64,000 nucleotides of DNA. Origin: Allorhizobium pseudoryzae. GTDB taxonomy: Bacteria > Pseudomonadota > Alphaproteobacteria > Rhizobiales > Rhizobiaceae. The stretch spans positions 992,001 to 1,056,000 of the forward strand of contig NZ_CP049241.1 of assembly GCF_011046245.1 (NCBI RefSeq), given 5' to 3'. Under the pieces are notes generated by a model. The model saw nothing but the letters and a program-made list of their open reading frames with translations, did no database searches and was not told the DNA's origin. This document shows, piece by piece, positions 1 through 64,000 of this stretch. The first letter of the stretch is position 1; every line of letters starts with the position of its first letter. Made by a program: the position numbers and the translations under genes.

Positions 1-106
1 CCCAGAGCTTCGGACTGGCCACCGCCGGACGCCGCTGGCGCCGTTGACCCACAAGCCGACTTCATTGCAACATCGACGGTGAATCTTTCCCGCCTTCTAG
101 CCAAAG

Positions 107-1957
107 ATGGCGCGACTGGTTAAGACCGCCTCGCGCGGCACGAATGCCGCAACGGATAGGGGAACCCCTTTATTGGCAGCCATCGAGACAGTCAGCAAGC
201 GCAAGCGTCACGTCGATCCGAGCACCCTCACCGCGGTGCTCAAACGCATCATTGCCGAAAACGGTCGTGAGCATATCGGCGGTTATGCCTTCGCCATCCT
301 CTGTCTGGTGATCGTGGCGCTGTCGACGGCCTTTACCGCCTGGATCATGGAATCGGTGGTCAACGAGGCCTTCGCCAACAAGCGCGCCGATCTCGTGTGG
401 ATCATCTGCGCGACGATCTTCCTTGCCTTCCTGATGCGCGGTCTCGCGACCTATGGTCAGGCCGTGACGCTGTCGAAGATCGGCAACAACATCGTCGCGC
501 AATACCAGCGCCGGCTCTATTCGCATCTGATGACGCTGTCGGTCGGCTTCTTCAACGAGTCGCGCTCGGCGCATCTGGCCGCGCAGATCAGCCAGAACGT
601 CAACGGCATCCGTGACGTGCTGAACCTGACCGTGACTTCCACCGCCCGCGACTTCCTGACGCTGATCGCGCTGATCGGCGTGATGGTCAGCAAGGACCCG
701 GTGCTGTCGCTGATCGTCTTTGCCGTCGCGCCGCCGCTCCTCTATGCGCTGCGCTACGTGTCGAAGCGGCTGCGCAGTGCTACGAAGGAATCCGTGGAAC
801 TCAACAGCCACGTGGTGGGCGCCATGCAGGAAACCGTGCAGGGCATTTCCATCGTGAAAGCCTTCACCATGGAAGGCGAGCTCAGCCGCAAGGTGAACAC
901 CATCATCGACGCGGCGGAAAACCGTGCCAACCGCATCGCGCGGCTGACGGAGCGCACCTCGCCCTTGACGGAAACCTTTGCCGGCCTGTCGATTTCCAGC
1001 GTGATCGCCTATGCGGCCTTCCGTTCGATCTATGACGGTGTGCCGCCCGGCGCCTTCTTCGCCTTCGTTGCGGCGCTCTTGATGGCCTATGATCCGGCCC
1101 GCCGGCTGGCCAAGCTGCAGGTGCAGCTGGAGCGCGCCGTGGTGAATGCCCGGATGATCTACGAGCTTCTCGACCTGCAGCCGCTGCAGCGGGAACGCCC
1201 GGACGCGAAGGATCTGGTCGTGACCAAGGCGCGGATCGAGCTGAAGGGCGTCACCTTCCGCTACGGCGAGGGCGATGCGATCCTCAAGGGCGTCGATATC
1301 GTCGCCGAGGGCGGTGAGACGACGGCGCTGGTTGGCCCGTCGGGCGCCGGCAAATCGACGATCATCGCGCTCATCCCGCGCTTCTACGATCCGGCAGAGG
1401 GTGCGATCCTGATCGATGGACAGGACATTTCGCATGTGACGAAGGCATCGCTGCGCCGCCAGCTCGCCTATGTTTCGCAGCAGCCCTACCTGTTCGAAGG
1501 CACGATCCGCGACAACATCCGCTACGGGCGACCGGAAGCCACCGATGCCGAGGTGGAGGAAGCCGCAAAGCTTGCCTATGCGCATGATTTCATTCTGGCC
1601 CAGCCGCGCGGCTACGAAACATCCGTCGGCGAAAACGGCGTGACGCTGTCTGGCGGGCAACGCCAGCGCCTGTCGATCGCCCGTGCGCTCGTGCGCAATG
1701 CGCCGATCCTGCTGCTCGACGAGGCCACCTCCGCGCTCGACAACGAATCGGAAGCCGCGGTGCAGAAGGCGCTCGATACGGCCATCAAGGGCCGCACGGT
1801 CGTCGTGGTCGCGCACCGTCTTTCCACCGTCGTCAAGGCGGACAAGATCGTCGTGATGGCGGACGGGCTTGTGGTGGAAGAGGGTAATCACGAGACGCTT
1901 GCGCGCCGACCGGACGGGCTTTACGCTCGTCTGAACAATCTTCAGACGCCCGTCTGA
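107..1957 (+). CDS. ABC exporter, fused permease-ATPase (MsbA/LmrA type)
   Basis: A 616-residue half-transporter that would dimerise in the inner membrane and export a lipid or drug-like substrate at the cost of ATP. Residues about 55-345 hold the hydrophobic membrane domain. The ATPase domain follows from about 370: Walker A GPSGAGKS near 410, signature LSGGQ at about 514, Walker B ILLLDE ending near 539, and the switch histidine in AHRLST near 570. The full-length domain order is typical of MsbA relatives. The substrate cannot be read from the sequence. There is no clear Shine-Dalgarno before this ATG, so the true start may lie slightly further in. dapB follows after 48 bases. Confidence 0.9.
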   Translation: MARLVKTASRGTNAATDRGTPLLAAIETVSKRKRHVDPSTLTAVLKRIIAENGREHIGGYAFAILCLVIVALSTAFTAWIMESVVNEAFANKRADLVWIICATIFLAFLMRGLATYGQAVTLSKIGNNIVAQYQRRLYSHLMTLSVGFFNESRSAHLAAQISQNVNGIRDVLNLTVTSTARDFLTLIALIGVMVSKDPVLSLIVFAVAPPLLYALRYVSKRLRSATKESVELNSHVVGAMQETVQGISIVKAFTMEGELSRKVNTIIDAAENRANRIARLTERTSPLTETFAGLSISSVIAYAAFRSIYDGVPPGAFFAFVAALLMAYDPARRLAKLQVQLERAVVNARMIYELLDLQPLQRERPDAKDLVVTKARIELKGVTFRYGEGDAILKGVDIVAEGGETTALVGPSGAGKSTIIALIPRFYDPAEGAILIDGQDISHVTKASLRRQLAYVSQQPYLFEGTIRDNIRYGRPEATDAEVEEAAKLAYAHDFILAQPRGYETSVGENGVTLSGGQRQRLSIARALVRNAPILLLDEATSALDNESEAAVQKALDTAIKGRTVVVVAHRLSTVVKADKIVVMADGLVVEEGNHETLARRPDGLYARLNNLQTPV

Positions 1958-2005
1958 CACGACCATCCGAACGGATGGCCATTCACTGAGGAGCCGATTT
2001 CCCGC

Positions 2006-2827
2006 ATGAGCGAACAGGACATGAAGCTGGTGGTTGTGGGTGCCGCCGGACGTATGGGCCAGACCATCATTCGCGTGATCCAGGACACCGCCGGCGTGAA
2101 ACTGCACGCGGCGCTGGAGCGTCCTGGCTCCTCATTCATCGGCAAGGATGCCGGCGAGATTGCCGGTGCTGGTTTCCTCGGCGTGCCGGTGACCGATGAT
2201 CCGATGCAGGCCTTCCTCAATGCCGAAGGTGTGATCGACTTCACCTCGCCGGCCGGCACCGTGGAATTTGCCGCGCTCGCCGCCCAGGCGCGCATCGTGC
2301 ATGTGATCGGCACCACCGGCTGCTCGGGCGCCGATGACGAGAAGATTGCAGCTGCCGCCCGTCATGCCCGTGTCGTGAAATCCGGCAATATGAGCCTCGG
2401 CGTCAACCTGCTCGGCGTGCTGGCAGAACAGGCGGCGAAAGCACTTCCGGCCGCGGGCTGGGATATCGAGATCCTCGAAATGCATCACAAGCACAAGGTC
2501 GATGCGCCCTCCGGTACGGCGCTGCTTCTCGGCGAAGCGGCAGCCAGGGGCCGCGGCATCGATCTCGCCTCGCAGTCGGTGCGCGTCCGTGACGGGCACA
2601 CGGGCGCGCGTCCCGTCGGCACGATCGGTTTCGCGACACTGCGCGGCGGCTCCGTCGTGGGTGAACATTCGGCGATCTTCGCCGGCGAAGGCGAACTCGT
2701 CACGCTCTCCCATTCAGCGCTTGACCGTTCGATCTTCGCGCGCGGCGCCATTGCCGCGGCGCTCTGGGCACGGCATGAAAAGCCCGGCTTCTACACCATG
2801 CTCGACGTGCTCGGGCTCTCCCACTGA
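2006..2827 (+). CDS. dapB: 4-hydroxy-tetrahydrodipicolinate reductase
   Basis: Reduces 4-hydroxy-tetrahydrodipicolinate with NAD(P)H in the diaminopimelate/lysine pathway, which supplies peptidoglycan and protein synthesis. The N-terminal Rossmann motif GAAGRMG lies at about 12-18. The catalytic and substrate-binding block [13 protein letters not shown] sits near 160, with the conserved His, Lys and SGT. The length of 273 residues is normal. The start could instead be the internal ATG at 2021 (MKLVVVG), five codons in. The stop is followed 18 bases later by gpmA, so the two are probably cotranscribed, an arrangement common in Rhizobiaceae. Confidence 0.96.
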
Positions 2828-2845
2828 TCTGATTTGGAGGAAATT

Positions 2846-3481
2846 ATGAGCGGAACCCTCGTCCTCGTTCGCCACGGGCAGAGCGACTGGAACCTGAAGA
2901 ACCTGTTCACCGGCTGGAAGGACCCGGAGCTGACGGCACTCGGCGTCACCGAAGCCGAAACCGGCGGGCAGGCTCTGGCCGATGCCGGACTGAAGTTCGA
3001 CATCGCCTTCACCTCCGGCCTCAAGCGCGCCCAGGACACCTGCCGCATCGTTCTCGATAAGGTCGGCCAGCCGGATCTCGAAACGATCCGCGACATTGCG
3101 CTGAACGAGCGCGATTACGGCGATCTCTCCGGGCTCAACAAGGACGATGCCCGGGCGAAGTGGGGCGAGGAGCAGGTGCATATCTGGCGCCGCTCCTACG
3201 ACATCCCGCCGCCGGGCGGCGAAAGCCTGCGCGACACGGGCGCCCGCGTCTGGCCCTATTATCTCACCGAAATCCTGCCGCGCGTGCTGAAGGGCCAGAC
3301 GGTGCTGGTCGCCGCCCACGGCAATTCTCTGCGGTCTCTGGTGATGGTGCTGGATCGCCTGTCGAAAGAGGAGATCCTGAAGCTGAACCTCGCCACCGGT
3401 GTGCCGATGGTCTACAAGCTGAACGCCGATTCCACCGTTGCTGCAAAGCAGGTTCTGGGCGATATGTCCGGCGCCCATTGA
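2846..3481 (+). CDS. gpmA: 2,3-bisphosphoglycerate-dependent phosphoglycerate mutase
   Basis: Interconverts 3- and 2-phosphoglycerate in glycolysis and gluconeogenesis through a phosphohistidine. The catalytic histidine is in [10 protein letters not shown] near the N terminus. The family block [10 protein letters not shown], the [12 protein letters not shown] segment and the second histidine motif [10 protein letters not shown] are all present. The reading frame is open from a TTG at 2834. The ATG at 2846 is the sensible start because GGAGGA at 2837-2842 is then a well-placed Shine-Dalgarno and the protein begins [11 protein letters not shown] (211 residues, the usual alphaproteobacterial length). 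A strong terminator follows. Confidence 0.96.
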
Positions 3482-3505
3482 GGCAATCGACCCGCTCCTG
3501 ATCAC

Positions 3506-3536
3506 AGGCGCTGCCCGATCCGGCGGCGCCTTTTTT
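3506..3536 (+). terminator. intrinsic terminator after gpmA
   Basis: AGGCGC at 3506-3511 pairs with GCGCCT at 3526-3531. The stem extends inward through a T-G wobble and GCC/GGC to a 6-base loop, and six T residues follow. It ends the dapB-gpmA transcript. It overlaps the last codons of the opposite-strand small gene. Confidence 0.85.
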
Positions 3537-3618
3537 ACTTGGCGTACCAGTAGGCGGTGACGAGACCGCTGGCGGCAAAGACGCTGATGAAGGTGGTGAA
3601 AAGGACTGTCGCTTCCAT
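3535..3618 (-). CDS. 27-residue putative membrane microprotein
   Basis: A very short frame whose product, beginning MEATVLFTTFISVF, is almost entirely hydrophobic and ends in YWYAK. It would form one transmembrane helix of about 20 residues with a short basic C terminus. The start is supported by AGGAGAGAAC ending 3 bases before the ATG, about 9 bases from the Shine-Dalgarno core. The stop falls inside the gpmA terminator, so the two genes converge. I do not recognise the family. The argument for a gene is the good ribosome-binding site together with uniformly hydrophobic coding. Function is unknown. Confidence 0.55.
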   Translation of the reverse strand: MEATVLFTTFISVFAASGLVTAYWYAK

Positions 3619-3769
3619 GACGTTCTCTCCTGTTTTGCATCCTCAACGCAGATGAACCGGATTTCGTTGCATGCGCCTCGTCCTGCCCAGCCGGATCCAT
3701 CTGCAACGAGACTGTCATGGTTTTCCGCTAGCGCTTGAGCAAATCCACTGATCCTGAAGAGACATCTCC

Positions 3770-4471
3770 ATGCGATACGCCCTCTATTTCACACCCCCGG
3801 CAACCGACCCTCTCACTAAAGCGGCTGCCGCCTGGCTTGGGCGAGACCCTTTCACTGAAACGCACCGTCCGGCACCGGAGGGGCTCGATGAGGAAATCTG
3901 GCAAAGCCTGACGGCCGAACCGCGACGTTATGGCTTCCACGCGACACTGAAGGCGCCGTTTCACCTGGCTGCCGGGACGACGGAAGCCGAGCTGGTGGAA
4001 GCCTTCCGTTCTTTCTGCGCATCCACGGCGCCAGTGGCGATCCCGAGCTTGGCACTTCGCGCGCTTGGTCCGTTTTTCGCCCTGGTGCCCAGGGACGATT
4101 CGGCGGATATCGACAGCCTGTGCACCGCCATTGTCGAAACATTCGAGCCGTTCCGGGCGCCGCTGTCACCCGAGGACGTTGCGCGGCGCAGACCCGAACG
4201 GCTGACGGAACGGCAGAGAGAGCTGCTGACCCGTTTCGGCTATCCTTACGTGCATGAGCAGTTTCGGTTTCACATGACGCTCACCGGTCCGGTTGTCGAT
4301 CAGCAGCATGCCGGCGTGTCCGCTCTGTTGAGCGAACGGTTTGGCCCGTTCCTGGACCGGCCTCTGGACATCGCCCATCTCGCCCTGTTTGCCGAGCGGG
4401 AACGCGGAGCGCCTTTCCACGTTCTTGTTCATAATAGTTTGGAAGGTCGTGAAGCGATCTTGGCGCGCTGA
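3770..4471 (+). CDS. DUF1045 2H-phosphoesterase-like protein (phosphonate-associated family)
   Basis: A 233-residue soluble protein of the 2H phosphoesterase superfamily, in the DUF1045 branch often found with C-P lyase genes. Two histidine motifs are visible: HATLKAPF near 60 and HMTLTGP near 168, the expected spacing for a two-lobed active site. No phn genes are nearby, so any link to phosphonate use here is only by family. It stands alone between the gpmA terminator and an orphan gene. The substrate, probably a cyclic phosphate, is not determinable. Confidence 0.8.
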   Translation: MRYALYFTPPATDPLTKAAAAWLGRDPFTETHRPAPEGLDEEIWQSLTAEPRRYGFHATLKAPFHLAAGTTEAELVEAFRSFCASTAPVAIPSLALRALGPFFALVPRDDSADIDSLCTAIVETFEPFRAPLSPEDVARRRPERLTERQRELLTRFGYPYVHEQFRFHMTLTGPVVDQQHAGVSALLSERFGPFLDRPLDIAHLALFAERERGAPFHVLVHNSLEGREAILAR

Positions 4472-4587
4472 TTAGCGCTAACAACAAGATCTAATCCCCC
4501 GAATGCTCTAGTAGCCTCTGGCTTCACTCCTTACTACACTAAACGCATTGGTTGTTTTTCCACATGCGAACATAATCGAGTGAGGAC

Positions 4588-4878
4588 ATGGGTAAACTTC
4601 AGGCCGAGGACGACAGAACGCTGCAATTGGTCCATGAACTGGAGACACGTCTGGTCGTGCTTGAAATTGTCTCCATGTCTGCTCTCGCCATGGCGCTCGA
4701 TACATCGGAAAACGCTGATTCCGAGCAGGCTCGTGCTCTGGCCGGCTTGATCATCGAAACCGTGGAGCAGCGGTGTCACGAACTCGGATTCGGCGACCAC
4801 GCACGCAAGGCGGCCGCCGGCTACGCCGAGCGGTTGATGGGAACCGCCGTGGCTTCGCTGTATCCGACGACGCAATAG
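4588..4878 (+). CDS. conserved small helical protein, function unknown
   Basis: A 96-residue protein without a signal peptide or membrane segment. It is predicted largely helical, with heptad-like leucines in the first 45 residues, and contains one conserved-looking cysteine-histidine pair (RCHELGF). GTGAGGAC just before the ATG gives an acceptable ribosome-binding site. Base composition and codon use match the neighbouring core genes. It lies head-to-tail into polA, 29 bases from the polA stop. I do not recognise a named family. Confidence 0.7.
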   Translation: MGKLQAEDDRTLQLVHELETRLVVLEIVSMSALAMALDTSENADSEQARALAGLIIETVEQRCHELGFGDHARKAAAGYAERLMGTAVASLYPTTQ

Positions 4879-4907
4879 GCTGACAGAGCCAGCTTATCTC
4901 TAGAAAA

Positions 4908-7907
4908 TCAGTGGGCTTCGTCCCAGTTCAGAGCGGCGCGGGCATCCACCTTCAGCGGCACGCGCATGGATAGCGCCGGCATGGCGGCATGCTCCATGGT
5001 CCGAACGATCACGGGCATGGCAAGATCCACGGCCTCGTCCTCCACCTCGAAGATCAGTTCGTCATGCACCTGCAGCAGCATGCGGACCCGTTCGGAAAGG
5101 CCGGCGGCCTCCAGCGCGGGTTCCACCTGCACCATGGCGCGGCGGATCACGTCCGCTGCAGACCCTTGAATCGGTGCATTGATCGCCGCTCGTTCGTTGA
5201 AGGCGCGAACGGAGGGGTTGGACGACTTGATTTCCGGGTAGTGCGCCCGGCGGCCGAAGATGGTTTCCACATAGCCATGTTCGCGGGCGAAAGCCTTGGT
5301 GCTTTCCATGTAGTCGCGGATGCCCGGGAAGCGCTCGAAATACTTCTTGATGTATTCGCCTGCCTCGGAACGCTCGATCGACAGCTGGTTGGCAAGACCA
5401 AAGGCGGAAATGCCGTAGATGATGCCGAAGTTGATGGCCTTGGCCCGCCGGCGCACTTCCGACGGCATGCCTTCGACCGGAACGCCGAACATTTCCGACG
5501 CCGTCATCGCATGAATGTCGATGCCATCGGCAAAGGCCTGACGCAGTTGCGGGATCTCCGCGACATGCGCCAGCACGCGCAACTCGATCTGGCTGTAATC
5601 GGCAGACAGAAGCTTATGACCGGGCGTCGAGATGAAGGCCGTGCGGATCTTGCGGCCTTCGGCATTGCGCACCGGGATGTTCTGCAGGTTCGGCTCGGAG
5701 GACGACAGGCGGCCGGTGGTGGTGGACGCCAGCGAATAGCTGGTGTGGACCCGCTTCGTCTGAGGATGCACGTAGGATGGCAGTGCATCCGTATAGGTGC
5801 TCTTCAGCTTGGTCAGCTGGCGCCAGTCGACGATTTTGCGCGGCAGTTCGATGCCCTGCGCCGCCAGATCCTCCAGCACCTGCGCCGATGTCGACCACTG
5901 GCCGGTTTTCGTCTTCGAGCCGCCTGGCAGGCCCATCTTGCCGAACAGGATATCGCCCAGCTGTTTTGGTGAGCCGATGTTGAAGCGTTCACCCGCCAGT
6001 TCGTAGATCTCGTCCTCGAAGCTTGCGGCCTTCTGCGCCAGCTCGCCGGAGAGGCGGGAAAGGATCTGGCGGTCGATGGTGATGCCGCGCTCTTCCATAT
6101 GGGCCAGAACCGGCACGAGCGGCCGCTCGAGCCGCTCATAGACGCGGGTCAGACCTTCGGCCACCAGGCGCGGCTTCAGCACCAGCCAGAGCCTGAGTGT
6201 CACATCGGCATCTTCCGCCGCATAGGCGGTCGCCTTGTCGATATCCACCCGGTCGAAGGTGACGGCGGATTTACCGGAGCCTGCTACATCCTTGTAGGCG
6301 ATCGGCGTGTGGCCAAGCCAGCGTTCCGACAGCGCATCCATGCCATGATTGCCGGCACCGGCCTCCAGCACGTAGGAGATCAGCATCGTATCATCGAAGC
6401 CGGCCATGGAGATGCCATGGCGCTTCATGACGAGATAGTCGTATTTCAGGTTCTGGGCGACCTTGAGGACCGACGGATCTTCGAGCAGCTCCTTCAGAAG
6501 CGCGAGCGCCACATCCATCGGCACCTGGCCGTCCACCAGCTTAACGCCATCGCTGAACAGGTCATCGCCGCCGGATTTGTGGCCGAGCGGCAGATAGGCG
6601 GCGCGGATCGTCTTCGAGGCGGGTGTCGCCGTATTGTCCTGGATGGCGAGCGAAACGCCCACCAGGTCCGCCTGCATCGGATCGAGCGAGGTCGTTTCCG
6701 TATCGAAGGCGACGAGGCCGGTTTCGCGGGCAACCGCAATCCAGCTCTTCAGCGTTTCCACGTCGCGGATCGTCACATAGGCCGCATGGTCGATCGGCTG
6801 GGCGGAAAAAGCCTCGTGGCGTGCGGCGGCAATTTCGGCGGCGCGTGCGCCATCCGGGGACGCACTCTTGGCTGCGGCATTACTCTTGGGGGCCGGAGAG
6901 GCCGCGTCGGCACGTTCCAGATCCTGGTTGTGCTCCGCACCCGGATCGAGATCCGGCCCATGCGCGGCCGGTCCCCATTCCACCAGGATTTCCGCCGGTT
7001 CAATGGCGCCGGCATCGCATTCGCACGCTTCCGCCACACGCCGCGTCAGCGTGCCGAACTCCATGGCCTTCAGGAAGGCGACGAGCTTCGGCCCGTCCTG
7101 CTTTTCTAGCACTAGCGCATCCAGCCCGAGCTCCAGCGGCACATCGGTGCGCAATTCCACGAGCTTGCGGGAGAGCCGCGCCTTTTCGGCATTCTCGATG
7201 ATGTTTTCGCGGCGCTTGACCTGCTTGATCTCCGCGGCGCGGGCAAGCAGCGTTTCCAGATCGCCGAACTCTTCGAGAAGCTGGGCCGCCGTCTTCGGGC
7301 CGATGCCGGGGATACCCGGCACGTTGTCCACCGAATCGCCGACCATGGCCTGGAGGTCGATCATCTTTTCCGGCGGCACACCCCATTTTTCGATGACGTC
7401 CGGAATGCCAATCTGCTTGTCCTTCATGCTGTCGTACATATGGACGTTCGACGTCACCAGCTGCATCAGGTCCTTGTCGGACGAGATGATGGTCACGTCG
7501 GCACCGATCGCTTCGGCGGCACGGGCATAGGTCGCGATGATATCGTCGGCCTCGAAGCCTTCCGTTTCGATGCAGGGCAGATTGAAAGCCCGCGTGGCCT
7601 GGCGGATCAGGCCGAACTGCGGCACCAGTTCCTCCGGCGGGGCGGAACGGTTGGCCTTGTAATCCGCGTAGAGATCCTTGCGGAAGGTTTGCGACGAATA
7701 ATCGAAGATCACCGCGAAGTGGCTTGGCGTCACCCCGACATTCGTGTCGCGCGCATTGGTCAGAAGCTTCCACAGCATGTTGCAGAAACCGGAGACCGCG
7801 CCGACCGGCAGGCCATCGGATTTGCGCGTCAGCGCGGGCAAAGCATGGAAGGCCCGGAAGATGAAACCGGAACCATCGACAAGGAAGAGGTGATCGCCTT
7901 TTTTCAT
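4908..7907 (-). CDS. polA: DNA polymerase I with active 3'-5' proofreading domain
   Basis: Fills gaps and removes primers in replication and repair. The 999 residues comprise an N-terminal 5'-3' exonuclease (about 1-300), an Ala/Pro-rich linker (about 300-385), a 3'-5' exonuclease keeping the metal-binding pair in FDTETTSLDP (about 400), and the polymerase domain with DYSQIELRVLAHV and QVHDELIFEVED. The proofreading acidic residues are intact, unlike in Taq-type enzymes. The start MKKGDHLFLVDGSGF is the standard N terminus. The gene diverges from marR, and an EcpR1-like sRNA lies between them, as I recall for Sinorhizobium meliloti. Confidence 0.98.
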   Translation of the reverse strand: MKKGDHLFLVDGSGFIFRAFHALPALTRKSDGLPVGAVSGFCNMLWKLLTNARDTNVGVTPSHFAVIFDYSSQTFRKDLYADYKANRSAPPEELVPQFGLIRQATRAFNLPCIETEGFEADDIIATYARAAEAIGADVTIISSDKDLMQLVTSNVHMYDSMKDKQIGIPDVIEKWGVPPEKMIDLQAMVGDSVDNVPGIPGIGPKTAAQLLEEFGDLETLLARAAEIKQVKRRENIIENAEKARLSRKLVELRTDVPLELGLDALVLEKQDGPKLVAFLKAMEFGTLTRRVAEACECDAGAIEPAEILVEWGPAAHGPDLDPGAEHNQDLERADAASPAPKSNAAAKSASPDGARAAEIAAARHEAFSAQPIDHAAYVTIRDVETLKSWIAVARETGLVAFDTETTSLDPMQADLVGVSLAIQDNTATPASKTIRAAYLPLGHKSGGDDLFSDGVKLVDGQVPMDVALALLKELLEDPSVLKVAQNLKYDYLVMKRHGISMAGFDDTMLISYVLEAGAGNHGMDALSERWLGHTPIAYKDVAGSGKSAVTFDRVDIDKATAYAAEDADVTLRLWLVLKPRLVAEGLTRVYERLERPLVPVLAHMEERGITIDRQILSRLSGELAQKAASFEDEIYELAGERFNIGSPKQLGDILFGKMGLPGGSKTKTGQWSTSAQVLEDLAAQGIELPRKIVDWRQLTKLKSTYTDALPSYVHPQTKRVHTSYSLASTTTGRLSSSEPNLQNIPVRNAEGRKIRTAFISTPGHKLLSADYSQIELRVLAHVAEIPQLRQAFADGIDIHAMTASEMFGVPVEGMPSEVRRRAKAINFGIIYGISAFGLANQLSIERSEAGEYIKKYFERFPGIRDYMESTKAFAREHGYVETIFGRRAHYPEIKSSNPSVRAFNERAAINAPIQGSAADVIRRAMVQVEPALEAAGLSERVRMLLQVHDELIFEVEDEAVDLAMPVIVRTMEHAAMPALSMRVPLKVDARAALNWDEAH

Positions 7908-8100
7908 GGGCGATGGATAGCGCGACCGGGCTCAAAGGTCTACGCATTCGCGTCCCCTGCCCCCAAATTTACCGGAAGCGATGGCGGGAGCCAGCCGCGG
8001 CGGAGGTCGGATGCGGCGATGTCCGCCCCCTCCAAAAAGCCATCCGCCCACAGCGATCTGCCGCTCACCGGAACGTTACCTCATTGTAATGGAGGCTTCC

Positions 8101-8129
8101 CTTGAAATGCCGCATTACGCTGGCCATCT
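8101..8129 (+). promoter_or_regulatory. promoter of the EcpR1-like sRNA
   Basis: CTTGAA at 8101-8106 and CCATCT at 8124-8129 are separated by exactly 17 bases, matching the alphaproteobacterial housekeeping pattern CTTGAC-N17-CTATAT. It would start transcription near 8136, just before the first of three hairpins. Confidence 0.55.
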
Positions 8130-8135
8130 CCTCCG

Positions 8136-8277
8136 TACCGGCGATTGATCACGCCGCAGTCTGATAGCCGGCCTGTCCCCCGCCGCGTCAGACCGGGCAA
8201 AGGCCTCACCCCCTCTCCGGGCCTTTGTCCCTTTATTACCGCCACGGCCAGCCCCCTCCCAGGCCGTGGCGGTTTTC
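8136..8277 (+). ncRNA. ecpR1: EcpR1-like trans-acting sRNA
   Basis: Three consecutive hairpins follow a promoter-like element. Arm CCGGC at 8138-8142 pairs with GCCGG at 8167-8171. An 11-bp stem at 8195-8205/8220-8230 has a C/T-rich loop (caccccctctcc). An 11-bp perfect stem at 8239-8249/8262-8272 has loop agccccctccca and ends in TTTT, forming the terminator. The position between polA and a marR gene is, as I remember it, that of the S. meliloti sRNA EcpR1, which represses cell-cycle mRNAs such as dnaA and gcrA. The exact 5' end is inferred. Identity rests on synteny and architecture, not on an alignment. Confidence 0.7.
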
Positions 8278-8305
8278 ATTTCATATCTCCCCGACAAACG
8301 AAGTG

Positions 8306-8342
8306 ATTTCCCGTGGTGCGGGAAATGAATACGATGCTATAT
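8306..8342 (+). promoter_or_regulatory. marR promoter with palindromic operator
   Basis: ATTTCCCG at 8306-8313 and CGGGAAAT at 8319-8326 form a perfect inverted repeat with a 5-base centre. It covers the expected -35 position of a -10 box CTATAT at 8337-8342. MarR dimers commonly bind such sites and repress their own gene, so autoregulation is the likely role. Confidence 0.6.
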
Positions 8343-8453
8343 AATTCCGGACGGATCGAATCGTGGACAGGCCTTTGCGCCGTTCAGGATGCGGTCTGCC
8401 GATTTTGTTCTTGCGTCTCCTTCTGATCAGCCACGGGCATAGGACAGCCTGCC

Positions 8454-8894
8454 ATGGGCTTCGAGCGTTCGGAATCCGCCTTGTACCTCGCCAACCAGCT
8501 CGCCAAGGGTCTGTCGCGCGCCCTGCAGAAGCGTGCGGCCGCGCTCGGCTTCTCGCCCGGACAGTTTCCGGTGCTGCTGGCGCTTTGGGAAGAAGACGGG
8601 CTGACCCAGCGGCAGTTGCTGGACCGGCTGGAAGTGGAGCAGGCGACGCTCGCCAACACGCTGTCGCGCATGGAGCGCGATGCCCTGATCGCACGCAGCC
8701 CCCATCCGAACGACCGGCGCGCCCAGATCATTGCGCTGACGGAGCGCGGACGCGAGCTGGAAGCGCTGGCGCTTGATGCCGCGGCCCAGGCCGACGACGA
8801 GGTGTTCAAGGGCTTCCGCCGCTTCGAACGGGAGCTTCTGAAGGAATACATGCGCATGGCAATTGCCAACAGCCGCGCGCCGGACAAGGGCTGA
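8454..8894 (+). CDS. MarR-family transcriptional regulator
   Basis: A 146-residue winged-helix regulator. The recognition-helix region TQRQLLDRLEVEQATLANTL and the wing with RSPHPNDRRAQ, including the family DxR signature, are present. N- and C-terminal helices provide the dimer interface. MarR proteins usually respond to small aromatic or oxidising ligands, but the ligand here is unknown. The perfect palindrome overlapping its promoter suggests self-repression. The M20 peptidase gene 72 bases downstream is on the same strand and may belong to its regulon. Confidence 0.9.
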   Translation: MGFERSESALYLANQLAKGLSRALQKRAAALGFSPGQFPVLLALWEEDGLTQRQLLDRLEVEQATLANTLSRMERDALIARSPHPNDRRAQIIALTERGRELEALALDAAAQADDEVFKGFRRFERELLKEYMRMAIANSRAPDKG

Positions 8895-8966
8895 CCGCTT
8901 CCATAAGGGCGCAAAAGTCTCTAACCTGCCGACAGTCGAACATCAATTCGCAAGGCAGATCCCCCC

Positions 8967-10349
8967 ATGACCGATATCTCTTCCGTCCTCGCTCAGGCCG
9001 ACAGCAATCTGGCGTCGAGCCTCGACCGGCTGTTCGAGCTGGTGCGCATTCCCTCGATCTCGACCGATCCGGCCTACAAGGCCGATTGCCGCAAGGCCGG
9101 CGAGTGGCTGGTCAAGGCGCTGACGGAGCTCGGCTTTACGGCATCGCTGCGCGACACGCCCGGCCATCCGATGGTGGTGGCGCATCATGACGGCGCGACC
9201 TCGACGGCACCGCATGTGCTGTTCTACGGCCATTACGACGTGCAGCCGGTCGATCCGCTGGAGCTTTGGGAAAACGATCCCTTCGACCCGCAGGTGAAGG
9301 AGATCGGCAATGGCCGCAAGATCCTGACCGGTCGCGGCACGTCCGACGACAAGGGCCAGTTGCTGACCTTCGTGGAGGCCTGCCGGGCCTATAAGGAGGT
9401 CCACGGCTCGCTGCCGGTGAAGATCACCATCCTGTTCGAGGGCGAAGAAGAATCCGGTTCGCCGTCGCTCAAACCCTTCCTGGAAGCCAATGCCGACGAA
9501 CTGAAGGCGGAATATGCGCTCGTCTGCGACACGAGCATGTGGGATGCCGAGACGCCGGCGATTGCCGCCACGCTGCGCGGCCTTGTGGGCGAGGAACTGA
9601 CAATCACCGCTGCCGATCGCGACCTGCATTCCGGCCTCTTCGGCGGCGCGGCGGCCAATCCGATCCACATCCTGACGACGATCCTCGCTGGACTGCGCGA
9701 CGAGACGGGCCGTATCACGCTCGATGGCTTTTATGACGGGGTCGAGGAGACGCCGGAGAACATCAAGGCAAGCTGGCAGACGCTCGGCCGCGATGCGAAG
9801 AACTTCCTCGGCGAAGTGGGCCTGTCGGAGCCATCCGGCGAAAAGGGCCGCTCGGTGCTCGAACTCACCTGGGCGCGGCCGACCTGCGAGGTGAACGGCA
9901 TCTGGGGCGGCTATACGGGAGAAGGCTTCAAGACGGTCATTGCCGCCAAGGCTTCAGCGAAGGTGTCCTTCCGCCTGGTCGGCACACAGGACCCGGCCAA
10001 AATCCGGGAAAGCTTCCGTGCCTTTGTGCGTGCGCAGATCCCCGCCGATTGCAGCGTGGATTTCCACGAGCATGGTGGCTCGCCGGCGATCCAGCTGTCC
10101 TACGATTCGCCGGTCCTGACCAAGGCGAAGACCGCGCTGTCGGAAGAATGGCCGAAGCCCGCCGTCGTCGTCGGCATGGGCGGCTCGATCCCGATCGTCG
10201 GCGACTTCCAGACCTATCTCGGCATGGATTCGCTCTTGGTCGGGTACGGCCTCATCGACGACCGCATTCACTCGCCGAACGAGAAGTATGACCTGACCTC
10301 GTTCCACAAGGGCATCCGGTCCTGGATCCGCATTCTGGCGGCGCTTTAA
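8967..10349 (+). CDS. M20/M25/M40 family metallopeptidase (dipeptidase-like)
   Basis: A cytosolic zinc hydrolase of 460 residues, probably cleaving dipeptides or N-acyl amino acids. The metal ligands are visible in order: FYGHYDVQPVD near 87 (His, then Asp), GRGTSDDKG near 125 (bridging Asp) and the general-base/metal pair FEGEEESGS near 160. A dimerisation lid inserts in the middle, and the late ligand histidine is in RIHSPNE near 440. The family includes CNDP-like dipeptidases and succinyl-diaminopimelate desuccinylases. The long form with DVQPVDP favours a dipeptidase. A hairpin follows the stop. Confidence 0.88.
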   Translation: MTDISSVLAQADSNLASSLDRLFELVRIPSISTDPAYKADCRKAGEWLVKALTELGFTASLRDTPGHPMVVAHHDGATSTAPHVLFYGHYDVQPVDPLELWENDPFDPQVKEIGNGRKILTGRGTSDDKGQLLTFVEACRAYKEVHGSLPVKITILFEGEEESGSPSLKPFLEANADELKAEYALVCDTSMWDAETPAIAATLRGLVGEELTITAADRDLHSGLFGGAAANPIHILTTILAGLRDETGRITLDGFYDGVEETPENIKASWQTLGRDAKNFLGEVGLSEPSGEKGRSVLELTWARPTCEVNGIWGGYTGEGFKTVIAAKASAKVSFRLVGTQDPAKIRESFRAFVRAQIPADCSVDFHEHGGSPAIQLSYDSPVLTKAKTALSEEWPKPAVVVGMGGSIPIVGDFQTYLGMDSLLVGYGLIDDRIHSPNEKYDLTSFHKGIRSWIRILAAL

Positions 10350-10391
10350 GGGGGGAAAGAGGGCGCTCCGTCATTTGCGGCAAGCGCCCTC

Positions 10392-10426
10392 AAAAAGCAA
10401 AAAGGCCGGGGACAACCCGACCTTTT
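10392..10426 (-). terminator. intrinsic terminator read on the minus strand
   Basis: An 11-bp stem (10400-10410 against 10416-10426) contains a G-U pair only when read on the minus strand, where the plus reading has a C-A mismatch. It is followed on the minus strand by TTTTTGCTTTTT. It therefore terminates a leftward transcript. Either the cspA message runs this far, or a separate short RNA starts near the TTAA-N7-TTAA site at 10551-10565. A second 8-bp hairpin lies at 10360-10390. Confidence 0.65.
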
Positions 10427-10550
10427 CCGTCCCGTTTCAGCGTTGCCAGTACATCCGTGGTCAACTCAAAACGGTCTAGGCATTTCGACCGCGTCAACGT
10501 CCATGAGGTTCATGTCGTCGTCGCTGATGTCCCATCGTCTCCTGACAAGG

Positions 10551-10565
10551 TTAACATCCGGTTAA
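10551..10565. promoter_or_regulatory. perfect CtrA-type site TTAA-N7-TTAA
   Basis: TTAACATCCGGTTAA matches the full CtrA half-site pair with the correct 7-base spacer. At this composition about 0.1 such sites would be expected by chance in the whole window. It lies in the gap between the 3' ends of the M20 peptidase and cspA genes, where no annotated gene needs a promoter. Confidence 0.45.
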
Positions 10566-10641
10566 GACGTTCAACCTTCGCAAACGGTGCAACCTTCGTT
10601 GCAGACATCGGCCGTCCTGCCGCTTGATCCTGAAATGGGAA

Positions 10642-10668
10642 CGGCGCCCCGCAATTGCAAGGGCGCCG
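10642..10668 (-). terminator. hairpin after cspA
   Basis: CGGCGCCC at 10642-10649 pairs perfectly with GGGCGCCG at 10661-10668, 34 bases past the cspA stop. The tail on the minus strand is only weakly T-rich (TTCCCATTTC), so termination may be incomplete and reach the stronger hairpin at 10392-10426. Confidence 0.5.
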
Positions 10669-10701
10669 CACCAAATTCATCAGCAAAAACTGAAAAACGA
10701 A

Positions 10702-10911
10702 TCAGGCTGCCTGCAGGCGGTCAGCCGAAACGCGGCCCGAACGCTTGTCGGTGACCAGTTCATAGGCGATCTTCTGACCGTCCTTGAGGCCAGCCATGCC
10801 GGCGCGCTCAACAGCGGAGATGTGCACGAATACGTCCTGTGCGCCGTCGTCCGGCTGGATGAAGCCGAAGCCCTTGGTTGCGTTGAACCACTTTACTGTA
10901 CCGGTAGCCAT
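10702..10911 (-). CDS. cspA: CspA-family cold-shock protein
   Basis: A 69-residue OB-fold nucleic-acid chaperone. The RNP1 motif KGFGFIQPD and RNP2 motif VFVHIS are intact, and the protein starts [16 protein letters not shown], the normal alphaproteobacterial form. AAAGGA stands a good distance before the ATG. The leader on the minus strand is over 100 bases long before any convincing promoter, as is usual for cold-shock genes whose 5' UTR refolds with temperature. It is probably one of several paralogues in the genome. Confidence 0.96.
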
Positions 10912-11137
10912 TACGATGTCCTTTCGCTCGCAACGTTGACTTTGGTCCCGGGAAAATCCGAGACGGTTAGGCTCGTATTTGAAGAAAGTCTGTCGTAAGC
11001 GCCGTCAGCGCTGTAGTGCCGCTTGTCAAACAAATATCGATTTGAAGGAGGTAGCGTTGGGTCCGGCGGGTGTCAAGGTGGACCGCAGAGCGGCTTTCGG
11101 CCGCAATTCGATGGTCTTGATTCGCACGAAAGCCTGA

Positions 11138-11259
11138 AACGAAAGAAGCTCGGCGCGGGAGGAGGTGCGCCGAGCTTCTAAGACTGACCAGCAACTGGGA
11201 GGAGGAGGTGTTGCCGGTCCCCTCGCAAGACGCTGGGAGGAGGAGTGCGTCTGGCGATG
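11138..11259 (-). ncRNA. CCTCCTCCC-loop sRNA (alpha-r14-like), copy 1
   Basis: Read on the minus strand there are three hairpins: AGACGC/GCGTCT (11228-11252), GCAAC/GTTGC (11191-11214) and a perfect 12-bp stem GAAGCTCGGCGC (11145-11178) followed by TTTCGTTT. Every loop exposes CTCCTCCC or CCTCCTCCC, which is complementary to Shine-Dalgarno sequences. This is the hallmark of the rhizobial alpha-r14 family and the related cuckoo RNAs. A -10-like CTATCT at 11271-11266 with GCTGTT 17 bases upstream would start it near 11259. It diverges from the YbaK-like gene. A second copy lies at 49641-49763. Confidence 0.8.
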
Positions 11260-11379
11260 ATTGGAAGATAGCTGATTCCCGCCCAAAAAACAGCCAGGAT
11301 TTCGCACTGCAGCATTGCATTATTCGCATAGCTCCACGAAAGCCTTGTCTTCATTCTGCCGTCGAAATAGGCTGCCCCT

Positions 11380-11862
11380 ATGAGCCTCGAATCCGTTCAA
11401 GCATTTTTCGCCACACACGCGCCCGACGTGGCCGTGATCGTCACCGAACAAAGCTCGGCGACCGTCGTGCTGGCCGCAGCCGCCCACAATGTCGAACCGG
11501 ACCAGATCGCCAAGACGATCTGCTTGCGCGCCGGCGATGAGGTCGTGCTTCTCGTGGCTTCCGGCAACAGCCGGCTCGACAACCGCAAATTCCGCGACCG
11601 TTTCTCGTCCAAGCCGCGCATGCTGGGTGCAGACGAGGTCGTTGAGCAGACCGGCCATCCGGTGGGCGGCGTCTGCCCCTTTGGCCTCGCCAATCCGCTC
11701 AAGGTCTATCTGGACGAATCGCTGAGGAAATATCCGATCGTCGTGCCGGCAGCCGGCGCGACGAATTCGGCAGTTCATCTGTCGCCGGACCGCATGGCCG
11801 AACTGACTGCGGGAACCTGGGTGGATGTCTGTCAGGAACCGAAGGCTGAGGCCGCTCAATAA
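11380..11862 (+). CDS. YbaK/EbsC-family aminoacyl-tRNA deacylase
   Basis: A 160-residue single-domain protein related to YbaK, ProX and the INS editing domain of prolyl-tRNA synthetase. These hydrolyse mischarged tRNAs such as Ala- or Cys-tRNA(Pro) in the cytosol. Family features are the AKTICLRAGDEVVLLV strand carrying the catalytic lysine, the GGVCPFGL loop and the C-terminal GATNSAVHLSPDRM. Its tRNA specificity cannot be read directly. The stop overlaps the stop of the convergent gene by 7 bases. Confidence 0.85.
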   Translation: MSLESVQAFFATHAPDVAVIVTEQSSATVVLAAAAHNVEPDQIAKTICLRAGDEVVLLVASGNSRLDNRKFRDRFSSKPRMLGADEVVEQTGHPVGGVCPFGLANPLKVYLDESLRKYPIVVPAAGATNSAVHLSPDRMAELTAGTWVDVCQEPKAEAAQ

Positions 11863-12209
11863 TAGCGGCGGTACCAGGCCTGCTTCTGTTCCAGATTGGT
11901 GGTCGCCACCAGATAGCCGATCGCAAATCCAATGCCGGCAATCACCGTCATGAGCGTCGTTGCGGTCGCCGGATGTTCGCGGATGGCGCCGGCGACCGAA
12001 ACCGCTTCGTCCTGGACATAGTGCGCGGCCTGCTCGGCATTCTTTGACACGCGCTGATAGGTATCGGCACCGAAGTCGGACAAGGTTGCGCGGATGCTCG
12101 CAATTTCGGCGCGCAATGCGGAAATTTCGAATTTCACGGCATCATTCACATCATGGGATGCATCACTGCCGACCATTTCGCCGGGTCTGCCGCCTACGGA
12201 TTCAACCAT
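11856..12209 (-). CDS. small membrane-anchored protein of ElaB/DUF883-like architecture
   Basis: 117 residues: a charged N-terminal half with a heptad region (KFEISALRAEIASIRATLSD), then one C-terminal transmembrane segment (ATTLMTVIAGIGFAIGYLVA) and a short tail ending YRRYY. This layout, a helical amphipathic body with a C-terminal anchor, resembles the ElaB/YqjD/DUF883 ribosome-tethering proteins, though I cannot confirm the family. The reading frame extends upstream to 12260. AGGGAG precedes the ATG at 12209, which I take as the start. The stop is shared with the convergent deacylase overlap. Confidence 0.65.
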   Translation of the reverse strand: MVESVGGRPGEMVGSDASHDVNDAVKFEISALRAEIASIRATLSDFGADTYQRVSKNAEQAAHYVQDEAVSVAGAIREHPATATTLMTVIAGIGFAIGYLVATTNLEQKQAWYRRYY

Positions 12210-12368
12210 GTGGGTCTCCCTCTTTCGTACTGGCTGTTGCTGTGCGTTCTGCCGCGACAACGAGCCAAACCGCAGGAGGTTCCACAGCAGGTTCCAGGCG
12301 ATGAAACGGCATCAACGCGGAACGCTGATGCGTGAGCGTCAAAAGGAATGTGCGGCGCGGGAGGAGCC

Positions 12369-12581
12369 TCAACGCGCCTGGGCCAGCGTTTCTGCCAGAG
12401 AAGCCAGCGCTTCCTTCTCGCTCATCCCCTTTTGCAACGAGTTGACGAGGATGAGGGCCAGCGCCTCCCCGTCCGGGCTGGATTTGCTGATCTGGTGCTG
12501 CGCGCAGGCAGCATCGAACACCTGCTGCAAAAGAGACAGCTGGTCGGGATTAACGGGTCTTCGGATAACCTGTGTACGCAC
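12369..12581 (-). CDS. small conserved-looking protein, function unknown
   Basis: A 70-residue acidic-helical protein (VRTQVIRRPVNPDQLSLLQQ at the N terminus). It has no cysteines beyond one and no membrane segment. GGAGG ends 5 bases before a GTG at 12581, so GTG is the preferred start. The upstream in-frame TTG at 12593 overlaps the Shine-Dalgarno. Residues 38-65 form an amphipathic helix rich in Ala and Leu. It sits alone between the ElaB-like gene and the long mrcA upstream region. I do not recognise it. Confidence 0.55.
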   Translation of the reverse strand: MRTQVIRRPVNPDQLSLLQQVFDAACAQHQISKSSPDGEALALILVNSLQKGMSEKEALASLAETLAQAR

Positions 12582-12593
12582 GACATCCTCCAA

Positions 12594-13136
12594 AATGCGG
12601 CGACCCTCGCTTCAAAGCCGCCGACAAACGTCCTGTTACTCCCGCCACGAGCCAATCATTATCACGGCCGCCCAAGCCAAGTCCGAGCACGCCCGACTGG
12701 CAGTTCTCACTCCGAAAACAGCATAGTGTGCTTGATGGCAACCGAATGGCAATTATTAATCTTCATAGATGATTTAGCGTAGCCTTAAAAAACTATGAAT
12801 AGCATGAGCATTTCCATCTTTCGCCCGTGGAAATTCGGCAAATGTCGCTCTAGACGCTAGCAAGAACACGCGAAGCCCAAAAAAGTTCTTCCTGTAACGG
12901 GTCGCATGCCCTCGCGGACGCGCAACCATTGGCCCAATGCCATCGCGCATTGGTGTTAACGCCCCCTTAAATCGCCGCATTTACCCTGCACCGAGGTCTC
13001 ATCAGACGGGTAGGGCTTGGCGACCGGCGATTTGCGTCGATGGCTCCGATCTTCGCCTCCGAAGACCCTCCGTCACGTATTCCCCGGTTGCTCGCGGGAA
13101 TTGGCCGCAGACAGACTGGGGAGTAAGACCGAAGCA
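12594..13136. other. long non-coding upstream region of mrcA
   Basis: About 540 bases without a credible gene, locally AT-rich around 12727-12800. The only clear signal is the CtrA-type site at 12956-12970. Open frames running through it have poor codon use and no ribosome-binding sites. It probably holds the promoters of the small leftward gene and of mrcA. Confidence 0.6.
12956..12970. promoter_or_regulatory. perfect CtrA-type site upstream of mrcA
   Basis: TTAACGCCCCCTTAA is a full TTAA-N7-TTAA site 167 bases before the chosen mrcA start. CtrA controls division and envelope genes in alphaproteobacteria, so a peptidoglycan synthase is a plausible target. No -10 box at a fixed distance is obvious. 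Confidence 0.45.
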
Positions 13137-15503
13137 ATGGCATCGGGAAGCAGATCACGCCGGCGCGTTGACCCCTCTTTCGACGACGAACGTCCGTCGG
13201 ACGACGACCTCGTCATTGATGCCGGCGATCGGATCGTCGGCAATGGTGGCCGCCGGCCGGACGCCCGCCGAAAGACAGCCGAGGACACGGGAGCCGAGCG
13301 CGAACTGCGATCCAGCAAGCGCAACCACAAACGGCGCAGCGGCGGCGGGCTTTTCGGCGCGATCCGTAGCCTGATCTACTGGTGCATCGTGCTGGGCATC
13401 TGGGCCGGGATCGGCGTGGGCGGTCTCGTTCTCTATTATGGTGCGCAGATGCCTGCGGCGAGCACCTGGACCATCCCGAACCGACCGCCCAACGTGAAGA
13501 TCACGGCCCTTGACGGAACGCTGATCGCCAATCGCGGCACGACCGGCGGCGAAGCGATTGCGCTCGAGGAAATGTCGCCCTTCCTGCCGCAGGCGGTGAT
13601 GGCGATCGAGGACCGCCGCTTCTATTCGCACTTCGGCGTCGATCCGCTGGGGCTTGCACGTGCCTTCGTCAACAACCTCCTCGGCGAGAGCATCCAGGGC
13701 GGCTCGACGATCACCCAGCAGTTGGCGAAAAACCTGTTCCTCTCCCCGGACCGGACCTTCGAGCGCAAGATCCAGGAGGTGCTTCTGTCCTTCTGGCTGG
13801 AGCACAAGTTTACCAAGGACCAGATCCTGGCGATGTATCTGAACCGGATGTTCTTCGGTTCGAATGCCTATGGCGTGGAAGCCGCCTCGCAGCGTTACTT
13901 CAAGAAATCGGCGCGCGATGTGAACCTGGCCGAAGCGGCAACGCTGGCCGGTCTCCTGAAAGCTCCGACGCGGCTTTCGCCGGCGCGCGACCCGCAGGCA
14001 GCCGAGGCGCGCGCGCAGGTGGTTCTGGGCGCGATGCGCGAGGAAGGCTATATCACCGAAGAGGAAGTCAAGACGGCGATGTCGCAGCCGCCGACCAAGG
14101 CGCGCAGCTACTGGTCGGGTGCCGAACATTACGCCGCCGACATGGTGATGGACGAGGTGAAATCCCTGATCGGCGACGTCAAGAGCGACGTCACGGTTCA
14201 GACGACGCTGGACATGCGCCTTGAGAAGGATGCCGAAAAGGCCTTGACCGACGTGCTGTCCAAGGAGGGCGGCAAGCTGAACGCCTCGCAGGCCGCGCTT
14301 GTCTCGATCGATGCGACCGGCGCGATCCGCGCGGTCGTCGGTGGGCGCGATTATGCCCAAAGCCAGTTCAACCGCGCCTTCAAGGCCAAGCGCCAGCCGG
14401 GTTCTGCCTTCAAGCCCTTCGTGTACGCGGCCGCCGTGGAAGCTGGCTATCGGCCCGACACCGTGATGATGGACAGGCCGGTCAAGATCGGCAACTGGAC
14501 GCCGGAAAATTACGAAAACAAATATCAGGGACCGGTGCCCCTGGCGAAGGCGCTCGCCGAATCATTGAACACGGTTGCGGCGCAACTCGTGGTGCAGGTT
14601 GGGCCGAAGAATGTCATCAGCATGGCCCATCGGCTGGGAATCGAATCGGAGATGCAGCCGAACGCCTCGATCGCACTCGGCACTTCGGAAGTCTCCCTTG
14701 TGGAGCTGACCTCCGCCTATGCGCCCTTCATGAATGGCGGCCTGAAAGCCACGCCGCATCTTGTGACCCGCATCACGGATACCGACGGCAAGGTGCTCTA
14801 CGACGCCGACTTTTCCAGCCCGCCGCGGGTGCTGAGCGAGCAGGTGGTTGCCACGATGAACGGCATGCTGAGCGGCGTCCTCACGCAAGGGACCGGCAAA
14901 GCGGCCCGGCTTGCCAATTGGCAAGCCGCCGGCAAGACCGGCACGACGCAGTCCTTCCGCGACGCGATCTTCGTCGGCTACACCTCGACACTGACGACCG
15001 GCGTCTGGTTCGGCAATGACGACGGCACGCCGATGAAGAAGGTGACCGGCGGCAACCTGCCGGCCAAGGCCTGGAAGGAATACATGACGGCCGCCCTTGA
15101 CGGCTACCGCCCGACCCCGCTTCTCGGCGTCGGCGTGCAGCCCGCCGCCCCGCCGGGCGAACCGCAGAACCAGTCGATCGGCGACATTATTTCGGGCGTC
15201 TTCTCCGGCCAGTCGACCGGCCCGTCCACCAGCGAGTATCCGGCCGCACCGCAGCCAACCGAGGCGCTTCCCTCCCGCGCACCATCGCAGGAATATCCCA
15301 TGGCACCGCCCGCCGGGCTTCCGCAAAACGGCGAGTACCGGGACTACCGCGAGTACCGTCCGCCGGGCGATGAACGTTATGGCGCACCCGTGCCACCGGC
15401 AGAGGTGGGCGGTGGTCCCGTTCCGCCCGCAGAGGTCGGCGGCCCCGCCGGATCATCGCGGCCAAGACACACGACCCTGCTCGACATCATCATGGGTCAG
15501 TGA
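13137..15503 (+). CDS. mrcA: penicillin-binding protein 1A-type bifunctional peptidoglycan synthase
   Basis: Polymerises and cross-links peptidoglycan at the inner membrane. There is a basic cytoplasmic N terminus, then one membrane segment (residues about 82-105). The glycosyltransferase-51 domain carries EDRRFYSHFGVD and QGGSTITQQLAKN. The transpeptidase has the serine motif SAFK in QPGSAFKPF, SLN in AESLNT, and KTGTT. The tail is Pro/Tyr-rich with a near-perfect tandem of VPPAEVGG. The frame is open from a TTG at 13017. The ATG at 13137 (MASGSRSRRR, 788 residues) is preferred because upstream residues look like translated leader. Its upstream region holds a CtrA-type site. Confidence 0.92.
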   Translation: MASGSRSRRRVDPSFDDERPSDDDLVIDAGDRIVGNGGRRPDARRKTAEDTGAERELRSSKRNHKRRSGGGLFGAIRSLIYWCIVLGIWAGIGVGGLVLYYGAQMPAASTWTIPNRPPNVKITALDGTLIANRGTTGGEAIALEEMSPFLPQAVMAIEDRRFYSHFGVDPLGLARAFVNNLLGESIQGGSTITQQLAKNLFLSPDRTFERKIQEVLLSFWLEHKFTKDQILAMYLNRMFFGSNAYGVEAASQRYFKKSARDVNLAEAATLAGLLKAPTRLSPARDPQAAEARAQVVLGAMREEGYITEEEVKTAMSQPPTKARSYWSGAEHYAADMVMDEVKSLIGDVKSDVTVQTTLDMRLEKDAEKALTDVLSKEGGKLNASQAALVSIDATGAIRAVVGGRDYAQSQFNRAFKAKRQPGSAFKPFVYAAAVEAGYRPDTVMMDRPVKIGNWTPENYENKYQGPVPLAKALAESLNTVAAQLVVQVGPKNVISMAHRLGIESEMQPNASIALGTSEVSLVELTSAYAPFMNGGLKATPHLVTRITDTDGKVLYDADFSSPPRVLSEQVVATMNGMLSGVLTQGTGKAARLANWQAAGKTGTTQSFRDAIFVGYTSTLTTGVWFGNDDGTPMKKVTGGNLPAKAWKEYMTAALDGYRPTPLLGVGVQPAAPPGEPQNQSIGDIISGVFSGQSTGPSTSEYPAAPQPTEALPSRAPSQEYPMAPPAGLPQNGEYRDYREYRPPGDERYGAPVPPAEVGGGPVPPAEVGGPAGSSRPRHTTLLDIIMGQ

Positions 15504-15562
15504 GAGACATTCCCCACACCATACAAGGGCTTATTTTTGCTGGCCTGCGGGGCTTGTACCGC

Positions 15563-15591
15563 CTTGCAGTCCCGAAAACCGGTCCTTATAT
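15563..15591 (+). promoter_or_regulatory. heat-shock (RpoH-type) promoter of dnaK
   Basis: CTTGCA at 15563-15568, 16 bases, then CTTATAT at 15585-15591 resembles the alphaproteobacterial sigma-32 pattern CTTG-N17/18-CYTATnT. Transcription would start near 15598, leaving a leader of about 100 bases. Confidence 0.6.
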
Positions 15592-15635
15592 ACGCCGCAT
15601 GACAGCAGCGGATGCTGCGAAAAATCCAAGTCGAG

Positions 15636-15677
15636 GAACTGTCACAGGAATGCCTTCATGCGGGGTTCCGACAGTTC
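15636..15677 (+). promoter_or_regulatory. hairpin in the dnaK leader
   Basis: GAACTGTC at 15636-15643 and GACAGTTC at 15670-15677 are perfect 8-base complements. Part of the intervening 26 bases can pair further (GGAA/TTCC). The Shine-Dalgarno AGGAGAG begins 7 bases after the hairpin. A smaller hairpin (GCAGC/GCTGC) precedes it at about 15605-15618. Confidence 0.5.
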
Positions 15678-15698
15678 GCTTTCAGGAGAGAGAAGAAA

Positions 15699-17600
15699 AT
15701 GGCAAAAGTAATTGGCATCGACCTCGGCACAACCAACTCCTGCGTCGCCATCATGGATGGCAAGGACGCCAAGGTGATTGAGAACGCCGAAGGTGCGCGC
15801 ACCACGCCTTCCATGGTGGCCTTCAGCGACGACGGCGAACGCCTCGTCGGCCAGCCGGCCAAGCGCCAGGCGGTCACCAACCCCACCAACACGCTCTTCG
15901 CTGTCAAGCGCCTGATCGGCCGCCGCTACGAAGATCCGACCGTCGAGAAGGACAAGGGCCTCGTTCCCTTCGAAATCTCGCGCGGCGACAATGGTGATGC
16001 CTGGGTCAAGGCGAACGGCAAGGGCTATTCGCCTTCGCAGATCTCCGCGATGATCCTGCAGAAGATGAAGGAAACCGCAGAAGCCTATCTCGGCGAGAAG
16101 GTCGAAAAGGCCGTTATCACCGTTCCGGCCTACTTCAACGACGCCCAGCGCCAGGCGACCAAGGATGCCGGCCGCATTGCGGGTCTTGAAGTTCTGCGCA
16201 TCATCAACGAGCCGACGGCTGCCGCCCTCGCCTACGGTCTCGACAAGAAGGACGGCAAGACGATCGCCGTCTACGACCTGGGTGGCGGTACCTTCGATAT
16301 CTCGGTTCTCGAAATCGGCGACGGCGTCTTCGAAGTGAAGTCGACGAACGGCGACACCTTCCTCGGCGGTGAAGACTTCGACATGCGTCTCGTCGAGTAC
16401 CTTGCAGCCGAGTTCAAGAAGGACAACGGGATCGACCTGAAGGGCGACAAGCTGGCCCTGCAGCGCCTGAAGGAAGCTGCCGAAAAGGCAAAGATCGAGC
16501 TGTCGTCCTCGCAGCAGACCGAAATCAACCTGCCCTTCATCACGGCAGATGCCTCCGGTCCGAAGCACCTGACGATGAAGCTGACCCGCGCCAAGTTCGA
16601 AAGCCTGGTCGATGACCTGGTTCAGCGGACCGTCGCACCGTGCAAGGCAGCCCTCAAGGATGCCGGCATCACGGCCGCCGAAATCGACGAAGTCGTTCTC
16701 GTCGGCGGCATGAGCCGCATGCCGAAGGTCCAGGAGACCGTGAAGCAGCTGTTCGGCAAGGAACCGCACAAGGGCGTGAACCCGGACGAAGTGGTTGCCA
16801 TGGGTGCAGCCATCCAGGGCGGCGTTCTGCAGGGTGACGTCAAGGACGTCCTGCTGCTCGACGTGACCCCGCTGTCGCTCGGCATCGAAACGCTCGGTGG
16901 CGTCTTCACCCGTCTGATCGACCGCAACACGACGATCCCGACGAAGAAGAGCCAGGTCTTCTCGACCGCCGAAGACAACCAGCAGGCCGTGACGATCCGC
17001 GTGTCCCAGGGCGAGCGTGAAATGGCGGCAGACAACAAGCTGCTTGGCCAGTTCGACCTCGTCGGCCTTCCGCCGGCACCGCGCGGCATGCCGCAAATCG
17101 AAGTGACCTTCGACATCGACGCCAACGGCATCGTTCAGGTTTCGGCAAAGGACAAGGGCACCGGCAAGGAACAGCAGATCCGCATCCAGGCCTCCGGTGG
17201 TCTCTCCGACGCGGACATCGAAAAGATGGTCAAGGACGCCGAAGCGCATGCCGAGGAAGACAAGAAGCGTCGTGCCGGCGTAGAGGCCAAGAACCAAGCC
17301 GAAAGCCTCATCCACTCGACGGAAAAGTCTCTGAAGGAATACGGCGACAAGGTTTCCGAGACCGACCGCAAGGCGATCGAAGATGCCATTGCCAGCCTGA
17401 AGACCGCCGTTGAAGCGTCCGAGCCGGATGCCGACGATATCCAGGCCAAGACCCAGACGCTGATGGAAGTCTCCATGAAGCTCGGCCAGGCGATCTACGA
17501 AGCCCAGCAGGCGGATGGCGGTGCCGAAGGCGGCAAGCCGGAAGACGGCGTGGTCGATGCCGACTACGAGGAAATCAAGGACGACAAGAAGTCGGCCTGA
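15699..17600 (+). CDS. dnaK: chaperone DnaK (Hsp70)
   Basis: ATP-dependent Hsp70 that binds unfolded segments with DnaJ and GrpE. The protein begins [17 protein letters not shown], the phosphate-1 loop. [19 protein letters not shown] and the LVGGMSRMP adenosine motif are present in the ATPase domain (about 1-385). The linker [19 protein letters not shown], substrate domain and helical lid follow, ending in an acidic tail YEEIKDDKK. It has 633 residues. The frame continues upstream to 15612, but AGGAGAGAGAAG before the ATG at 15699 decides the start. dnaJ follows after 83 bases. A heat-shock promoter lies upstream. Confidence 0.98.
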
Positions 17601-17683
17601 TGGTCTACTGGTTGAATCAAGTAATCGCGTGAAGTATCCGGCTGCCGTGTGCAGCCGGAACCCTTTCGGGAGCCGTTACCTCC

Positions 17684-18826
17684 ATGGCAAAAGCTGACTA
17701 TTACGAAACGCTGGGTGTCGGCAGATCAGCTGACGAGAAGGAGCTGAAAAGTGCCTTCCGCAAGCTTGCGATGAAGTTCCACCCGGACAAGAATCCGGGC
17801 GACGCGGAAGCGGAGAAGAAGTTCAAGGAGCTCAACGAGGCCTACGAGACCTTGAAGGATCCCCAGAAGCGCGCAGCTTATGACCGCTTCGGCCATGCGG
17901 CCTTCGAGCAGGGCGGCATGGGTGGTGGCGGCTTCGGCGGCGGCCAGGGTGGCTTCGGCGGCGCAGGTGGCTTCTCCGATATCTTCGAAGACATTTTTGG
18001 CGAGATGATGGGTGGCGGCCGTGCCCGCCGGTCTTCCGGCGGCCGTGAACGGGGCGCCGATCTTCGCTACAACATGGAAATCTCGCTGGAGGAAGCCTAT
18101 AGCGGCAAGACCGCGCAGATCCGCGTGCCGACGGCGGTCACCTGCGACGTCTGCTCCGGTTCCGGCGCCAAGCCCGGCACGCAGCCGAAGACCTGCGGCA
18201 CCTGCCAAGGCTCCGGCCGGGTTCGCGCCAGCCAGGGCTTCTTCTCGGTGGAGCGGACCTGTCCGACCTGCCACGGCCGCGGACAGATCATCCCCGACCC
18301 CTGCACGAAGTGCCACGGCCAGGGCCGTGTGACGGAAGAGCGCTCGCTCTCGGTCAACATTCCGTCGGGCATCGAGGACGGCACGCGCATTCGCCTGCAG
18401 GGCGAAGGCGAAGCCGGCGCACGCGGCGGTCCGTCGGGTGACCTCTACATCTTCCTGTCGGTCAAACCGCACCAGTTCTTCCAGCGCGACGGGGCCGACC
18501 TCTATTGCACCGTGCCGATCTCCATGACGACGGCAGCCCTCGGCGGCACCTTCGATGTGGCGACACTCGACGGGACGAAATCGCGCGTGACGGTGCCGGA
18601 GGGCACGCAACCCGGCAAGCAGTTCCGCCTGAAGGGCAAGGGCATGCCGGTTCTGCGCTCGTCGCAGACGGGTGATCTCTACATCCAGATCCAGATCGAG
18701 ACGCCGCAGAAGCTGACCAAGCGCCAGCGCGAACTGCTGCAGGAATTCGAGGAAATCTCCTCCAAGGAGAACAATCCGGAATCCACCGGCTTCTTTGCCC
18801 GGATGAAGGAATTCTTCGAAGGCTAA
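17684..18826 (+). CDS. dnaJ: co-chaperone DnaJ (Hsp40)
   Basis: Stimulates the DnaK ATPase and delivers clients. The J domain carries HPD at residues 33-35. A Gly/Phe-rich stretch follows (about 77-115). The zinc-finger domain has four CxxCxGxG repeats ([32 protein letters not shown]), and then comes the C-terminal substrate-binding domain. The 380 residues make a full class A DnaJ. It is separated from dnaK by 83 bases with no terminator, so cotranscription from the dnaK heat-shock promoter is expected. Confidence 0.98.
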
Positions 18827-18860
18827 GGCCTCTGCGAACATCATCCAGTGATCATGTCAG

Positions 18861-18889
18861 ACGCCGGCTCAGCCGGCGTTTGCTTTTTT
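18861..18889 (+). terminator. intrinsic terminator after dnaJ
   Basis: ACGCCGGC at 18861-18868 pairs with GCCGGCGT at 18872-18879 around a 3-base loop. TTTGCTTTTTT follows. It ends the dnaK-dnaJ operon just before the stop of the convergent DUF924 gene. Confidence 0.85.
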
Positions 18890-18897
18890 GGGTTGCT

Positions 18898-19446
18898 TTA
18901 ACCGGAAAAACCGCCAGCCTGCAGATAGGCCTGCTCCTCCGGCGTCGTCTCGCGCAGGAGGATGGCATTGCGGTGCGGAAAGCGACCGAAACGCTGAATG
19001 ATATCGCGGTGCTCGATCGCGAACCGCATCGTCTTCTCGTCCAGCGGCTCACAGAGACGGCAGCAGAGTTCCTGGTCTGCCAGCACTTCCGAATGCATGA
19101 AGGGCAGGTAGAAGAAGACCTTCAGCGTGTCCTCGACGCTCCCGTCCCATTGTTTTTCCAGAGCCTGACGGGCGTAATGCAGCGCCAGCGGATCGGTCGC
19201 ATACATATGCGCCGTGCCGCGAAAGCAGTTGCGAGGAAACTGGTCGAGCAGCAGGATCAGCGCAAGCGTACTCTCCGCGCAGTCCAGCCAAGGGACCAGT
19301 TCCTGCCTTGCTGCGGCAAAATGCAGATCGCGAAACCGGTCGTGAAAGGATGCGTCAAACTCGGCATCCTTGTCGAACCATTTCTCCGGTCCCGCCCGTT
19401 TCCAGAAGGACAGGACTTCGTCTGCGGCGTCATGATGTTGCGTCAT
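18898..19446 (-). CDS. DUF924 family protein (TPR-like helical fold)
   Basis: A 182-residue soluble all-helical protein of the widespread DUF924 family. Recognisable segments are DEVLSFWKRAGPEKWFDKD at the N terminus, LILLLDQFPRNCFRGTAHMYATD in the middle and FFYLPFMHSE, all typical. A function is not established for the family. The start at 19446 (MTQHHDAADEV) is chosen because upstream codons overlap the slyX coding end. It begins 9 bases after the slyX stop, so it is the last gene of a leftward pair. Confidence 0.85.
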   Translation of the reverse strand: MTQHHDAADEVLSFWKRAGPEKWFDKDAEFDASFHDRFRDLHFAAARQELVPWLDCAESTLALILLLDQFPRNCFRGTAHMYATDPLALHYARQALEKQWDGSVEDTLKVFFYLPFMHSEVLADQELCCRLCEPLDEKTMRFAIEHRDIIQRFGRFPHRNAILLRETTPEEQAYLQAGGFSG

Positions 19447-19454
19447 CGTCGGGC

Positions 19455-19676
19455 TCAATAATGCGGAGGCTTGGTGATGGCGGGGGCCTCCAGCGACGCC
19501 TCCTCCAGCGAAAGGAACCGTTCGGCCAGGCGATCGAGCTTCAGGCGCGTCTGGTCCAGTACCTTCCACTGCTCGGCAATCTGTTCCGAGAGTTCTTCGA
19601 TGGTCTTGGCCTGATAGGCCACGGTTTCTTCGAGCGTGATGATGCGGTCGAGATCGGATGTCGATTTTTCGGTCAT
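19455..19676 (-). CDS. slyX: SlyX family coiled-coil protein
   Basis: 73 residues beginning MTEKSTSDLDRIITLEET. A continuous heptad pattern (LEETVAYQAKTIEELSEQI) precedes the C-terminal signature ending in PPHY, which is diagnostic of SlyX proteins. The biochemical role is unknown; the name comes from linkage to slyD in enterics. GGAGAGAG before the ATG at 19676 fixes the start. Upstream in-frame residues are leader. It forms a tight pair with the DUF924 gene. Confidence 0.85.
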   Translation of the reverse strand: MTEKSTSDLDRIITLEETVAYQAKTIEELSEQIAEQWKVLDQTRLKLDRLAERFLSLEEASLEAPAITKPPHY

Positions 19677-19730
19677 GGTCTCTCTCCTATCTGAGTGGCC
19701 AAGTGCTGAAAAGATCGGATGCACTGCCTA

Positions 19731-20018
19731 TCAGAGAAGATCCTTCTTCCGCTTGTAGGGCATCAGCATCACGGCGGAGGCCGTGACCGCGCCCGCGAAG
19801 GTGAAGGAGAGCGGCGTCGCCAGGATGAAGATCACCAGCCAGGGAGTGCGGGACCTTGCAATGCGGGTGCCGAGATCGGCGAAATCGAACCAGATCATCG
19901 ACAGCGCGATGGTAAGGCCCAGAAGAAAGCCGAAGATCGCGTTCATCGCCAGAAACCGCAGCATGGACCGGTGATCGGCCCGTGCTTCCTCCGGTGTCAG
20001 TTCCTCATGCCTGCTCAT
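19731..20018 (-). CDS. small inner-membrane protein with two transmembrane segments
   Basis: 95 residues: a polar N terminus (MSRHEELTPEEARADHRSM), two hydrophobic helices (about 24-46 and 60-85) and a basic C terminus (YKRKKDLL). GGGAGG ends just before GAA-ATG at 20018, which decides the start over the open frame reaching 20156. Conserved-looking but of unknown function. It is divergent from recF and 54 bases upstream of slyX on the same strand, so it may head that leftward cluster. Confidence 0.7.
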   Translation of the reverse strand: MSRHEELTPEEARADHRSMLRFLAMNAIFGFLLGLTIALSMIWFDFADLGTRIARSRTPWLVIFILATPLSFTFAGAVTASAVMLMPYKRKKDLL

Positions 20019-20194
20019 TTCCGCCTCCCGGAACAGGTGAACTGTCGCGAAGTCTAACATAACAATCTGTTCCCGGTTCCATGGAAAATTTTGCTCGCGT
20101 GCAAGGCCGGATGGCAGCGCGCGCCATGCTCTTCCGGCTTGCCATGTCCACGGCAAGAGGCTAGCTGCATGTGTTCAAAACCGCTCAAGGCGCC

Positions 20195-21316
20195 ATGGCT
20201 GAGAAGACCTTCCTCACACGGCTGAAGCTTGCCGACTTCCGCAATTATGCGGAGGTTTCGCTTGGCTTTGACGCGCGCCATGTGGTGCTGACCGGCGATA
20301 ACGGGTCCGGCAAGACCAATCTGCTGGAGGCGGTCTCCTTCCTGTCGCCCGGACGGGGCCTGCGCCGCGCCGTTCTCTCCGATGTCACCCGGGTCGGCGC
20401 CACCGGCGGTTTCTCCGTTTTTGCCGAACTCGTCGGCCGCGAGGGCGAGGTCGCGATCGGTACCGGCATCGAAGCCGGCGAAGAGAGCACGAGCCGCAGG
20501 CTGCGGCTGAACGGCACGCCGGCGAAATCCGTCGAGGAACTGACCGATCATCTGAACGTGCTCTGGCTGACGCCCTCCATGGACGGGCTGTTTACCGGCG
20601 GCGCTTCGGACCGGCGGCGTTTTCTAGATCGTCTGGTCCTTTCCCTCGATCCGGCACATGGGCGCCGCGCCGCCGATTACGAACGCGCCATGCGTGGCCG
20701 CAACCGGCTGCTTTCGGAAGGCCGGTTCGACCCCGCCTGGCTCTCCGGCATTGAGGTGCAGATGGCCGAGCTCGGCATTGCCATGGCTGCCGCCCGCCGC
20801 GAGATGCTGGGGCTTCTGACGGCCCTCATCGCCCGCAGCAGCGAATCACCCTTCCCCTCGCCGCAGCTCTCTCTCTCCGGTTTCCTGGATGACGAGGCGG
20901 AGCGCCCGTTTGCCGAGTTGGAGGACGTCTTCCGCGAGACGCTGCGGGAGACCCGGCACCGCGATGCGGCTGCGGGACGCACGCTGACGGGCCCGCACCG
21001 GGTCGATCTTCTGGTGCGCCATCGGGACAAGGACATCGAAGCGGAGCGCTGCTCGACCGGCGAACAGAAGGCGCTGCTTGTCGGCCTCGTTCTCGCCCAT
21101 GCGCGCCTCACCGCCGACATGACCGGGTATGCGCCTGTCCTGCTGCTCGACGAGATTGCCGCGCATCTGGACGAAGGGCGTCGTGCGGCCCTGTTCGATC
21201 TCGTCGATGGTCTTGGTGGGCAGGCCTTCATGACCGGCACGGATCGTGCCATGTTCGCGGCACTTGGCGAGCGGGCGCAATTCTTCACCGTCAGCCAGGG
21301 CCGCGTCCTGACCTGA
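20195..21316 (+). CDS. recF: DNA replication and repair protein RecF
   Basis: An SMC-like ATPase that helps load RecA at gaps with RecO and RecR; recR is at 35241 in this window. Walker A GDNGSGKT lies at 34-41. The conserved LSPGRGLRRA block follows, then the ABC-type signature region STGEQKALLVGLVLAHARL and Walker B PVLLLDEIAAHLDE near the C terminus. The length of 373 residues fits rhizobial RecF. A GTG at 20171 gives eight more residues and has a poorer initiation context. It is not next to dnaA-dnaN here, as is common in this family. Confidence 0.95.
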   Translation: MAEKTFLTRLKLADFRNYAEVSLGFDARHVVLTGDNGSGKTNLLEAVSFLSPGRGLRRAVLSDVTRVGATGGFSVFAELVGREGEVAIGTGIEAGEESTSRRLRLNGTPAKSVEELTDHLNVLWLTPSMDGLFTGGASDRRRFLDRLVLSLDPAHGRRAADYERAMRGRNRLLSEGRFDPAWLSGIEVQMAELGIAMAAARREMLGLLTALIARSSESPFPSPQLSLSGFLDDEAERPFAELEDVFRETLRETRHRDAAAGRTLTGPHRVDLLVRHRDKDIEAERCSTGEQKALLVGLVLAHARLTADMTGYAPVLLLDEIAAHLDEGRRAALFDLVDGLGGQAFMTGTDRAMFAALGERAQFFTVSQGRVLT

Positions 21317-21350
21317 TTTTCAACACATAGGCATCAAACCCGGACCTCTC

Positions 21351-22109
21351 ATGGAAACGCTGACCCCTGACGAAATCGAACGCTACAAGCGGCACATCCT
21401 GCTTCCCGAAGTGGGCGGCGAAGGGCAGCAGCGGCTGAAGGCCGCCCGCGTGCTGGTGATCGGGGCCGGCGGGCTAGGTGCACCCGTGTTGCAATATCTG
21501 GCGGCGGCCGGCGTCGGCACGCTCGGCATTGCCGATGACGACCGTGTGTCGCTTTCCAACCTGCAACGGCAGGTGATCCATGACAGCGGAACGCTGAACG
21601 ACCTGAAGACGGAAAGCGCTGCCCAGGCCATCGTTCGACTCAACCCGCATGTGCGGGTGGTGCGGTTCGAGGAGCGTTTCGACGCAAGCTTTGCCGCAAG
21701 CCACCTGAAGCGGTTCGACCTGCTGATCGACGGATCCGACAATTTCGACACGCGCTATGCGGCGGCCGATGCGGCGGAAGCGGCGGAAATTCCGCTGGTC
21801 ACCGGTGCCGTCGGGCGCTTCGATGGAACGGTGACGGTGCTGGCTCCCTACGAGACGGATGAGGAAGGCGTTCTGAACCCGACCTACCGCGATCTCTTCC
21901 CGATCAAGCCGCCGCAGGGGCTGCTACCGAACTGCGCCGAGGCCGGCGTGATCGGGGCACTCACCGGCGTCATCGGCACGCTGATGGCGATGGAGGCGAT
22001 CAAGGTGATCACCGGGATCGGCGAGCCGCTAGTGGGACGCCTGCTCAGTTATGATTCGCTCGGCGCCAGCTTCAACACCATCCGCTACCGCCGCCGCCAG
22101 AGGGCGTGA
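21351..22109 (+). CDS. moeB: MoeB/ThiF-type sulfur-carrier adenylyltransferase
   Basis: Activates the C terminus of a ubiquitin-like sulfur carrier (MoaD or ThiS) with ATP. Landmarks are RYKRHILLPEVGGEGQQRL, the nucleotide loop GAGGLGAP near 38, the DDDRVSLSNLQRQ block with the adenylate-binding Arg, and the DGSDNFDTRY motif. Its only cysteine is in PNCAEAG. The CxxC pairs that bind structural zinc in E. coli MoeB are absent. The length of 252 is normal for MoeB without a rhodanese domain. The GNAT gene starts four bases after its stop. Confidence 0.88.
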   Translation: METLTPDEIERYKRHILLPEVGGEGQQRLKAARVLVIGAGGLGAPVLQYLAAAGVGTLGIADDDRVSLSNLQRQVIHDSGTLNDLKTESAAQAIVRLNPHVRVVRFEERFDASFAASHLKRFDLLIDGSDNFDTRYAAADAAEAAEIPLVTGAVGRFDGTVTVLAPYETDEEGVLNPTYRDLFPIKPPQGLLPNCAEAGVIGALTGVIGTLMAMEAIKVITGIGEPLVGRLLSYDSLGASFNTIRYRRRQRA

Positions 22110-22113
22110 GACA

Positions 22114-22593
22114 ATGATCGAGATTTCCCGCATCGATGAGACCCGGTTCGACGACTGGGATGGGCTTCTGGGGCTGATCATGTCGGCATTTGCCTATATG
22201 GATGGTGTGATCGACCCGCCCTCCTCCGCCCATCGGCTGACGCCCGCCTCGCTGAAGGAAAAGGCCGCCGCGGAAATCGGCTATGTCGCGACCGAAGGCG
22301 GGCGCCTGCTGGGCTGCATCTTCTGCCGACCGGAGCCGAACGGCCTCTATATCGGCAAGCTTGCCGTGTCGCCGGATGCGCAGGGCAAGGGCATCGGTCT
22401 TCTGCTGCTGCAGACCGCCGAGCGGGAGGCCCATGCACGTACTCTGCCACTGCTGCGGCTGGAGACCCGGATCGAACTCACCGGAAATCACCAGCGATTC
22501 GCAGCCTGGGGTTTTGTCCGCACGGCTGAAAGGTCGCATCCCGGTTATGATCGCGTCACCTTCATCGAGATGCAGAAGCCACTATTTCGCTGA
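22114..22593 (+). CDS. GNAT family N-acetyltransferase
   Basis: A 159-residue acetyl-CoA-dependent transferase. Motif A, LYIGKLAVSPDAQGKGIGLLLL, contains the Q-x-x-G-x-G acetyl-CoA loop. The C-terminal NHQRFAAWGFVRTAE matches motif B. The frame runs back inside moeB. The ATG at 22114, right after the moeB stop, is the natural start. The acceptor substrate is unknown. The tight spacing suggests translational coupling with moeB. Confidence 0.85.
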   Translation: MIEISRIDETRFDDWDGLLGLIMSAFAYMDGVIDPPSSAHRLTPASLKEKAAAEIGYVATEGGRLLGCIFCRPEPNGLYIGKLAVSPDAQGKGIGLLLLQTAEREAHARTLPLLRLETRIELTGNHQRFAAWGFVRTAERSHPGYDRVTFIEMQKPLFR

Positions 22594-22623
22594 AGCGACG
22601 ACAGTGCGCGATGTCAAACGTCG

Positions 22624-23124
22624 TCATCGGCTGAAGATCACCTTTGTCCTGGCGACGGGCAGCAGATATTTCGTCACCCAGGCGGTGTTCACGAGCCGGC
22701 CATCCGGCTCCAGCACCATCTTGTCGTAGAAGCGCACCTTGTTGGGTTTCGCCGGAGTGCCGAGGTTTACCAGGTAGTTGAACCGCGCCACCTTGCCGTC
22801 GATCACCACGTCCGTCGTGCCGATCACGTCCTCCCGCGTGCCGGTATAACGGCCGGGGCCGGTCTTGGTGAACCGCCAGGTCTTGGTATCCTTCTCACCG
22901 TCGGAGAACTTGAAATCCTCGCGAAGGACAAGGGTCTTGCCATCCCAGCGTCCGGTGAGATCCACACTGAAGGACCGCTTCACACCGTTGATGGCGCTGA
23001 ACTCGCCCGTCGCCTTGGTCTTTCCCATGAAATACTGTTCAAGTGCCAAATCAGCCGCTTCCGCGGTCTGCGTTACCGTCGCCATCGTCAGCCCCATCGT
23101 CAGCCAGAATAGACCCTGTTTCAT
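22624..23124 (-). CDS. exported DUF3833-family protein
   Basis: 166 residues with an N-terminal signal peptide (hydrophobic 3-22, cleavage near AEA-AD). The mature part has the DUF3833 pattern LEQYFMGKTKATGEFSAING, followed by a beta-rich fold reminiscent of small lipocalin-like domains (RYTGTREDVIGT, VRFYDKMVLEPDG). No lipobox cysteine is visible, so it is probably periplasmic rather than a lipoprotein. Function unknown. It converges on the GNAT gene. Confidence 0.75.
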   Translation of the reverse strand: MKQGLFWLTMGLTMATVTQTAEAADLALEQYFMGKTKATGEFSAINGVKRSFSVDLTGRWDGKTLVLREDFKFSDGEKDTKTWRFTKTGPGRYTGTREDVIGTTDVVIDGKVARFNYLVNLGTPAKPNKVRFYDKMVLEPDGRLVNTAWVTKYLLPVARTKVIFSR

Positions 23125-23243
23125 GTCCGGCCTCCTTCCTTCTGGTGGGAGTTACGCGACACGGGGGCAACTGGATTGGAGGCGACGGTCAAGCCGGTGT
23201 GATCGGCTGCACATTGCCGATCACCGATGAGGACAAGAGGCGC

Positions 23244-24248
23244 TCAGAGACGGCTCGGCAGGACACGGTTCGGCGGCCGGTGCCCGTCGAAGAAGGTGCG
23301 GATGTTGATGATCACCTTGTCGCCCATGTCGATACGACCCTCGACGGTGGCCGATCCCATATGCGGCAGAAGGACGGCCTTGCCTTCCTTGGCGAGCTTC
23401 AGGAGCTTCGGATTGATCATCGGCTCGTTGCTGAACACATCGAGACCGGCGCCGGCAATCTTGCCATCCTTCAGCAACTGGATCAGGGCCGCCTCATCGA
23501 TGATGTCACCGCGGGCGGTGTTGACGATGATGCCATGCGGCTGCATCAGGGCCAGCCGGCGCGCCGACAGAAGATGGAAGGTTGCCGGTGTCGAGGGGCA
23601 GTTCACCGAGACGATATCGACGCGGGCCAGCATCTGGTCGAGGCTATCCCAGTAGGTTGCCTCCAACTCCTCTTCGGTCGCCGGGTTGACGCGCTTGCGG
23701 TTGTGGTAATGGATCGACAGGCCAAAGGCCTTGGCCCTGCGGGCAACCGCCGTGCCGATGCGCCCCATGCCGACGATGCCGATCCGTTTGCCGCCGATCC
23801 GGTGTCCCAGCATCCAGGTGGGCGACCAGCCGGCCCAGTTGCCGGGGTCTTCCGTCAGAACCCGCGAGCCTTCGATCAGCCGGCGCATGACGGCGAAGAT
23901 CAGCACCATGGTCATGTCGGCCGTGTCTTCGGTCAGCACGTTCGGCGTGTTGGTGACGGTGATGCCCTTCTTTGCCGCCGCATCCACATCGATGTGATCG
24001 ACACCGTTCGAAAAGCTGGCGATCAGCTTCAACTGCGGGCCGGCAGCCGCGATCAGGTCTGCATCGATGCGGTCTGTGACGGTCGGAACGAGAACATCGG
24101 CGTGTCGGACTGCTTCTTTCAGCTCATCTTGAGACCGCGGCGTGTCATCAATGTTCAATGTCGCGTCAAACAGCTCCCGCATTCGGGTTTCAACCGCATC
24201 CGGCAGCTTTCGGGTGATGTAGACCTTGGGCTTCTTCCTGGCGGTCAT
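23244..24248 (-). CDS. D-isomer-specific 2-hydroxyacid dehydrogenase (glyoxylate/hydroxypyruvate reductase-like)
   Basis: NAD(P)H-dependent reduction of 2-oxoacids such as glyoxylate or hydroxypyruvate. The substrate lid region has SFSNGVDHIDV. The dinucleotide fold contains GMGRIGTAVARR. The catalytic Arg is in NTARGDIID, the Glu in the segment around LDVFSNEP, and the His in LLPHMGSAT. It is 334 residues long. The HNRKRV sequence after the second Rossmann strand, with basic residues there, favours NADPH and a GhrB-like role. It diverges from the SH3 protein gene. Confidence 0.88.
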   Translation of the reverse strand: MTARKKPKVYITRKLPDAVETRMRELFDATLNIDDTPRSQDELKEAVRHADVLVPTVTDRIDADLIAAAGPQLKLIASFSNGVDHIDVDAAAKKGITVTNTPNVLTEDTADMTMVLIFAVMRRLIEGSRVLTEDPGNWAGWSPTWMLGHRIGGKRIGIVGMGRIGTAVARRAKAFGLSIHYHNRKRVNPATEEELEATYWDSLDQMLARVDIVSVNCPSTPATFHLLSARRLALMQPHGIIVNTARGDIIDEAALIQLLKDGKIAGAGLDVFSNEPMINPKLLKLAKEGKAVLLPHMGSATVEGRIDMGDKVIINIRTFFDGHRPPNRVLPSRL

Positions 24249-24418
24249 GGGCGTCCTTCAAAGCTCGTTCAGAACTCGTTAACCAAGATCGGCGACATTC
24301 GGCGGATCAGGCGTTTTCTACCAGACCCGTCGGCGAAGACAAACAAAACCTCGTTGTGCCGGGTTCGCGCCGCCCTGTCGGACGTGCGCTGGACGCGCGT
24401 CCGCATTTGAAGATCTCG

Positions 24419-24985
24419 ATGAGAAACCACATGCGTCGTTCCCTGCGTCTTACCTGTGTTGCAACTTTTCTGGCCTTTACGGCAACCTCCATGGGGGCCG
24501 TGACGGAACATGCGCCTGTTCACGCACAAGGGACGTCCAAGGGGGCGAGCGGGCTTCCCCTGCCGCGCTTCGTCAGCCTGAAGTCGCGGCGAGTGAACAT
24601 CCGCATCGGCCCCAGTACGGATTACGCGGTCTCCTGGATGTACATGAAGGAAGGCCTCCCCATGGAGATCATCCAGGAATACGAGAACTGGCGGCGTGTG
24701 CGCGATGCGGACGGAACCGAAGGCTGGGTCAACCAGGCGCTTCTTTCGGGCGAACGAACCGCCGTTGCCGCCCCGTGGATGAAGGGCAAGGGCAAGGACA
24801 TCTTCGTCAACCTGCGGCGCGAGGCGCAGAACAGCGCGACCGTGCTGGCCAAACTTGAGCCCGGCGTGATCATGCGCATCAAGGAATGCAATGGCACATG
24901 GTGCCGGGCTGAAACCGGCTCCATGGAGGGTTGGGTCAGCCAGGGCGAGATCTGGGGCGCCTATCCGGGCGAGGCCTTCAAATAA
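24419..24985 (+). CDS. exported bacterial SH3-domain protein
   Basis: 188 residues with an N-terminal signal peptide (hydrophobic LTCVATFLAFTATSMG, cleavage near HAQG). Two SH3b repeats follow: the first has RRVNIRIGPSTDYAVSWMY and GWVNQALLSG, the second VNLRREAQNSATVLAKL and GWVSQGEIWGAYPGE. Such proteins usually bind peptidoglycan or guide envelope enzymes. The frame begins upstream, and ATGs at 24419 and 24431 are both possible starts. The 3' end overlaps the convergent kinase gene by 8 bases. Confidence 0.8.
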   Translation: MRNHMRRSLRLTCVATFLAFTATSMGAVTEHAPVHAQGTSKGASGLPLPRFVSLKSRRVNIRIGPSTDYAVSWMYMKEGLPMEIIQEYENWRRVRDADGTEGWVNQALLSGERTAVAAPWMKGKGKDIFVNLRREAQNSATVLAKLEPGVIMRIKECNGTWCRAETGSMEGWVSQGEIWGAYPGEAFK

Positions 24986-25970
24986 GGCCTGCCTCGACGG
25001 CGGCATCCTTCAGCGACAGCATCGGCCGCGGCCCGATCTGCTGGATGACGATTCCGGCCGCCAGGCAGCCCAGCTTGCCGCACTCTTCCAGGGACTTGCC
25101 CTTGGTGTAGCCGTAAAGGAAACCGGAGGCGAAGAGATCACCCGCACCGGTCGTATCGACGAGACGGTCGATGGCGATGGCATCGACCTTCACCCGTTCG
25201 CTGCCGCGCACGATGATGGCACCTTCCTCACTCAGCGTCACCGCGGCAAGCTTGCAGTCGCCGGCGATCTTCTCGATCGCAAGATCGAAGTCTTCCGTTT
25301 CGTAGAGCGAGAGTGCTTCCTGCTTGTTGGCGAACACGATGTCCACCGTGCCGGAGCGCATCAGGTCGAGGAATTCGTCGCGATAACGGCCGACGCAGAA
25401 GGAGTCCGACAACGTCATCGAGGTTTCGCGCCCGTTTTCATGGGCAATGCGGGCGCATTCGCGGATCGCTTCCTTGGCACGCGGCGGATCCCAGAGATAG
25501 CCCTCGAAGTAGGTCACCTTCGAATCGGCCACCACCTGGGGCTCCACATGCTCCGGCCCAAGATCGACGCAGGCACCAAGAAAGGTGTTCATCGAGCGCT
25601 CGCCATCCGGCGTGATGAAGATCATCGAGCGGGCAGTCGGCGGAAAGGTGCCATCCGGCTTGGTTTCGTAATGCACGCCCTGGGCGCGGATGTCGTGCTG
25701 GAAGATCTTGCCGAGTTCATCCTGCGCGACCTTGCCGAAATAGGCGGCGCGTCCGCCAAAACTTGCAACGCCGGCTGCGGTATTGCCGGCACTGCCGCCG
25801 GAGGCCTCGTGGGCCGGGCCCATGAGCGAATAGAGAAGTTCGGCACGCTCGGCATCGATCAAGTTCATCGCGCCCTTGATGATCCCGTTCCGGCTCAGGA
25901 AATCATCCTCGCAGCGCGACAGAATATCCACGATCGCATTGCCAATGGTCAGAACGTCGAACTTGCTCAT
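24978..25970 (-). CDS. PfkB-family carbohydrate/nucleoside kinase (adenosine kinase-like)
   Basis: A ribokinase-fold kinase of 330 residues. The substrate site has GGSAGNTAAGVASFGG. The C-terminal PfkB signature DTTGAGDLFASGFLYG supplies the anion hole and the catalytic Asp. The N-terminal GNAIVDIL and ACVDLGPEHV strongly resemble adenosine kinases annotated in Rhizobiales. Fructokinase is less likely. MSKFDVLTIG at 25970 is taken as the start. Four extra codons to 25982 are possible, though GGAG would then touch the ATG. Confidence 0.82.
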   Translation of the reverse strand: MSKFDVLTIGNAIVDILSRCEDDFLSRNGIIKGAMNLIDAERAELLYSLMGPAHEASGGSAGNTAAGVASFGGRAAYFGKVAQDELGKIFQHDIRAQGVHYETKPDGTFPPTARSMIFITPDGERSMNTFLGACVDLGPEHVEPQVVADSKVTYFEGYLWDPPRAKEAIRECARIAHENGRETSMTLSDSFCVGRYRDEFLDLMRSGTVDIVFANKQEALSLYETEDFDLAIEKIAGDCKLAAVTLSEEGAIIVRGSERVKVDAIAIDRLVDTTGAGDLFASGFLYGYTKGKSLEECGKLGCLAAGIVIQQIGPRPMLSLKDAAVEAGLI

Positions 25971-26103
25971 CGAGCCCATCATCTCCAGTTTGAAGCCTCC
26001 TTCCCTAATAAGGATTCAGCCTTTAAAGAAAAGGAAAATCGGTCTGCTTTTCCGCTTTGTCATCTCTTCGTCACAGAACCCGGCTAAAACATCCTCATCG
26101 GAT

Positions 26104-26174
26104 CGCCCATCGACCACGGATGAACTGGAGATGGGCGGGTCCGGTGCCAAGCGGCCGACACGGGCCGCTTTTTT
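26104..26174 (+). ncRNA. candidate short RNA: two hairpins ending in a terminator
   Basis: CGCCCATC at 26104-26111 pairs with GATGGGCG at 26130-26137. A second stem AAGCGGCC/GGCCGCTT (26149-26156/26163-26170) is followed by TTTTTT and is a strong plus-strand terminator. No plus-strand gene lies upstream for over 1 kb; the kinase is on the other strand. The terminator therefore has no known client. The 5' end is not resolved. CTAAAA at 26084-26089 could be a -10 box but lacks a good -35. Confidence 0.4.
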
Positions 26175-26257
26175 CGTTGTCGTGATGGATGACGGTTTGT
26201 ACCCTTCCGCCTTATCCGCTACATCGAAGGCTTCTGCTTCGTGAAAGCCTTCCACGC

Positions 26258-27205
26258 GTGTCTTCCGTCTTCCTCAACGTTGCCCCGATCTTTCTTCTCA
26301 TCCTCATGGGATGGATTGCCGCCCGGACCGGGCTGTTGCGCGAGCAGACGGGGGATGGGCTGGCGGAATTCGTCTTCAAGGTCGCACTTCCGGCGCTGAT
26401 TTTCCGGACGCTGGCAGAGGCGCATTTCCAGGGGGCCTCGCCGTTTCGGCTGTGGATCGCCTATTTCGCCGGCGTGGCGGTGACCTGGACCGTCGGCCAT
26501 CTGATGGCACGCCACCTCTTCGGTCGCGATGCCAAGATCGGCGTGATTGCCGGCATGTCATCCGCTTTTGCCAACAATGTCTTCATCGGCCTGCCGCTGG
26601 TCGGGCGATCGGTGGGCGACGACGGTATCGTCGCGATTTCGATCCTGCTTGCCATCCATCTGCCCTTCATGATGGTGGTCGGAACGATCCTGATGGAACA
26701 TGCCAGCGCCAAGGTGGACGGCAAGGAAAAGCGCGGCCTGCTGTCGGTCGTTCGACAGGTGGGCGCAAACCTCGTTCGCAATCCGCTCGTCATCGCGCTG
26801 ACGCTCGGCCTCGGTTACAACCTGACGGGTTTCGGCGCGCTGCCGGCCGTGGTGAAAAGCGTCGTGGACCAGATCGCCAGCGTGACGGCGGGTGCGGCGC
26901 TCATTTCGCTCGGCATGACGCTGCGCAAGTATCCGGTAAAGGGCAATCTCGGCCTTGCGACGGTGATGGCGCTTCTGAAGCTGATCCTGCTTCCGGCGAG
27001 CGTCTTCGCGTTTGCCCAGGTCCTCGGACTTTCCAAGGCCTGGACCTCCGCCATGGTGCTGACGGCCTCGGTGCCGACGGGGATCAATGCCTGGATCCTT
27101 GCCGTCCGCTTCCAATCCGGCGGAAGCCTGGCCGCCTCCGTCATCAGCATCACGACGATTTTCGGCATCGTCAGCGTCAGCTTCTGGGCCTGGGTCCTCG
27201 CCTGA
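26258..27205 (+). CDS. AEC family (auxin efflux carrier-like) transporter
   Basis: An inner-membrane secondary transporter of 315 residues with about ten hydrophobic segments in two halves. Recognisable elements are VAPIFLLILMGWIAARTGLL at the N terminus, SSAFANNVFIGLPLVG around the first discontinuous helix, and SLGMTLRKYPVKGN later. The family exports organic anions such as malate. The start is a GTG at 26258, with a weak ribosome-binding site. A further 23 in-frame codons upstream overlap the terminator region and look non-coding. Confidence 0.85.
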   Translation: MSSVFLNVAPIFLLILMGWIAARTGLLREQTGDGLAEFVFKVALPALIFRTLAEAHFQGASPFRLWIAYFAGVAVTWTVGHLMARHLFGRDAKIGVIAGMSSAFANNVFIGLPLVGRSVGDDGIVAISILLAIHLPFMMVVGTILMEHASAKVDGKEKRGLLSVVRQVGANLVRNPLVIALTLGLGYNLTGFGALPAVVKSVVDQIASVTAGAALISLGMTLRKYPVKGNLGLATVMALLKLILLPASVFAFAQVLGLSKAWTSAMVLTASVPTGINAWILAVRFQSGGSLAASVISITTIFGIVSVSFWAWVLA

Positions 27206-27240
27206 GCGCCTTTTCCGCTTTCTGCGACCTGCCGGCATGA

Positions 27241-27269
27241 AAAAAGCCCGGCGCGAGACCGGGCTTTTT
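27241..27269. terminator. bidirectional intrinsic terminator
   Basis: AAAAAGCCCGG (27241-27251) and CCGGGCTTTTT (27259-27269) form an 11-bp stem with a 7-base loop. It works in both directions, between the ends of the AEC transporter and cycM genes. Confidence 0.9.
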
Positions 27270-27294
27270 GGCAGTTTTCTTGAAAGCGCAGTGC

Positions 27295-27873
27295 TTAGTT
27301 GGTCGCCGGTGCGGCAGGTGCGTTCGGATCCGGCAGGGGCGCGGGATTGTCGGACAGGGAGCGCAGATAAGCGATCAGGTTGGCCCGCTCGTCATCCTTT
27401 TTCACGCCCGCAAAGCCCATCGCCGTTCCCGGGATATAGGCCTTCGGTCCAGCCAGGAAGTGGTTCAGGTGCTCGAAGTCCCAGACCACCGTACCGCCCT
27501 TGGAGAAGTCCTTCATCGCCGCCGAATAGCTGAAGCCTTCATGGGTGGCGATCGGACGATTGACGAGATCCCAGAGATCCGGACCAACCTTGTTCGGTCC
27601 GCCCTTCTCCCCGGAATGACAGCTCTGACACTTCTTGAAGACCGTTGCACCGGCCGCCGCGTCGGCGGTTGCCAACAGCGTTGCGATCGGAACAGCAGCG
27701 GCCGCGGCCGCCTCTCCGGCGCCAGCGGCCGGCGCTTCTTCAGCAACGATCGCAAAGCCTGGCTTCTCCGGCGCTTCGGAATGGAACAGACCTTCCGAGG
27801 CGATCGAGACAGACATCATGACAAAAACGGTACTGAGCAAGGCCCCCACAGCCATGTTCGTATAGGCGTTCAT
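27295..27873 (-). CDS. cycM: membrane-anchored cytochrome c (CycM type)
   Basis: Carries electrons between the bc1 complex and cytochrome oxidase on the periplasmic face. An uncleaved N-terminal anchor ([19 protein letters not shown]) is followed by an Ala/Pro-rich spacer (about 40-70). The class I haem domain has CQSCH near 80 and the axial methionine in GTAMGF. The C-terminal tail is Pro/Ala-rich. It has 192 residues, with AAGGAG well placed before the ATG. It diverges from kdsB, the order known in rhizobia. Confidence 0.93.
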
Positions 27874-28024
27874 CCGCTAAAAGCTCCTTCCCACCCGCAG
27901 GAATCGCGGGTGTCCCACCTTGAAATCCCTTGAAAGCTATGCCTTTTGCGACACTGGTGCAACCTGAATCAGTGCACGCCCCCTGAGACCTTTTGCCATC
28001 CTGGGGGATGCCAGGAAGACATTG

Positions 28025-28780
28025 ATGCGCAATCCGGAATCCGACAAGACGCTCGTTCTGATCCCCGCCCGCCTGGCGTCCACCCGCTTGCCCGGCAAAC
28101 CGCTTGCCGATATCGGCGGTGCGCCCATGATCGTGCAGGTTGCCAGACGCGCCAAGGAAGCCGATATCGGGCGGGTTCTGGTGGCGGTGGACGACCAGAG
28201 CGTCTTTGACGCCGTGCGCTCCGCAGGCTTCGACGTGGTGATGACGAGGGTCGATCACCAGTCGGGTTCCGACCGGATCCACCAGGCGCTTTTATCGGCC
28301 GATCCGGACGGACGCTTCGACTACATCATCAACGTGCAGGGCGATCTTCCGACGATCGAGCCGGAAACGATCTTGGCGTCGTTCCGACCCATGCAGGAGC
28401 CTTCCGTCGATATCGCCACGCTCGCGGTGGAAATCCATGACGAGGACGACAAGAAAAACCCGAACATCGTCAAGGTGATCGGTTCGCCTCTCTCGGCGGA
28501 GCGGCTGCGGGCGCTCTACTTTACCCGCGCCACCGCACCCTATGGCGAGGGTCCGCTCTACCATCATATCGGCCTTTACACCTACCGCCGGCGTGCCCTC
28601 GAACGCTTCGTCGCGCTGGGACCCTCCGTGCTGGAACTGCGCGAACGGCTCGAGCAGCTGCGCGCGCTGGAAGCCGGCATGCGCATCGACGCGGAGATCG
28701 TTGACTCCGTGCCGCTCGGCGTCGATACTCCGGCCGACCTCGACAAGGCGCGTGCGATCCTCGCCAGCCGTTCCCTCTGA
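28025..28780 (+). CDS. kdsB: 3-deoxy-manno-octulosonate cytidylyltransferase
   Basis: Makes CMP-Kdo for lipopolysaccharide inner core. The N-terminal nucleotidyltransferase signature [20 protein letters not shown] is followed by [21 protein letters not shown] and the [12 protein letters not shown] metal-binding block. The length of 251 is standard. The frame is open from a TTG immediately before, but ATG at 28025 with AGGAAG upstream is the start. The final A of its TGA is the first base of the pheA ATG, so the two are translationally coupled. Confidence 0.96.
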
Positions 28781-29655
28781 TGGACAATCCCATGGTTTCG
28801 AAGACCAATCGCATCGCCTTTCAGGGCGATTTCGGCGCCAACTCCGACATGGCCTGCCGGGACATGTTCCCGGAGATGGAGCCCCTGCCCTGCCCCACCT
28901 TTGAGGATGCCTTCACGGCGCTGGAAAGCGGCGAGGCGGATCTGGCGATGATCCCGATCGAGAACACGCTTGCCGGTCGCGTGGCGGACATCCACCACCT
29001 TCTGCCCGAATCACGGCTGCACATCATCGGCGAGTATTTCATGCCGATCCGCTTTCAGCTGATGGTTCTGCCGGGCGTTGCACGCGACGAGATCCGCACG
29101 GTCCACAGCCATATCCATGCGCTTGGCCAGTGCCGCAAGATCATCCGCTCGAACGGCTGGAAGGGGGTCGTGGCCGGGGATACCGCCGGTGCCGCCAAGC
29201 TGGTGGCCGAACGCGGTGACCGCTCGATGGCCGCCCTTGCCCCGCGGCTGGCGGCCGGTCTCTACGGGCTGGAGATCATGCAGGAGAATGTCGAGGATTC
29301 CGAAAGCAACGTCACCCGCTTCGTCGTGCTGTCGCGCGACGAGCACTGGGTGAAGCGCCAGAGCGATGCGGACCTGATCGTCACGACGTTTGTCTTCAAC
29401 GTGCGCAACATCCCGGCTGCGCTGTACAAGGCGCTCGGTGGCTTTGCCACCAACGGCATCAACATGACGAAGCTGGAAAGCTACCAGATCGGCGGCAAGT
29501 TCGTTGCCACCCAGTTCTATGCCGATATCGAAGGCCATCCGGACGATGCGCCCGTACGCCGTGCCCTGGAGGAACTCCGGTTCTTCTCGGAAAAGGTGCG
29601 CATCCTCGGCACCTATCTCGGCCATCCGATGCGGCGCTCGCTGCACGACGTCTGA
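28780..29655 (+). CDS. pheA: prephenate dehydratase with regulatory ACT domain
   Basis: Converts prephenate to phenylpyruvate in phenylalanine synthesis. It is a monofunctional enzyme without chorismate mutase. The catalytic domain has IAFQGDFGANSD, a segment ending MIPIENTLAGRV, and the catalytic TRF in SNVTRFVVL. The ACT domain begins around FVFNVRNIPAALYKALGGF and ends with LESYQIGG, where phenylalanine would bind for feedback control. It is 291 residues long. It overlaps kdsB by one base, so translation is probably reinitiated from the kdsB stop. Confidence 0.95.
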   Translation: MDNPMVSKTNRIAFQGDFGANSDMACRDMFPEMEPLPCPTFEDAFTALESGEADLAMIPIENTLAGRVADIHHLLPESRLHIIGEYFMPIRFQLMVLPGVARDEIRTVHSHIHALGQCRKIIRSNGWKGVVAGDTAGAAKLVAERGDRSMAALAPRLAAGLYGLEIMQENVEDSESNVTRFVVLSRDEHWVKRQSDADLIVTTFVFNVRNIPAALYKALGGFATNGINMTKLESYQIGGKFVATQFYADIEGHPDDAPVRRALEELRFFSEKVRILGTYLGHPMRRSLHDV

Positions 29656-29764
29656 AACGCCTTCCTGTTCGCCGGGGATACATCCCCATGCACCGTTCCG
29701 ATAGTGCTTGCCTGCGGTGAGATGCGCCCCCGCGCGTGATCCGGCATCGGCATAAGGAGTTCCC

Positions 29765-30679
29765 ATGCTGCTCGGGATTCTTGCGGGCCTCACCACCTGC
29801 GCCCTCTGGGGCCTGACCTTCGTTGCCGCGCGGCTGGTGCACCCGTTCACGCTGTTCGACATCACCATCGCCCGTTACGCCATCTTCGGCCTCACCTGCG
29901 CGCTGACGATGCTGCATCCTCGGTTCCGGCTGCAGGGCGTCGGCGGTCAGCGGATCTTCATCGGCATGATGCTGGGGGTGATCGGGTATGTCGGATATTT
30001 TGTGCTGGCGTCGCAGGCCGTACTTCTGGCGGGAGCCGTCGTTCCGCCGCTGATCATCGGCATCATGCCGGTCATCCTCCCGGCGATTGCCAATCTGCTG
30101 GACAAATCGGTTGACTGGCGGCGGCTCGCCCTGCCGCTCCTGATGATCGCCGCCGGCATTGCCGTCGTGAACGTCGAATTGGTGGCGAAGCTCGATCTCG
30201 ACGGCCAGCGGATGATGTTGGCCGGCGCCGGCTGTGCGGTGGCGGCGCTGCTGGTCTGGGTTCTTTATGGCATCATCAACGCCCGGATCATGCGCTCGGA
30301 TACCCCGCCAAGCACGATCGACTGGACGAACCTGCATGGGCTCGGCGCGCTTGCCGGCTCGCTGGTGCTCGTCCCGATGGCCTCCGATACGTACGCCACG
30401 GCATCGACGGACATGCTCCTGCATTTTTTCGCCTGGGCGCTGGTGCTCGGCATGGCCGCCTCCTGGCTTGCCACCTGGTGCTGGAGCTTTGCCTCCAACC
30501 GTCTGCCGCTCACGCTGACGGCGCAACTGATCGTGGCGGAAACCGTATTCGGGCTGATCTTCGGACTGATGCTCGACCATCGGTGGCCGACCGCCTCCGA
30601 GGCGATCGGCGCAAGCCTGCAGATTGTTGGCGTCTCGCTTGCGGTCCACACGTTTACGCGCAAACCGAAAGCCGACTAA
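29765..30679 (+). CDS. EamA/DMT superfamily transporter
   Basis: A ten-segment inner-membrane protein (304 residues) built of two EamA repeats. It starts with LAGLTTCALWGLTFVAARLV, the usual first helix with Trp-Gly. Such proteins export amino acids or metabolites; the substrate is unknown. AAGGAG precedes the ATG. Its TAA is directly abutted by the stop of nudC on the other strand, with no terminator space between them. Confidence 0.85.
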   Translation: MLLGILAGLTTCALWGLTFVAARLVHPFTLFDITIARYAIFGLTCALTMLHPRFRLQGVGGQRIFIGMMLGVIGYVGYFVLASQAVLLAGAVVPPLIIGIMPVILPAIANLLDKSVDWRRLALPLLMIAAGIAVVNVELVAKLDLDGQRMMLAGAGCAVAALLVWVLYGIINARIMRSDTPPSTIDWTNLHGLGALAGSLVLVPMASDTYATASTDMLLHFFAWALVLGMAASWLATWCWSFASNRLPLTLTAQLIVAETVFGLIFGLMLDHRWPTASEAIGASLQIVGVSLAVHTFTRKPKAD

Positions 30680-31642
30680 CTACCGGCTCCATTCCACCCA
30701 GTCGCGCATCAGGCGATGGGCAATCGCGCCGCCCGGCGGTGCAAAGGGTCCCTCGCCCGCATGATCGGCCTCCAGCATGGCGGCCACCTCTTGGCGGCTG
30801 AACCAGCGGCAATCGGCGAGCTCCTGCTCGTCGCGGCGGATCTCTTGCGACAGAGCCTCCGCATAACAGCCGATCATCAGAGAATGCGGCATGGGCCAGG
30901 GCTGCGAGGCATGATAACGGACGCGTCCCGTCTCGATGCCGGATTCCTCCAGCGTCTCGCGACGTACGGCGTCCTCGATCGTTTCTCCGGGTTCCACGAA
31001 GCCCGCGAGCGTCGAATACATGCCGGGTGCGAAATGATGGCCACGGCCGAGGAGGACACGGTCGTTTTCCGCATCCACCGTCAGCATGATGACGACGGGG
31101 TCGGTCCGCGGAAACATCATATGCCCGCATGCGGGACAGCTGCGCTTGTAGCCGCCAAGCTGGCTGTCCGTCTTTGTGCCGCATTTGCCACAGAAGCGGT
31201 TGGCGGCGTTCCAGTGGGTGAGGCTCAGCGCCTGGGCCACCTCGCCCAGCGTTTCCTCATCCAGCAGTCCGTCCCGGAAGGCCGAGCGCGCATCGGTGAT
31301 CTTGAACTGGCTTTCCAACTGCTCGATGGCTGCGCCAATGCTTACCGCAAGCCGCGGTTCGCCATTCTGCCGGTAGCCGAGCAGGATCAGCGTCTCCATG
31401 TCCGGATGAAGGCCGGCAAGTTCATGGCGGGCAAACAGAGCGTCCAGCACCTGGTCGTCATGCTTGAGAACCAGTTTGCCGCCGGCGAACACGAGGATAT
31501 GCGAACCGTCATGTGCCACGGCCTGTTCCAGGCAATCCTCGGCACGATGTTCGGCGGCGCGATCCAGGCGATTGCCGGAAAAGGCGGTGAGCCGGCTGGC
31601 TTCGGGATGCGGCGCATCCGTTTTGAAAAGAGAAATGCTCAT
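30680..31642 (-). CDS. nudC: NADH/NAD(+) diphosphatase, Nudix family
   Basis: Hydrolyses NAD(H) to NMN(H) and AMP and removes NAD caps from RNA. The zinc ribbon has CGKCG and CPACG. The Nudix box GFVEPGETIEDAVRRETLEE is intact. The NADH-specific motif SQPWPMPHSLM follows the box. The 320 residues include the N-terminal half typical of NudC. Its ATG overlaps the stop of the upstream HIT gene in ATGA, so both are made from one message. Confidence 0.95.
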   Translation of the reverse strand: MSISLFKTDAPHPEASRLTAFSGNRLDRAAEHRAEDCLEQAVAHDGSHILVFAGGKLVLKHDDQVLDALFARHELAGLHPDMETLILLGYRQNGEPRLAVSIGAAIEQLESQFKITDARSAFRDGLLDEETLGEVAQALSLTHWNAANRFCGKCGTKTDSQLGGYKRSCPACGHMMFPRTDPVVIMLTVDAENDRVLLGRGHHFAPGMYSTLAGFVEPGETIEDAVRRETLEESGIETGRVRYHASQPWPMPHSLMIGCYAEALSQEIRRDEQELADCRWFSRQEVAAMLEADHAGEGPFAPPGGAIAHRLMRDWVEWSR

Positions 31643-32049
31643 GGGGACATCGCTTCGTTCAGCGCCTTGAGAAAGGCCTGTTTTGCCGGATCGTCATAAG
31701 GAACAGCCGTGCCGAAACCCCAGATGGGTCCCGGCCAGTTCGGATCGCCTTCGCTGCGCGCCACCACATGCACGTGGAGCTGCGAGACGACGTTGCCCAG
31801 CGCGCCGACATTGATCTTCTTCGCGCCGGTCGCCGTTTTCAGCGCCTCGGCAATCATGTTCGTCTCGAAGGTCAGCATGGCCTGATCGAGGGGGGCAAGT
31901 TCGAAGATTTCCGTCTTGGCCGCCCGCTGCGGCACCAGCATCAGCCAGGGCCAGCGGCTGTCCTTCAACAGGCGCAGCTGGCAGAGCCCGAGCACGGTGA
32001 CGAGGTCCGAATCCCGCTCCAGCCGGGCATCCAATTCAAATGCGCTCAA
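31639..32049 (-). CDS. HIT domain protein
   Basis: A small nucleotide-binding hydrolase or transferase of 136 residues. The histidine-triad region reads NVVSQLHVHVVAR near the C terminus, with the active-site His in HVHV and the first triad position occupied by Gln. WPWLMLVPQR and the C-terminal Trp-rich DPNWPGPIWG match the rhizobial form. The frame is open to 32166, but GGAGG followed by a 5-base gap and TTG at 32049 sets the start. Four-base overlap with nudC. Confidence 0.82.
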   Translation of the reverse strand: MSAFELDARLERDSDLVTVLGLCQLRLLKDSRWPWLMLVPQRAAKTEIFELAPLDQAMLTFETNMIAEALKTATGAKKINVGALGNVVSQLHVHVVARSEGDPNWPGPIWGFGTAVPYDDPAKQAFLKALNEAMSP

Positions 32050-32097
32050 GGTGTCCTCCGCGTTTTTGTCTCTGCTAGCAGTTTTTTGTCGGCTTGG

Positions 32098-32126
32098 CTT
32101 GCATTTGCTGCGTGAAACGACGATAT
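32098..32126 (+). promoter_or_regulatory. promoter of the SRP RNA gene
   Basis: CTTGCA at 32098-32103, 17 bases, CGATAT at 32121-32126. Transcription would start near 32133, exactly at the 5' end of the predicted SRP RNA stem. Confidence 0.7.
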
Positions 32127-32132
32127 GTCCCC

Positions 32133-32238
32133 TCGGGAGGTTGGTGGTGGACGAGCCACTCGCCAACCGGGTCAGGTCCGGAAGGAAGCAGCCCTAACGA
32201 GCCCGGCACGGGTCGCCGTGCCAGCCTCCCACCTTCTA
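32133..32238 (+). ncRNA. ffs: signal recognition particle 4.5S RNA
   Basis: The diagnostic apical region GGTCAGGTCCGGAAGGAAG followed by CAGCC is present at about 32169-32193, the site where Ffh (the SRP GTPase) binds. The 5' GGGAGG at 32135-32140 pairs with CCTCCC at 32225-32230 to close the long rod. The total of roughly 100 bases is right for a small bacterial SRP RNA. The position just upstream of dnaX is common in alphaproteobacteria. Ends are estimated from the promoter and the closing stem. Confidence 0.93.
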
Positions 32239-32317
32239 ACTCTTTCATGGTCAGCTTCCGGTCCGGCCGTTTGGCTGGTCAAAGGCTGGAATAGCCAAGC
32301 GGGGCTGGCGGGACTTG

Positions 32318-34219
32318 ATGAGCGACACCGGGCTGACAGTTTCGGGAACGACCGCAACGGGGAACGCCGGCTACCGGGTTCTGGCACGCAAATATCGCCC
32401 CAAGGATTTTTCGGACCTGATGGTCGGCCAGGAGCCGATGGTCCGCACCCTCACCAATGCCTTCGAGACGGGCCGCATCGCCCAGGCCTACATGCTGACC
32501 GGCGTACGCGGCGTGGGCAAGACGACGACGGCCCGCATTCTGGCCCGTGCGCTCAACTACAAGACCCCGGACATCGACAAGCCGACGATCGACTTGCGCG
32601 TGCCGGGCGAACACTGCCAGGCGATCATGGAAGGCCGGCATGTCGATGTGATCGAGATGGACGCCGCCTCGCATACCGGCATCGACGACATCCGCGAGAT
32701 CATCGAGCAGGTGCGCTACCGACCGGTCTCGGCGCGCTACAAGGTCTATATCATCGACGAAGTGCACATGCTCTCGACGCAGGCCTTCAACGGTCTCTTG
32801 AAGACCCTGGAAGAGCCGCCGGAGCATGTGAAATTCATCTTCGCCACCACCGAAATCCGCAAGGTGCCGATCACGGTTCTCTCCCGCTGCCAGCGTTTCG
32901 ACCTGCGCCGGATCAGCGCCGCCGACCTCGTCGGCCTGTTTTCCGCCATCCTCGGCAAGGAGGCGATTGCGTTCGAGCCGGAGGCGCTCTCGATGATCGC
33001 GCGGGCAGCCGAAGGTTCGGCCCGTGACGGCCTGTCGCTGCTCGACCAGGCAATTGCCCATGGCGGCGGTTCAGTCCAGGTCGAGACCGTGCGCGGCATG
33101 CTGGGGCTCGCCGACCGGGCGCGGATCGTCGATCTCTTCGAACACGTCGTCAAAGGCGATGTGCAGGCCGCCCTGCAGGAATTTACCGCCCAGTACGAGG
33201 CGGGTGCCAATCCGGTCGTCGTTCTGACGGATCTCGCGGATTTCACCCATCTCGTCACCCGCATCAAATATATCCCGGAAGCCGGCAACGATGCCTCGCT
33301 CAGCGAAGTGGAGCGGGTTCGCGGCGCGGAGTTTGCCGCCAATGTCGCCGTCACCACGCTGTCGCGGATGTGGCAGATGCTGCTGAAGGGCATTCCGGAG
33401 GCGGAAAATTCGTCGCGTCCCGCGGGGGCTGCCGAAATGGTGCTGATCCGTCTCGCGCATGCCGCACATCTGCCTTCGCCGGAGGATGCGGCACGCCGGG
33501 TGGCAGATCTCATCAACGGCGGCGGCGATGCCGGTGCCTCCGTGCAAGGTTCCGGCAATGGCGGGGCACGTGCGGCGCTGGGCGGTTCTCCGGCGACGAT
33601 GGCACGCGGCGTCGATCAGACCCCTGCCCCGCGCATGGCCTCCAATGGCGGCGCGGGCGGACCGACAGCCATGCTTTCTGCGGTCCCCTCGACGCCGCAG
33701 CCGATGGCGGTTGGACGCGCGGAAGAGCGGCCCGCAAGCCAGCCCGCCGCCGCGCCTACACCGGCAGTGCCGATCCATTCGCTTTCGGACATCGCCGATC
33801 TGTGCGCGAAAAACCGCGAGCCGGTTTTGCGAGCCCGCGTGCGCCAATCCGTTCACCTTGTGAAGATTGAACCCGGACGGCTTGAAATCCGGCTGGAGCC
33901 GGACGCGCCGAAATCGATCGCTGCCGATCTGACGTCCAGGCTCAAGGACTGGACCGGTATCACGTGGTGGGTCACGCTCTCCAACGAGAGAGGTGCTCCG
34001 ACGCTGGTGGAAGCGGAAGAGTCGCTCAAGGAACAGCGAAAGACCGATGCCAAGGCCGATCCGGATGTTGCGGCGATCCTCAGCCAGTTCCCCGGCGCCC
34101 GCATCACTGACGTGCGCATCCGGGTGACCGAGGCGGACGAGACGGAAGAGGTTGCGCCGCCGGCGACGATCGAGACCGACGAGGGCGACATCCTGCCCGG
34201 CGACGACATGGAATTCTGA
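32318..34219 (+). CDS. dnaX: DNA polymerase III gamma/tau subunit
   Basis: Clamp-loader ATPase that assembles the replicative polymerase. Walker A GVRGVGKTTT lies near 53 and Walker B YIIDEVHMLS near 145. The sensor region LSRCQRFDLRRI is intact. After the three clamp-loader domains (to about 390) come a Pro/Ala-rich linker and a C-terminal tau domain, for 633 residues. The zinc module is reduced: where E. coli has CGVCDNC, this protein reads RVPGEHC, leaving one cysteine. ATG at 32318 is preferred to the adjacent TTG. ybaB follows. Confidence 0.95.
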   Translation: MSDTGLTVSGTTATGNAGYRVLARKYRPKDFSDLMVGQEPMVRTLTNAFETGRIAQAYMLTGVRGVGKTTTARILARALNYKTPDIDKPTIDLRVPGEHCQAIMEGRHVDVIEMDAASHTGIDDIREIIEQVRYRPVSARYKVYIIDEVHMLSTQAFNGLLKTLEEPPEHVKFIFATTEIRKVPITVLSRCQRFDLRRISAADLVGLFSAILGKEAIAFEPEALSMIARAAEGSARDGLSLLDQAIAHGGGSVQVETVRGMLGLADRARIVDLFEHVVKGDVQAALQEFTAQYEAGANPVVVLTDLADFTHLVTRIKYIPEAGNDASLSEVERVRGAEFAANVAVTTLSRMWQMLLKGIPEAENSSRPAGAAEMVLIRLAHAAHLPSPEDAARRVADLINGGGDAGASVQGSGNGGARAALGGSPATMARGVDQTPAPRMASNGGAGGPTAMLSAVPSTPQPMAVGRAEERPASQPAAAPTPAVPIHSLSDIADLCAKNREPVLRARVRQSVHLVKIEPGRLEIRLEPDAPKSIAADLTSRLKDWTGITWWVTLSNERGAPTLVEAEESLKEQRKTDAKADPDVAAILSQFPGARITDVRIRVTEADETEEVAPPATIETDEGDILPGDDMEF

Positions 34220-34243
34220 CAGGAAACGAGAAGGAGCGACCCG

Positions 34244-34567
34244 ATGCGCGACATCATGGGCATGATGGGCAAGGTCAAGGAAATGCAGGCCAAGATGGAG
34301 CAGATGCAGGCGGATATCGCCGCGCTCGAAGTCGAGGGCAAATCCGGCGGCGGTCTGGTGACCGTACGCATGACCGGCAAGGGCGAGATGCTGGGCCTCA
34401 AGATCGACCCGTCGCTGTTCAAGGAAGACGAGGTCGAGATTCTTGAAGACCTGGTCATTGCCGCGCACAAGGATGCCAAGGACAAGGCCGAGGCGCTCGC
34501 CGCAGAAAAGACCCGCGAACTGACCGCCGGCCTGCCGATCCCGCCCGGCATGAAGCTGCCGTTCTAA
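34244..34567 (+). CDS. ybaB: nucleoid-associated protein, YbaB/EbfC family
   Basis: A 107-residue DNA-binding dimer. The N-terminal helix is [22 protein letters not shown]. The central strands carry [20 protein letters not shown], and the C terminus ends [12 protein letters not shown], a constant feature. It is 24 bases after dnaX and, as in most bacteria, belongs to the dnaX-ybaB-recR cluster. Here a leftward MOSC gene has been inserted between ybaB and recR. Confidence 0.95.
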
Positions 34568-34572
34568 GAACG

Positions 34573-35184
34573 TCAGCCCGCTAAAGCTGCCCGCAGCCTT
34601 TCGCTGATCGGCAGAGCCAGGAGGTGGGCGCGCTGTTGGTCAGTCACCTGCTTCGTTACTAGTCCCAGCAGATACGGCATGGTGACGGATTGCCCGTCGA
34701 AGGGGATGTGGGTGACGGGATCACCCGCCCCGATCGTGCCCTTGCGCAGCACACGGGCGTAAAAGCCCGGCCGTGCCATCTGGTAAAATCGCTTTGCGAA
34801 CCGCGGGTCGCCCATGCGGGCTGCGAGCGTTGCACACGGCGTGCGCGTCGAAGTCACCTCCAAGAGGACATCGTCCGTCTCGAACCGGTCGCCGACCCGC
34901 ACCAGCCGGCTATCGAGCCCCTCGATCACCAGGTTTTCGCCGAACGTGCCGGGTTCGACGGTTTCTCCCAGTTCGGCCGACCAGGCCGCCAGATCCACCG
35001 AGCCCAGAGCGTAGACCGCCTGATCCGGCCCGCCGTGATGTTTGCGGTTGAGCACCGAATCACCGAGCAGCCCGCTCTCGTCGATCATGACGGCACCGCT
35101 GACCGGCGCCTTGTTGATGCCCGTCCGGTAGGTCTTGCCCGGCACTTTCTCCGGTTGCCCGATGCATGTGACGCTGACTTTCAT
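34573..35184 (-). CDS. MOSC domain protein (YiiM-like)
   Basis: A 203-residue protein with the beta-barrel MOSC domain that also occurs in molybdenum-cofactor sulfurases. The key segments are LLGDSVLNRKHHGGPDQAVY, GTFGENLVIEGLD and the conserved cysteine in TRTPCATL. A short helical tail follows. E. coli YiiM reduces N-hydroxylated bases, which is the likeliest guess. ATG at 35184 begins MKVSVTCIG. The longer frame to 35217 lacks a better ribosome-binding site. It lies on the opposite strand inside an otherwise conserved ybaB-recR pair. Confidence 0.82.
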   Translation of the reverse strand: MKVSVTCIGQPEKVPGKTYRTGINKAPVSGAVMIDESGLLGDSVLNRKHHGGPDQAVYALGSVDLAAWSAELGETVEPGTFGENLVIEGLDSRLVRVGDRFETDDVLLEVTSTRTPCATLAARMGDPRFAKRFYQMARPGFYARVLRKGTIGAGDPVTHIPFDGQSVTMPYLLGLVTKQVTDQQRAHLLALPISERLRAALAG

Positions 35185-35240
35185 GAGAGATGCCTCACTG
35201 TGCGATTCCGTTTCCAACGCTTATCGTCTAAAAGCGGCGC

Positions 35241-35846
35241 ATGGCAAAACGCGTCACCGGTCCTGAAATCGAAAAACTCATCCAGTTGCTGGCCAAGGTT
35301 CCGGGGCTCGGCCCCCGTTCCGCACGGCGGGCGGCGCTGCACCTGATCAAGAAGCGCGAGCAGTTGATGGGCCCGCTATCGCTGGCGCTCGGCGACGCCT
35401 ATGACAAGGTCAAAGTGTGTTCGCGCTGCGGCAATGTCGATACCAGCGACCCCTGCACGGTCTGCACCGACGACCGCCGCGACCAGTCCGTCATCATCGT
35501 CGTGGAGGATGTCTCCGACCTTTGGGCACTGGAGCGGGCCGGCGCCATGAATGCCGCCTACCACGTGCTGGGGGGAACGCTCTCGCCACTCGATGGCGTC
35601 GGGCCGGACGATCTCAACATCAAGGGCCTCATCGACCGGGCGAGCGAGGGCGGCATCCGGGAAATCATCCTGGCCGTGAACGCGACGGTCGAAGGCCAGG
35701 CGACGGCGCACTACATCACCGACCGGCTGGCCGAACTGCCGGTGAAGATCACAAGGCTGGCGCATGGCGTGCCGGTGGGTGGCGAGCTGGACTATCTGGA
35801 TGAGGGCACACTGACGGCGGCGCTTCGGGCGCGCACGGCGATCTGA
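35241..35846 (+). CDS. recR: recombination mediator RecR
   Basis: A ring-forming DNA-binding protein that acts with RecF and RecO to load RecA at gaps. The helix-hairpin-helix has [17 protein letters not shown]. The zinc finger carries [16 protein letters not shown]. The Toprim domain contains [14 protein letters not shown] and [10 protein letters not shown]. The length of 201 residues is normal. Only three bases separate its stop from the start of the next open frame, so the lytic transglycosylase may be cotranscribed. Confidence 0.97.
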
Positions 35847-35869
35847 GGGTGATGGGAGGAGGAGATATA

Positions 35870-37384
35870 GTGATCAGGCTTCTTCGGAACTTTCTCGCCC
35901 GACGGAACGAAATCTCCAGGATTTCGGTGGATACGAACAGGTCATCGAGATCTCACCTCTCCTTGAATGGAACGACGGCTGGATGGGTCACAAAGACCCC
36001 TCCCCACCCCCTCCCCACAAGGGGGACGGGCTTAACCTGCCGCGGCCTCGTCGCCTTGTTCGGAGCATGGCGGCGCGGCAAGTCTTCTCCCCCCTTGGGG
36101 GGGAGATGGCCGGCAGGCCAGAGGGGTTCTGTTTGGGTTGGAAAAAGCTGTCTCCTGGCGTTGACGCTTGTTAGCCTGAACACGGTCTCCCTCCCCGCCT
36201 TGGCCGCCCCCTCCAAATCCGAGGTGGAGGCCCAGTTCCGCGCCTGGATCAGCCGCGACCTCGCCCCGGAGGCCCGCAAGGCGGGCGTTTCGGAGAAGAC
36301 GATCGAGCGGGCGTTCCAGGGGGTGATGCTCAACTGGTCGCTGCCGGATCTCGTACCGCCCGGTACAACGCCACCCAAAGAGCAGGACCAGAGCCAGGCG
36401 GAATTTTCCTCGCCCGGCGCCTATTTCTCCGAACAGCGGCTGCAGGGGCTTGCCGCGACCGGCCGGACGCTGGCCGAGACCCATGCGGCGACGCTGCGTA
36501 AAATCGAAAAGACCTACGGCGTGCCGGGTGCCATCGTGATTGCCATCTGGGGCCGCGAATCCGGTTATGGCCGGGCAAAGCTGCCCTATTCGGCGATCGA
36601 AGTGCTGGCGACCAAGGCCTTCATGTCGACCCGCAAGGAGATGTTCCGCACCGAACTGATCGATGCACTGCGTATCCTCGAGCATGGCGACGTGGCGCCG
36701 GGGCGGATGATGGGCTCCTGGGCCGGGGCGCTCGGCCAGCCGCAGTTCATGCCATCGAGCTACGTAAAATACGCCGTAGATTTCGATGGCGATGGCCGCG
36801 CCGACATCTGGGATTCGGTGCCTGATACGCTGGGCTCGATCGCGCATTATCTGGCGCTCAAAGGCTGGCAGCGCGGTCGCGACTGGGGTTTTGAGGTGCG
36901 CATCCCGGACGCCGTCTCCTGCGCGCAGGAAGGGCCGGATCTCGCCAAGGCGATTTCCGCCTGGCAGGCGAGCGGCATCACCCGAATTTCGGGCAAGGCT
37001 TTTCCGACCGATGAAGCGAAGCTCTCCGGCATGATGCTGGTGCCAGCGGGGCGGCACGGGCCGGAATTCATCGTCACACCGAATTTCTACGTGCTGAAGG
37101 AATACAATAATTCCGATCTCTACGCGCTCTTCATCGGCAATCTGGCAGACCGCATCGCTTTCGGCAGCGGCGCCTTCCAGGGCCAGTGGGGTGCCGTCGG
37201 CAGGATGCTGCGCTCGGATGTGCTCGCCATGCAGAAGAGCCTGCAGGCGAAAGGCTACGATGTCGGCAAGGCGGACGGTTTGGCCGGCTTCAAGACCCGC
37301 CGCTCGCTTGGCGACTGGCAGGCGAAGAACGGGCAGGCACCCACCTGTTTTCCGGATGAAAGCCTGAAGGCGAAACTGCGCTAG
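35870..37384 (+). CDS. MltB-type lytic murein transglycosylase with repeat-derived N-terminal insert
   Basis: Cleaves peptidoglycan glycan strands. The SLT_2 catalytic domain has the general acid in IWGRESGYGRAKLP near 225, with GQPQFMPSSYVKYAVDFDGDG after it. A C-terminal peptidoglycan-binding domain begins around DVLAMQKSLQAKGYDVG. A hydrophobic export segment (CLLALTLVSLNTVSLPALAAP) appears only about 100 residues in, after residues encoded by a palindromic repeat at 35996-36127. GGAGGAGGA and GTG at 35870 (MIRLLRNFL) make the best start. The N-terminal extension looks like insertion damage that kept the frame. The stop shares CTAG with the convergent GNAT gene. Confidence 0.85.
   Translation: MIRLLRNFLARRNEISRISVDTNRSSRSHLSLNGTTAGWVTKTPPHPLPTRGTGLTCRGLVALFGAWRRGKSSPPLGGRWPAGQRGSVWVGKSCLLALTLVSLNTVSLPALAAPSKSEVEAQFRAWISRDLAPEARKAGVSEKTIERAFQGVMLNWSLPDLVPPGTTPPKEQDQSQAEFSSPGAYFSEQRLQGLAATGRTLAETHAATLRKIEKTYGVPGAIVIAIWGRESGYGRAKLPYSAIEVLATKAFMSTRKEMFRTELIDALRILEHGDVAPGRMMGSWAGALGQPQFMPSSYVKYAVDFDGDGRADIWDSVPDTLGSIAHYLALKGWQRGRDWGFEVRIPDAVSCAQEGPDLAKAISAWQASGITRISGKAFPTDEAKLSGMMLVPAGRHGPEFIVTPNFYVLKEYNNSDLYALFIGNLADRIAFGSGAFQGQWGAVGRMLRSDVLAMQKSLQAKGYDVGKADGLAGFKTRRSLGDWQAKNGQAPTCFPDESLKAKLR
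35996..36127. repeat. palindromic intergenic-type repeat inside a coding frame
   Basis: Ends in perfect 7-base inverted repeats ACCCCTC/GAGGGGT. Inside are complementary blocks TGCCGCG/CGCGGCA and C-runs against G-runs (CTCCCCACAAGGGGG; CTCCCCCCTTGGGGGGGAG), so the whole 132 bases can fold on itself. The composition and the CCCCTCCCC...GGGGAGATG look are those of short mobile palindromes that are abundant in rhizobial genomes. It is the only copy I see in this window. Confidence 0.75.
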
Positions 37385-37836
37385 AGGCTGAGCTTGAACC
37401 CTTCATGGCTCGCCTCGAAGCCGAGCTGTTCGTAGAAGCGCAACGCATCCTCGCGGCGTTTGTCGGAGGTCAGCTGCACGAGGCCGCAGCCGCGCTTGCG
37501 GCATTCCTCGATCGCCCACGACATCATCTCGTGTCCGAGGCCGCTGCCGCGCTGGCTTGCCGCAATCCGCACACTCTCGATCTGGCCGCGCCAGAGTCCG
37601 AGCCGCGAGAGGCCGGGAAGGAAGCTGAGCTGAAGGCAGCCGATGACCTCGCCCGCCTCGCTCAGCACCACCGCCAGCAGCTGGTTCGGGTCCGCATCGA
37701 TGGCAGAAAATGCCTCGACATAGCGGGCATCGACGGGATCGGAGACCACTTCCCGCGACAGACCCAGCTGGTCGTCGGCGAGCATCGCGACGATGGCGGC
37801 GAGATCCTTGCGTTCTGCCTTGCGAATCTGGACCAT
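37381..37836 (-). CDS. GNAT family N-acetyltransferase
   Basis: 151 residues beginning MVQIRKAERKDLAAIVAML, the usual first strand and helix of GNAT enzymes. Motif A reads IESVRIAASQRGSGLGHEMM with the acetyl-CoA loop. Motif B is LTSDKRREDALRFYEQLGFEASHEG. The closest general type is the PhnO/AAC-like group with DARYVEAF. The start at 37836 is 10 bases after the stop of the MFS gene upstream, so it is the second gene of a leftward operon. The acetyl acceptor is unknown. Confidence 0.87.
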   Translation of the reverse strand: MVQIRKAERKDLAAIVAMLADDQLGLSREVVSDPVDARYVEAFSAIDADPNQLLAVVLSEAGEVIGCLQLSFLPGLSRLGLWRGQIESVRIAASQRGSGLGHEMMSWAIEECRKRGCGLVQLTSDKRREDALRFYEQLGFEASHEGFKLSL

Positions 37837-37846
37837 GTGCCTGCCC

Positions 37847-39487
37847 TCAATGGTGAAGATCGATGGATGCCTTGTGGAAGATGTCGTCGCCGGCATCCTC
37901 CGGTGGAATGGCCTGGCGTTCGATCATGCGGTGAACGCGCGGCCCGTCCGGCCCGGCATGCAGGGCACGGATGCGCGTCCACACCTCGGAATCCGCCTGA
38001 GTGCGGCGCTGGTTGTGGCGCACATAATCCGCCCAGGTGGCGGTATGATAGGTCTCCGTCCAGATGTCGGGATTTTCGAGATCCCGCATCAGGGCCCATT
38101 GGCGGGCACCGTCACGGATCCGGATACGGCGGCGCTCGGACATCAGCGCCAGGAATTCCGGCACGTTTTCCTCGCGGATCGTGTAATCGACAAGCAGGAC
38201 GATCGGCCCGCTGCGCGGCTGCAGATCGAGACGCAGCGACGGCTCGCGGAAGGTATTGGCCGGGTCGAGATCGAGCGTCTCCATCGAGGGAAGCGAAAAG
38301 CGGATGCCGATGAGAGCGCCGATCACCAGCGCAAGGCTGGCCACCAGCAAGGCATAAGCCACACCGAATTCCTCGGCGATCATACCCCACACCCAGCTCC
38401 CCAGGGCGATGCCACCGAAGGTGGCCGTCTGGTAGAAGGACAAGGCACGCCCGACCACCCAGCGCGGGGTGGACAACTGCACCGTCGTATTGAAGAGCGA
38501 TAACGCCAGCACCCAGCAGGCCCCCGGCACGAGCAGGACCAGACAGGTGAGCCAGGTGGACGTGGACAGGGCGGCCACCACGGCACTCGCCGCAAAACCG
38601 GTGAAAGAGAGCCGCACGATCATCTCGCTCGAACAGAGTTCGCGCAGGCGTGCGTTCAGGATGGCGCCCCCGACCGCGCCGACACCGAAAGCACCCAGCA
38701 TGATGCCGTAGGTGAGCGGGCCGCCGGCCACCAGATCGCGCGCCACCAGCGGCAACAGCGCCAGGATGGCGCTGGCCGAAAGGCCAAACAGGCCGGAGCG
38801 GAACAGCACCTTGATGAGCTTCGGCGACATCGCGACATAACCGAAGCCGGCTGACAGCGCACGCCCTAAGGTTTCGCGCGGCAACTTGCTGACGGGGATC
38901 TCGGGCTTCCAGCGTCCCAGGGCGTAGATCAGCGCAAAATAGCTGAGCGCATTGACGCCGAATGCCGCGGCCGCACCAAACGCCGCAACGATGGCCCCGC
39001 CAATGGCCGGACCGACGCTTCGCGTGATGTTGAAACCGACGCTGTTCAGCGTCACGGCCGCCGGCAGCACCGGTCGCGGCACGAGATCTCCGACGGAGGC
39101 CTGCCATGACGGGTTGTTCAGCGCCGTGCCGCAGCCGATCAGGAAGGTGAAGGCCAGGAGCGCCCAGGGCGTCAGCCAGCCGAAGAAGGCGAATGCGGTC
39201 AGAAGCAGGGACACGACGAGCATGAACCCCTGCGCCGCCAGCATGATGCTGCGGCGGTTGAAATTATCGGCGAGCGCGCCGGCAAGGAGCGAGAACAGCA
39301 TGATGGGCAAGGCCGTCGAGGACTGCACGAGCGCCACCATGTTTTCCGAACTGGAAATCGCGGTCATCATCCAGGCCGCACCGACCGCCTGGATCAAGCC
39401 ACCGAAATTGGAGGCGATGCTGGCGATCCAGATGGTCCGGAAGGTCTGGTGGGCGAAAGGCGCCAGGGGGGAAACCCGGTCGGGCAC
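37847..39487 (-). CDS. MFS transporter (EntS/MFS_3 type) with C-terminal soluble domain
   Basis: Twelve hydrophobic segments in residues about 15-410 with the MFS_3 pattern: FRTIWIASIASNFGGLIQAVG at the start, the loop GALADNFNRRSIML, and NPSWQASVGDLVPR. A soluble extension of about 130 residues (from SMETLDLDP) follows and contains VLLVDYTIREENVPEFLALM and WALMRDLENPDIWTETYH, resembling a ferredoxin-like ABM/monooxygenase-type barrel. This fusion is seen in several MFS_3 proteins. The family exports siderophores or drugs. The coupled GNAT suggests a small toxic or amine substrate. Confidence 0.85.
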   Translation of the reverse strand: MPDRVSPLAPFAHQTFRTIWIASIASNFGGLIQAVGAAWMMTAISSSENMVALVQSSTALPIMLFSLLAGALADNFNRRSIMLAAQGFMLVVSLLLTAFAFFGWLTPWALLAFTFLIGCGTALNNPSWQASVGDLVPRPVLPAAVTLNSVGFNITRSVGPAIGGAIVAAFGAAAAFGVNALSYFALIYALGRWKPEIPVSKLPRETLGRALSAGFGYVAMSPKLIKVLFRSGLFGLSASAILALLPLVARDLVAGGPLTYGIMLGAFGVGAVGGAILNARLRELCSSEMIVRLSFTGFAASAVVAALSTSTWLTCLVLLVPGACWVLALSLFNTTVQLSTPRWVVGRALSFYQTATFGGIALGSWVWGMIAEEFGVAYALLVASLALVIGALIGIRFSLPSMETLDLDPANTFREPSLRLDLQPRSGPIVLLVDYTIREENVPEFLALMSERRRIRIRDGARQWALMRDLENPDIWTETYHTATWADYVRHNQRRTQADSEVWTRIRALHAGPDGPRVHRMIERQAIPPEDAGDDIFHKASIDLHH

Positions 39488-39585
39488 GGTGCACCTCGTC
39501 GTGATTCATGCTGCGCCATAAACTAGTCGCACGATCGATCGGGGCAAGCGGAAATGCCGGGCGACGGGAGAGGATCGGGCAAGGC

Positions 39586-39614
39586 CTTGCAATCGGAGGG
39601 TTTGCAGCGTATAT
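39586..39614 (+). promoter_or_regulatory. promoter of the rimP-nusA-infB operon
   Basis: CTTGCA at 39586-39591, 17 bases, GTATAT at 39609-39614. Initiation would fall near 39621, about 20 bases before the leader terminator. Confidence 0.65.
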
Positions 39615-39641
39615 GAACCGTAAATTCTTGATCGTCAGATG

Positions 39642-39674
39642 AAGAGTGGGCCCGCGAAGGACCCGCTCTTTTTT
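39642..39674 (+). promoter_or_regulatory. leader terminator/attenuator before rimP
   Basis: AAGAGTGGG (39642-39650) pairs with CCCGCTCTT (39662-39670) through one wobble, around an 11-base loop, and runs into TTTTTT. It is a complete intrinsic terminator between the operon promoter and rimP, so some control of read-through is required. Leader elements ending in a terminator are known upstream of rimP in proteobacteria. Its ATG at 39639 explains the spurious N-terminal extension of the rimP frame. Confidence 0.75.
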
Positions 39675-39734
39675 ATTAGGCGGTCAGGCGAACGGAACAT
39701 TATCGCCGGGACGGCGACCACGCCGAAAGACCAT

Positions 39735-40325
39735 ATGCAGGACAGCCAGAAGGAAACGCGTCTCATCGTCGAGACGGGTCTCGACCTCAGGATCGCAGAA
39801 ATCATCGAGCCGACACTGGAGGCGATGGATTTCCGCCTCGTCCGGGTGCGGCTTCTCAACCAGAACGGCCTGACGCTGCAGATCATGTGCGAACGCAATG
39901 ACGGCACGATGACCGTCGAGGATTGCGAAGCGGTCTCGATGGCCATTTCTCCGGTTCTTGATGTGGAAGATCCGGTCGATAAGGCGTATCATCTGGAAGT
40001 GTCCTCGCCCGGCATTGACCGGCCGATGGTGCGCAAGTCCGATTTTGTGCGCTGGACCGGGCATATCGTGAAGTGCGAAACCTCCGTGCTTCTCGACAAC
40101 CGCAAGCGCTTCCGCGGCAAGATCGCGGAGACAAACGACAACGGCTTCACGCTGGAGCGCGACCAGGTTGCGTACGGTGAAGAACCGCGTGTGACCATTC
40201 CCTATTCCGCCCTGGCGGAAGCGAAACTGATCCTGACGGACGATCTGATCCGCGATGCCCTGCGCGCCGACAAACTGGCGAAGGCGGAGGCCGCGAACCA
40301 GAACGACGAAAGCGACGAAGACTAA
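39735..40325 (+). CDS. rimP: ribosome maturation factor RimP
   Basis: Needed for 30S subunit maturation. The 196 residues show the N-terminal domain ([20 protein letters not shown]) with [12 protein letters not shown], the linker [11 protein letters not shown] and the Sm-like C-terminal domain ending in an acidic tail (NQNDESDED). The frame also opens from 39639, but those 32 codons are the terminator leader. ATG at 39735 ([10 protein letters not shown]) is the reasonable start. It is the first gene of a rimP-nusA-ylxR-infB operon. Confidence 0.94.
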
Positions 40326-40391
40326 AACCCCATTTTGCCCGCCCGACGACGCGGGCAGCAGCACACATTCGATCTACGGAGACCGACGACA

Positions 40392-42008
40392 ATGGCAGTG
40401 AGTGCGAACCGACTTGAACTTCTGCAGATCGCAGATGCAGTTGCGCGCGAAAAGGTCATCGACCGCGAGATCGTTCTGGCCGCCATGGCCGATGCGATCC
40501 AGAAGGCGGCCCGCTCGCGCTACGGCACCGAGAGCAACATCCGCGCCGACATCAACTCCAAGACCGGCGAAATCCGCCTGCAGCGTCTCTTGGAAGTGGT
40601 GGAGCATGCCGAGGATTACACGACGCAGATTCCGCTGGCGCTGGCCCGCGACCGCAACGTCGATGCCAAGATCGGCGACTACATCGCCGACCCGCTGCCG
40701 CCGATGGATTTCGGCCGTATCGCCGCCCAGTCCGCCAAGCAGGTGATCGTGCAGAAAGTGCGCGAAGCCGAGCGTGACCGCCAGTTCGACGAGTTCAAGG
40801 ACCGCGTCGGCGAAATCGTCAACGGCACCGTCAAGCGCGTCGAATACGGCAACGTCATCGTCGATCTCGGCCGTGGCGAAGGCATCATCCGTCGCGACGA
40901 GATGATCCCGCGCGAGAACATGCGTTATGGCGACCGCGTCCGCGCCTATGTCTACGATGTGCGCCGCGAACAGCGTGGCCCGCAGATCTTCCTGTCGCGT
41001 ACCCATCCGCAGTTCATGGTGAAGCTGTTTACCATGGAAGTACCGGAAATCTACGATGGCATCATCCAGATCAAGTCGGTGGCCCGTGATCCGGGTTCAC
41101 GCGCCAAGATCGCGGTCATCTCCAACGACTCGTCCATCGATCCGGTCGGCGCCTGCGTCGGTATGCGCGGTTCCCGCGTCCAGGCGGTTGTCGGCGAGCT
41201 TCAGGGCGAAAAGATCGACATCATTCCGTGGTCGGCCGATCCGGCCTCGTTCATCGTCAACGCCCTGCAGCCGGCGGAAGTCGCCAAGGTCGTTCTCGAC
41301 GAAGATGCAGAGCGTATCGAAGTGGTGGTTCCGGACGAGCAGCTGTCGCTTGCCATCGGTCGTCGCGGCCAGAACGTCCGCCTCGCCTCGCAGCTGACCG
41401 GCTGGGACATCGACATCATGACGGAGGCCGAGGAATCGGAACGCCGCCAGAAGGAATTCAACGAGCGCACCAACCTGTTCATGGATGCCCTCGACGTGGA
41501 CGAGATGGTTGGCCAGGTTCTCGCCTCCGAAGGTTTTGCCCAGGTGGAAGAACTGGCTTACGTCGATCTCGACGAAATTGCCTCCATCGATGGCTTCGAT
41601 GAGGACACCGCCAACGAGATCCAGACCCGCGCCCGCGAATATCTCGAGCGCCTGGAAGCCGAAATGGATGCCAAGCGCCGCGAACTGGGTGTGGCCGACG
41701 AGTTGCGCCAGATCGACGGCCTGACCGGCAAGATGCTGGTGGCGCTCGGCGAGGACGGCATAAAGACCGTGGAAGACTTTGCCGGCTGCGCGGCCGACGA
41801 CCTGATCGGCTGGTCGGAGCGCAAGGACGGCGAAACCAAGAAGTTCGAGGGCATCTTCTCGAAATTCGACGTGTCGCGTGTCGAAGCGGAAAACATGATC
41901 GTGCAGGCACGCCTGCTCGCCGGCTGGATCACCGAAGCGGATCTGGCACGCGAGGAGGAAGAGGTTGTCGAAGCGGATGAGGAGGCGGACGCCGCAGTTC
42001 AGGAATGA
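40392..42008 (+). CDS. nusA: transcription termination/antitermination factor NusA
   Basis: Binds RNA polymerase and controls pausing, termination and antitermination. In order it has the N-terminal polymerase-binding domain (about 1-125), the S1 domain with [16 protein letters not shown], two KH domains ([17 protein letters not shown] and [18 protein letters not shown]) and two C-terminal acidic repeats, with an acidic tail. It has 538 residues. ATG at 40392 follows ACGGAGAC; the longer frame from a TTG is leader. The end overlaps the next gene by four bases (ATGA). Confidence 0.97.
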
Positions 42009-42691
42009 TTGCGGCGGCGCAGACCGGTGATGGTGACGCCGATGACGGAGAGCTGGTGGTGAACGATCGCACCTGCATCGTCACACGCGAGGCGACCGAT
42101 CCGGCCGATCTGATCCGTTTCGTGGCCGGGCCGGATGGCCAGGTGGTTCCGGACCTGAAGCGTCAGCTTCCGGGTCGTGGCTGCTGGGTAAGGGCCGAGC
42201 GGGCTCTGGTGGAACGGGCGCTTCAGCGAAAGCTGTTTGCCCGTGCCCTGAAGACGGATGTGACGGCGCCCGGGGATCTGGGCGACCTCGTTGACCGGCT
42301 GCTGGTGGCGGATCTCGCCGGCATGATGAACCTGGCGCGCAAGGCGGGACAGTTCGTCTCCGGCGCAATGAAGGTGGACAATGCCGTTCGCAGCGGCGAG
42401 GCGCTTGGCGTGTTCCACGCCGTGGATGCCGCTGCGGATGGTGTCAGAAAGATCGACCAGGCCCGCAAGGCCTGGAGGCTGGGTACGGATGCCGAAGAGG
42501 ACATTGCCTCCTTCAAGCTCTTTACCTTGGCCGAAATGGAAGAACTGATGGGCCAGAATGCTTTTATCCATGCCGCGGCGCTTGCCGGACAGGCGGGTGA
42601 AGGTGTAGTGAAACGCGCAACCAAGCTCGAAACGTACCGCACGAGCGGTCACTCCGGAGCAAATGGCGGCGCTGGCCGGTCAAGAACATGA
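42005..42691 (+). CDS. YlxR (DUF448) RNA-binding protein fused to an L7Ae-like domain
   Basis: 228 residues. The N-terminal YlxR module has RTCIVTREATDPADLIRFV and the GRGCWV motif. The C-terminal half (from about 105) has MMNLARKAGQFVSGAMKVDNAV, an L7Ae/L30e-type kink-turn binding fold. In Firmicutes these are two separate genes (ylxR and ylxQ) at the same place between nusA and infB. The fused form is usual in alphaproteobacteria. The start overlaps the nusA stop (ATGA). It is probably an RNA-binding accessory of ribosome or RNase P function. Confidence 0.9.
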   Translation: MIAAAQTGDGDADDGELVVNDRTCIVTREATDPADLIRFVAGPDGQVVPDLKRQLPGRGCWVRAERALVERALQRKLFARALKTDVTAPGDLGDLVDRLLVADLAGMMNLARKAGQFVSGAMKVDNAVRSGEALGVFHAVDAAADGVRKIDQARKAWRLGTDAEEDIASFKLFTLAEMEELMGQNAFIHAAALAGQAGEGVVKRATKLETYRTSGHSGANGGAGRSRT

Positions 42692-42763
42692 CGCGGTCAC
42701 CGGCCTATGCCGGCTGCCGCATTGAACGACATGTATTGAACGACAGGATGTGATGGTTGCCAT

Positions 42764-42791
42764 CCGTTCCTGTCGGAAGGAACAGGAACGG
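42764..42791 (+). promoter_or_regulatory. hairpin displaying the infB ribosome-binding site
   Basis: CCGTTCCTGT (42764-42773) and ACAGGAACGG (42782-42791) are perfect 10-base complements. The 8-base loop CGGAAGGA contains the Shine-Dalgarno sequence, and the stem ends on the base before the ATG. Just upstream, ATTGAACGACA is repeated at 42721-42731 and 42735-42745. Confidence 0.65.
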
Positions 42792-45584
42792 ATGACCGAC
42801 AGTAACGACGACAAGACACTCAGCGTAACGGGAAAGAAGACCCTCACCCTGAAGCCATCGGGGATGTCTCAGGGCACCGTGCGCCAGGATATGGGTCGCG
42901 GTCGCACCAAGGCGGTCGTGGTCGAGACGCGCAAGCGTCGCCCGCTACGCCCGGAAGATGAAAAGCCGATCACACCCGTGGTTGCCGCACCGGCGCCCCA
43001 GCCGCAGCGCGCCCCCGAGGCCGCCGCACCGGCACCCCAGCCGCAGCGCCCTGCCCAGCAGACGCCGCCGCCGCGCGTGCACCAGCCGAACCAGCAGTCG
43101 CACCGTCCGCCGCAGCAGGGCAATCGCCCCCCGCAGCAGCAGGGCAACCGTCCGCAGCAGTCGCAGCAGCGCAACAATGATCGTCCGCGCGGTGCCGTGC
43201 TGCACGATCTGTCCGCAAGCGAAATGGATGCCCGCCGCCGCGCACTTGCCGAGGCCCAGGCCCGGGAAGTGATCGAAGCCAAGCAGCGCGCCGAAGACGA
43301 AGCCCGTCGCCGGGCCGAAGACGAGCGCCGCGCAGCGGAAGCTAAGCTCGAAGCCGAACGCCGTGCAGCAGAAGCCCTGGCGGCGCCTGCAGCGGAACCG
43401 GTAACGGAAGCCGCTCCGGCTGCCGACGCTCCGGCCGCACGCGATGATGCCGCTCCCGCAGCCCGCGCCGCAACGCCGGGTGCAACTGCCCGTGCACCGG
43501 ATGGCCGCCCGCAAGGCGCTCGCCCGGCTCCGACGACGACGGCTCCTTTGCCGGCCGGCGCGGTTCGTGGCCGCAAGGCCAGCGACGACGACTTTGACGA
43601 TCGTGGTCCTCCGCGTGGTGCGCCGGGTCGTGGCAAGGTGGCAGCACCGGCTCCGGCCAAGGTTCCGGCCCGTCCGAAGGAAGACGATCGCCGCCGCGGC
43701 AAGCTGACGGTCACTACCGCAAACGTCGATGATGACGGCAATGCACGCGGCCGTTCGCTCGCATCCATGCGCCGCCGGCAGGAAAAGTTCCGCCGCAGCC
43801 AGATGCAGGAGACGCGTGAAAAGGTCATGCGCGAGGTCGTCCTGCCGGAAACGATCACCATTCAGGAACTGTCGCAGCGCATGTCCGAGCGCGCCGTCGA
43901 CGTCATCAAGTACCTGATGAAGGAAGGCCAGATGATGAAGCCGGGCGACGTCATCGACGCCGATCTGGCAGAACTCATCGCCACCGAATTCGGCCACACC
44001 GTCAAGCGCGTTTCGGAATCCGACGTTGAAGAAGGCATCTTCAACGTGGTGGATGAAGAAGGCGAGCGCCTGCCGCGTCCGCCGGTCGTCACCATCATGG
44101 GTCACGTCGACCACGGCAAGACCTCGCTCCTCGACGCAATCCGCAAGGCGAACGTCGTGGCTGGCGAAGCCGGCGGCATCACCCAGCACATCGGCGCCTA
44201 CCAGGTCGAGCAGAACGGTCAGAAGATCACCTTCATCGACACCCCCGGTCACGCGGCGTTCACCGCCATGCGTGCCCGTGGTGCACAGGTGACGGATATC
44301 GCGATCCTTGTGGTTGCCGCTGACGACAGCGTCATGCCGCAGACGATCGAGTCCATCAACCACGCCAAGGCGGCTGGTGTCCCGATCATCGTGGCGATCA
44401 ACAAGATCGACAAGCCGGCAGCTGACCCGCAGCGGGTCCGCACCGCGCTCCTGCAGCACGAAGTCTTCGTGGAATCGATGGGCGGTGACGTTCTGGAAGT
44501 TCAGGTTTCGGCCAAGAACGGCACGAACCTCGACAAGCTGCTGGAAGCGATCCTGCTGCAGGCGGAAGTTCTGGACCTCAAGGCCAATCCGAACCGGACG
44601 GCCGAAGGCACTGTCGTGGAAGCGCAGCTCGACCGTGGTCGTGGTGCCGTTGCCACCGTGCTGATCCAGAAGGGTACGCTGAAGCCTGGTCAGATCATCG
44701 TGGCCGGCGACCAGTGGGGCCGCGTGCGTGCGCTCGTCAACGACAAGGGCGAACACGTCAAGGAAGCCGGTCCGGCTCTCCCGGTCGAAGTTCTGGGTCT
44801 GTCGGGAACGCCCGCTGCCGGTGACAAGTTCGCCGTCGTCGAAAACGAGGCGCGTGCTCGCGAAATCTCCGAGTACCGTCAGCGTCTGGCCCGTGACAAG
44901 GCGGCTGCCCGCCAGTCCGGCTCGCGCGGTTCGCTGGAACAGATGATGAGCCAGCTGCAGACGTCGGGTCTCAAGGAGTTCCCGCTGGTCATCAAGGGCG
45001 ACGTGCAGGGTTCGATCGAAGCCATCATCGGCGCGCTCGACAAGCTCGGTACCGACGAGGTCCGCGCCCGCATCGTCCATTCGGGCGTCGGCGGCGTGAC
45101 CGAATCCGATATCGTTCTGGCCGAAGCCTCGAACGCAGCGATCATCGGCTTCAACGTCCGCGCCAACACCCAGGCCCGCGCCGCCGCCGAACGCACCGGC
45201 ACCGAAATTCGCTACTACAACATCATCTACGATCTGGTGGATGACGTGAAGGCAGCGATGTCGGGCCTCTTGTCGCCGGAACGTCGCGAAACCTTCCTCG
45301 GCAATGCCGAGATCCTCGAGGTGTTCAACATCACGAAGGTCGGCAAGGTCGCCGGTTGCCGTGTGGTCGAAGGCAAGGTGGAGCGTGGCGCAGGCGTTCG
45401 CCTGGTGCGCGACAACGTCGTCATCCACGAAGGCAAGCTCAAGACCCTCAAGCGCTTCAAGGACGAAGTCGCCGAAGTGCCGGTCGGTCAGGAATGCGGT
45501 ATGGCCTTCGAGAACTACGAAGACATCCGCGCCGGCGATACGATCGAGTGCTTCCGCGTGGAACACGTCACCCGTACGCTCTGA
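42792..45584 (+). CDS. infB: translation initiation factor IF-2
   Basis: GTPase that places initiator tRNA on the 30S subunit. The long N-terminal region (to about 370) is low-complexity, rich in Pro, Gln and Ala, with a repeated APAPQPQR, and has a helical [19 protein letters not shown] stretch. The G domain has [17 protein letters not shown] and NKIDKP. Domains II-IV end with [20 protein letters not shown] at 42792 ([12 protein letters not shown], 930 residues) is placed by the GGAAGGA loop. A terminator follows directly and rbfA is not next, which is unusual. Confidence 0.97.
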
Positions 45585-45610
45585 GACTTTCCTCAGTTCA
45601 GGCATGCATC

Positions 45611-45638
45611 AACGCCGGGCCCTCGGGTCCGGCGTTTT
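45611..45638 (+). terminator. intrinsic terminator after infB
   Basis: AACGCCGG (45611-45618) pairs with CCGGCGTT (45629-45636), followed by TTTTCTGTT. It separates the infB operon from exbB. Confidence 0.8.
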
Positions 45639-45861
45639 CTGTTGCGGATCTGACCTTCATTGCCCCGGCGCGCTCAACCCGCACACACTTCTTTCGCGAT
45701 CGCGGCACAATATAGTTGCTAAACACACTCAAGTTTATTATCCCGTATCCATTCGAGGCCAGTCGTCGGACCGAGCTGTCCGGGCGCTCGTCAACGCGCT
45801 TGCCGGAGAAGGGCCTTGCGGCCAAGCGCCTGCACTGAAGTCCAATGTCCGGAGTTTGGCC

Positions 45862-47028
45862 ATGTCGATCAACGCCCCGTCCGCCCCCATCCCACACCGG
45901 CCGATGCTGCAATCGACCCGCGCGCGGCTTGCGCTCGTTGTCGTGGCCGCCGTTTTCTCCACCCCCGTACTGGCCCAAGACGCGACCCAAAACGCGACCA
46001 CGGCTCCCGATGCCGTAATGACAACGCAGCCGCGGGTGGTTGCACCATCAGCTGGCACTGTCTCCGAGCCACCCGTCGCGCAACAGGCTGAGACACAGCC
46101 TGAGCCCCTCCCGCCTGTGCAGGCACAGACGCAACCGGCTGCGCCCGGCGCGACCACTCCATCCGCAGAGCCTCAGGCCACCACCGATGGCGCCGCGCCC
46201 CGGTCAATGTCAGCGGCTCCAGCCACGGCGGATGAAAGCGTGCCGGAGGCGAGTGAGCCCACGGGTCTTCTGACCCAGTTCCTGACCCCTCAGCCGCGCA
46301 GCGACATTCCGCATGACCTCTCGCCGGTCGGCATGTTCCTGGCGGCCGACTGGGTGGTGAAAAGCGTCATGATCGGGCTGGCGCTCGCTTCCCTCATCAC
46401 CTGGACGGTGTGGCTTGCGAAGACGCTCGAGCTTGCCGGCGCCCGCCGCCGCGCCAAGAGCGTCATCAAGGTCATCCGCCACTCCAAGAACCTCACGGAG
46501 GCTGTCACGGCCACGGAACGGCGCGGAGGCCCGGCGGCCTCGATGCTGCGCGAGGCCGCCCGCGAACTCGCGCTTTCGGAAGGGGCGCTGGATCACGCCG
46601 AAAATGCCGGCGTGAAGGAACGCGTCTCCTCCATCCTCGGCCGTATCGAAGCCTATGCCGGGCGCCGCATGATGCGCGGCACGGGGGCGCTCGCGACGAT
46701 CGGTTCCGTCGGCCCCTTCGTGGGACTGTTCGGCACGGTCTGGGGCATCATGAACGCCTTCATCGGCATCTCGAAGTCGCAGACGACCAACCTTGCCGTC
46801 GTCGCTCCGGGCATTGCAGAGGCGCTGCTCGCCACCGCGATCGGTCTCGTCGCCGCCATTCCGGCCGTCGTGATCTACAACATGTTCTCCCGCTCGATCA
46901 CCGGCTATCGCCAGCTTCTGGCCGATGCTGCCGCGGGCGTGGAGCGACTGGTGAGCCGCGATCTCGATTTCCGCAAGGTGCCGCCCGGCCAGCGCAAGGC
47001 GCCTGTCTCGCTCGTCGCGGGAGAGTAA
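45862..47028 (+). CDS. exbB: ExbB: TonB-system proton channel subunit with long exported N terminus
   Basis: Part of the inner-membrane motor that energises TonB. A signal peptide (LALVVVAAVFSTPVLAQ) leads into a periplasmic Pro/Ala/Gln-rich segment of about 110 residues. The MotA/TolQ/ExbB domain follows with three membrane helices: ADWVVKSVMIGLALASLI, the helix starting GALATIGSVGPFVGLFGTVWG and the helix around EALLATAIGLVAAIPAVV. The N-terminal extension is characteristic of the rhizobial ExbB class. GGAG precedes the ATG at 45862. exbD starts one base after the stop. Confidence 0.93.
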   Translation: MSINAPSAPIPHRPMLQSTRARLALVVVAAVFSTPVLAQDATQNATTAPDAVMTTQPRVVAPSAGTVSEPPVAQQAETQPEPLPPVQAQTQPAAPGATTPSAEPQATTDGAAPRSMSAAPATADESVPEASEPTGLLTQFLTPQPRSDIPHDLSPVGMFLAADWVVKSVMIGLALASLITWTVWLAKTLELAGARRRAKSVIKVIRHSKNLTEAVTATERRGGPAASMLREAARELALSEGALDHAENAGVKERVSSILGRIEAYAGRRMMRGTGALATIGSVGPFVGLFGTVWGIMNAFIGISKSQTTNLAVVAPGIAEALLATAIGLVAAIPAVVIYNMFSRSITGYRQLLADAAAGVERLVSRDLDFRKVPPGQRKAPVSLVAGE

Positions 47029-47029
47029 G

Positions 47030-47494
47030 ATGGCCGGCGGAATCCGCGAAAATCACGGCGACGACCTGCCGGAAAACCACGAGATCAACGTCACCCCCTT
47101 CATCGACGTCATGCTCGTGCTCTTGATTATCTTCATGGTGGCGGCCCCGCTTGCCACGGTGGATGTGAATGTCGATCTCCCCGCCTCCACGGCCAAGCCC
47201 TCGCCGCGCCCGGACGAGCCGATCTACCTGACCATCAAGCAGGATCTCAGCCTCAATCTCGGCAATGACGCGCTGCTGCGCGAACAACTGGCCGCACGGC
47301 TCGACCAGCAGACGGACGGCAACAAGGATGCCCGCATCTTCCTGCGCGCCGACAAGTCCGTCGATTACGGCGAGTTCATGCAGGTGATGAACCTGCTGCG
47401 GGACGCCGGTTACCTGAAGATCGGCCTCGTCGGGCTGGAAACGCTTCCCGGTTCCGCCGCCCCTCCTCAGGGAGCCGCCGGAGCAACGCCATGA
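47030..47494 (+). CDS. exbD: ExbD: TonB-system energy-transducing subunit
   Basis: 154 residues with one N-terminal membrane helix containing the essential aspartate (INVTPFIDVMLVLLIIFMVA). A periplasmic domain follows, with DEPIYLTIKQD and IFLRADKSVDYGEFMQVMNLL, typical of ExbD/TolR. It sits one base after exbB and overlaps tonB by four bases (ATGA). The tight spacing fits a fixed stoichiometry. Confidence 0.95.
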   Translation: MAGGIRENHGDDLPENHEINVTPFIDVMLVLLIIFMVAAPLATVDVNVDLPASTAKPSPRPDEPIYLTIKQDLSLNLGNDALLREQLAARLDQQTDGNKDARIFLRADKSVDYGEFMQVMNLLRDAGYLKIGLVGLETLPGSAAPPQGAAGATP

Positions 47495-48459
47495 TGCTGA
47501 TGCAGAAAAGCCGCCGCGCCCGGCTGGGAGAAGCGGCCCTCTGGACCTGTGCCTGCGTCGTGGTGCTGACCGCGCATCTGGCGGCGGCTGCCGTCATGCT
47601 GCGCGAGGAACCTTCCGCTGACGCCGACGCCTCGCCGCCTGCCGCAATCATGATCGAACTTGCCCCCGAACCCGAAGCCGCCGTCACCGAAGAGACGGTG
47701 GTCAGCGAGGAGATGCAGGATTCGCAGGAGGTGAAGAGCGATACGGTCGAACCGGTGGAGGAACCACCACCGGACCCCGTGCCCACCCCGGACCCGGTCG
47801 TGGAACCGGTGCCCGATCCCCCCAAGGAGGTGACTGAGGCGACGCCGGAGGAACCGGTGATCGAGGAGCCTGAACCGGAAGAGCCGGTGCAGACGGCGAA
47901 GACCATTCCGGAGGATGTTCCGGAGCCGATCAAAGAACCGGTGGAGCAGCTTGCGCTTCTCGACAATGTGGACGTGCCGCTTCCGGTTATCCGTCCCGAA
48001 GAGATCGAAGAGCCGAAAGAGGTCAGGAAGGAAGAGCCGAAGCCGGTCAAGAAGAAGGTCGCCGAGCGTCCGAAACCGAAGCCGCCGGCACCGGCCGCAA
48101 AGGCTGCGGAACAGGCGAAGGCCGAGGTGCGCCAGTCCGACCGCACCGCGGCGGCAGCCAACTCCAACAGCCCGGCGGGTTCTTCCGTTTCTCCAGCACG
48201 CTGGCAGTCCAAGCTTGCGGCCCATCTCGGCCGCCAGCGCGGCAAATGCCCGGCCGCCGGCCGGGGCAGCACCGCCTATGTGACCTTCCGGATTGATGGC
48301 AGCGGCAATTTGAGCGGCGTTTCGCTCTCCCGTTCTTCCGGTTACGGTGATTTCGATCAGTATATGGTCGATCTGGTGCGGCGTGCTTCTCCCGTTCCGC
48401 CACCGCCGCCGGGAATTCCGGGCAAGGTCACGGTTCCTCTCGGCTATCGAAACTGCTAA
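47491..48459 (+). CDS. tonB: TonB energy-transducing protein
   Basis: 322 residues. There is an N-terminal membrane anchor (about 15-36) and a periplasm-spanning Pro/Glu/Lys-rich region (about 60-235; PDPVPTPDPVVEPVPDPP, then the basic EPKPVKKKVAERPKPKPP). The C-terminal TonB box-binding domain has YVTFRIDGSGNLSGVSLSRSSG and ends GKVTVPLGYRNC. It energises outer-membrane iron-siderophore or haem receptors, none of which are encoded nearby. Rhizobial exbBD-tonB is usually iron-regulated, but I could not identify a convincing iron box upstream of exbB. Confidence 0.92.
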   Translation: MMLMQKSRRARLGEAALWTCACVVVLTAHLAAAAVMLREEPSADADASPPAAIMIELAPEPEAAVTEETVVSEEMQDSQEVKSDTVEPVEEPPPDPVPTPDPVVEPVPDPPKEVTEATPEEPVIEEPEPEEPVQTAKTIPEDVPEPIKEPVEQLALLDNVDVPLPVIRPEEIEEPKEVRKEEPKPVKKKVAERPKPKPPAPAAKAAEQAKAEVRQSDRTAAAANSNSPAGSSVSPARWQSKLAAHLGRQRGKCPAAGRGSTAYVTFRIDGSGNLSGVSLSRSSGYGDFDQYMVDLVRRASPVPPPPPGIPGKVTVPLGYRNC

Positions 48460-48523
48460 TCCTGACGCCTCCCCCAAGGGATGGCGTAAGCCGCCATCCT
48501 GCATGCGTTTCAGGATCCTGCCC

Positions 48524-49513
48524 ATGCGTTATTCCCTTCCCGACCTCGAGCGGCAGATCGCCGCCGTTTTCGAAGCAAACGGCGTTCTGCCGCAATCGTC
48601 CCTCTCTGTGGCAAAGGCCCTTGTTGCGGCGGAAGCCGCCGGCCAAAGCGGCCACGGGCTTCGCCGTGTCCCCGCCTATGTGAAGCAGGTCCGGACCGGC
48701 AAGGTGGACGGCAAGGCCATGGCCAGCACCGAGATGCCGCGCCCCGGTGTGCTCGCCGTCAATGTCAATTACGGCTTCGCCTACCCGGCGCTTGATGTTG
48801 CGATTGAGGAACTCGCGCCCATGGCCCGTGCGCAGGGCATTGCCTGCGCATCCCTTTACCGCTCCCACCACGCCGGCGTAATGGCGCTGACCGTGGAGCG
48901 CTTTGCCGACCAGGGACTGGTGGCCATGATGTTTGCCAATGCGCCCGCCTCCATGGCACCCTGGGGTGGCCGGAAACCTCTTTACGGCACCAACCCGATC
49001 GCCTTTGCCGTTCCGGTCGCCGGGCAGGAGCCGATCGTCATCGACCTTGCCCTGTCAAAGGTTGCCCGCGGCAAGGTGATGGAGGCACAGCAGAAGCGTG
49101 TCGCCATTCCCGATGACTGGGCGCTCGACGTGAACGGTAATCCGACCACCGATCCGGATGAGGCGATCAAGGGCACCATGGCGCCGGCCGGCGGCGTAAA
49201 GGGTGCTGCGCTTGCCTTCATGGTCGAGGCGCTCTCCGCCGGCATCACCGGCGCGCTGTTTTCCTATGAAGCGACGTCGCTCTTCGATGACAAGGGCGCG
49301 CCGCCGGCGCTTGGCCAGTTCATCATTACCATCGATCCCCAAGCAACCGTCGGTGCCGGATTCGGCGCACGAATGGCAGACCTGGCCGGCGAGATGGCGC
49401 AGGAGGACGGCGTGCGCATTCCGGGACGACGCGGGCGCTCGTTGCGCGCCGAGGCCCTGCAGGAAGGGATCGAGATCGACGACGGTGTTTTGCAGGCCAT
49501 CGCTGCGCTTTGA
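48524..49513 (+). CDS. Ldh family (malate/L-lactate/ureidoglycolate-type) oxidoreductase
   Basis: A 329-residue NAD(P)-dependent dehydrogenase of the non-Rossmann LDH2/MDG2 fold. Visible features are the catalytic His region GQSGHGLRRVPAYV, SLYRSHHAGVMALTVE, the cofactor segment YGTNPIAFAVP and a helix containing DLALSKVARGKVMEAQQK. Members reduce or oxidise malate, lactate, sulfolactate, ureidoglycolate or delta-1-piperideine-2-carboxylate, and the substrate is not decidable here. ATG at 48524 (MRYSLPDLE) is favoured; 48503 is a possible alternative. It is followed by an sRNA on the other strand. Confidence 0.85.
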   Translation: MRYSLPDLERQIAAVFEANGVLPQSSLSVAKALVAAEAAGQSGHGLRRVPAYVKQVRTGKVDGKAMASTEMPRPGVLAVNVNYGFAYPALDVAIEELAPMARAQGIACASLYRSHHAGVMALTVERFADQGLVAMMFANAPASMAPWGGRKPLYGTNPIAFAVPVAGQEPIVIDLALSKVARGKVMEAQQKRVAIPDDWALDVNGNPTTDPDEAIKGTMAPAGGVKGAALAFMVEALSAGITGALFSYEATSLFDDKGAPPALGQFIITIDPQATVGAGFGARMADLAGEMAQEDGVRIPGRRGRSLRAEALQEGIEIDDGVLQAIAAL

Positions 49514-49640
49514 TCGAGAGCCAGGCGTTTCGGCGCCTGGCACACCTGCCCTGGAGCGGCTGTTCGCACTCCACCGGGCTCTGCCATTCACGGAGCCTGA
49601 GGGGTCAAGACGGGGATCTGTACGGAAAAGAAGCTGAAAA

Positions 49641-49763
49641 TGAAAAAGCCTGCCGCGGGAGGAGGTGCGGCAGGCTTTTAAACTCGATCGGCAATTGGGA
49701 GGAGGAGGAGGTTGCCGATCTCTATCTCGCGACGCTGGGAGGAGGAGTGCGTCGCTTCGATGA
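49641..49763 (-). ncRNA. CCTCCTCCC-loop sRNA (alpha-r14-like), copy 2
   Basis: On the minus strand there are hairpins GCGACGC/GCGTCGC (49729-49755), GATCGGCAA/TTGCCGATC (49686-49720) and a 13-bp terminator stem AAAAGCCTGCCGC (49644-49679) ending in TTTT. The first and last loops (ACTCCTCCTCCCA and ACCTCCTCCC) are identical to those of copy 1 at 11138-11259, while the stems differ by compensating changes. A -10 CTATAT at 49774-49769 with TTGTGT 16 bases upstream would start it near 49763. Probably a trans-acting RNA that binds ribosome-binding sites. Confidence 0.82.
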
Positions 49764-49930
49764 TTTGTATATAGCGAATACGATCAGGCCACACAAACGG
49801 CACTGCTGCATTGCAGCAATGCACTGGACGCAGAGCTTGCCCGCCAGTCACTCTTGGCCGCCAACACCTTAGGCATATTCAGCCCGCGCCCCATGCGCTA
49901 TAGCGGTTTTCACGACAGGAAAGGGAAGAC

Positions 49931-50554
49931 ATGAGCACGATCCGTTATCACGAAGGGGATATCTCTACAGAAGACGCTGCCCGTTATACGGGGGCCATCG
50001 CCATCGATACAGAAACGCTGGGCCTTGTGCCGCGCCGCGACAGGCTGTGCGTGGTGCAGCTTTCACCGGGCGATGGCAGTGCCGACGTCATTCGTATCGC
50101 GGCAGGCCAGACCACCGCTCCCAACCTCGTCGCGATGATGGCGGATGCCGCCCGCGAAAAGATCTTTCACTATGGCCGGTTCGATATTGCCGTGCTCTAT
50201 CATACCTTCGGCGTCACCACGCAGAGCGTGTTCTGCACAAAGATCGCCTCGCGTCTCTGCCGCACCTACACGGATCGTCACGGCCTGAAGGACAATCTGA
50301 AGGAACTGCTCGATATCGACGTTTGCAAGGCCCAGCAGCAATCCGACTGGGCGGCAGAAAAACTGTCGCCCGCCCAGCTGGAATACGCCGCATCGGACGT
50401 TCTGCACCTGCATGCGCTGCAGGAAAAGCTGATGCAGCGGCTGATCCGCGACAACCGGCTGGAGATGGCACAGGCCTGCTTCGCCTTCCTGCCGACCCGG
50501 GCGAAGCTTGATCTTCTCGGCTGGGAAGAGACCGATATCTTCGCGCATAGCTGA
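49931..50554 (+). CDS. rnd: ribonuclease D-type 3'-5' exonuclease (catalytic domain only)
   Basis: A DEDD-family exoribonuclease for tRNA 3' maturation or turnover. Exo I has AIDTETLGLVPRRDRL, Exo II HYGRFDIAVLYH, and Exo III YAASDVLHLHAL, supplying all four metal-binding acids and the tyrosine. At 207 residues it lacks the HRDC domains of E. coli RNase D, as is usual for the short rhizobial form. AGGAAAGGGAAG gives a good Shine-Dalgarno. A hairpin (GGTCAA-CAGGCT/AGCCTG-TTGACC) lies 12 bases past the stop. Confidence 0.92.
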   Translation: MSTIRYHEGDISTEDAARYTGAIAIDTETLGLVPRRDRLCVVQLSPGDGSADVIRIAAGQTTAPNLVAMMADAAREKIFHYGRFDIAVLYHTFGVTTQSVFCTKIASRLCRTYTDRHGLKDNLKELLDIDVCKAQQQSDWAAEKLSPAQLEYAASDVLHLHALQEKLMQRLIRDNRLEMAQACFAFLPTRAKLDLLGWEETDIFAHS

Positions 50555-51005
50555 TTGGCGACAAGGTCAATCAGGCTTAAAGCCTGTTGACCTATGGTCG
50601 GCGGACCAACACCCGTCGTACGGGCACGTCATGATTACGCCGACCATGCAGGCCTTCGAGCAGAGTGCGCTCCAGGCAAAGGCCGATGTGGCCGCGGCGG
50701 GGGATGACCTTTCAGAAGACGGGCCAGCCTCCGACCCGCCGGTCTTCGTGGGGAGCGACGAGACGGGGATTTACGCCCTTCCATTGGGGGATCCCGCTTC
50801 AAAACCCGCGCATTCCGCCCTTTTCCGTTTCGATTCTGCACAAAGTTAATCAAAAGTTTACGTTTTATCCGGATATTTAAGCATCAAACGGCACTTTGAC
50901 GCCATGAGGCGCCGCGGCAGCGGCCCATAACACGGTCGCAATAACAGAAGCATTCTGCCCGTCGCCGGTCTGTCCTTTTCAACCGAGACCGCGTGGAGCA
51001 TTGCC
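50555..51005. other. intergenic stretch with one doubtful small frame
   Basis: Contains a 28-base hairpin at 50566-50593 without a T-run, a possible small gene at 50631-50849, and a T/A-rich region at 50840-50882. That region has a CtrA-like site with one mismatch (TTAA-N7-TTTA at 50846-50860), upstream of the long gene at 51006. Confidence 0.5.
50631..50849 (+). CDS. possible small acidic protein, function unknown
   Basis: 72 residues (MITPTMQAFEQSALQAKADV at the start), acidic, no membrane segment. Third-position GC is moderately high, near that of real genes, but there is no Shine-Dalgarno before the ATG. The frame also continues back into the rnd gene end. I rate it as a weak candidate. 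Nothing in its sequence suggests a function. Confidence 0.3.
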   Translation: MITPTMQAFEQSALQAKADVAAAGDDLSEDGPASDPPVFVGSDETGIYALPLGDPASKPAHSALFRFDSAQS

Positions 51006-52913
51006 ATGTTGCCGCCTGTCGTTGCCCTTTCAGACACTGCGCTCAGCCAGTTCAATCAGTCGCCATACCTGCCGACCCCCAGTCGCGTCCAGATCGGCCA
51101 ACCGCGCGGTGACGCTGCCAGCGGTCCCCTGACCTCTCCCGCCGCCTTTGACAGCGACCGGCGCGATGTGCTCTCGCTGTCCGGCCAGTTGCAGCTGGCG
51201 CAGGGCCTGTCCTCCGTTGCGGAAGCCGTGGGCAGTGTGCTGAAACTGGCCCGCCACGAGGGCGAAACCCTCAACGACTATGCCGACCGCCTGGCCGAGA
51301 CGATCGCCGCCCTGCCGCCTGCCGAGCGGGTTGCGCTGCAAAGGGTCCTGATGCAGCTCTTCAAGGGCGTGACGCTGCGCCTGCTCGTCGACATTCTGAA
51401 GAACCCTTTCGGGCCGGAGGCGACCAGGCTCTCCCTGCAGCTGGAGACCGACGCTGCGGCGGAACGCGATCCGGTCACCAAGCTCGTCGTGACGTCCTAT
51501 CGGCAGAACGACGGATCGGGTGGCCTAATCGGCCCCCCGAATCGGCCGTTCCTGGCCACCAACGGTGGCACACCTCCTGCGGCCCTCGCACCGAAGGCGG
51601 CTCAGGCCGTACCCCCGGGGCTGACGGCTCCGTCACAATCGCCCGGCCTTTTGCCGGCCGCTCACCATTCCGATGGGACCGCAGCGCTGTTCGATGCCGA
51701 GGCATCTCCGCAGGCGCTCACCGCCAAGCCCGGGCAACCCGGAGCCGTTGCTCTCGTGGCAGGCAGCAGCCAGGCTTATCAACAGCAGGCGGCAGCGCTG
51801 GAATTTGTTGCGATGCCTGGCGCGCAACAGCAGATCTCCGGTGAGATCCGCGGCCAGAACAGTGGTGGGCCAAGCGTTCCGGTTGTACCGGTGCGTGCAG
51901 GGGGCGTGGAGAACCACCTCACGGCCATGCCGATGCCGAAAGCAGAGGTCGCGGAACCTGCACGGGCAGACAGGACGGCGGCGCGGACGCTCGAGCCTCT
52001 CCCGTCAGCGCGCGACGACGTGACCTATGATGGGCCCGCCCTTGCGCGCCAAGGGTCGCAGCGGGTGCCAGCCGCCGCCGGGTCCCTGCGCACAGCGACG
52101 AATACCGCCGTTCTTCTCCCGTCCGCAGGCAAACCGGCTGCGGCGATGATGGAGCCGGTTGCCGCTCGGACAATCGACCGTTACGCGTCGATCTTTGCAG
52201 GCGACAGTTTCGCCGATGAGTTTTCCTTCGGCCTCAAGGCCACCGCGCAGGCTTCGCCGGCATCCGTCGCATCGCCTGCAGCAACGGCATCCTCCAATCC
52301 GGCCCAACCGGCGTCATCAGCGCTGAATGCCGTTCTGCCCGGTGGTGTCGCACCGCAGGGCGTGCCGAATGAAGGCGCCAATTCCACAGTGCTTGATGCG
52401 CAGATGCGGGCGGCCGGCACGTCGGTATCGGTGCAGGCGGAAGCCACGGGCGCCGTGGCCATCGGCAATCCTTCCCCTGAGGCGGCTGTGCAGGCGCCCG
52501 GTGTGATGGCCGAGCAGGCCGTCCATCGGCCGGACGGCCTTCTTCCCCCCGCAGCGATGCACACCACGATGGCCACGGCTTTCGTACCGGCTTTTGTGCC
52601 CTACCCGATTGCCTCCCCCGCCGCCAAGGACAGTGGTGATCTTGTGCGTGCCGTGGAAGCGGTCAACGAGGATGGCCGTTCCGGCCGCCGCCGGCAGGGC
52701 CGCGGTCGGGAGGACCAGGCAAACGAGAACGGGCAGGAAGAGGCCGGAGACGAAGGCCGCGCGGACGATGAGCTGTCTGCGGCGGACATCGCGCAAACGC
52801 ATCCGGACAGGACGACAGCCGCCAGTAACCGCAATCAGGCGCCCACGGCCCATCTTTCGGGCGACCGCCAGGGCGAAGCGCAGGATTTCTACCAGCGCCT
52901 CGCTGCCTGGTAG
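51006..52913 (+). CDS. long low-complexity protein with an N-terminal helical domain, function unknown
   Basis: 635 residues. An ordered, helix-rich N-terminal region (about 50-165) has LSLSGQLQLAQGLSSVAEAVG, a segment around HEGETLNDYADRLAETIAALP and LQRVLMQLFKGVTLRLLVDI. About 400 residues rich in Ala, Pro, Gln and Val follow. A basic-acidic patch (GRSGRRRQGRGREDQANENG) and a C-terminal FYQRLAAW complete it. No signal peptide or anchor. The layout recalls flagellar hook-length control proteins or secreted scaffolds, but I see no diagnostic motif, so function is left open. The bidirectional terminator at 52947 ends it. Confidence 0.75.
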   Translation: MLPPVVALSDTALSQFNQSPYLPTPSRVQIGQPRGDAASGPLTSPAAFDSDRRDVLSLSGQLQLAQGLSSVAEAVGSVLKLARHEGETLNDYADRLAETIAALPPAERVALQRVLMQLFKGVTLRLLVDILKNPFGPEATRLSLQLETDAAAERDPVTKLVVTSYRQNDGSGGLIGPPNRPFLATNGGTPPAALAPKAAQAVPPGLTAPSQSPGLLPAAHHSDGTAALFDAEASPQALTAKPGQPGAVALVAGSSQAYQQQAAALEFVAMPGAQQQISGEIRGQNSGGPSVPVVPVRAGGVENHLTAMPMPKAEVAEPARADRTAARTLEPLPSARDDVTYDGPALARQGSQRVPAAAGSLRTATNTAVLLPSAGKPAAAMMEPVAARTIDRYASIFAGDSFADEFSFGLKATAQASPASVASPAATASSNPAQPASSALNAVLPGGVAPQGVPNEGANSTVLDAQMRAAGTSVSVQAEATGAVAIGNPSPEAAVQAPGVMAEQAVHRPDGLLPPAAMHTTMATAFVPAFVPYPIASPAAKDSGDLVRAVEAVNEDGRSGRRRQGRGREDQANENGQEEAGDEGRADDELSAADIAQTHPDRTTAASNRNQAPTAHLSGDRQGEAQDFYQRLAAW

Positions 52914-52946
52914 CCAGGCAAACGCCAGCTCGGACCCAACAGAAAA

Positions 52947-52974
52947 CCCGCCGGACGAGGTCCGGCGGGCTTTT
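52947..52974. terminator. bidirectional terminator between the 51006 gene and rpsA
   Basis: CCCGCCGGA (52947-52955) pairs with TCCGGCGGG (52961-52969) around five bases. TTTT follows on the plus side and, reading the other way, TTTTCTG. Confidence 0.88.
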
Positions 52975-52997
52975 CATTTCAGCAAAGGCAACGCGGA

Positions 52998-54701
52998 TTA
53001 GTCGTTGCTGCGGCCCTTCAGAGCGGCGCCCAGGATATCGCCGAGCGATGCACCCGAGTCGGACGAACCGAACTGAGCAACGGCTTCCTTCTCTTCTGCG
53101 ATCTCGAGAGCCTTGATCGACAGCATGACCTTGCGGTCCTTCTTGGAGAAGTTGACAACGCGGGCATCAACCGTCTGACCGACCGAGAAACGCTCCGGAC
53201 GCTGTTCGTCGCGATCGCGGGACAGGTCGCCGCGGCGGATGAACGAGGTGATGTCTTCGTGGTTGACGAGACGGACTTCGATGCCACCGTCGTTGACGGC
53301 GATGACTTCGCACGAAACGACAGCGTTCTTGCGCAGGTCACCGGCCTGGGCAGCTTCACCGACCGTGTCACGGCCGAGCTGCTTGATGCCGAGCGAGATA
53401 CGCTCCTTCTCGACGTCCACATCGAGAACAACAGCGCGAACGACGTCGCCCTTGTTGAATTCTTCGATGACCTGCTCGCCCGGACGGTTCCAGTCGAGAT
53501 CCGACAGGTGAACCATGCCGTCAACGTCGCCTTCGAGGCCGATGAACAGACCGAATTCAGTCTTGTTCTTGACTTCGCCTTCGACTTCCGTGCCAGCCGG
53601 ATGGCTGTAAGCGAATGCCTGCCACGGGTTTTCAAGCGTCTGCTTGAGGCCGAGCGAGATGCGGCGCTTGGACGGATCGACTTCGAGAACGACCACGTCA
53701 ACTTCCTGGCTCGTGGACAGGATCTTGCCGGGGTGAACGTTCTTCTTCGTCCAGGACATTTCGGAGATGTGGATGAGGCCTTCGATGCCCGGCTCCAGCT
53801 CAACGAATGCACCGTAATCGGTGATGTTGGTGACGGTACCGGAGATCTTCTTGCCAACCGGGTACTTGGCGGAGATGCCATCCCACGGATCCGACTCGAG
53901 CTGCTTCATGCCGAGCGAGATACGATGGGTTTCCTGGTTGATGCGGATGATCTGAACCTTGACCTGCTGGCCGATGTTCAGGATTTCCGACGGATGGTTC
54001 ACACGGCGCCATGCCATGTCGGTGACGTGCAGCAGGCCGTCGATGCCGCCGAGGTCAACGAACGCACCGTAATCGGTGATATTCTTGACGACGCCGTCAA
54101 CAACCTGGCCTTCTTCGAGGTTCTGAACGATTTCAGAACGCTGCTCGGCACGCGACTCTTCCAGAACGGTACGGCGCGATACAACGATGTTGCCGCGACG
54201 CTTGTCCATCTTGAGGATTTCGAAGGGCTGCGGGTTGTGCATCAGCGGGGTCACGTCGCGGATCGGACGGATGTCGACCTGGCTACGCGGCAGGAAGGCA
54301 ACGGCGCCGTCGAGGTCAACCGTGAAGCCGCCCTTGACCTGATTGAAGATGACACCTTCAACGCGCTCGCCAGCTTCGAACTTGGCTTCGAGCTTGATCC
54401 AGCTTTCTTCGCGGCGAGCCTTTTCGCGCGACAGAACAGCTTCGCCGAGAGCGTTTTCGATGCGCTCGACATACACTTCAACTTCGTCGCCGACCTTGAG
54501 CGAGCCGTCCTTGCCCTTGGCGCCGAATTCCTTCAGCGGTACGCGACCTTCAACCTTGAGGCCTACGTCGATGACGGCAACGTCCTTTTCGATCGCCGTG
54601 ACCGTGCCCTTGGCCACATAGCCTTCGGCAAGATCGTGAGAGGCGAAAGATTCTTCGAGGAGGGCCGCGAAATCTTCCCGCGTGGGGTTTGCTACTGACA
54701 T
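52998..54701 (-). CDS. rpsA: 30S ribosomal protein S1
   Basis: Binds mRNA to the small subunit during initiation. The 567 residues hold six S1 repeats, for example VVKNITDYGAFVDLGGIDGL, TVTNITDYGAFVELEPGIEG and NKTEFGLFIGLEGDVDG, after an N-terminal ribosome-binding part (TREDFAALLEESFASHDLAE). The frame is open to 54767. AGGAGATTTC before ATG at 54701 (MSVANPTRED) fixes the start. It lies downstream of cmk on the same strand with a 167-base gap that must contain its own promoter. Confidence 0.97.
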   Translation of the reverse strand: MSVANPTREDFAALLEESFASHDLAEGYVAKGTVTAIEKDVAVIDVGLKVEGRVPLKEFGAKGKDGSLKVGDEVEVYVERIENALGEAVLSREKARREESWIKLEAKFEAGERVEGVIFNQVKGGFTVDLDGAVAFLPRSQVDIRPIRDVTPLMHNPQPFEILKMDKRRGNIVVSRRTVLEESRAEQRSEIVQNLEEGQVVDGVVKNITDYGAFVDLGGIDGLLHVTDMAWRRVNHPSEILNIGQQVKVQIIRINQETHRISLGMKQLESDPWDGISAKYPVGKKISGTVTNITDYGAFVELEPGIEGLIHISEMSWTKKNVHPGKILSTSQEVDVVVLEVDPSKRRISLGLKQTLENPWQAFAYSHPAGTEVEGEVKNKTEFGLFIGLEGDVDGMVHLSDLDWNRPGEQVIEEFNKGDVVRAVVLDVDVEKERISLGIKQLGRDTVGEAAQAGDLRKNAVVSCEVIAVNDGGIEVRLVNHEDITSFIRRGDLSRDRDEQRPERFSVGQTVDARVVNFSKKDRKVMLSIKALEIAEEKEAVAQFGSSDSGASLGDILGAALKGRSND

Positions 54702-54868
54702 GAAATCTCCTGATCGTGCCCAGTCTGGACACGCGATGCGCCGGGGGTTGGTGTTGTTCATACCCAAAGATCAAGCCCGCCCTACACACTTCGAGGGCAA
54801 TCCGGCGCGGGGACCAGGTCTTCAAGTTATTCGTCTGACGGTGATCAGCCGGGAGTGCCGGCCAATCG

Positions 54869-55504
54869 TCAATTCCTGTTCAAGGCCGCGTCGATAATGG
54901 TCTTCGCCGCTTGAAATGCGGCCTCTATACTCATTTCCGATGTATCAAGCAAGTGCGCATCGACCGCCGGTTTCAAGGGGCTGTCGGCCCGGCCCATATC
55001 GCGTTCGTCGCGCGTCTTCACGTCCTCGAAAATGGCTGCGAGATCGGCCGTGCCGCCATTGCCGATGATCTCGTCGTAACGCCGTCTTGCCCGCACCTCG
55101 GGCGAGGCCGTCACATAGAGCTTCACGGCGGCATCCGGGCAGACCACGGTACCGATATCGCGACCATCCAGCACAGTTCCGGGATCGCGGCGGGAAAATG
55201 CACGCTGCGCCTCCACCAGCGCCCGGCGCACCGCCGGCATCACGGCGATCTTCGAGGCGGCCTCGCCGATCTCATGGCGCGCCAGAACCGAACGATCGAG
55301 CCCGGCCAGATCGATCGCCAGTGCGGTCTTTTCCGCCACGGCCTCGTCGTCCAACGGCAGCCCCAGATCGAGCAGCGCCTTGGCCGTGGCACGATAGGTC
55401 AGGCCCGTATCGAGATGCTGGAAACCGTAGGTGTCCGCAATCGTCCGCGACAGGGTGCCCTTGCCCGCAGCGGCGGGGCCGTCGATAGCAATGATAAAGC
55501 CCAT
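54869..55504 (-). CDS. cmk: cytidylate kinase
   Basis: Phosphorylates CMP and dCMP with ATP. P-loop GPAAAGKGT at the N terminus, [12 protein letters not shown] for the nucleoside site, [15 protein letters not shown] and RARRRYDEI for the lid. It has 211 residues. ATG at 55504 ([14 protein letters not shown]) has GGGAG upstream; the longer frame reaches into non-coding sequence. It is normally the middle gene of aroA-cmk-rpsA, and here the gene before it is an AroA-like remnant. Confidence 0.96.
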
Positions 55505-55596
55505 GAAGCGCTCCCGCATGAAGGTTTGCCGGCGATGTAACGGAAAACCGCCATCCTGGCTACCGGCGCGACAGGCCAGACCCGGTCCGCAGCAGA

Positions 55597-56316
55597 TCAA
55601 ACGGCGACGAGAGCGGTGATCTCGATCAGGGACGCCGTCAGCGGTTGGCGTCCGGTGATGCTGAGCATCACCCCGCCCTGCCCAGTCTCTGCCACCGCGA
55701 CACCGGCACCGAAGCGTTGGAAGAGCCTTGCGATGCGGGGATCGCACCTGCCTTCCTGTGCGATCCCGGTCAGACCGGGTGTGTTCACCGCAGACAGAAG
55801 AATGGTGAGCACCTTCACCAAATCACCCACCTCCACCTGCCACTCTCGCGGCGGTGGCATGTTCGAGCCGCGCAGCGATACCCGCGCATGGCTCTTCGCC
55901 TCGACCTGCAGGCCGATCGGCAGGAACAGGTCCGACAGATCCGCCACGCCCTCCCCCATGAGGGTCACGGGAACATCATGCGAGGATAGAAGCCCCGTCA
56001 GCAGCGCGGCGGTGAGCGGCGCGCCCGAGAGATCGACGGGCTGGACCGGTTCCAGCAGCACGCCGGTGCCGAGGCCGGAGACGATAATGACATCGGGCGC
56101 CAGTTCAACCGTTGCGCCGAACGCCCTTGCGGCAGCGACAGCGGCCTTCACCTCCTTCGACGGATGTGCACCCGACAGCCGGCTTCTGCCCGTCGCAACC
56201 GCCATCAGCAGCAGGGCCGCGACCGCGAAGAGATCATCGACGGTCCGACTGGCGGACAGGCGCGAGGAGCCAGCCCCCGCTGCAGCTTCGTTTCCCGGCT
56301 CTGCCTGTTGCGACAT
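55597..56316 (-). CDS. AroA-like single-domain protein lacking EPSP-synthase catalytic motifs
   Basis: It occupies the position of aroA (5-enolpyruvylshikimate-3-phosphate synthase) before cmk, but is 239 residues instead of about 450. It aligns along its length with the first EPSPS domain: [53 protein letters not shown] and [15 protein letters not shown]. The catalytic blocks are gone: KSISHR reads as DDLFAVA, GNAATG as SGAPLT, SAQVKSA as VGDLVKV, and RDHTEKM as CDPRIAR. The second domain is absent. Codon use is normal and the frame is intact. AGGGG precedes ATG at 56316. It cannot be an active EPSPS. Confidence 0.75.
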
Positions 56317-56533
56317 CGATCCCCTGACCACCACCTGATCCGCGCCTGCGCTGCCCCGACGTGCACCGCCTTCGCGGTCATCGACGGGAAACTCTGGAAT
56401 TGCAAGGCTTTCCCGCCCAAGTTTGTCTTTGACATGCCAATCCACAAGGATTAAGGGGACCGGCTAATATTTTTGTGAGCGCCGCGCACGCGGCAACGCC
56501 GAGACAATCGGCCATTTGCACGGGGCATCTAAA

Positions 56534-56920
56534 GTGGCAAAAGCGGAACTTGGTACCAAGCGCACCGACCCGGATACGGGCAAGAAATTCTACGACCTCA
56601 ACCGCGATCCGGTTGTGTCGCCCTACACGGGCAAGTCCTGGCCGCTCTCCTTCTTCGAGGAGAACACGGCCCAGATGAAGATGGAACAGGCCGAGGAAGA
56701 GGAAGTCGCGGAAGTCGATACCGAAAACCCGGATGTTGAACTCGTCTCGCTCGAAGAGGGCGACGATGCGGCATCGGGCGACGACATTCCGGATATCGGC
56801 GATGACGACGTCGAAATCGACGGCGACGATGACGACACCTTCCTCGAGGCGGACGAAGACGATGACGATGACGATGTCACCGGCATTATCGGCGTCGGCG
56901 GCGACGAAGACGAGGTCTGA
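56534..56920 (+). CDS. FYDLN_acid family protein (TIGR02300)
   Basis: 128 residues. The conserved N terminus has AELGTKRTDPDTGKKFYDLN and DPVVSPYTGKSWP, which names the family. The C-terminal two-thirds is extremely acidic, with runs of Asp and Glu. The function is unknown, and the family is confined to alphaproteobacteria. A GTG at 56534 begins the conserved part; ATG at 56516 lacks a better site. It diverges from the aroA position, the usual rhizobial arrangement. A weak terminator (GGCCCGG/CCGGGCC, 56938-56963) follows. Confidence 0.9.
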   Translation: MAKAELGTKRTDPDTGKKFYDLNRDPVVSPYTGKSWPLSFFEENTAQMKMEQAEEEEVAEVDTENPDVELVSLEEGDDAASGDDIPDIGDDDVEIDGDDDDTFLEADEDDDDDDVTGIIGVGGDEDEV

Positions 56921-56976
56921 TTTTCCTCAAGAATTCGGGCCCGGACGAAAAAATCGCCGGGCCTATCATTTTTAGG

Positions 56977-57005
56977 CTTGCACTCCGAAACGACCGGACG
57001 TATTA
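56977..57005 (+). promoter_or_regulatory. promoter of tRNA-Ala
   Basis: CTTGCA at 56977-56982, 17 bases, GTATTA at 57000-57005. It would initiate near 57012, about 64 bases before the mature tRNA end. Confidence 0.6.
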
Positions 57006-57075
57006 AGCCGCCACCCCGACGGAAGCACTGCTTCGGACGGGGTTCCCGGAACCGGAAAATGCCCGGTACCCTGAT

Positions 57076-57151
<76 letters not shown>

Positions 57152-58229
57152 AAATTTTCTAGGCAGTAACGTACAAGACTAAGCTCTTACGAATACGCGG
57201 ATCTCCGCTCTTCCTTGTTCGCGTTTCGATCAAACACTTAGTCCCTTTTCGTTGCAAGTTAATACTCGAGCGTCACCTTCTTGCATTGCTGTCTCCCCGG
57301 GAATCTGATGATCTAAACTCAGACGCAAAGGGCGAGCCACTTCTCCCCACTATTCACAAATCGACAGCCTTGACTGCGCGCATCTTTTACTGTACGGGCA
57401 GTGCGCAAATTCTAAGCTATTGTTTTTAATGATTTTTCATGAATCTCATTGAATAAACTAAGATTTTGCGTCGGACAACCTATCCAGATTCGCTTGTCAA
57501 ACGCGAATCAATAGCTTACAAATCATCATCCTGTTAATCGCAGGATGAAAAAAGGCCCCCACCGAAATGGGAGCTTTTCTTATGCTTCGACATGGTACGT
57601 CTGGGTTACGCAACTGGTGCGTTGGAGCGCGGCCAGCGGCGGCAATGAGAGCAGACAGTCTCCCATTGGCCCAGACGGAACCTCCGGTATTGGATAACCG
57701 ATACCGGCTTGAATGCAGGGCATGAAATTCTCATACCCGCCTCCTATACTCGTATGAGAGCCAGGAGGACTCGCTCTCGCCAGCCCTTCGCCACTTTATG
57801 CGACGAAGCTTCACCATCCCCGCACACTTAGGGGTGCCGCATAAGCGTGGACCAGCAAAAACTAATCGATGAATACTAGGTTCCAGTAGAGTCGACAAGC
57901 GGCTAACAACTAAAACGCCGCACAATCCCCGTTTATTTGACCACCAGCGCGCATGGCCGCTTGAATTTCTCCTAACCGCAGCGAGGCACAAATCGCTTCA
58001 GTGGCCTTCTATGACGATTCTAGGAGGGTTCAATTTTTGTTCTTGTTGACAGCTTCAGGTCGCACCGTAAAGAGAGAAGCCGTTTAACGACGACCTGAAG
58101 TTTTTGACGGTTTAAATGCCATTACGCTATAGAGTCTGATGTCTATCGCATTGAGACTTAGTTTCCGTCCAGCGTCTTCTTCCTCTCAAGTCTAGTTGAG
58201 ATTCGGACGCGGAAGCGTTTTCGACGATG
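57152..58229. other. about 1 kb without a credible gene, AT-richer than the flanks
   Basis: Base composition falls noticeably and stop codons are frequent in all frames. Structured elements only: hairpin ATCCTG/CAGGAT (about 57527-57545), a terminator-like stem AAAGGCCCCCA/TGGGAGCTTTT (57551-57578), a palindrome CCGGTATTGG/CCGATACCGG (57684-57707), and CTTCAGGTCG/CGACCTGAAG with a T-run (58053-58102). An 86-codon frame at 57731-57991 has poor codon use. It may be a decayed insertion next to the tRNA, or hold unrecognised small RNAs. Confidence 0.65.
58053..58102 (+). terminator. long-loop inverted repeat followed by T-run
   Basis: CTTCAGGTCG (58053-58062) and CGACCTGAAG (58088-58097) are perfect 10-base complements 25 bases apart, followed by TTTTT. 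Could end a short plus-strand RNA from the gene-free region, or serve as a protein-binding palindrome. Confidence 0.4.
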
Positions 58230-58484
58230 CTACCGCCTCGGTTCCCCACCCGGCGCATAAACACTTTTGCTCTCGAATCGGAACTTGTGGCCGCACTGGC
58301 AGCGCAGCATGTATTTTCTCGGATCCCGCGCGGCGAATTCTGTCGCGAACCCCTTCGGCATCTCGTCGATCTGAAAGCCCGGGTCCTTGCGGCGCGGGTC
58401 GTCGTCCTCGGAGACCTCGGCAAAGCCTGAGTGTCCGCACTGGGGGCATTCGAGTTTTCGGGAATATCGGTCGCGTGCTGCCAT
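58230..58484 (-). CDS. small zinc-ribbon protein, function unknown
   Basis: 84 residues with two knuckles, CPQCGHSGF near the N terminus and CQCGHKF near the C terminus, able to bind one zinc. The middle is polar (SEDDDPRRKDPGFQIDEMP). The frame extends upstream, with ATGs at 58535 and 58484. I choose MAARDRYSRKLECPQCG at 58484, as this is where conserved-looking sequence begins, though its ribosome-binding site is weak. It diverges from the glycosylase gene, sharing the promoter gap. Confidence 0.65.
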   Translation of the reverse strand: MAARDRYSRKLECPQCGHSGFAEVSEDDDPRRKDPGFQIDEMPKGFATEFAARDPRKYMLRCQCGHKFRFESKSVYAPGGEPRR

Positions 58485-58599
58485 AGCGGGAGAGGTAGAG
58501 GCTTGACCGCCGGCTGGCAAGGTCTTCGCCGCCATGACGCTCTCATTGACAGTGGACGACCCCTTGCCAAGCACGCACACCCGGTCGAGATTAAGGTGG

Positions 58600-59172
58600 A
58601 TGAGAACCGCGTTTGACAGCACCCTTGAACTGACGGCCTTCTTCGATCGCGACGCCTTGACGGTGGCGCAGGAACTGATCGGCGCAACCTTGACGGTGGA
58701 GGGCGTCGGCGGACTGATCGTCGAGACGGAGGCCTATCGGCCGGAGGATCCCGCCTCGCACAGCTTTCGCGGCGAAAGCGCGCGCAACCGCGCCATGTTC
58801 GGCCCGCCTGCACATGCCTATGTCTACCGCTCCTACGGCATTCACTGGTGCCTGAACTTTGTCTGCCGGCCGGGAAGCGCTGTTCTCATCCGGGCGCTGG
58901 AGCCGGTGACGGGGATCGACACGATGCGGGCACGCCGCAGGCTGGAAAACCCGGTGCTGCTCTGCGCCGGGCCCGGGCGGCTGGCACAGGCGCTCGGCAT
59001 CAGCCTGGCTGAGGACGGCGCCTCGCTTCTGGAGCCGCCGTTTTCCCTCACCCTGCGCCACAGCGTTCCAGACACCCTCTGCGGCCCGCGCATCGGCATT
59101 ACCAAGGCGGTCGAGCGTCCGTGGCGATTCGGCCTCAAGGGCTCGGCCTATCTCAGCAAGCGGTTCCGCTAG
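58600..59172 (+). CDS. DNA-3-methyladenine glycosylase (AAG/MPG family)
   Basis: Removes alkylated purines to start base-excision repair. It is 190 residues, with the family blocks [28 protein letters not shown] (catalytic Glu and its neighbours), [26 protein letters not shown] and [18 protein letters not shown] before ATG at 58600 gives the start. The 22 further codons upstream lack support. It belongs to the Aag/MPG fold, not the AlkA or Tag families. Confidence 0.93.
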
Positions 59173-59205
59173 AGTTTCAGGCGATCGATCTGAGCTGCCC
59201 GTTCC

Positions 59206-59817
59206 TCAGGGTCCGTTGACCAGCGCGAGGATCAGCTGATGCACATTGCCGCCGGGGCTGAGTTCCACCCGGTCGAACTCGACATTCTTGGCCCGCTCGG
59301 CCTTGGAGAGTTCGCCGAGGCGTGCCGTCAGCACCTGCCGGATCTTCTGGCAGGAGGGATCGTTCTCCACCCGAAGCCCGAGGCTGAAATCCTGGATCTG
59401 CTGCACGAGCTCCTGGATGAAGCGTCCGTGCACCCGCTCGTGTTTCTCGACGCCGGCAATGAAGCGCGCCCAGCTTGCCGCGACATCCGGGCTCAGTGTG
59501 TTGGCCGGCTTCGGCAGGGTGTAGGTGATGATGACCTTCGGCTTCGCCACGGTGATGGCGCAGGCACCTCCCTGGGGCGTATAAATTCGGGTCCAGGTGA
59601 GCTTGAAGCTGGTATGGGCAATGGCGAGCCCGCCGCCCGCCTGAGGCGCGCGCGCGCCGATTGCGTCGTAGAGTTCGGCGCCCGTCCGGCCGGTGATGGC
59701 GTAGGTCTTGATCTGCTCGATCGGCTGCCAGTCCCTGGCATTCGCACCAACGGGGACGGCCAGCACCAGCGCCACCATCGTCAACCACACGATCCTACCG
59801 CCCAAGTCCTGCCTCAT
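59206..59817 (-). CDS. exported DUF922 putative zinc protease
   Basis: 203 residues with a signal peptide (IVWLTMVALVLAVPVGANA). The mature domain shows DUF922 hallmarks: IKTYAITGRTGAELYDAIG, a segment starting YTLPKPANTLS, and the HExxH zinc motif as HERVHGRFIQEL near 130. It is probably a periplasmic metallopeptidase. Activity has not been shown for most members. ATG at 59817 puts the basic residues and hydrophobic stretch at the right distance. It lies 74 bases from the putA stop. Confidence 0.82.
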   Translation of the reverse strand: MRQDLGGRIVWLTMVALVLAVPVGANARDWQPIEQIKTYAITGRTGAELYDAIGARAPQAGGGLAIAHTSFKLTWTRIYTPQGGACAITVAKPKVIITYTLPKPANTLSPDVAASWARFIAGVEKHERVHGRFIQELVQQIQDFSLGLRVENDPSCQKIRQVLTARLGELSKAERAKNVEFDRVELSPGGNVHQLILALVNGP

Positions 59818-59890
59818 CCCGTTTCCTTCTGACACCGCCGGTCACGTGCCGGCGGCGCATCATAGGGGGCAGGGATGGACTGGCAAGAGG

Positions 59891-62800
59891 TCAGCCGATC
59901 GTCATCAGGCTGGCATTTCCGCCGGCAGCCGCCGTGTTGATGGAGGTCGATACCTCTTCCAGCAGCCAGTGCAGGCAATAGGCATCCGGCCGCCCCATGG
60001 CATCCGACGGCGCGGATTGGGGAAGCACAAGCGGCCCCGGCAGATCGGCCAGCCGCTGCAGAGCCTGTGTCACCACCTCGCCCTCTCCTTCGATCAGCGC
60101 ACCGGCAAACGGGCCGTCGCTCTCCCAATCGCGGGTCACGCGGATACGGGCGAGAAGATCGGTCGGCAGGCTGTCAAGCCGCGCCTCAACCGAGGGCGAT
60201 GCCGCGACAGAAGCCGTATTGCCGGTGGCGAGCACGCAGGCCAGCTGGTTCATCAGGCCTTTCTCTGTCTGCGGCACGAGCAGGATCGAGCCGCGCGGAT
60301 GCAGGGCATAAAGATTTTTCTCGCCGACCGGTCCCGTCAGTTCCAGCTCCAGGCCGAGGGCCGAGTGGCTGCCGATGACATGCGCCAGTTCTGCCATCTC
60401 CGGCTGCTGCCGGTCATCGAGGAAGCGGGCAAAGCGTGTCAGCGCCGGATCGAGGTGAACCGAACTCAGCTGCGGCGGCTCCGGCGGTGTCTCCACCAGG
60501 CGGCCGAGATAAAGCGGCCCGCCCGCCTTCGGGCCGGTTCCCGAGAGGCCGCGCCCGCCGAACGGCTGCACACCGACGACGGCGCCGATGACATTGCGGT
60601 TCACATAGCGATTGCCGACCCTGATCCGGCTCAGCACATGGGCGATGGTTTCATCGAGACGCGTATGCAGGCCGAAGGTCAGTCCGTAGCCGGTGGCATT
60701 GATGTCCTCGATCAGCCGGTCGAGGTCTTTTCGCCGATAGCGGATGACATGCAGGACGGGGCCAAACACCTCGCGCTGCAGCTCCTTCAGCGATGCCAGT
60801 TCGATGATAGTGGGGACGACAAAGGTACCGAAGCCGCAATCTTCGGGAAGCGCTGCCTGGTGGATCGGCCGGCCAAGCTCGCGCATGCGGGCAATATGGC
60901 TCTCGATCGTGCCTTTGGCCTCCTCGGTGATCACCGGGCCGATGTCGGTGCTCAGCCGGTCGGTGCGGCCGATGGATAGTTCCGCCAGCGCGCCCTTCAG
61001 CATGGTGAGAACCCGATCCGCCACCTCCTCCTGCAGGCAGAGCACGCGCAGAGCCGAACACCGCTGGCCGGCGCTGTCGAAGGCGGAGGCAATCACGTCG
61101 GCCACCACCTGTTCCGCAAGGGCCGAGGAGTCGACGATCATGGCGTTCTGGCCGCCGGTTTCGGCGATCAGCGGAAGCGGTCTGCCCGAAGCGGACAGGC
61201 GGCCCGCAAGCTGCCTCTGGATCAGGCGCGCCACCTCCGTCGAGCCGGTGAACATCACGCCCGCGGTCTCTGCCGCTCCGACCAGGGCCGCGCCGATCCG
61301 CCCGTCGCCCGAAAGAAGCTGCAGCGCGTCTCGCGGCACACCGGCCTCATGCAGGATGCGAACGGCTTCCGCTGCGATCAGCGGCGTCTCTTCGGCAGGC
61401 TTCGCCAGCACCGGGTTGCCGGCCACCAGAGCTGCCGCCACCTGTCCGGTGAAGATGGCGAGCGGGAAATTCCACGGGCTGATACAGAGGATCGGCCCGA
61501 GCGGGCGGTGCGCCGGCCCCAGGCTGCGCTTTGCCTGCTCGGCGTAATAGCGCAGGAAATCAACCGCCTCGCGCACTTCGGCAATCGCGTTCGGCGCGGA
61601 TTTTCCGGCTTCGCGCATGATGAGGCCCATCAGCACGCCGATCCGCGCCTCCATCAGATCCGCCGCGCGCTCTAGGCAGGCGGCCCGTGCGGGCGCCGCA
61701 AGGGCGCTCCACGTGGACACGGCGTTGGATGCAGCTCGCACCGCCTGTTCGGCCACCTCCACCGTCGCAACAATGACCGCCCCGACGCTGTCGCGGTGGT
61801 CGGCCGGGTTTGTCACCGTCTGCGCCGGTCCCATCGGAGCATCGAAGGCCAGAAGCGGTTCGGCGCGCCAGGATTCGTCCGCGCTGGCCAAAAAGTCCCC
61901 GGCAAGATCGGCCAGTACCGCTTCGTTGCTGAGGTCGAGCCCCTTCGAGTTGCGCCGCCCGGCGCCGAACAGATCGACCGGGCGAGCAATCCTGTCGTGT
62001 TTCGATCCGGGTTGCGCCATGGCACGCACCACATCGACCGGATCGGCCGTCAGATCATCGACCGGGACCGTCGCATCGCCAATTCGGTTGACGAAGGAGG
62101 AATTGGCGCCGTTTTCCAGCAGCCGGCGCACGAGATAGGCAAGCAGCGTCTCATGCGTGCCGACCGGCGCATAGATCCGGCACGGGCGCTGAAGCTTCGC
62201 CTCACCCACCACCTCCTCGTAGAGCGGCTCGCCCATGCCGTGCAGGCACTGGAATTCGTAAGAGCCGAGTTCGAATTCCCGCCCGGCGAGCTGATAGATC
62301 GCGGCCAGCGTCTGAGCGTTATGCGTGGCAAACTGCGGGAAGACGGCATCGCGCCGGCCAAGCAGCTTGCGCGCGCAGGCGATGTAGGAAACATCCGTGT
62401 GGACCTTGCGGGTGAAGACCGGAAAATCGTCCAGCCCCTCCAGCTGGGCACGCTTGATCTCGGCATCCCAATAGGCGCCCTTCACCAGCCGCACCATGAT
62501 GCGATGGCCGGATCGTTCGGCGAGATCGATGATATAGTCCAAAACGAAGGGGCAGCGCTTGCCATAGGCCTGCACCACGAAGCCGATGCCGTTCCAGCCG
62601 GCAAGATCCGGATCGAGGCACAGCGCCTCTAGGAGATCGAGCGAAAGTTCGAGCCGGTCGGCCTCTTCCGCATCGATGTTGAGGCCGATGTCATAGGTCT
62701 TTGCAAGCTTTGCCAGCGCGGTCACGCGGGGCAGAAGCTCATCCATCACCCGCTGGCGCTGGGCGCGCGCATAGCGCGGATGGAGCGCCGACAGCTTGAT

Positions 62801-63592
62801 CGAGATGCCGGGACCGGCATAGACCCCGCGACCGGCGGCCGCGCGCCCGATGGCATGGATCGCCGTCTCGTAGTCGCGGAAGTAGCGCTTGGCGTCGTCT
62901 GCCGTCGTCGCTGCCTCACCCAACATGTCATAGGAATACCCAAAGCCCTTCGCCTCCATCTCACGGGCGCGGGAGAGCGCCTCGTCGATGGTTTCGCCGG
63001 TAACGAACTGTTCCCCCATCATCCGCATGGCCATATCGACACCGCGGCGCACGACCGGTTCGCCGCAGCGGGCGATCAAGCGGGTGAGCGCGGAGGCAAG
63101 ACTGCGGTCGTTCACCGTCGCCGTCAGTCTGCCGGTCACAACAAGGCCCCAGGTGGCGGCGTTGACGAAGAGCGAGCGCCCGCTGCCGAGATGCGATTTC
63201 CAGTCTCCGGTCGAGATCTTGTCGCGAATGAGGGCGTCGCGGGTGGCGGTATCCGGAATGCGCAAAAGCGCCTCGGCAAGGCACATCAGCGCCACGCCCT
63301 CCTGGCTGGACAGCGAATACTCATGCACCAGGCCTTCGACGCCTGCTCCCTTCGGCTTGGCGCGGAGAGCGATAACCAGCTGGCGCGCCGTCGCACGTAT
63401 CGCTTCCTTCTCCGGCCCGCTCACCGTTGCCGCGTCCAAAAGCGGCGCAAGGCACTGGGCTTCCGGCCGCCGGTAGGCCGATGTGATGGCCCGCCTCAAG
63501 TTTGAGGCCTCTCCGGATGGGTCGGCGAAGTTTTCAAAGGGACGGACCGGGTTCTGCAGTTCTGCCGGGGACGGCGCGCCTTGCGGGGTCAT
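59891..63592 (-). CDS. putA: bifunctional proline dehydrogenase / L-glutamate gamma-semialdehyde dehydrogenase
   Basis: Oxidises proline to glutamate in two steps at the inner membrane face. It has 1233 residues. An N-terminal arm is followed by the FAD-binding proline dehydrogenase barrel (about 200-500; KLSALHPRYA, GLNIDAEEADRLE, VKGAYWDAEIK). The aldehyde dehydrogenase runs from about 570 to 1060, with its catalytic cysteine at about 845 in GQRCSAL and the FTGST cofactor motif. A short C-terminal domain completes it. No ribbon-helix-helix DNA-binding domain is present, so it does not repress its own gene. The divergent Lrp-type gene is the likely activator. Confidence 0.96.
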   Translation of the reverse strand: MTPQGAPSPAELQNPVRPFENFADPSGEASNLRRAITSAYRRPEAQCLAPLLDAATVSGPEKEAIRATARQLVIALRAKPKGAGVEGLVHEYSLSSQEGVALMCLAEALLRIPDTATRDALIRDKISTGDWKSHLGSGRSLFVNAATWGLVVTGRLTATVNDRSLASALTRLIARCGEPVVRRGVDMAMRMMGEQFVTGETIDEALSRAREMEAKGFGYSYDMLGEAATTADDAKRYFRDYETAIHAIGRAAAGRGVYAGPGISIKLSALHPRYARAQRQRVMDELLPRVTALAKLAKTYDIGLNIDAEEADRLELSLDLLEALCLDPDLAGWNGIGFVVQAYGKRCPFVLDYIIDLAERSGHRIMVRLVKGAYWDAEIKRAQLEGLDDFPVFTRKVHTDVSYIACARKLLGRRDAVFPQFATHNAQTLAAIYQLAGREFELGSYEFQCLHGMGEPLYEEVVGEAKLQRPCRIYAPVGTHETLLAYLVRRLLENGANSSFVNRIGDATVPVDDLTADPVDVVRAMAQPGSKHDRIARPVDLFGAGRRNSKGLDLSNEAVLADLAGDFLASADESWRAEPLLAFDAPMGPAQTVTNPADHRDSVGAVIVATVEVAEQAVRAASNAVSTWSALAAPARAACLERAADLMEARIGVLMGLIMREAGKSAPNAIAEVREAVDFLRYYAEQAKRSLGPAHRPLGPILCISPWNFPLAIFTGQVAAALVAGNPVLAKPAEETPLIAAEAVRILHEAGVPRDALQLLSGDGRIGAALVGAAETAGVMFTGSTEVARLIQRQLAGRLSASGRPLPLIAETGGQNAMIVDSSALAEQVVADVIASAFDSAGQRCSALRVLCLQEEVADRVLTMLKGALAELSIGRTDRLSTDIGPVITEEAKGTIESHIARMRELGRPIHQAALPEDCGFGTFVVPTIIELASLKELQREVFGPVLHVIRYRRKDLDRLIEDINATGYGLTFGLHTRLDETIAHVLSRIRVGNRYVNRNVIGAVVGVQPFGGRGLSGTGPKAGGPLYLGRLVETPPEPPQLSSVHLDPALTRFARFLDDRQQPEMAELAHVIGSHSALGLELELTGPVGEKNLYALHPRGSILLVPQTEKGLMNQLACVLATGNTASVAASPSVEARLDSLPTDLLARIRVTRDWESDGPFAGALIEGEGEVVTQALQRLADLPGPLVLPQSAPSDAMGRPDAYCLHWLLEEVSTSINTAAAGGNASLMTIG

Positions 63593-63723
63593 GAGACAAG
63601 CCTCGAAGAGGGAGTGGACGGTGATTGAATTCTACCGCATCCTGGATTTCTCATCAGTCTTTATTTTAGCACCTGTCTGCGCTAACGAACCTGCAGTTCG
63701 ATCGTTCTTTGGAGGAATTCCCT

Positions 63724-64000
63724 TTGGATACCAGCAAAGCAGGACATCTTGACCTGTTCGACATCAAGATCCTCGATGAAGTCGCGGAAAACGGACGAAT
63801 TTCCGTCACCGAACTCGCCTCCAAGATCGGTCTTTCGAAGACGCCCTGCAATGCGCGGCTGAAACGGCTGATGGATGAGGGTTACATCCTGGGCTTTCGC
63901 GCCGTGATCAACCCGCAAAAGCTGGGGCTCGACCACGTGGCCTTCACCGAGGTGAAACTGTCGGATACGCGCGAACAGGCGCTGAGCGAATTCAATCAGG
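63724..64000 (+). CDS. putR: Lrp/AsnC-family regulator, probable PutR (cut by window end)
   Basis: 92 codons are visible. The helix-turn-helix reads DEVAENGRISVTELASKIGLS then KTPCNARLKRLMDEG, followed by the first strand of the ligand-binding domain (VAFTEVKLSDTRE). GGAGG at 63712-63716 and a 7-base gap put the start at TTG 63724. No ATG is available in the frame. It is divergent from putA across 131 bases, the arrangement of PutR, which activates putA when proline is present. The C-terminal part lies beyond the window. Confidence 0.85.
   Translation, partial: MDTSKAGHLDLFDIKILDEVAENGRISVTELASKIGLSKTPCNARLKRLMDEGYILGFRAVINPQKLGLDHVAFTEVKLSDTREQALSEFNQ

Follow-up and report, generated by a model that had tools for sequence, protein, structure and literature searches.

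In the slot immediately upstream of cmk and rpsA in Allorhizobium pseudoryzae, where an aroA gene would be expected from the initial annotation, lies a 239-codon open reading frame (here DOM1) that consists of the first domain of EPSP synthase only and has lost nearly all of the residues by which that domain would hold its substrates. Its product is probably a folded, non-catalytic, stand-alone protein that is maintained under purifying selection and would serve a binding or structural role. The window analysed here is a 64,000-nucleotide stretch of contig NZ_CP049241.1, and all coordinates given without a contig are positions within it.

Location and homology of DOM1

The features of the locus are as follows.

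55597..56316, minus strand: DOM1, 239 aa and a stop codon, descended from class II AroA (EPSP synthase) but limited to domain I and predicted to be catalytically dead
56320..56325, minus strand: AGGGGA, a possible ribosome-binding site picked out by eye, 3 nt 5' of the DOM1 ATG
54869..55504, minus strand: cmk, (d)CMP kinase, the next gene downstream, 92 nt past the DOM1 stop
52998..54701, minus strand: rpsA, ribosomal protein S1, downstream of cmk, with MSVANPTRED chosen as the presumed start
56516..56920, plus strand: a divergent gene of the TIGR02300 (FYDLN acid) family, the upstream edge of the aroA slot

The DOM1 frame runs from its ATG through 239 intact codons to a stop, exactly as 56316..55597 on the minus strand, in agreement with the annotation; its description of codon use as normal can be set beside GC by codon position (0.72/0.51/0.77), the only measure taken. 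Outside the slot, the stretch from 57160 to 58100, directly downstream of a tRNA-Ala (GGC) gene, holds few open reading frames and looks AT-rich; it is possibly what remains of an element inserted at that tRNA gene.

The Pfam EPSP_synthase profile matched DOM1 above its gathering score (E 3.6e-6), with the best stretch covering only 31-123, and TIGR01356 (aroA) matched with an E-value of 2.5e-9, far under its curated cut-off. A profile built from the six DOM1 copies of the window's genus (group g1) aligned with residues 18-241 of the CP4 EPSP synthase 2gg4 at E 1.8e-50 and matched E. coli EPSPS (1g6s) at E 1.7e-6; all six g1 members also had an EPSP synthase superfamily match at E<=0.01. That an AroA-derived frame occupies the aroA slot was confirmed by the Pfam and profile matches together with the TIGR02300 gene upstream and cmk-rpsA downstream, and profile match and synteny together place DOM1 in the EPSP synthase superfamily. 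That only the first domain is present and the second missing was likewise confirmed, since the profile aligns with 18-241 of 2gg4 and the class II HMM match of the window's copy stops at position 251; DOM1 is thus not the two-domain protein of about 450 aa. Because of its CP4-type profile match and its position in the slot, DOM1 descends, on sequence grounds, from the native class II aroA rather than from class I AroA or MurA. AF2 models, each built on an alignment of two sequences by a predictor that probably already knew EPSPS folds, matched EPSPS domain I at a low to moderate confidence (pLDDT only 56 and 67). No relative was found when P0001 was scanned against genome contigs, or when viral contigs were scanned.

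Residues lost and residues kept

The alignment comprised 12 DOM1 copies, six from g1, five from a second genus (g99) and one from a third (g88), all of them open frames that end near the domain boundary, having been chosen as open frames. We take the ligand-contacting residues of EPSP synthase to be those of the motifs KS...R, GNAGT, KRP, SAQ and TRDH. In the window's copy, 11 of 12 positions in KS..SHR, GNAGT, KRP, SAQ and RDH differ, so that the substrate residues of a class II EPSP synthase are not present; the claim that every active-site motif residue had been replaced holds for these eleven and fails for the A of GNAGT, which aligns with A. Similarly, the landmark motif described in the annotation is present but reads VNTPG, not LNTPG.

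None of the 12 copies retains the K of KS, the arginines of KSxxxR and KRP or the Q of SAQ, and the other motif positions are gone in most. Opposite the KSxxxR arginine, the copies have A, T, F or L. These losses bear directly on the idea that DOM1 has remained a sensor that binds shikimate-3-phosphate (S3P) or PEP. In favor of such a sensor, the N-domain of E. coli EPSPS on its own has reportedly been studied for S3P binding, to go by the titles of Stauffer 2001 and of entry 1p88, and single aligned residues recur (the S of KS in 3/12 copies, the S of SAQ in 5/12 and the R of TRDH in 1/12). However, because the key substrate positions of domain I have been replaced, the ligand-sensing role proposed in the annotation lost support, and we regard it as extremely improbable.

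By contrast with these losses, 15 columns, mostly glycine or leucine, are invariant in 12/12 copies; numbered as in one of the genus's class II AroAs, they are G83, G97, G99, G101, L103, L104, L121, G124, L125, G157, G174, P180, G205, T207 and G246. Judged from the alignment, the pattern would fit a fold that was kept while its chemistry was lost. Inspection of the alignment by eye found no new motif common to all DOM1 lineages. In eight of the 12 copies, with each of the three genera represented, the second G of GNAG (class II position G116) aligns with P, a hint of parallel change.

Occupants of the slot within the genus

We located cmk in 57/57 congeneric genomes, the window's included, and took the flanking DNA for all 57. 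Class II aroA occupies the slot in 20 of them, counting one genome (G039) in which it is split over two frames (313 and 131 aa; L045), which may reflect a sequencing error or a fresh break. Six genomes (G000, G036, G035, G033, G049 and G032), one of them Rhizobium sp. SL86, carry a domain-I-only AroA frame, which ends 73-112 nt before cmk in five of the six and 3 nt before it in G032. A frame of FMN-binding type fills the slot in 17 genomes (one scanned, the others identified by eye), and 14 have no slot ORF longer than 105 aa, with cmk intact. Among open segments of at least 25 aa in the 31 slots of these last two groups, the search revealed no aroA fragment at E<0.05.

The 17 frames of FMN-binding type, which are about 210-260 aa long, were considered as further DOM1 copies and rejected: PF04299 was identified in the one scanned (G007, L077:3213-3977), and the frame in G048 looks broken. 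A PaiB-like, FMN-binding gene stands where class II aroA is gone not only in these 17 of 57 congeners but also in a genome of another genus (G183, L122).

In a tree of cmk and rpsA, the six DOM1 genomes fall into one clade of 12 species (UFBoot 100), the other six members of which have empty slots, as do the four species of the sister clade. This distribution would fit one origin of DOM1 in g1 followed by two losses, or up to three origins. Since six of the 12 species in the clade are without DOM1 and have an intact cmk, DOM1 is dispensable.

Occurrence in other genera

A family-wide search covered 297 genomes from 109 genera (about 150 matches listed), and 51 chosen genomes were followed up. 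Among the matches listed, at least two further genera, g99 and g88, have DOM1-type frames. In g99, DOM1 is present in 5/5 genomes, and in 5/5 its stop overlaps the start of cmk, as is also the case for most native class II aroA genes inspected in the slots of the window's genus. In g88, one genome of six (G332) carries DOM1, about 456 nt before cmk and scoring like a real class II gene; another (G352) has only a fragment, at a contig end. DOM1 probably arose separately among the genera, because the best matches of the G332 copy are class II AroAs from g88 itself (42-45%), and each g99 copy has its nearest sequences among the other g99 copies.

A further 45 slots, taken in other genera from genomes with class I only or with no match, and including one (G250) covered over 950 bases only, gave no HMM match at E<0.05; frames in the slots of other class-I-only genera were rejected as DOM1 since they appeared unrelated by eye and had no HMM match. 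In an order-level sample of 150 genomes, 137 had a match at E<=1e-15, and the open frames shorter than 400 aa among them, besides that of the window, were in G361 (204 aa) and G470 (375 aa); no clear further DOM1 emerged from the matches at this threshold.

Full-length AroA elsewhere in the genome

Five places in the A. pseudoryzae genome match PF00275, namely a class I AroA, three MurA-like proteins and DOM1. The full-length aroA that the annotation had suggested elsewhere lies at C1:299646-300833 (L003) and exceeds the curated aroA cut-off; its 418-aa product has GSKSITNR and GNAGTATR, both read directly. Our labels of class I and class II, for this and other AroA proteins, are presumed from our own reading of the motifs. 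On these labels, the proposal that a duplicated AroA had moved elsewhere did not hold, as the full-length copy is class I and DOM1 is the remainder of the native class II gene. The three MurA-like genes are elsewhere and full length; they include C4:67776-68975 (L002) and C1:1556462-1557688 (L004). The former adjoins genes that look like a regulator and a kinase and are similar to those labelled MurR/RpiR and GlcNAc kinase in match H3.

A full-length class I AroA was found in all 12 genomes with DOM1, as would be expected if DOM1 served as accessory subunit to the class I enzyme that took the place of the native AroA. However, a full-length AroA over the curated cut-off is present in every one of the 12 species of the DOM1 clade, including all six with an empty slot; the class I enzyme thus does without DOM1 in those six species, and a subunit role appears highly unlikely. 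In five genomes (G016, G042, G102, G126 and G208), class II aroA coexists with a gene like that of class I AroA, which is the intermediate state needed by a model in which class I displaced class II.

Selection on DOM1

DOM1 evolves fast. Eight aligned class II AroAs (of the 20 in the genus) are 85-96% identical to one another; the six g1 DOM1 proteins have identities of 25-35% with these class II AroAs and of 26-64% among themselves, and cmk across the same six genomes is 80-92% identical. In five close DOM1 pairs, dN/dS was 0.18-0.41 across methods; distant pairs gave NG86 values of 0.35-0.82, with one of 1.0, and carry little information as dS is saturating. The DOM1 ratio is about 3-5 times that of cmk in two g1 pairs, so the constraint is weak; since dS in these two pairs is equal to or above that of cmk, the constraint acts on the amino acids.

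Neutral simulations were run for three pairs under two settings each (150 runs per setting, no indels, kappa assumed to be 2.5, runs with a failed ratio skipped). The simulated minimum dN/dS was 0.48-0.63 versus observed values of 0.28-0.41, and no run was as low as observed for any of the three pairs; both copies were still open in 0 to 16 of 150 runs. Open frames alone are weak evidence in GC-rich DNA because other frames of the DOM1 DNA are also open in some copies. These last two results favor a reading of DOM1 as what neutral decay has left of class II aroA, still open owing to GC-rich DNA, as does the selection of the 12 copies as open frames. Against such a remnant, no frame other than that of DOM1 is open in all 12 copies, close-pair dN/dS lies well below 1, and below every simulation in the pairs simulated; half-decayed fragments are also absent from the 31 congeneric and 45 other slots (E<0.05), and turn and core positions have been kept even though the identity of g1 copies to class II AroA is down to 25-35%. 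We therefore consider neutral decay quite improbable, and the annotation's preference for selection over decay is supported by the open frames of the relatives and the ratios of the close pairs. With regard to the marks of a pseudogene, neither stops or frameshifts (12/12 open, although picked so) nor a close-pair dN/dS near 1 was seen. Pseudoenzymes are a known kind of protein, and DOM1 shows one of their marks in that catalytic residues were lost from a sequence under purifying selection.

A different kind of selection would act if DOM1 were a leader frame whose translation is coupled to the translation or transcription of cmk-rpsA, the protein itself being irrelevant. DOM1 is directly upstream of cmk in 12/12 copies, and the overlap of its stop with the cmk start throughout g99, shared with most native class II genes inspected, is what such a leader would look like. 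The constraint is, however, at the amino-acid level and dS is no lower than in cmk; in addition, the distance to cmk of 73-112 nt in most g1 copies and about 456 nt in G332, as well as the 14 of 57 congeners that have an intact cmk with no slot ORF above 105 aa, speak against coupling. We judge a coupling leader to be unlikely.

Interpretation and comparison with known systems

A folded, non-catalytic domain thus appears more likely than a coupling leader, a neutral remnant, an S3P sensor or a subunit of class I AroA. For such a domain to arise, a class I AroA encoded elsewhere would have taken on the shikimate step and made the native class II aroA redundant; the redundant gene would then have lost domain II and the key substrate-binding residues, and domain I (three alpha/beta repeats) would have been retained by purifying selection as a separate non-catalytic protein. 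DOM1 would presumably be expressed and folded, and would act by binding something, as a scaffold or regulator. As DOM1 stays directly upstream of cmk and AroA-Cmk fusions form a curated family, one may guess, with considerable doubt, that DOM1 binds Cmk or some other protein encoded in its operon. More broadly, it is conceivable, albeit tentative, that displacement of class II AroA by class I has repeatedly freed domain I in the family as a non-catalytic protein in its own right, with a selected function tied to cmk-rpsA; if true, domain I of class II AroA would have had another function beside catalysis beforehand.

Together, these findings suggest that half an enzyme, in some root-associated bacteria, took on a new job. 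It would be unusual for a two-domain metabolic enzyme to be cut down repeatedly to one dead domain and for that domain to be selected at one and the same place in the operon in three genera; if real, this would assign a non-catalytic role to domain I of AroA, an enzyme much studied as a herbicide target. The species with and without DOM1 inside one clade provide a natural experiment. Among the text returned by full-text literature searches, no publication apparently describes a stand-alone dead AroA domain I; the reference list of PMC3411725 names Stauffer 2001 on the isolated N-domain.

Among known systems, the class II EPSP synthase of CP4 type (2gg4/2gg6) shares with DOM1 the syntenic slot before cmk-rpsA, a domain I that aligns end to end (18-241) with the DOM1 profile, and structural glycines and prolines; it differs in having domain II and the key substrate-binding residues of domain I, both of which DOM1 is without. 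The isolated N-terminal domains of EPSP synthase (1p88, 3ti2) have the same single-domain extent, match the predicted fold of DOM1 and indicate that domain I is able to stand alone; by their titles, they are pieces cut from enzymes, whereas DOM1 occurs naturally as a gene of its own and is devoid of the binding residues. In the bifunctional AroA-Cmk fusion NF008816 (NCBIfam), the two partners that are adjacent in the DOM1 locus are joined; the AroA part fused to Cmk there is, by the name of the family, catalytic, whereas DOM1 would be a separate dead domain. Finally, MurA and other enolpyruvyl transferases have superfamily and predicted fold in common with DOM1 but match it more weakly than class II AroA does.
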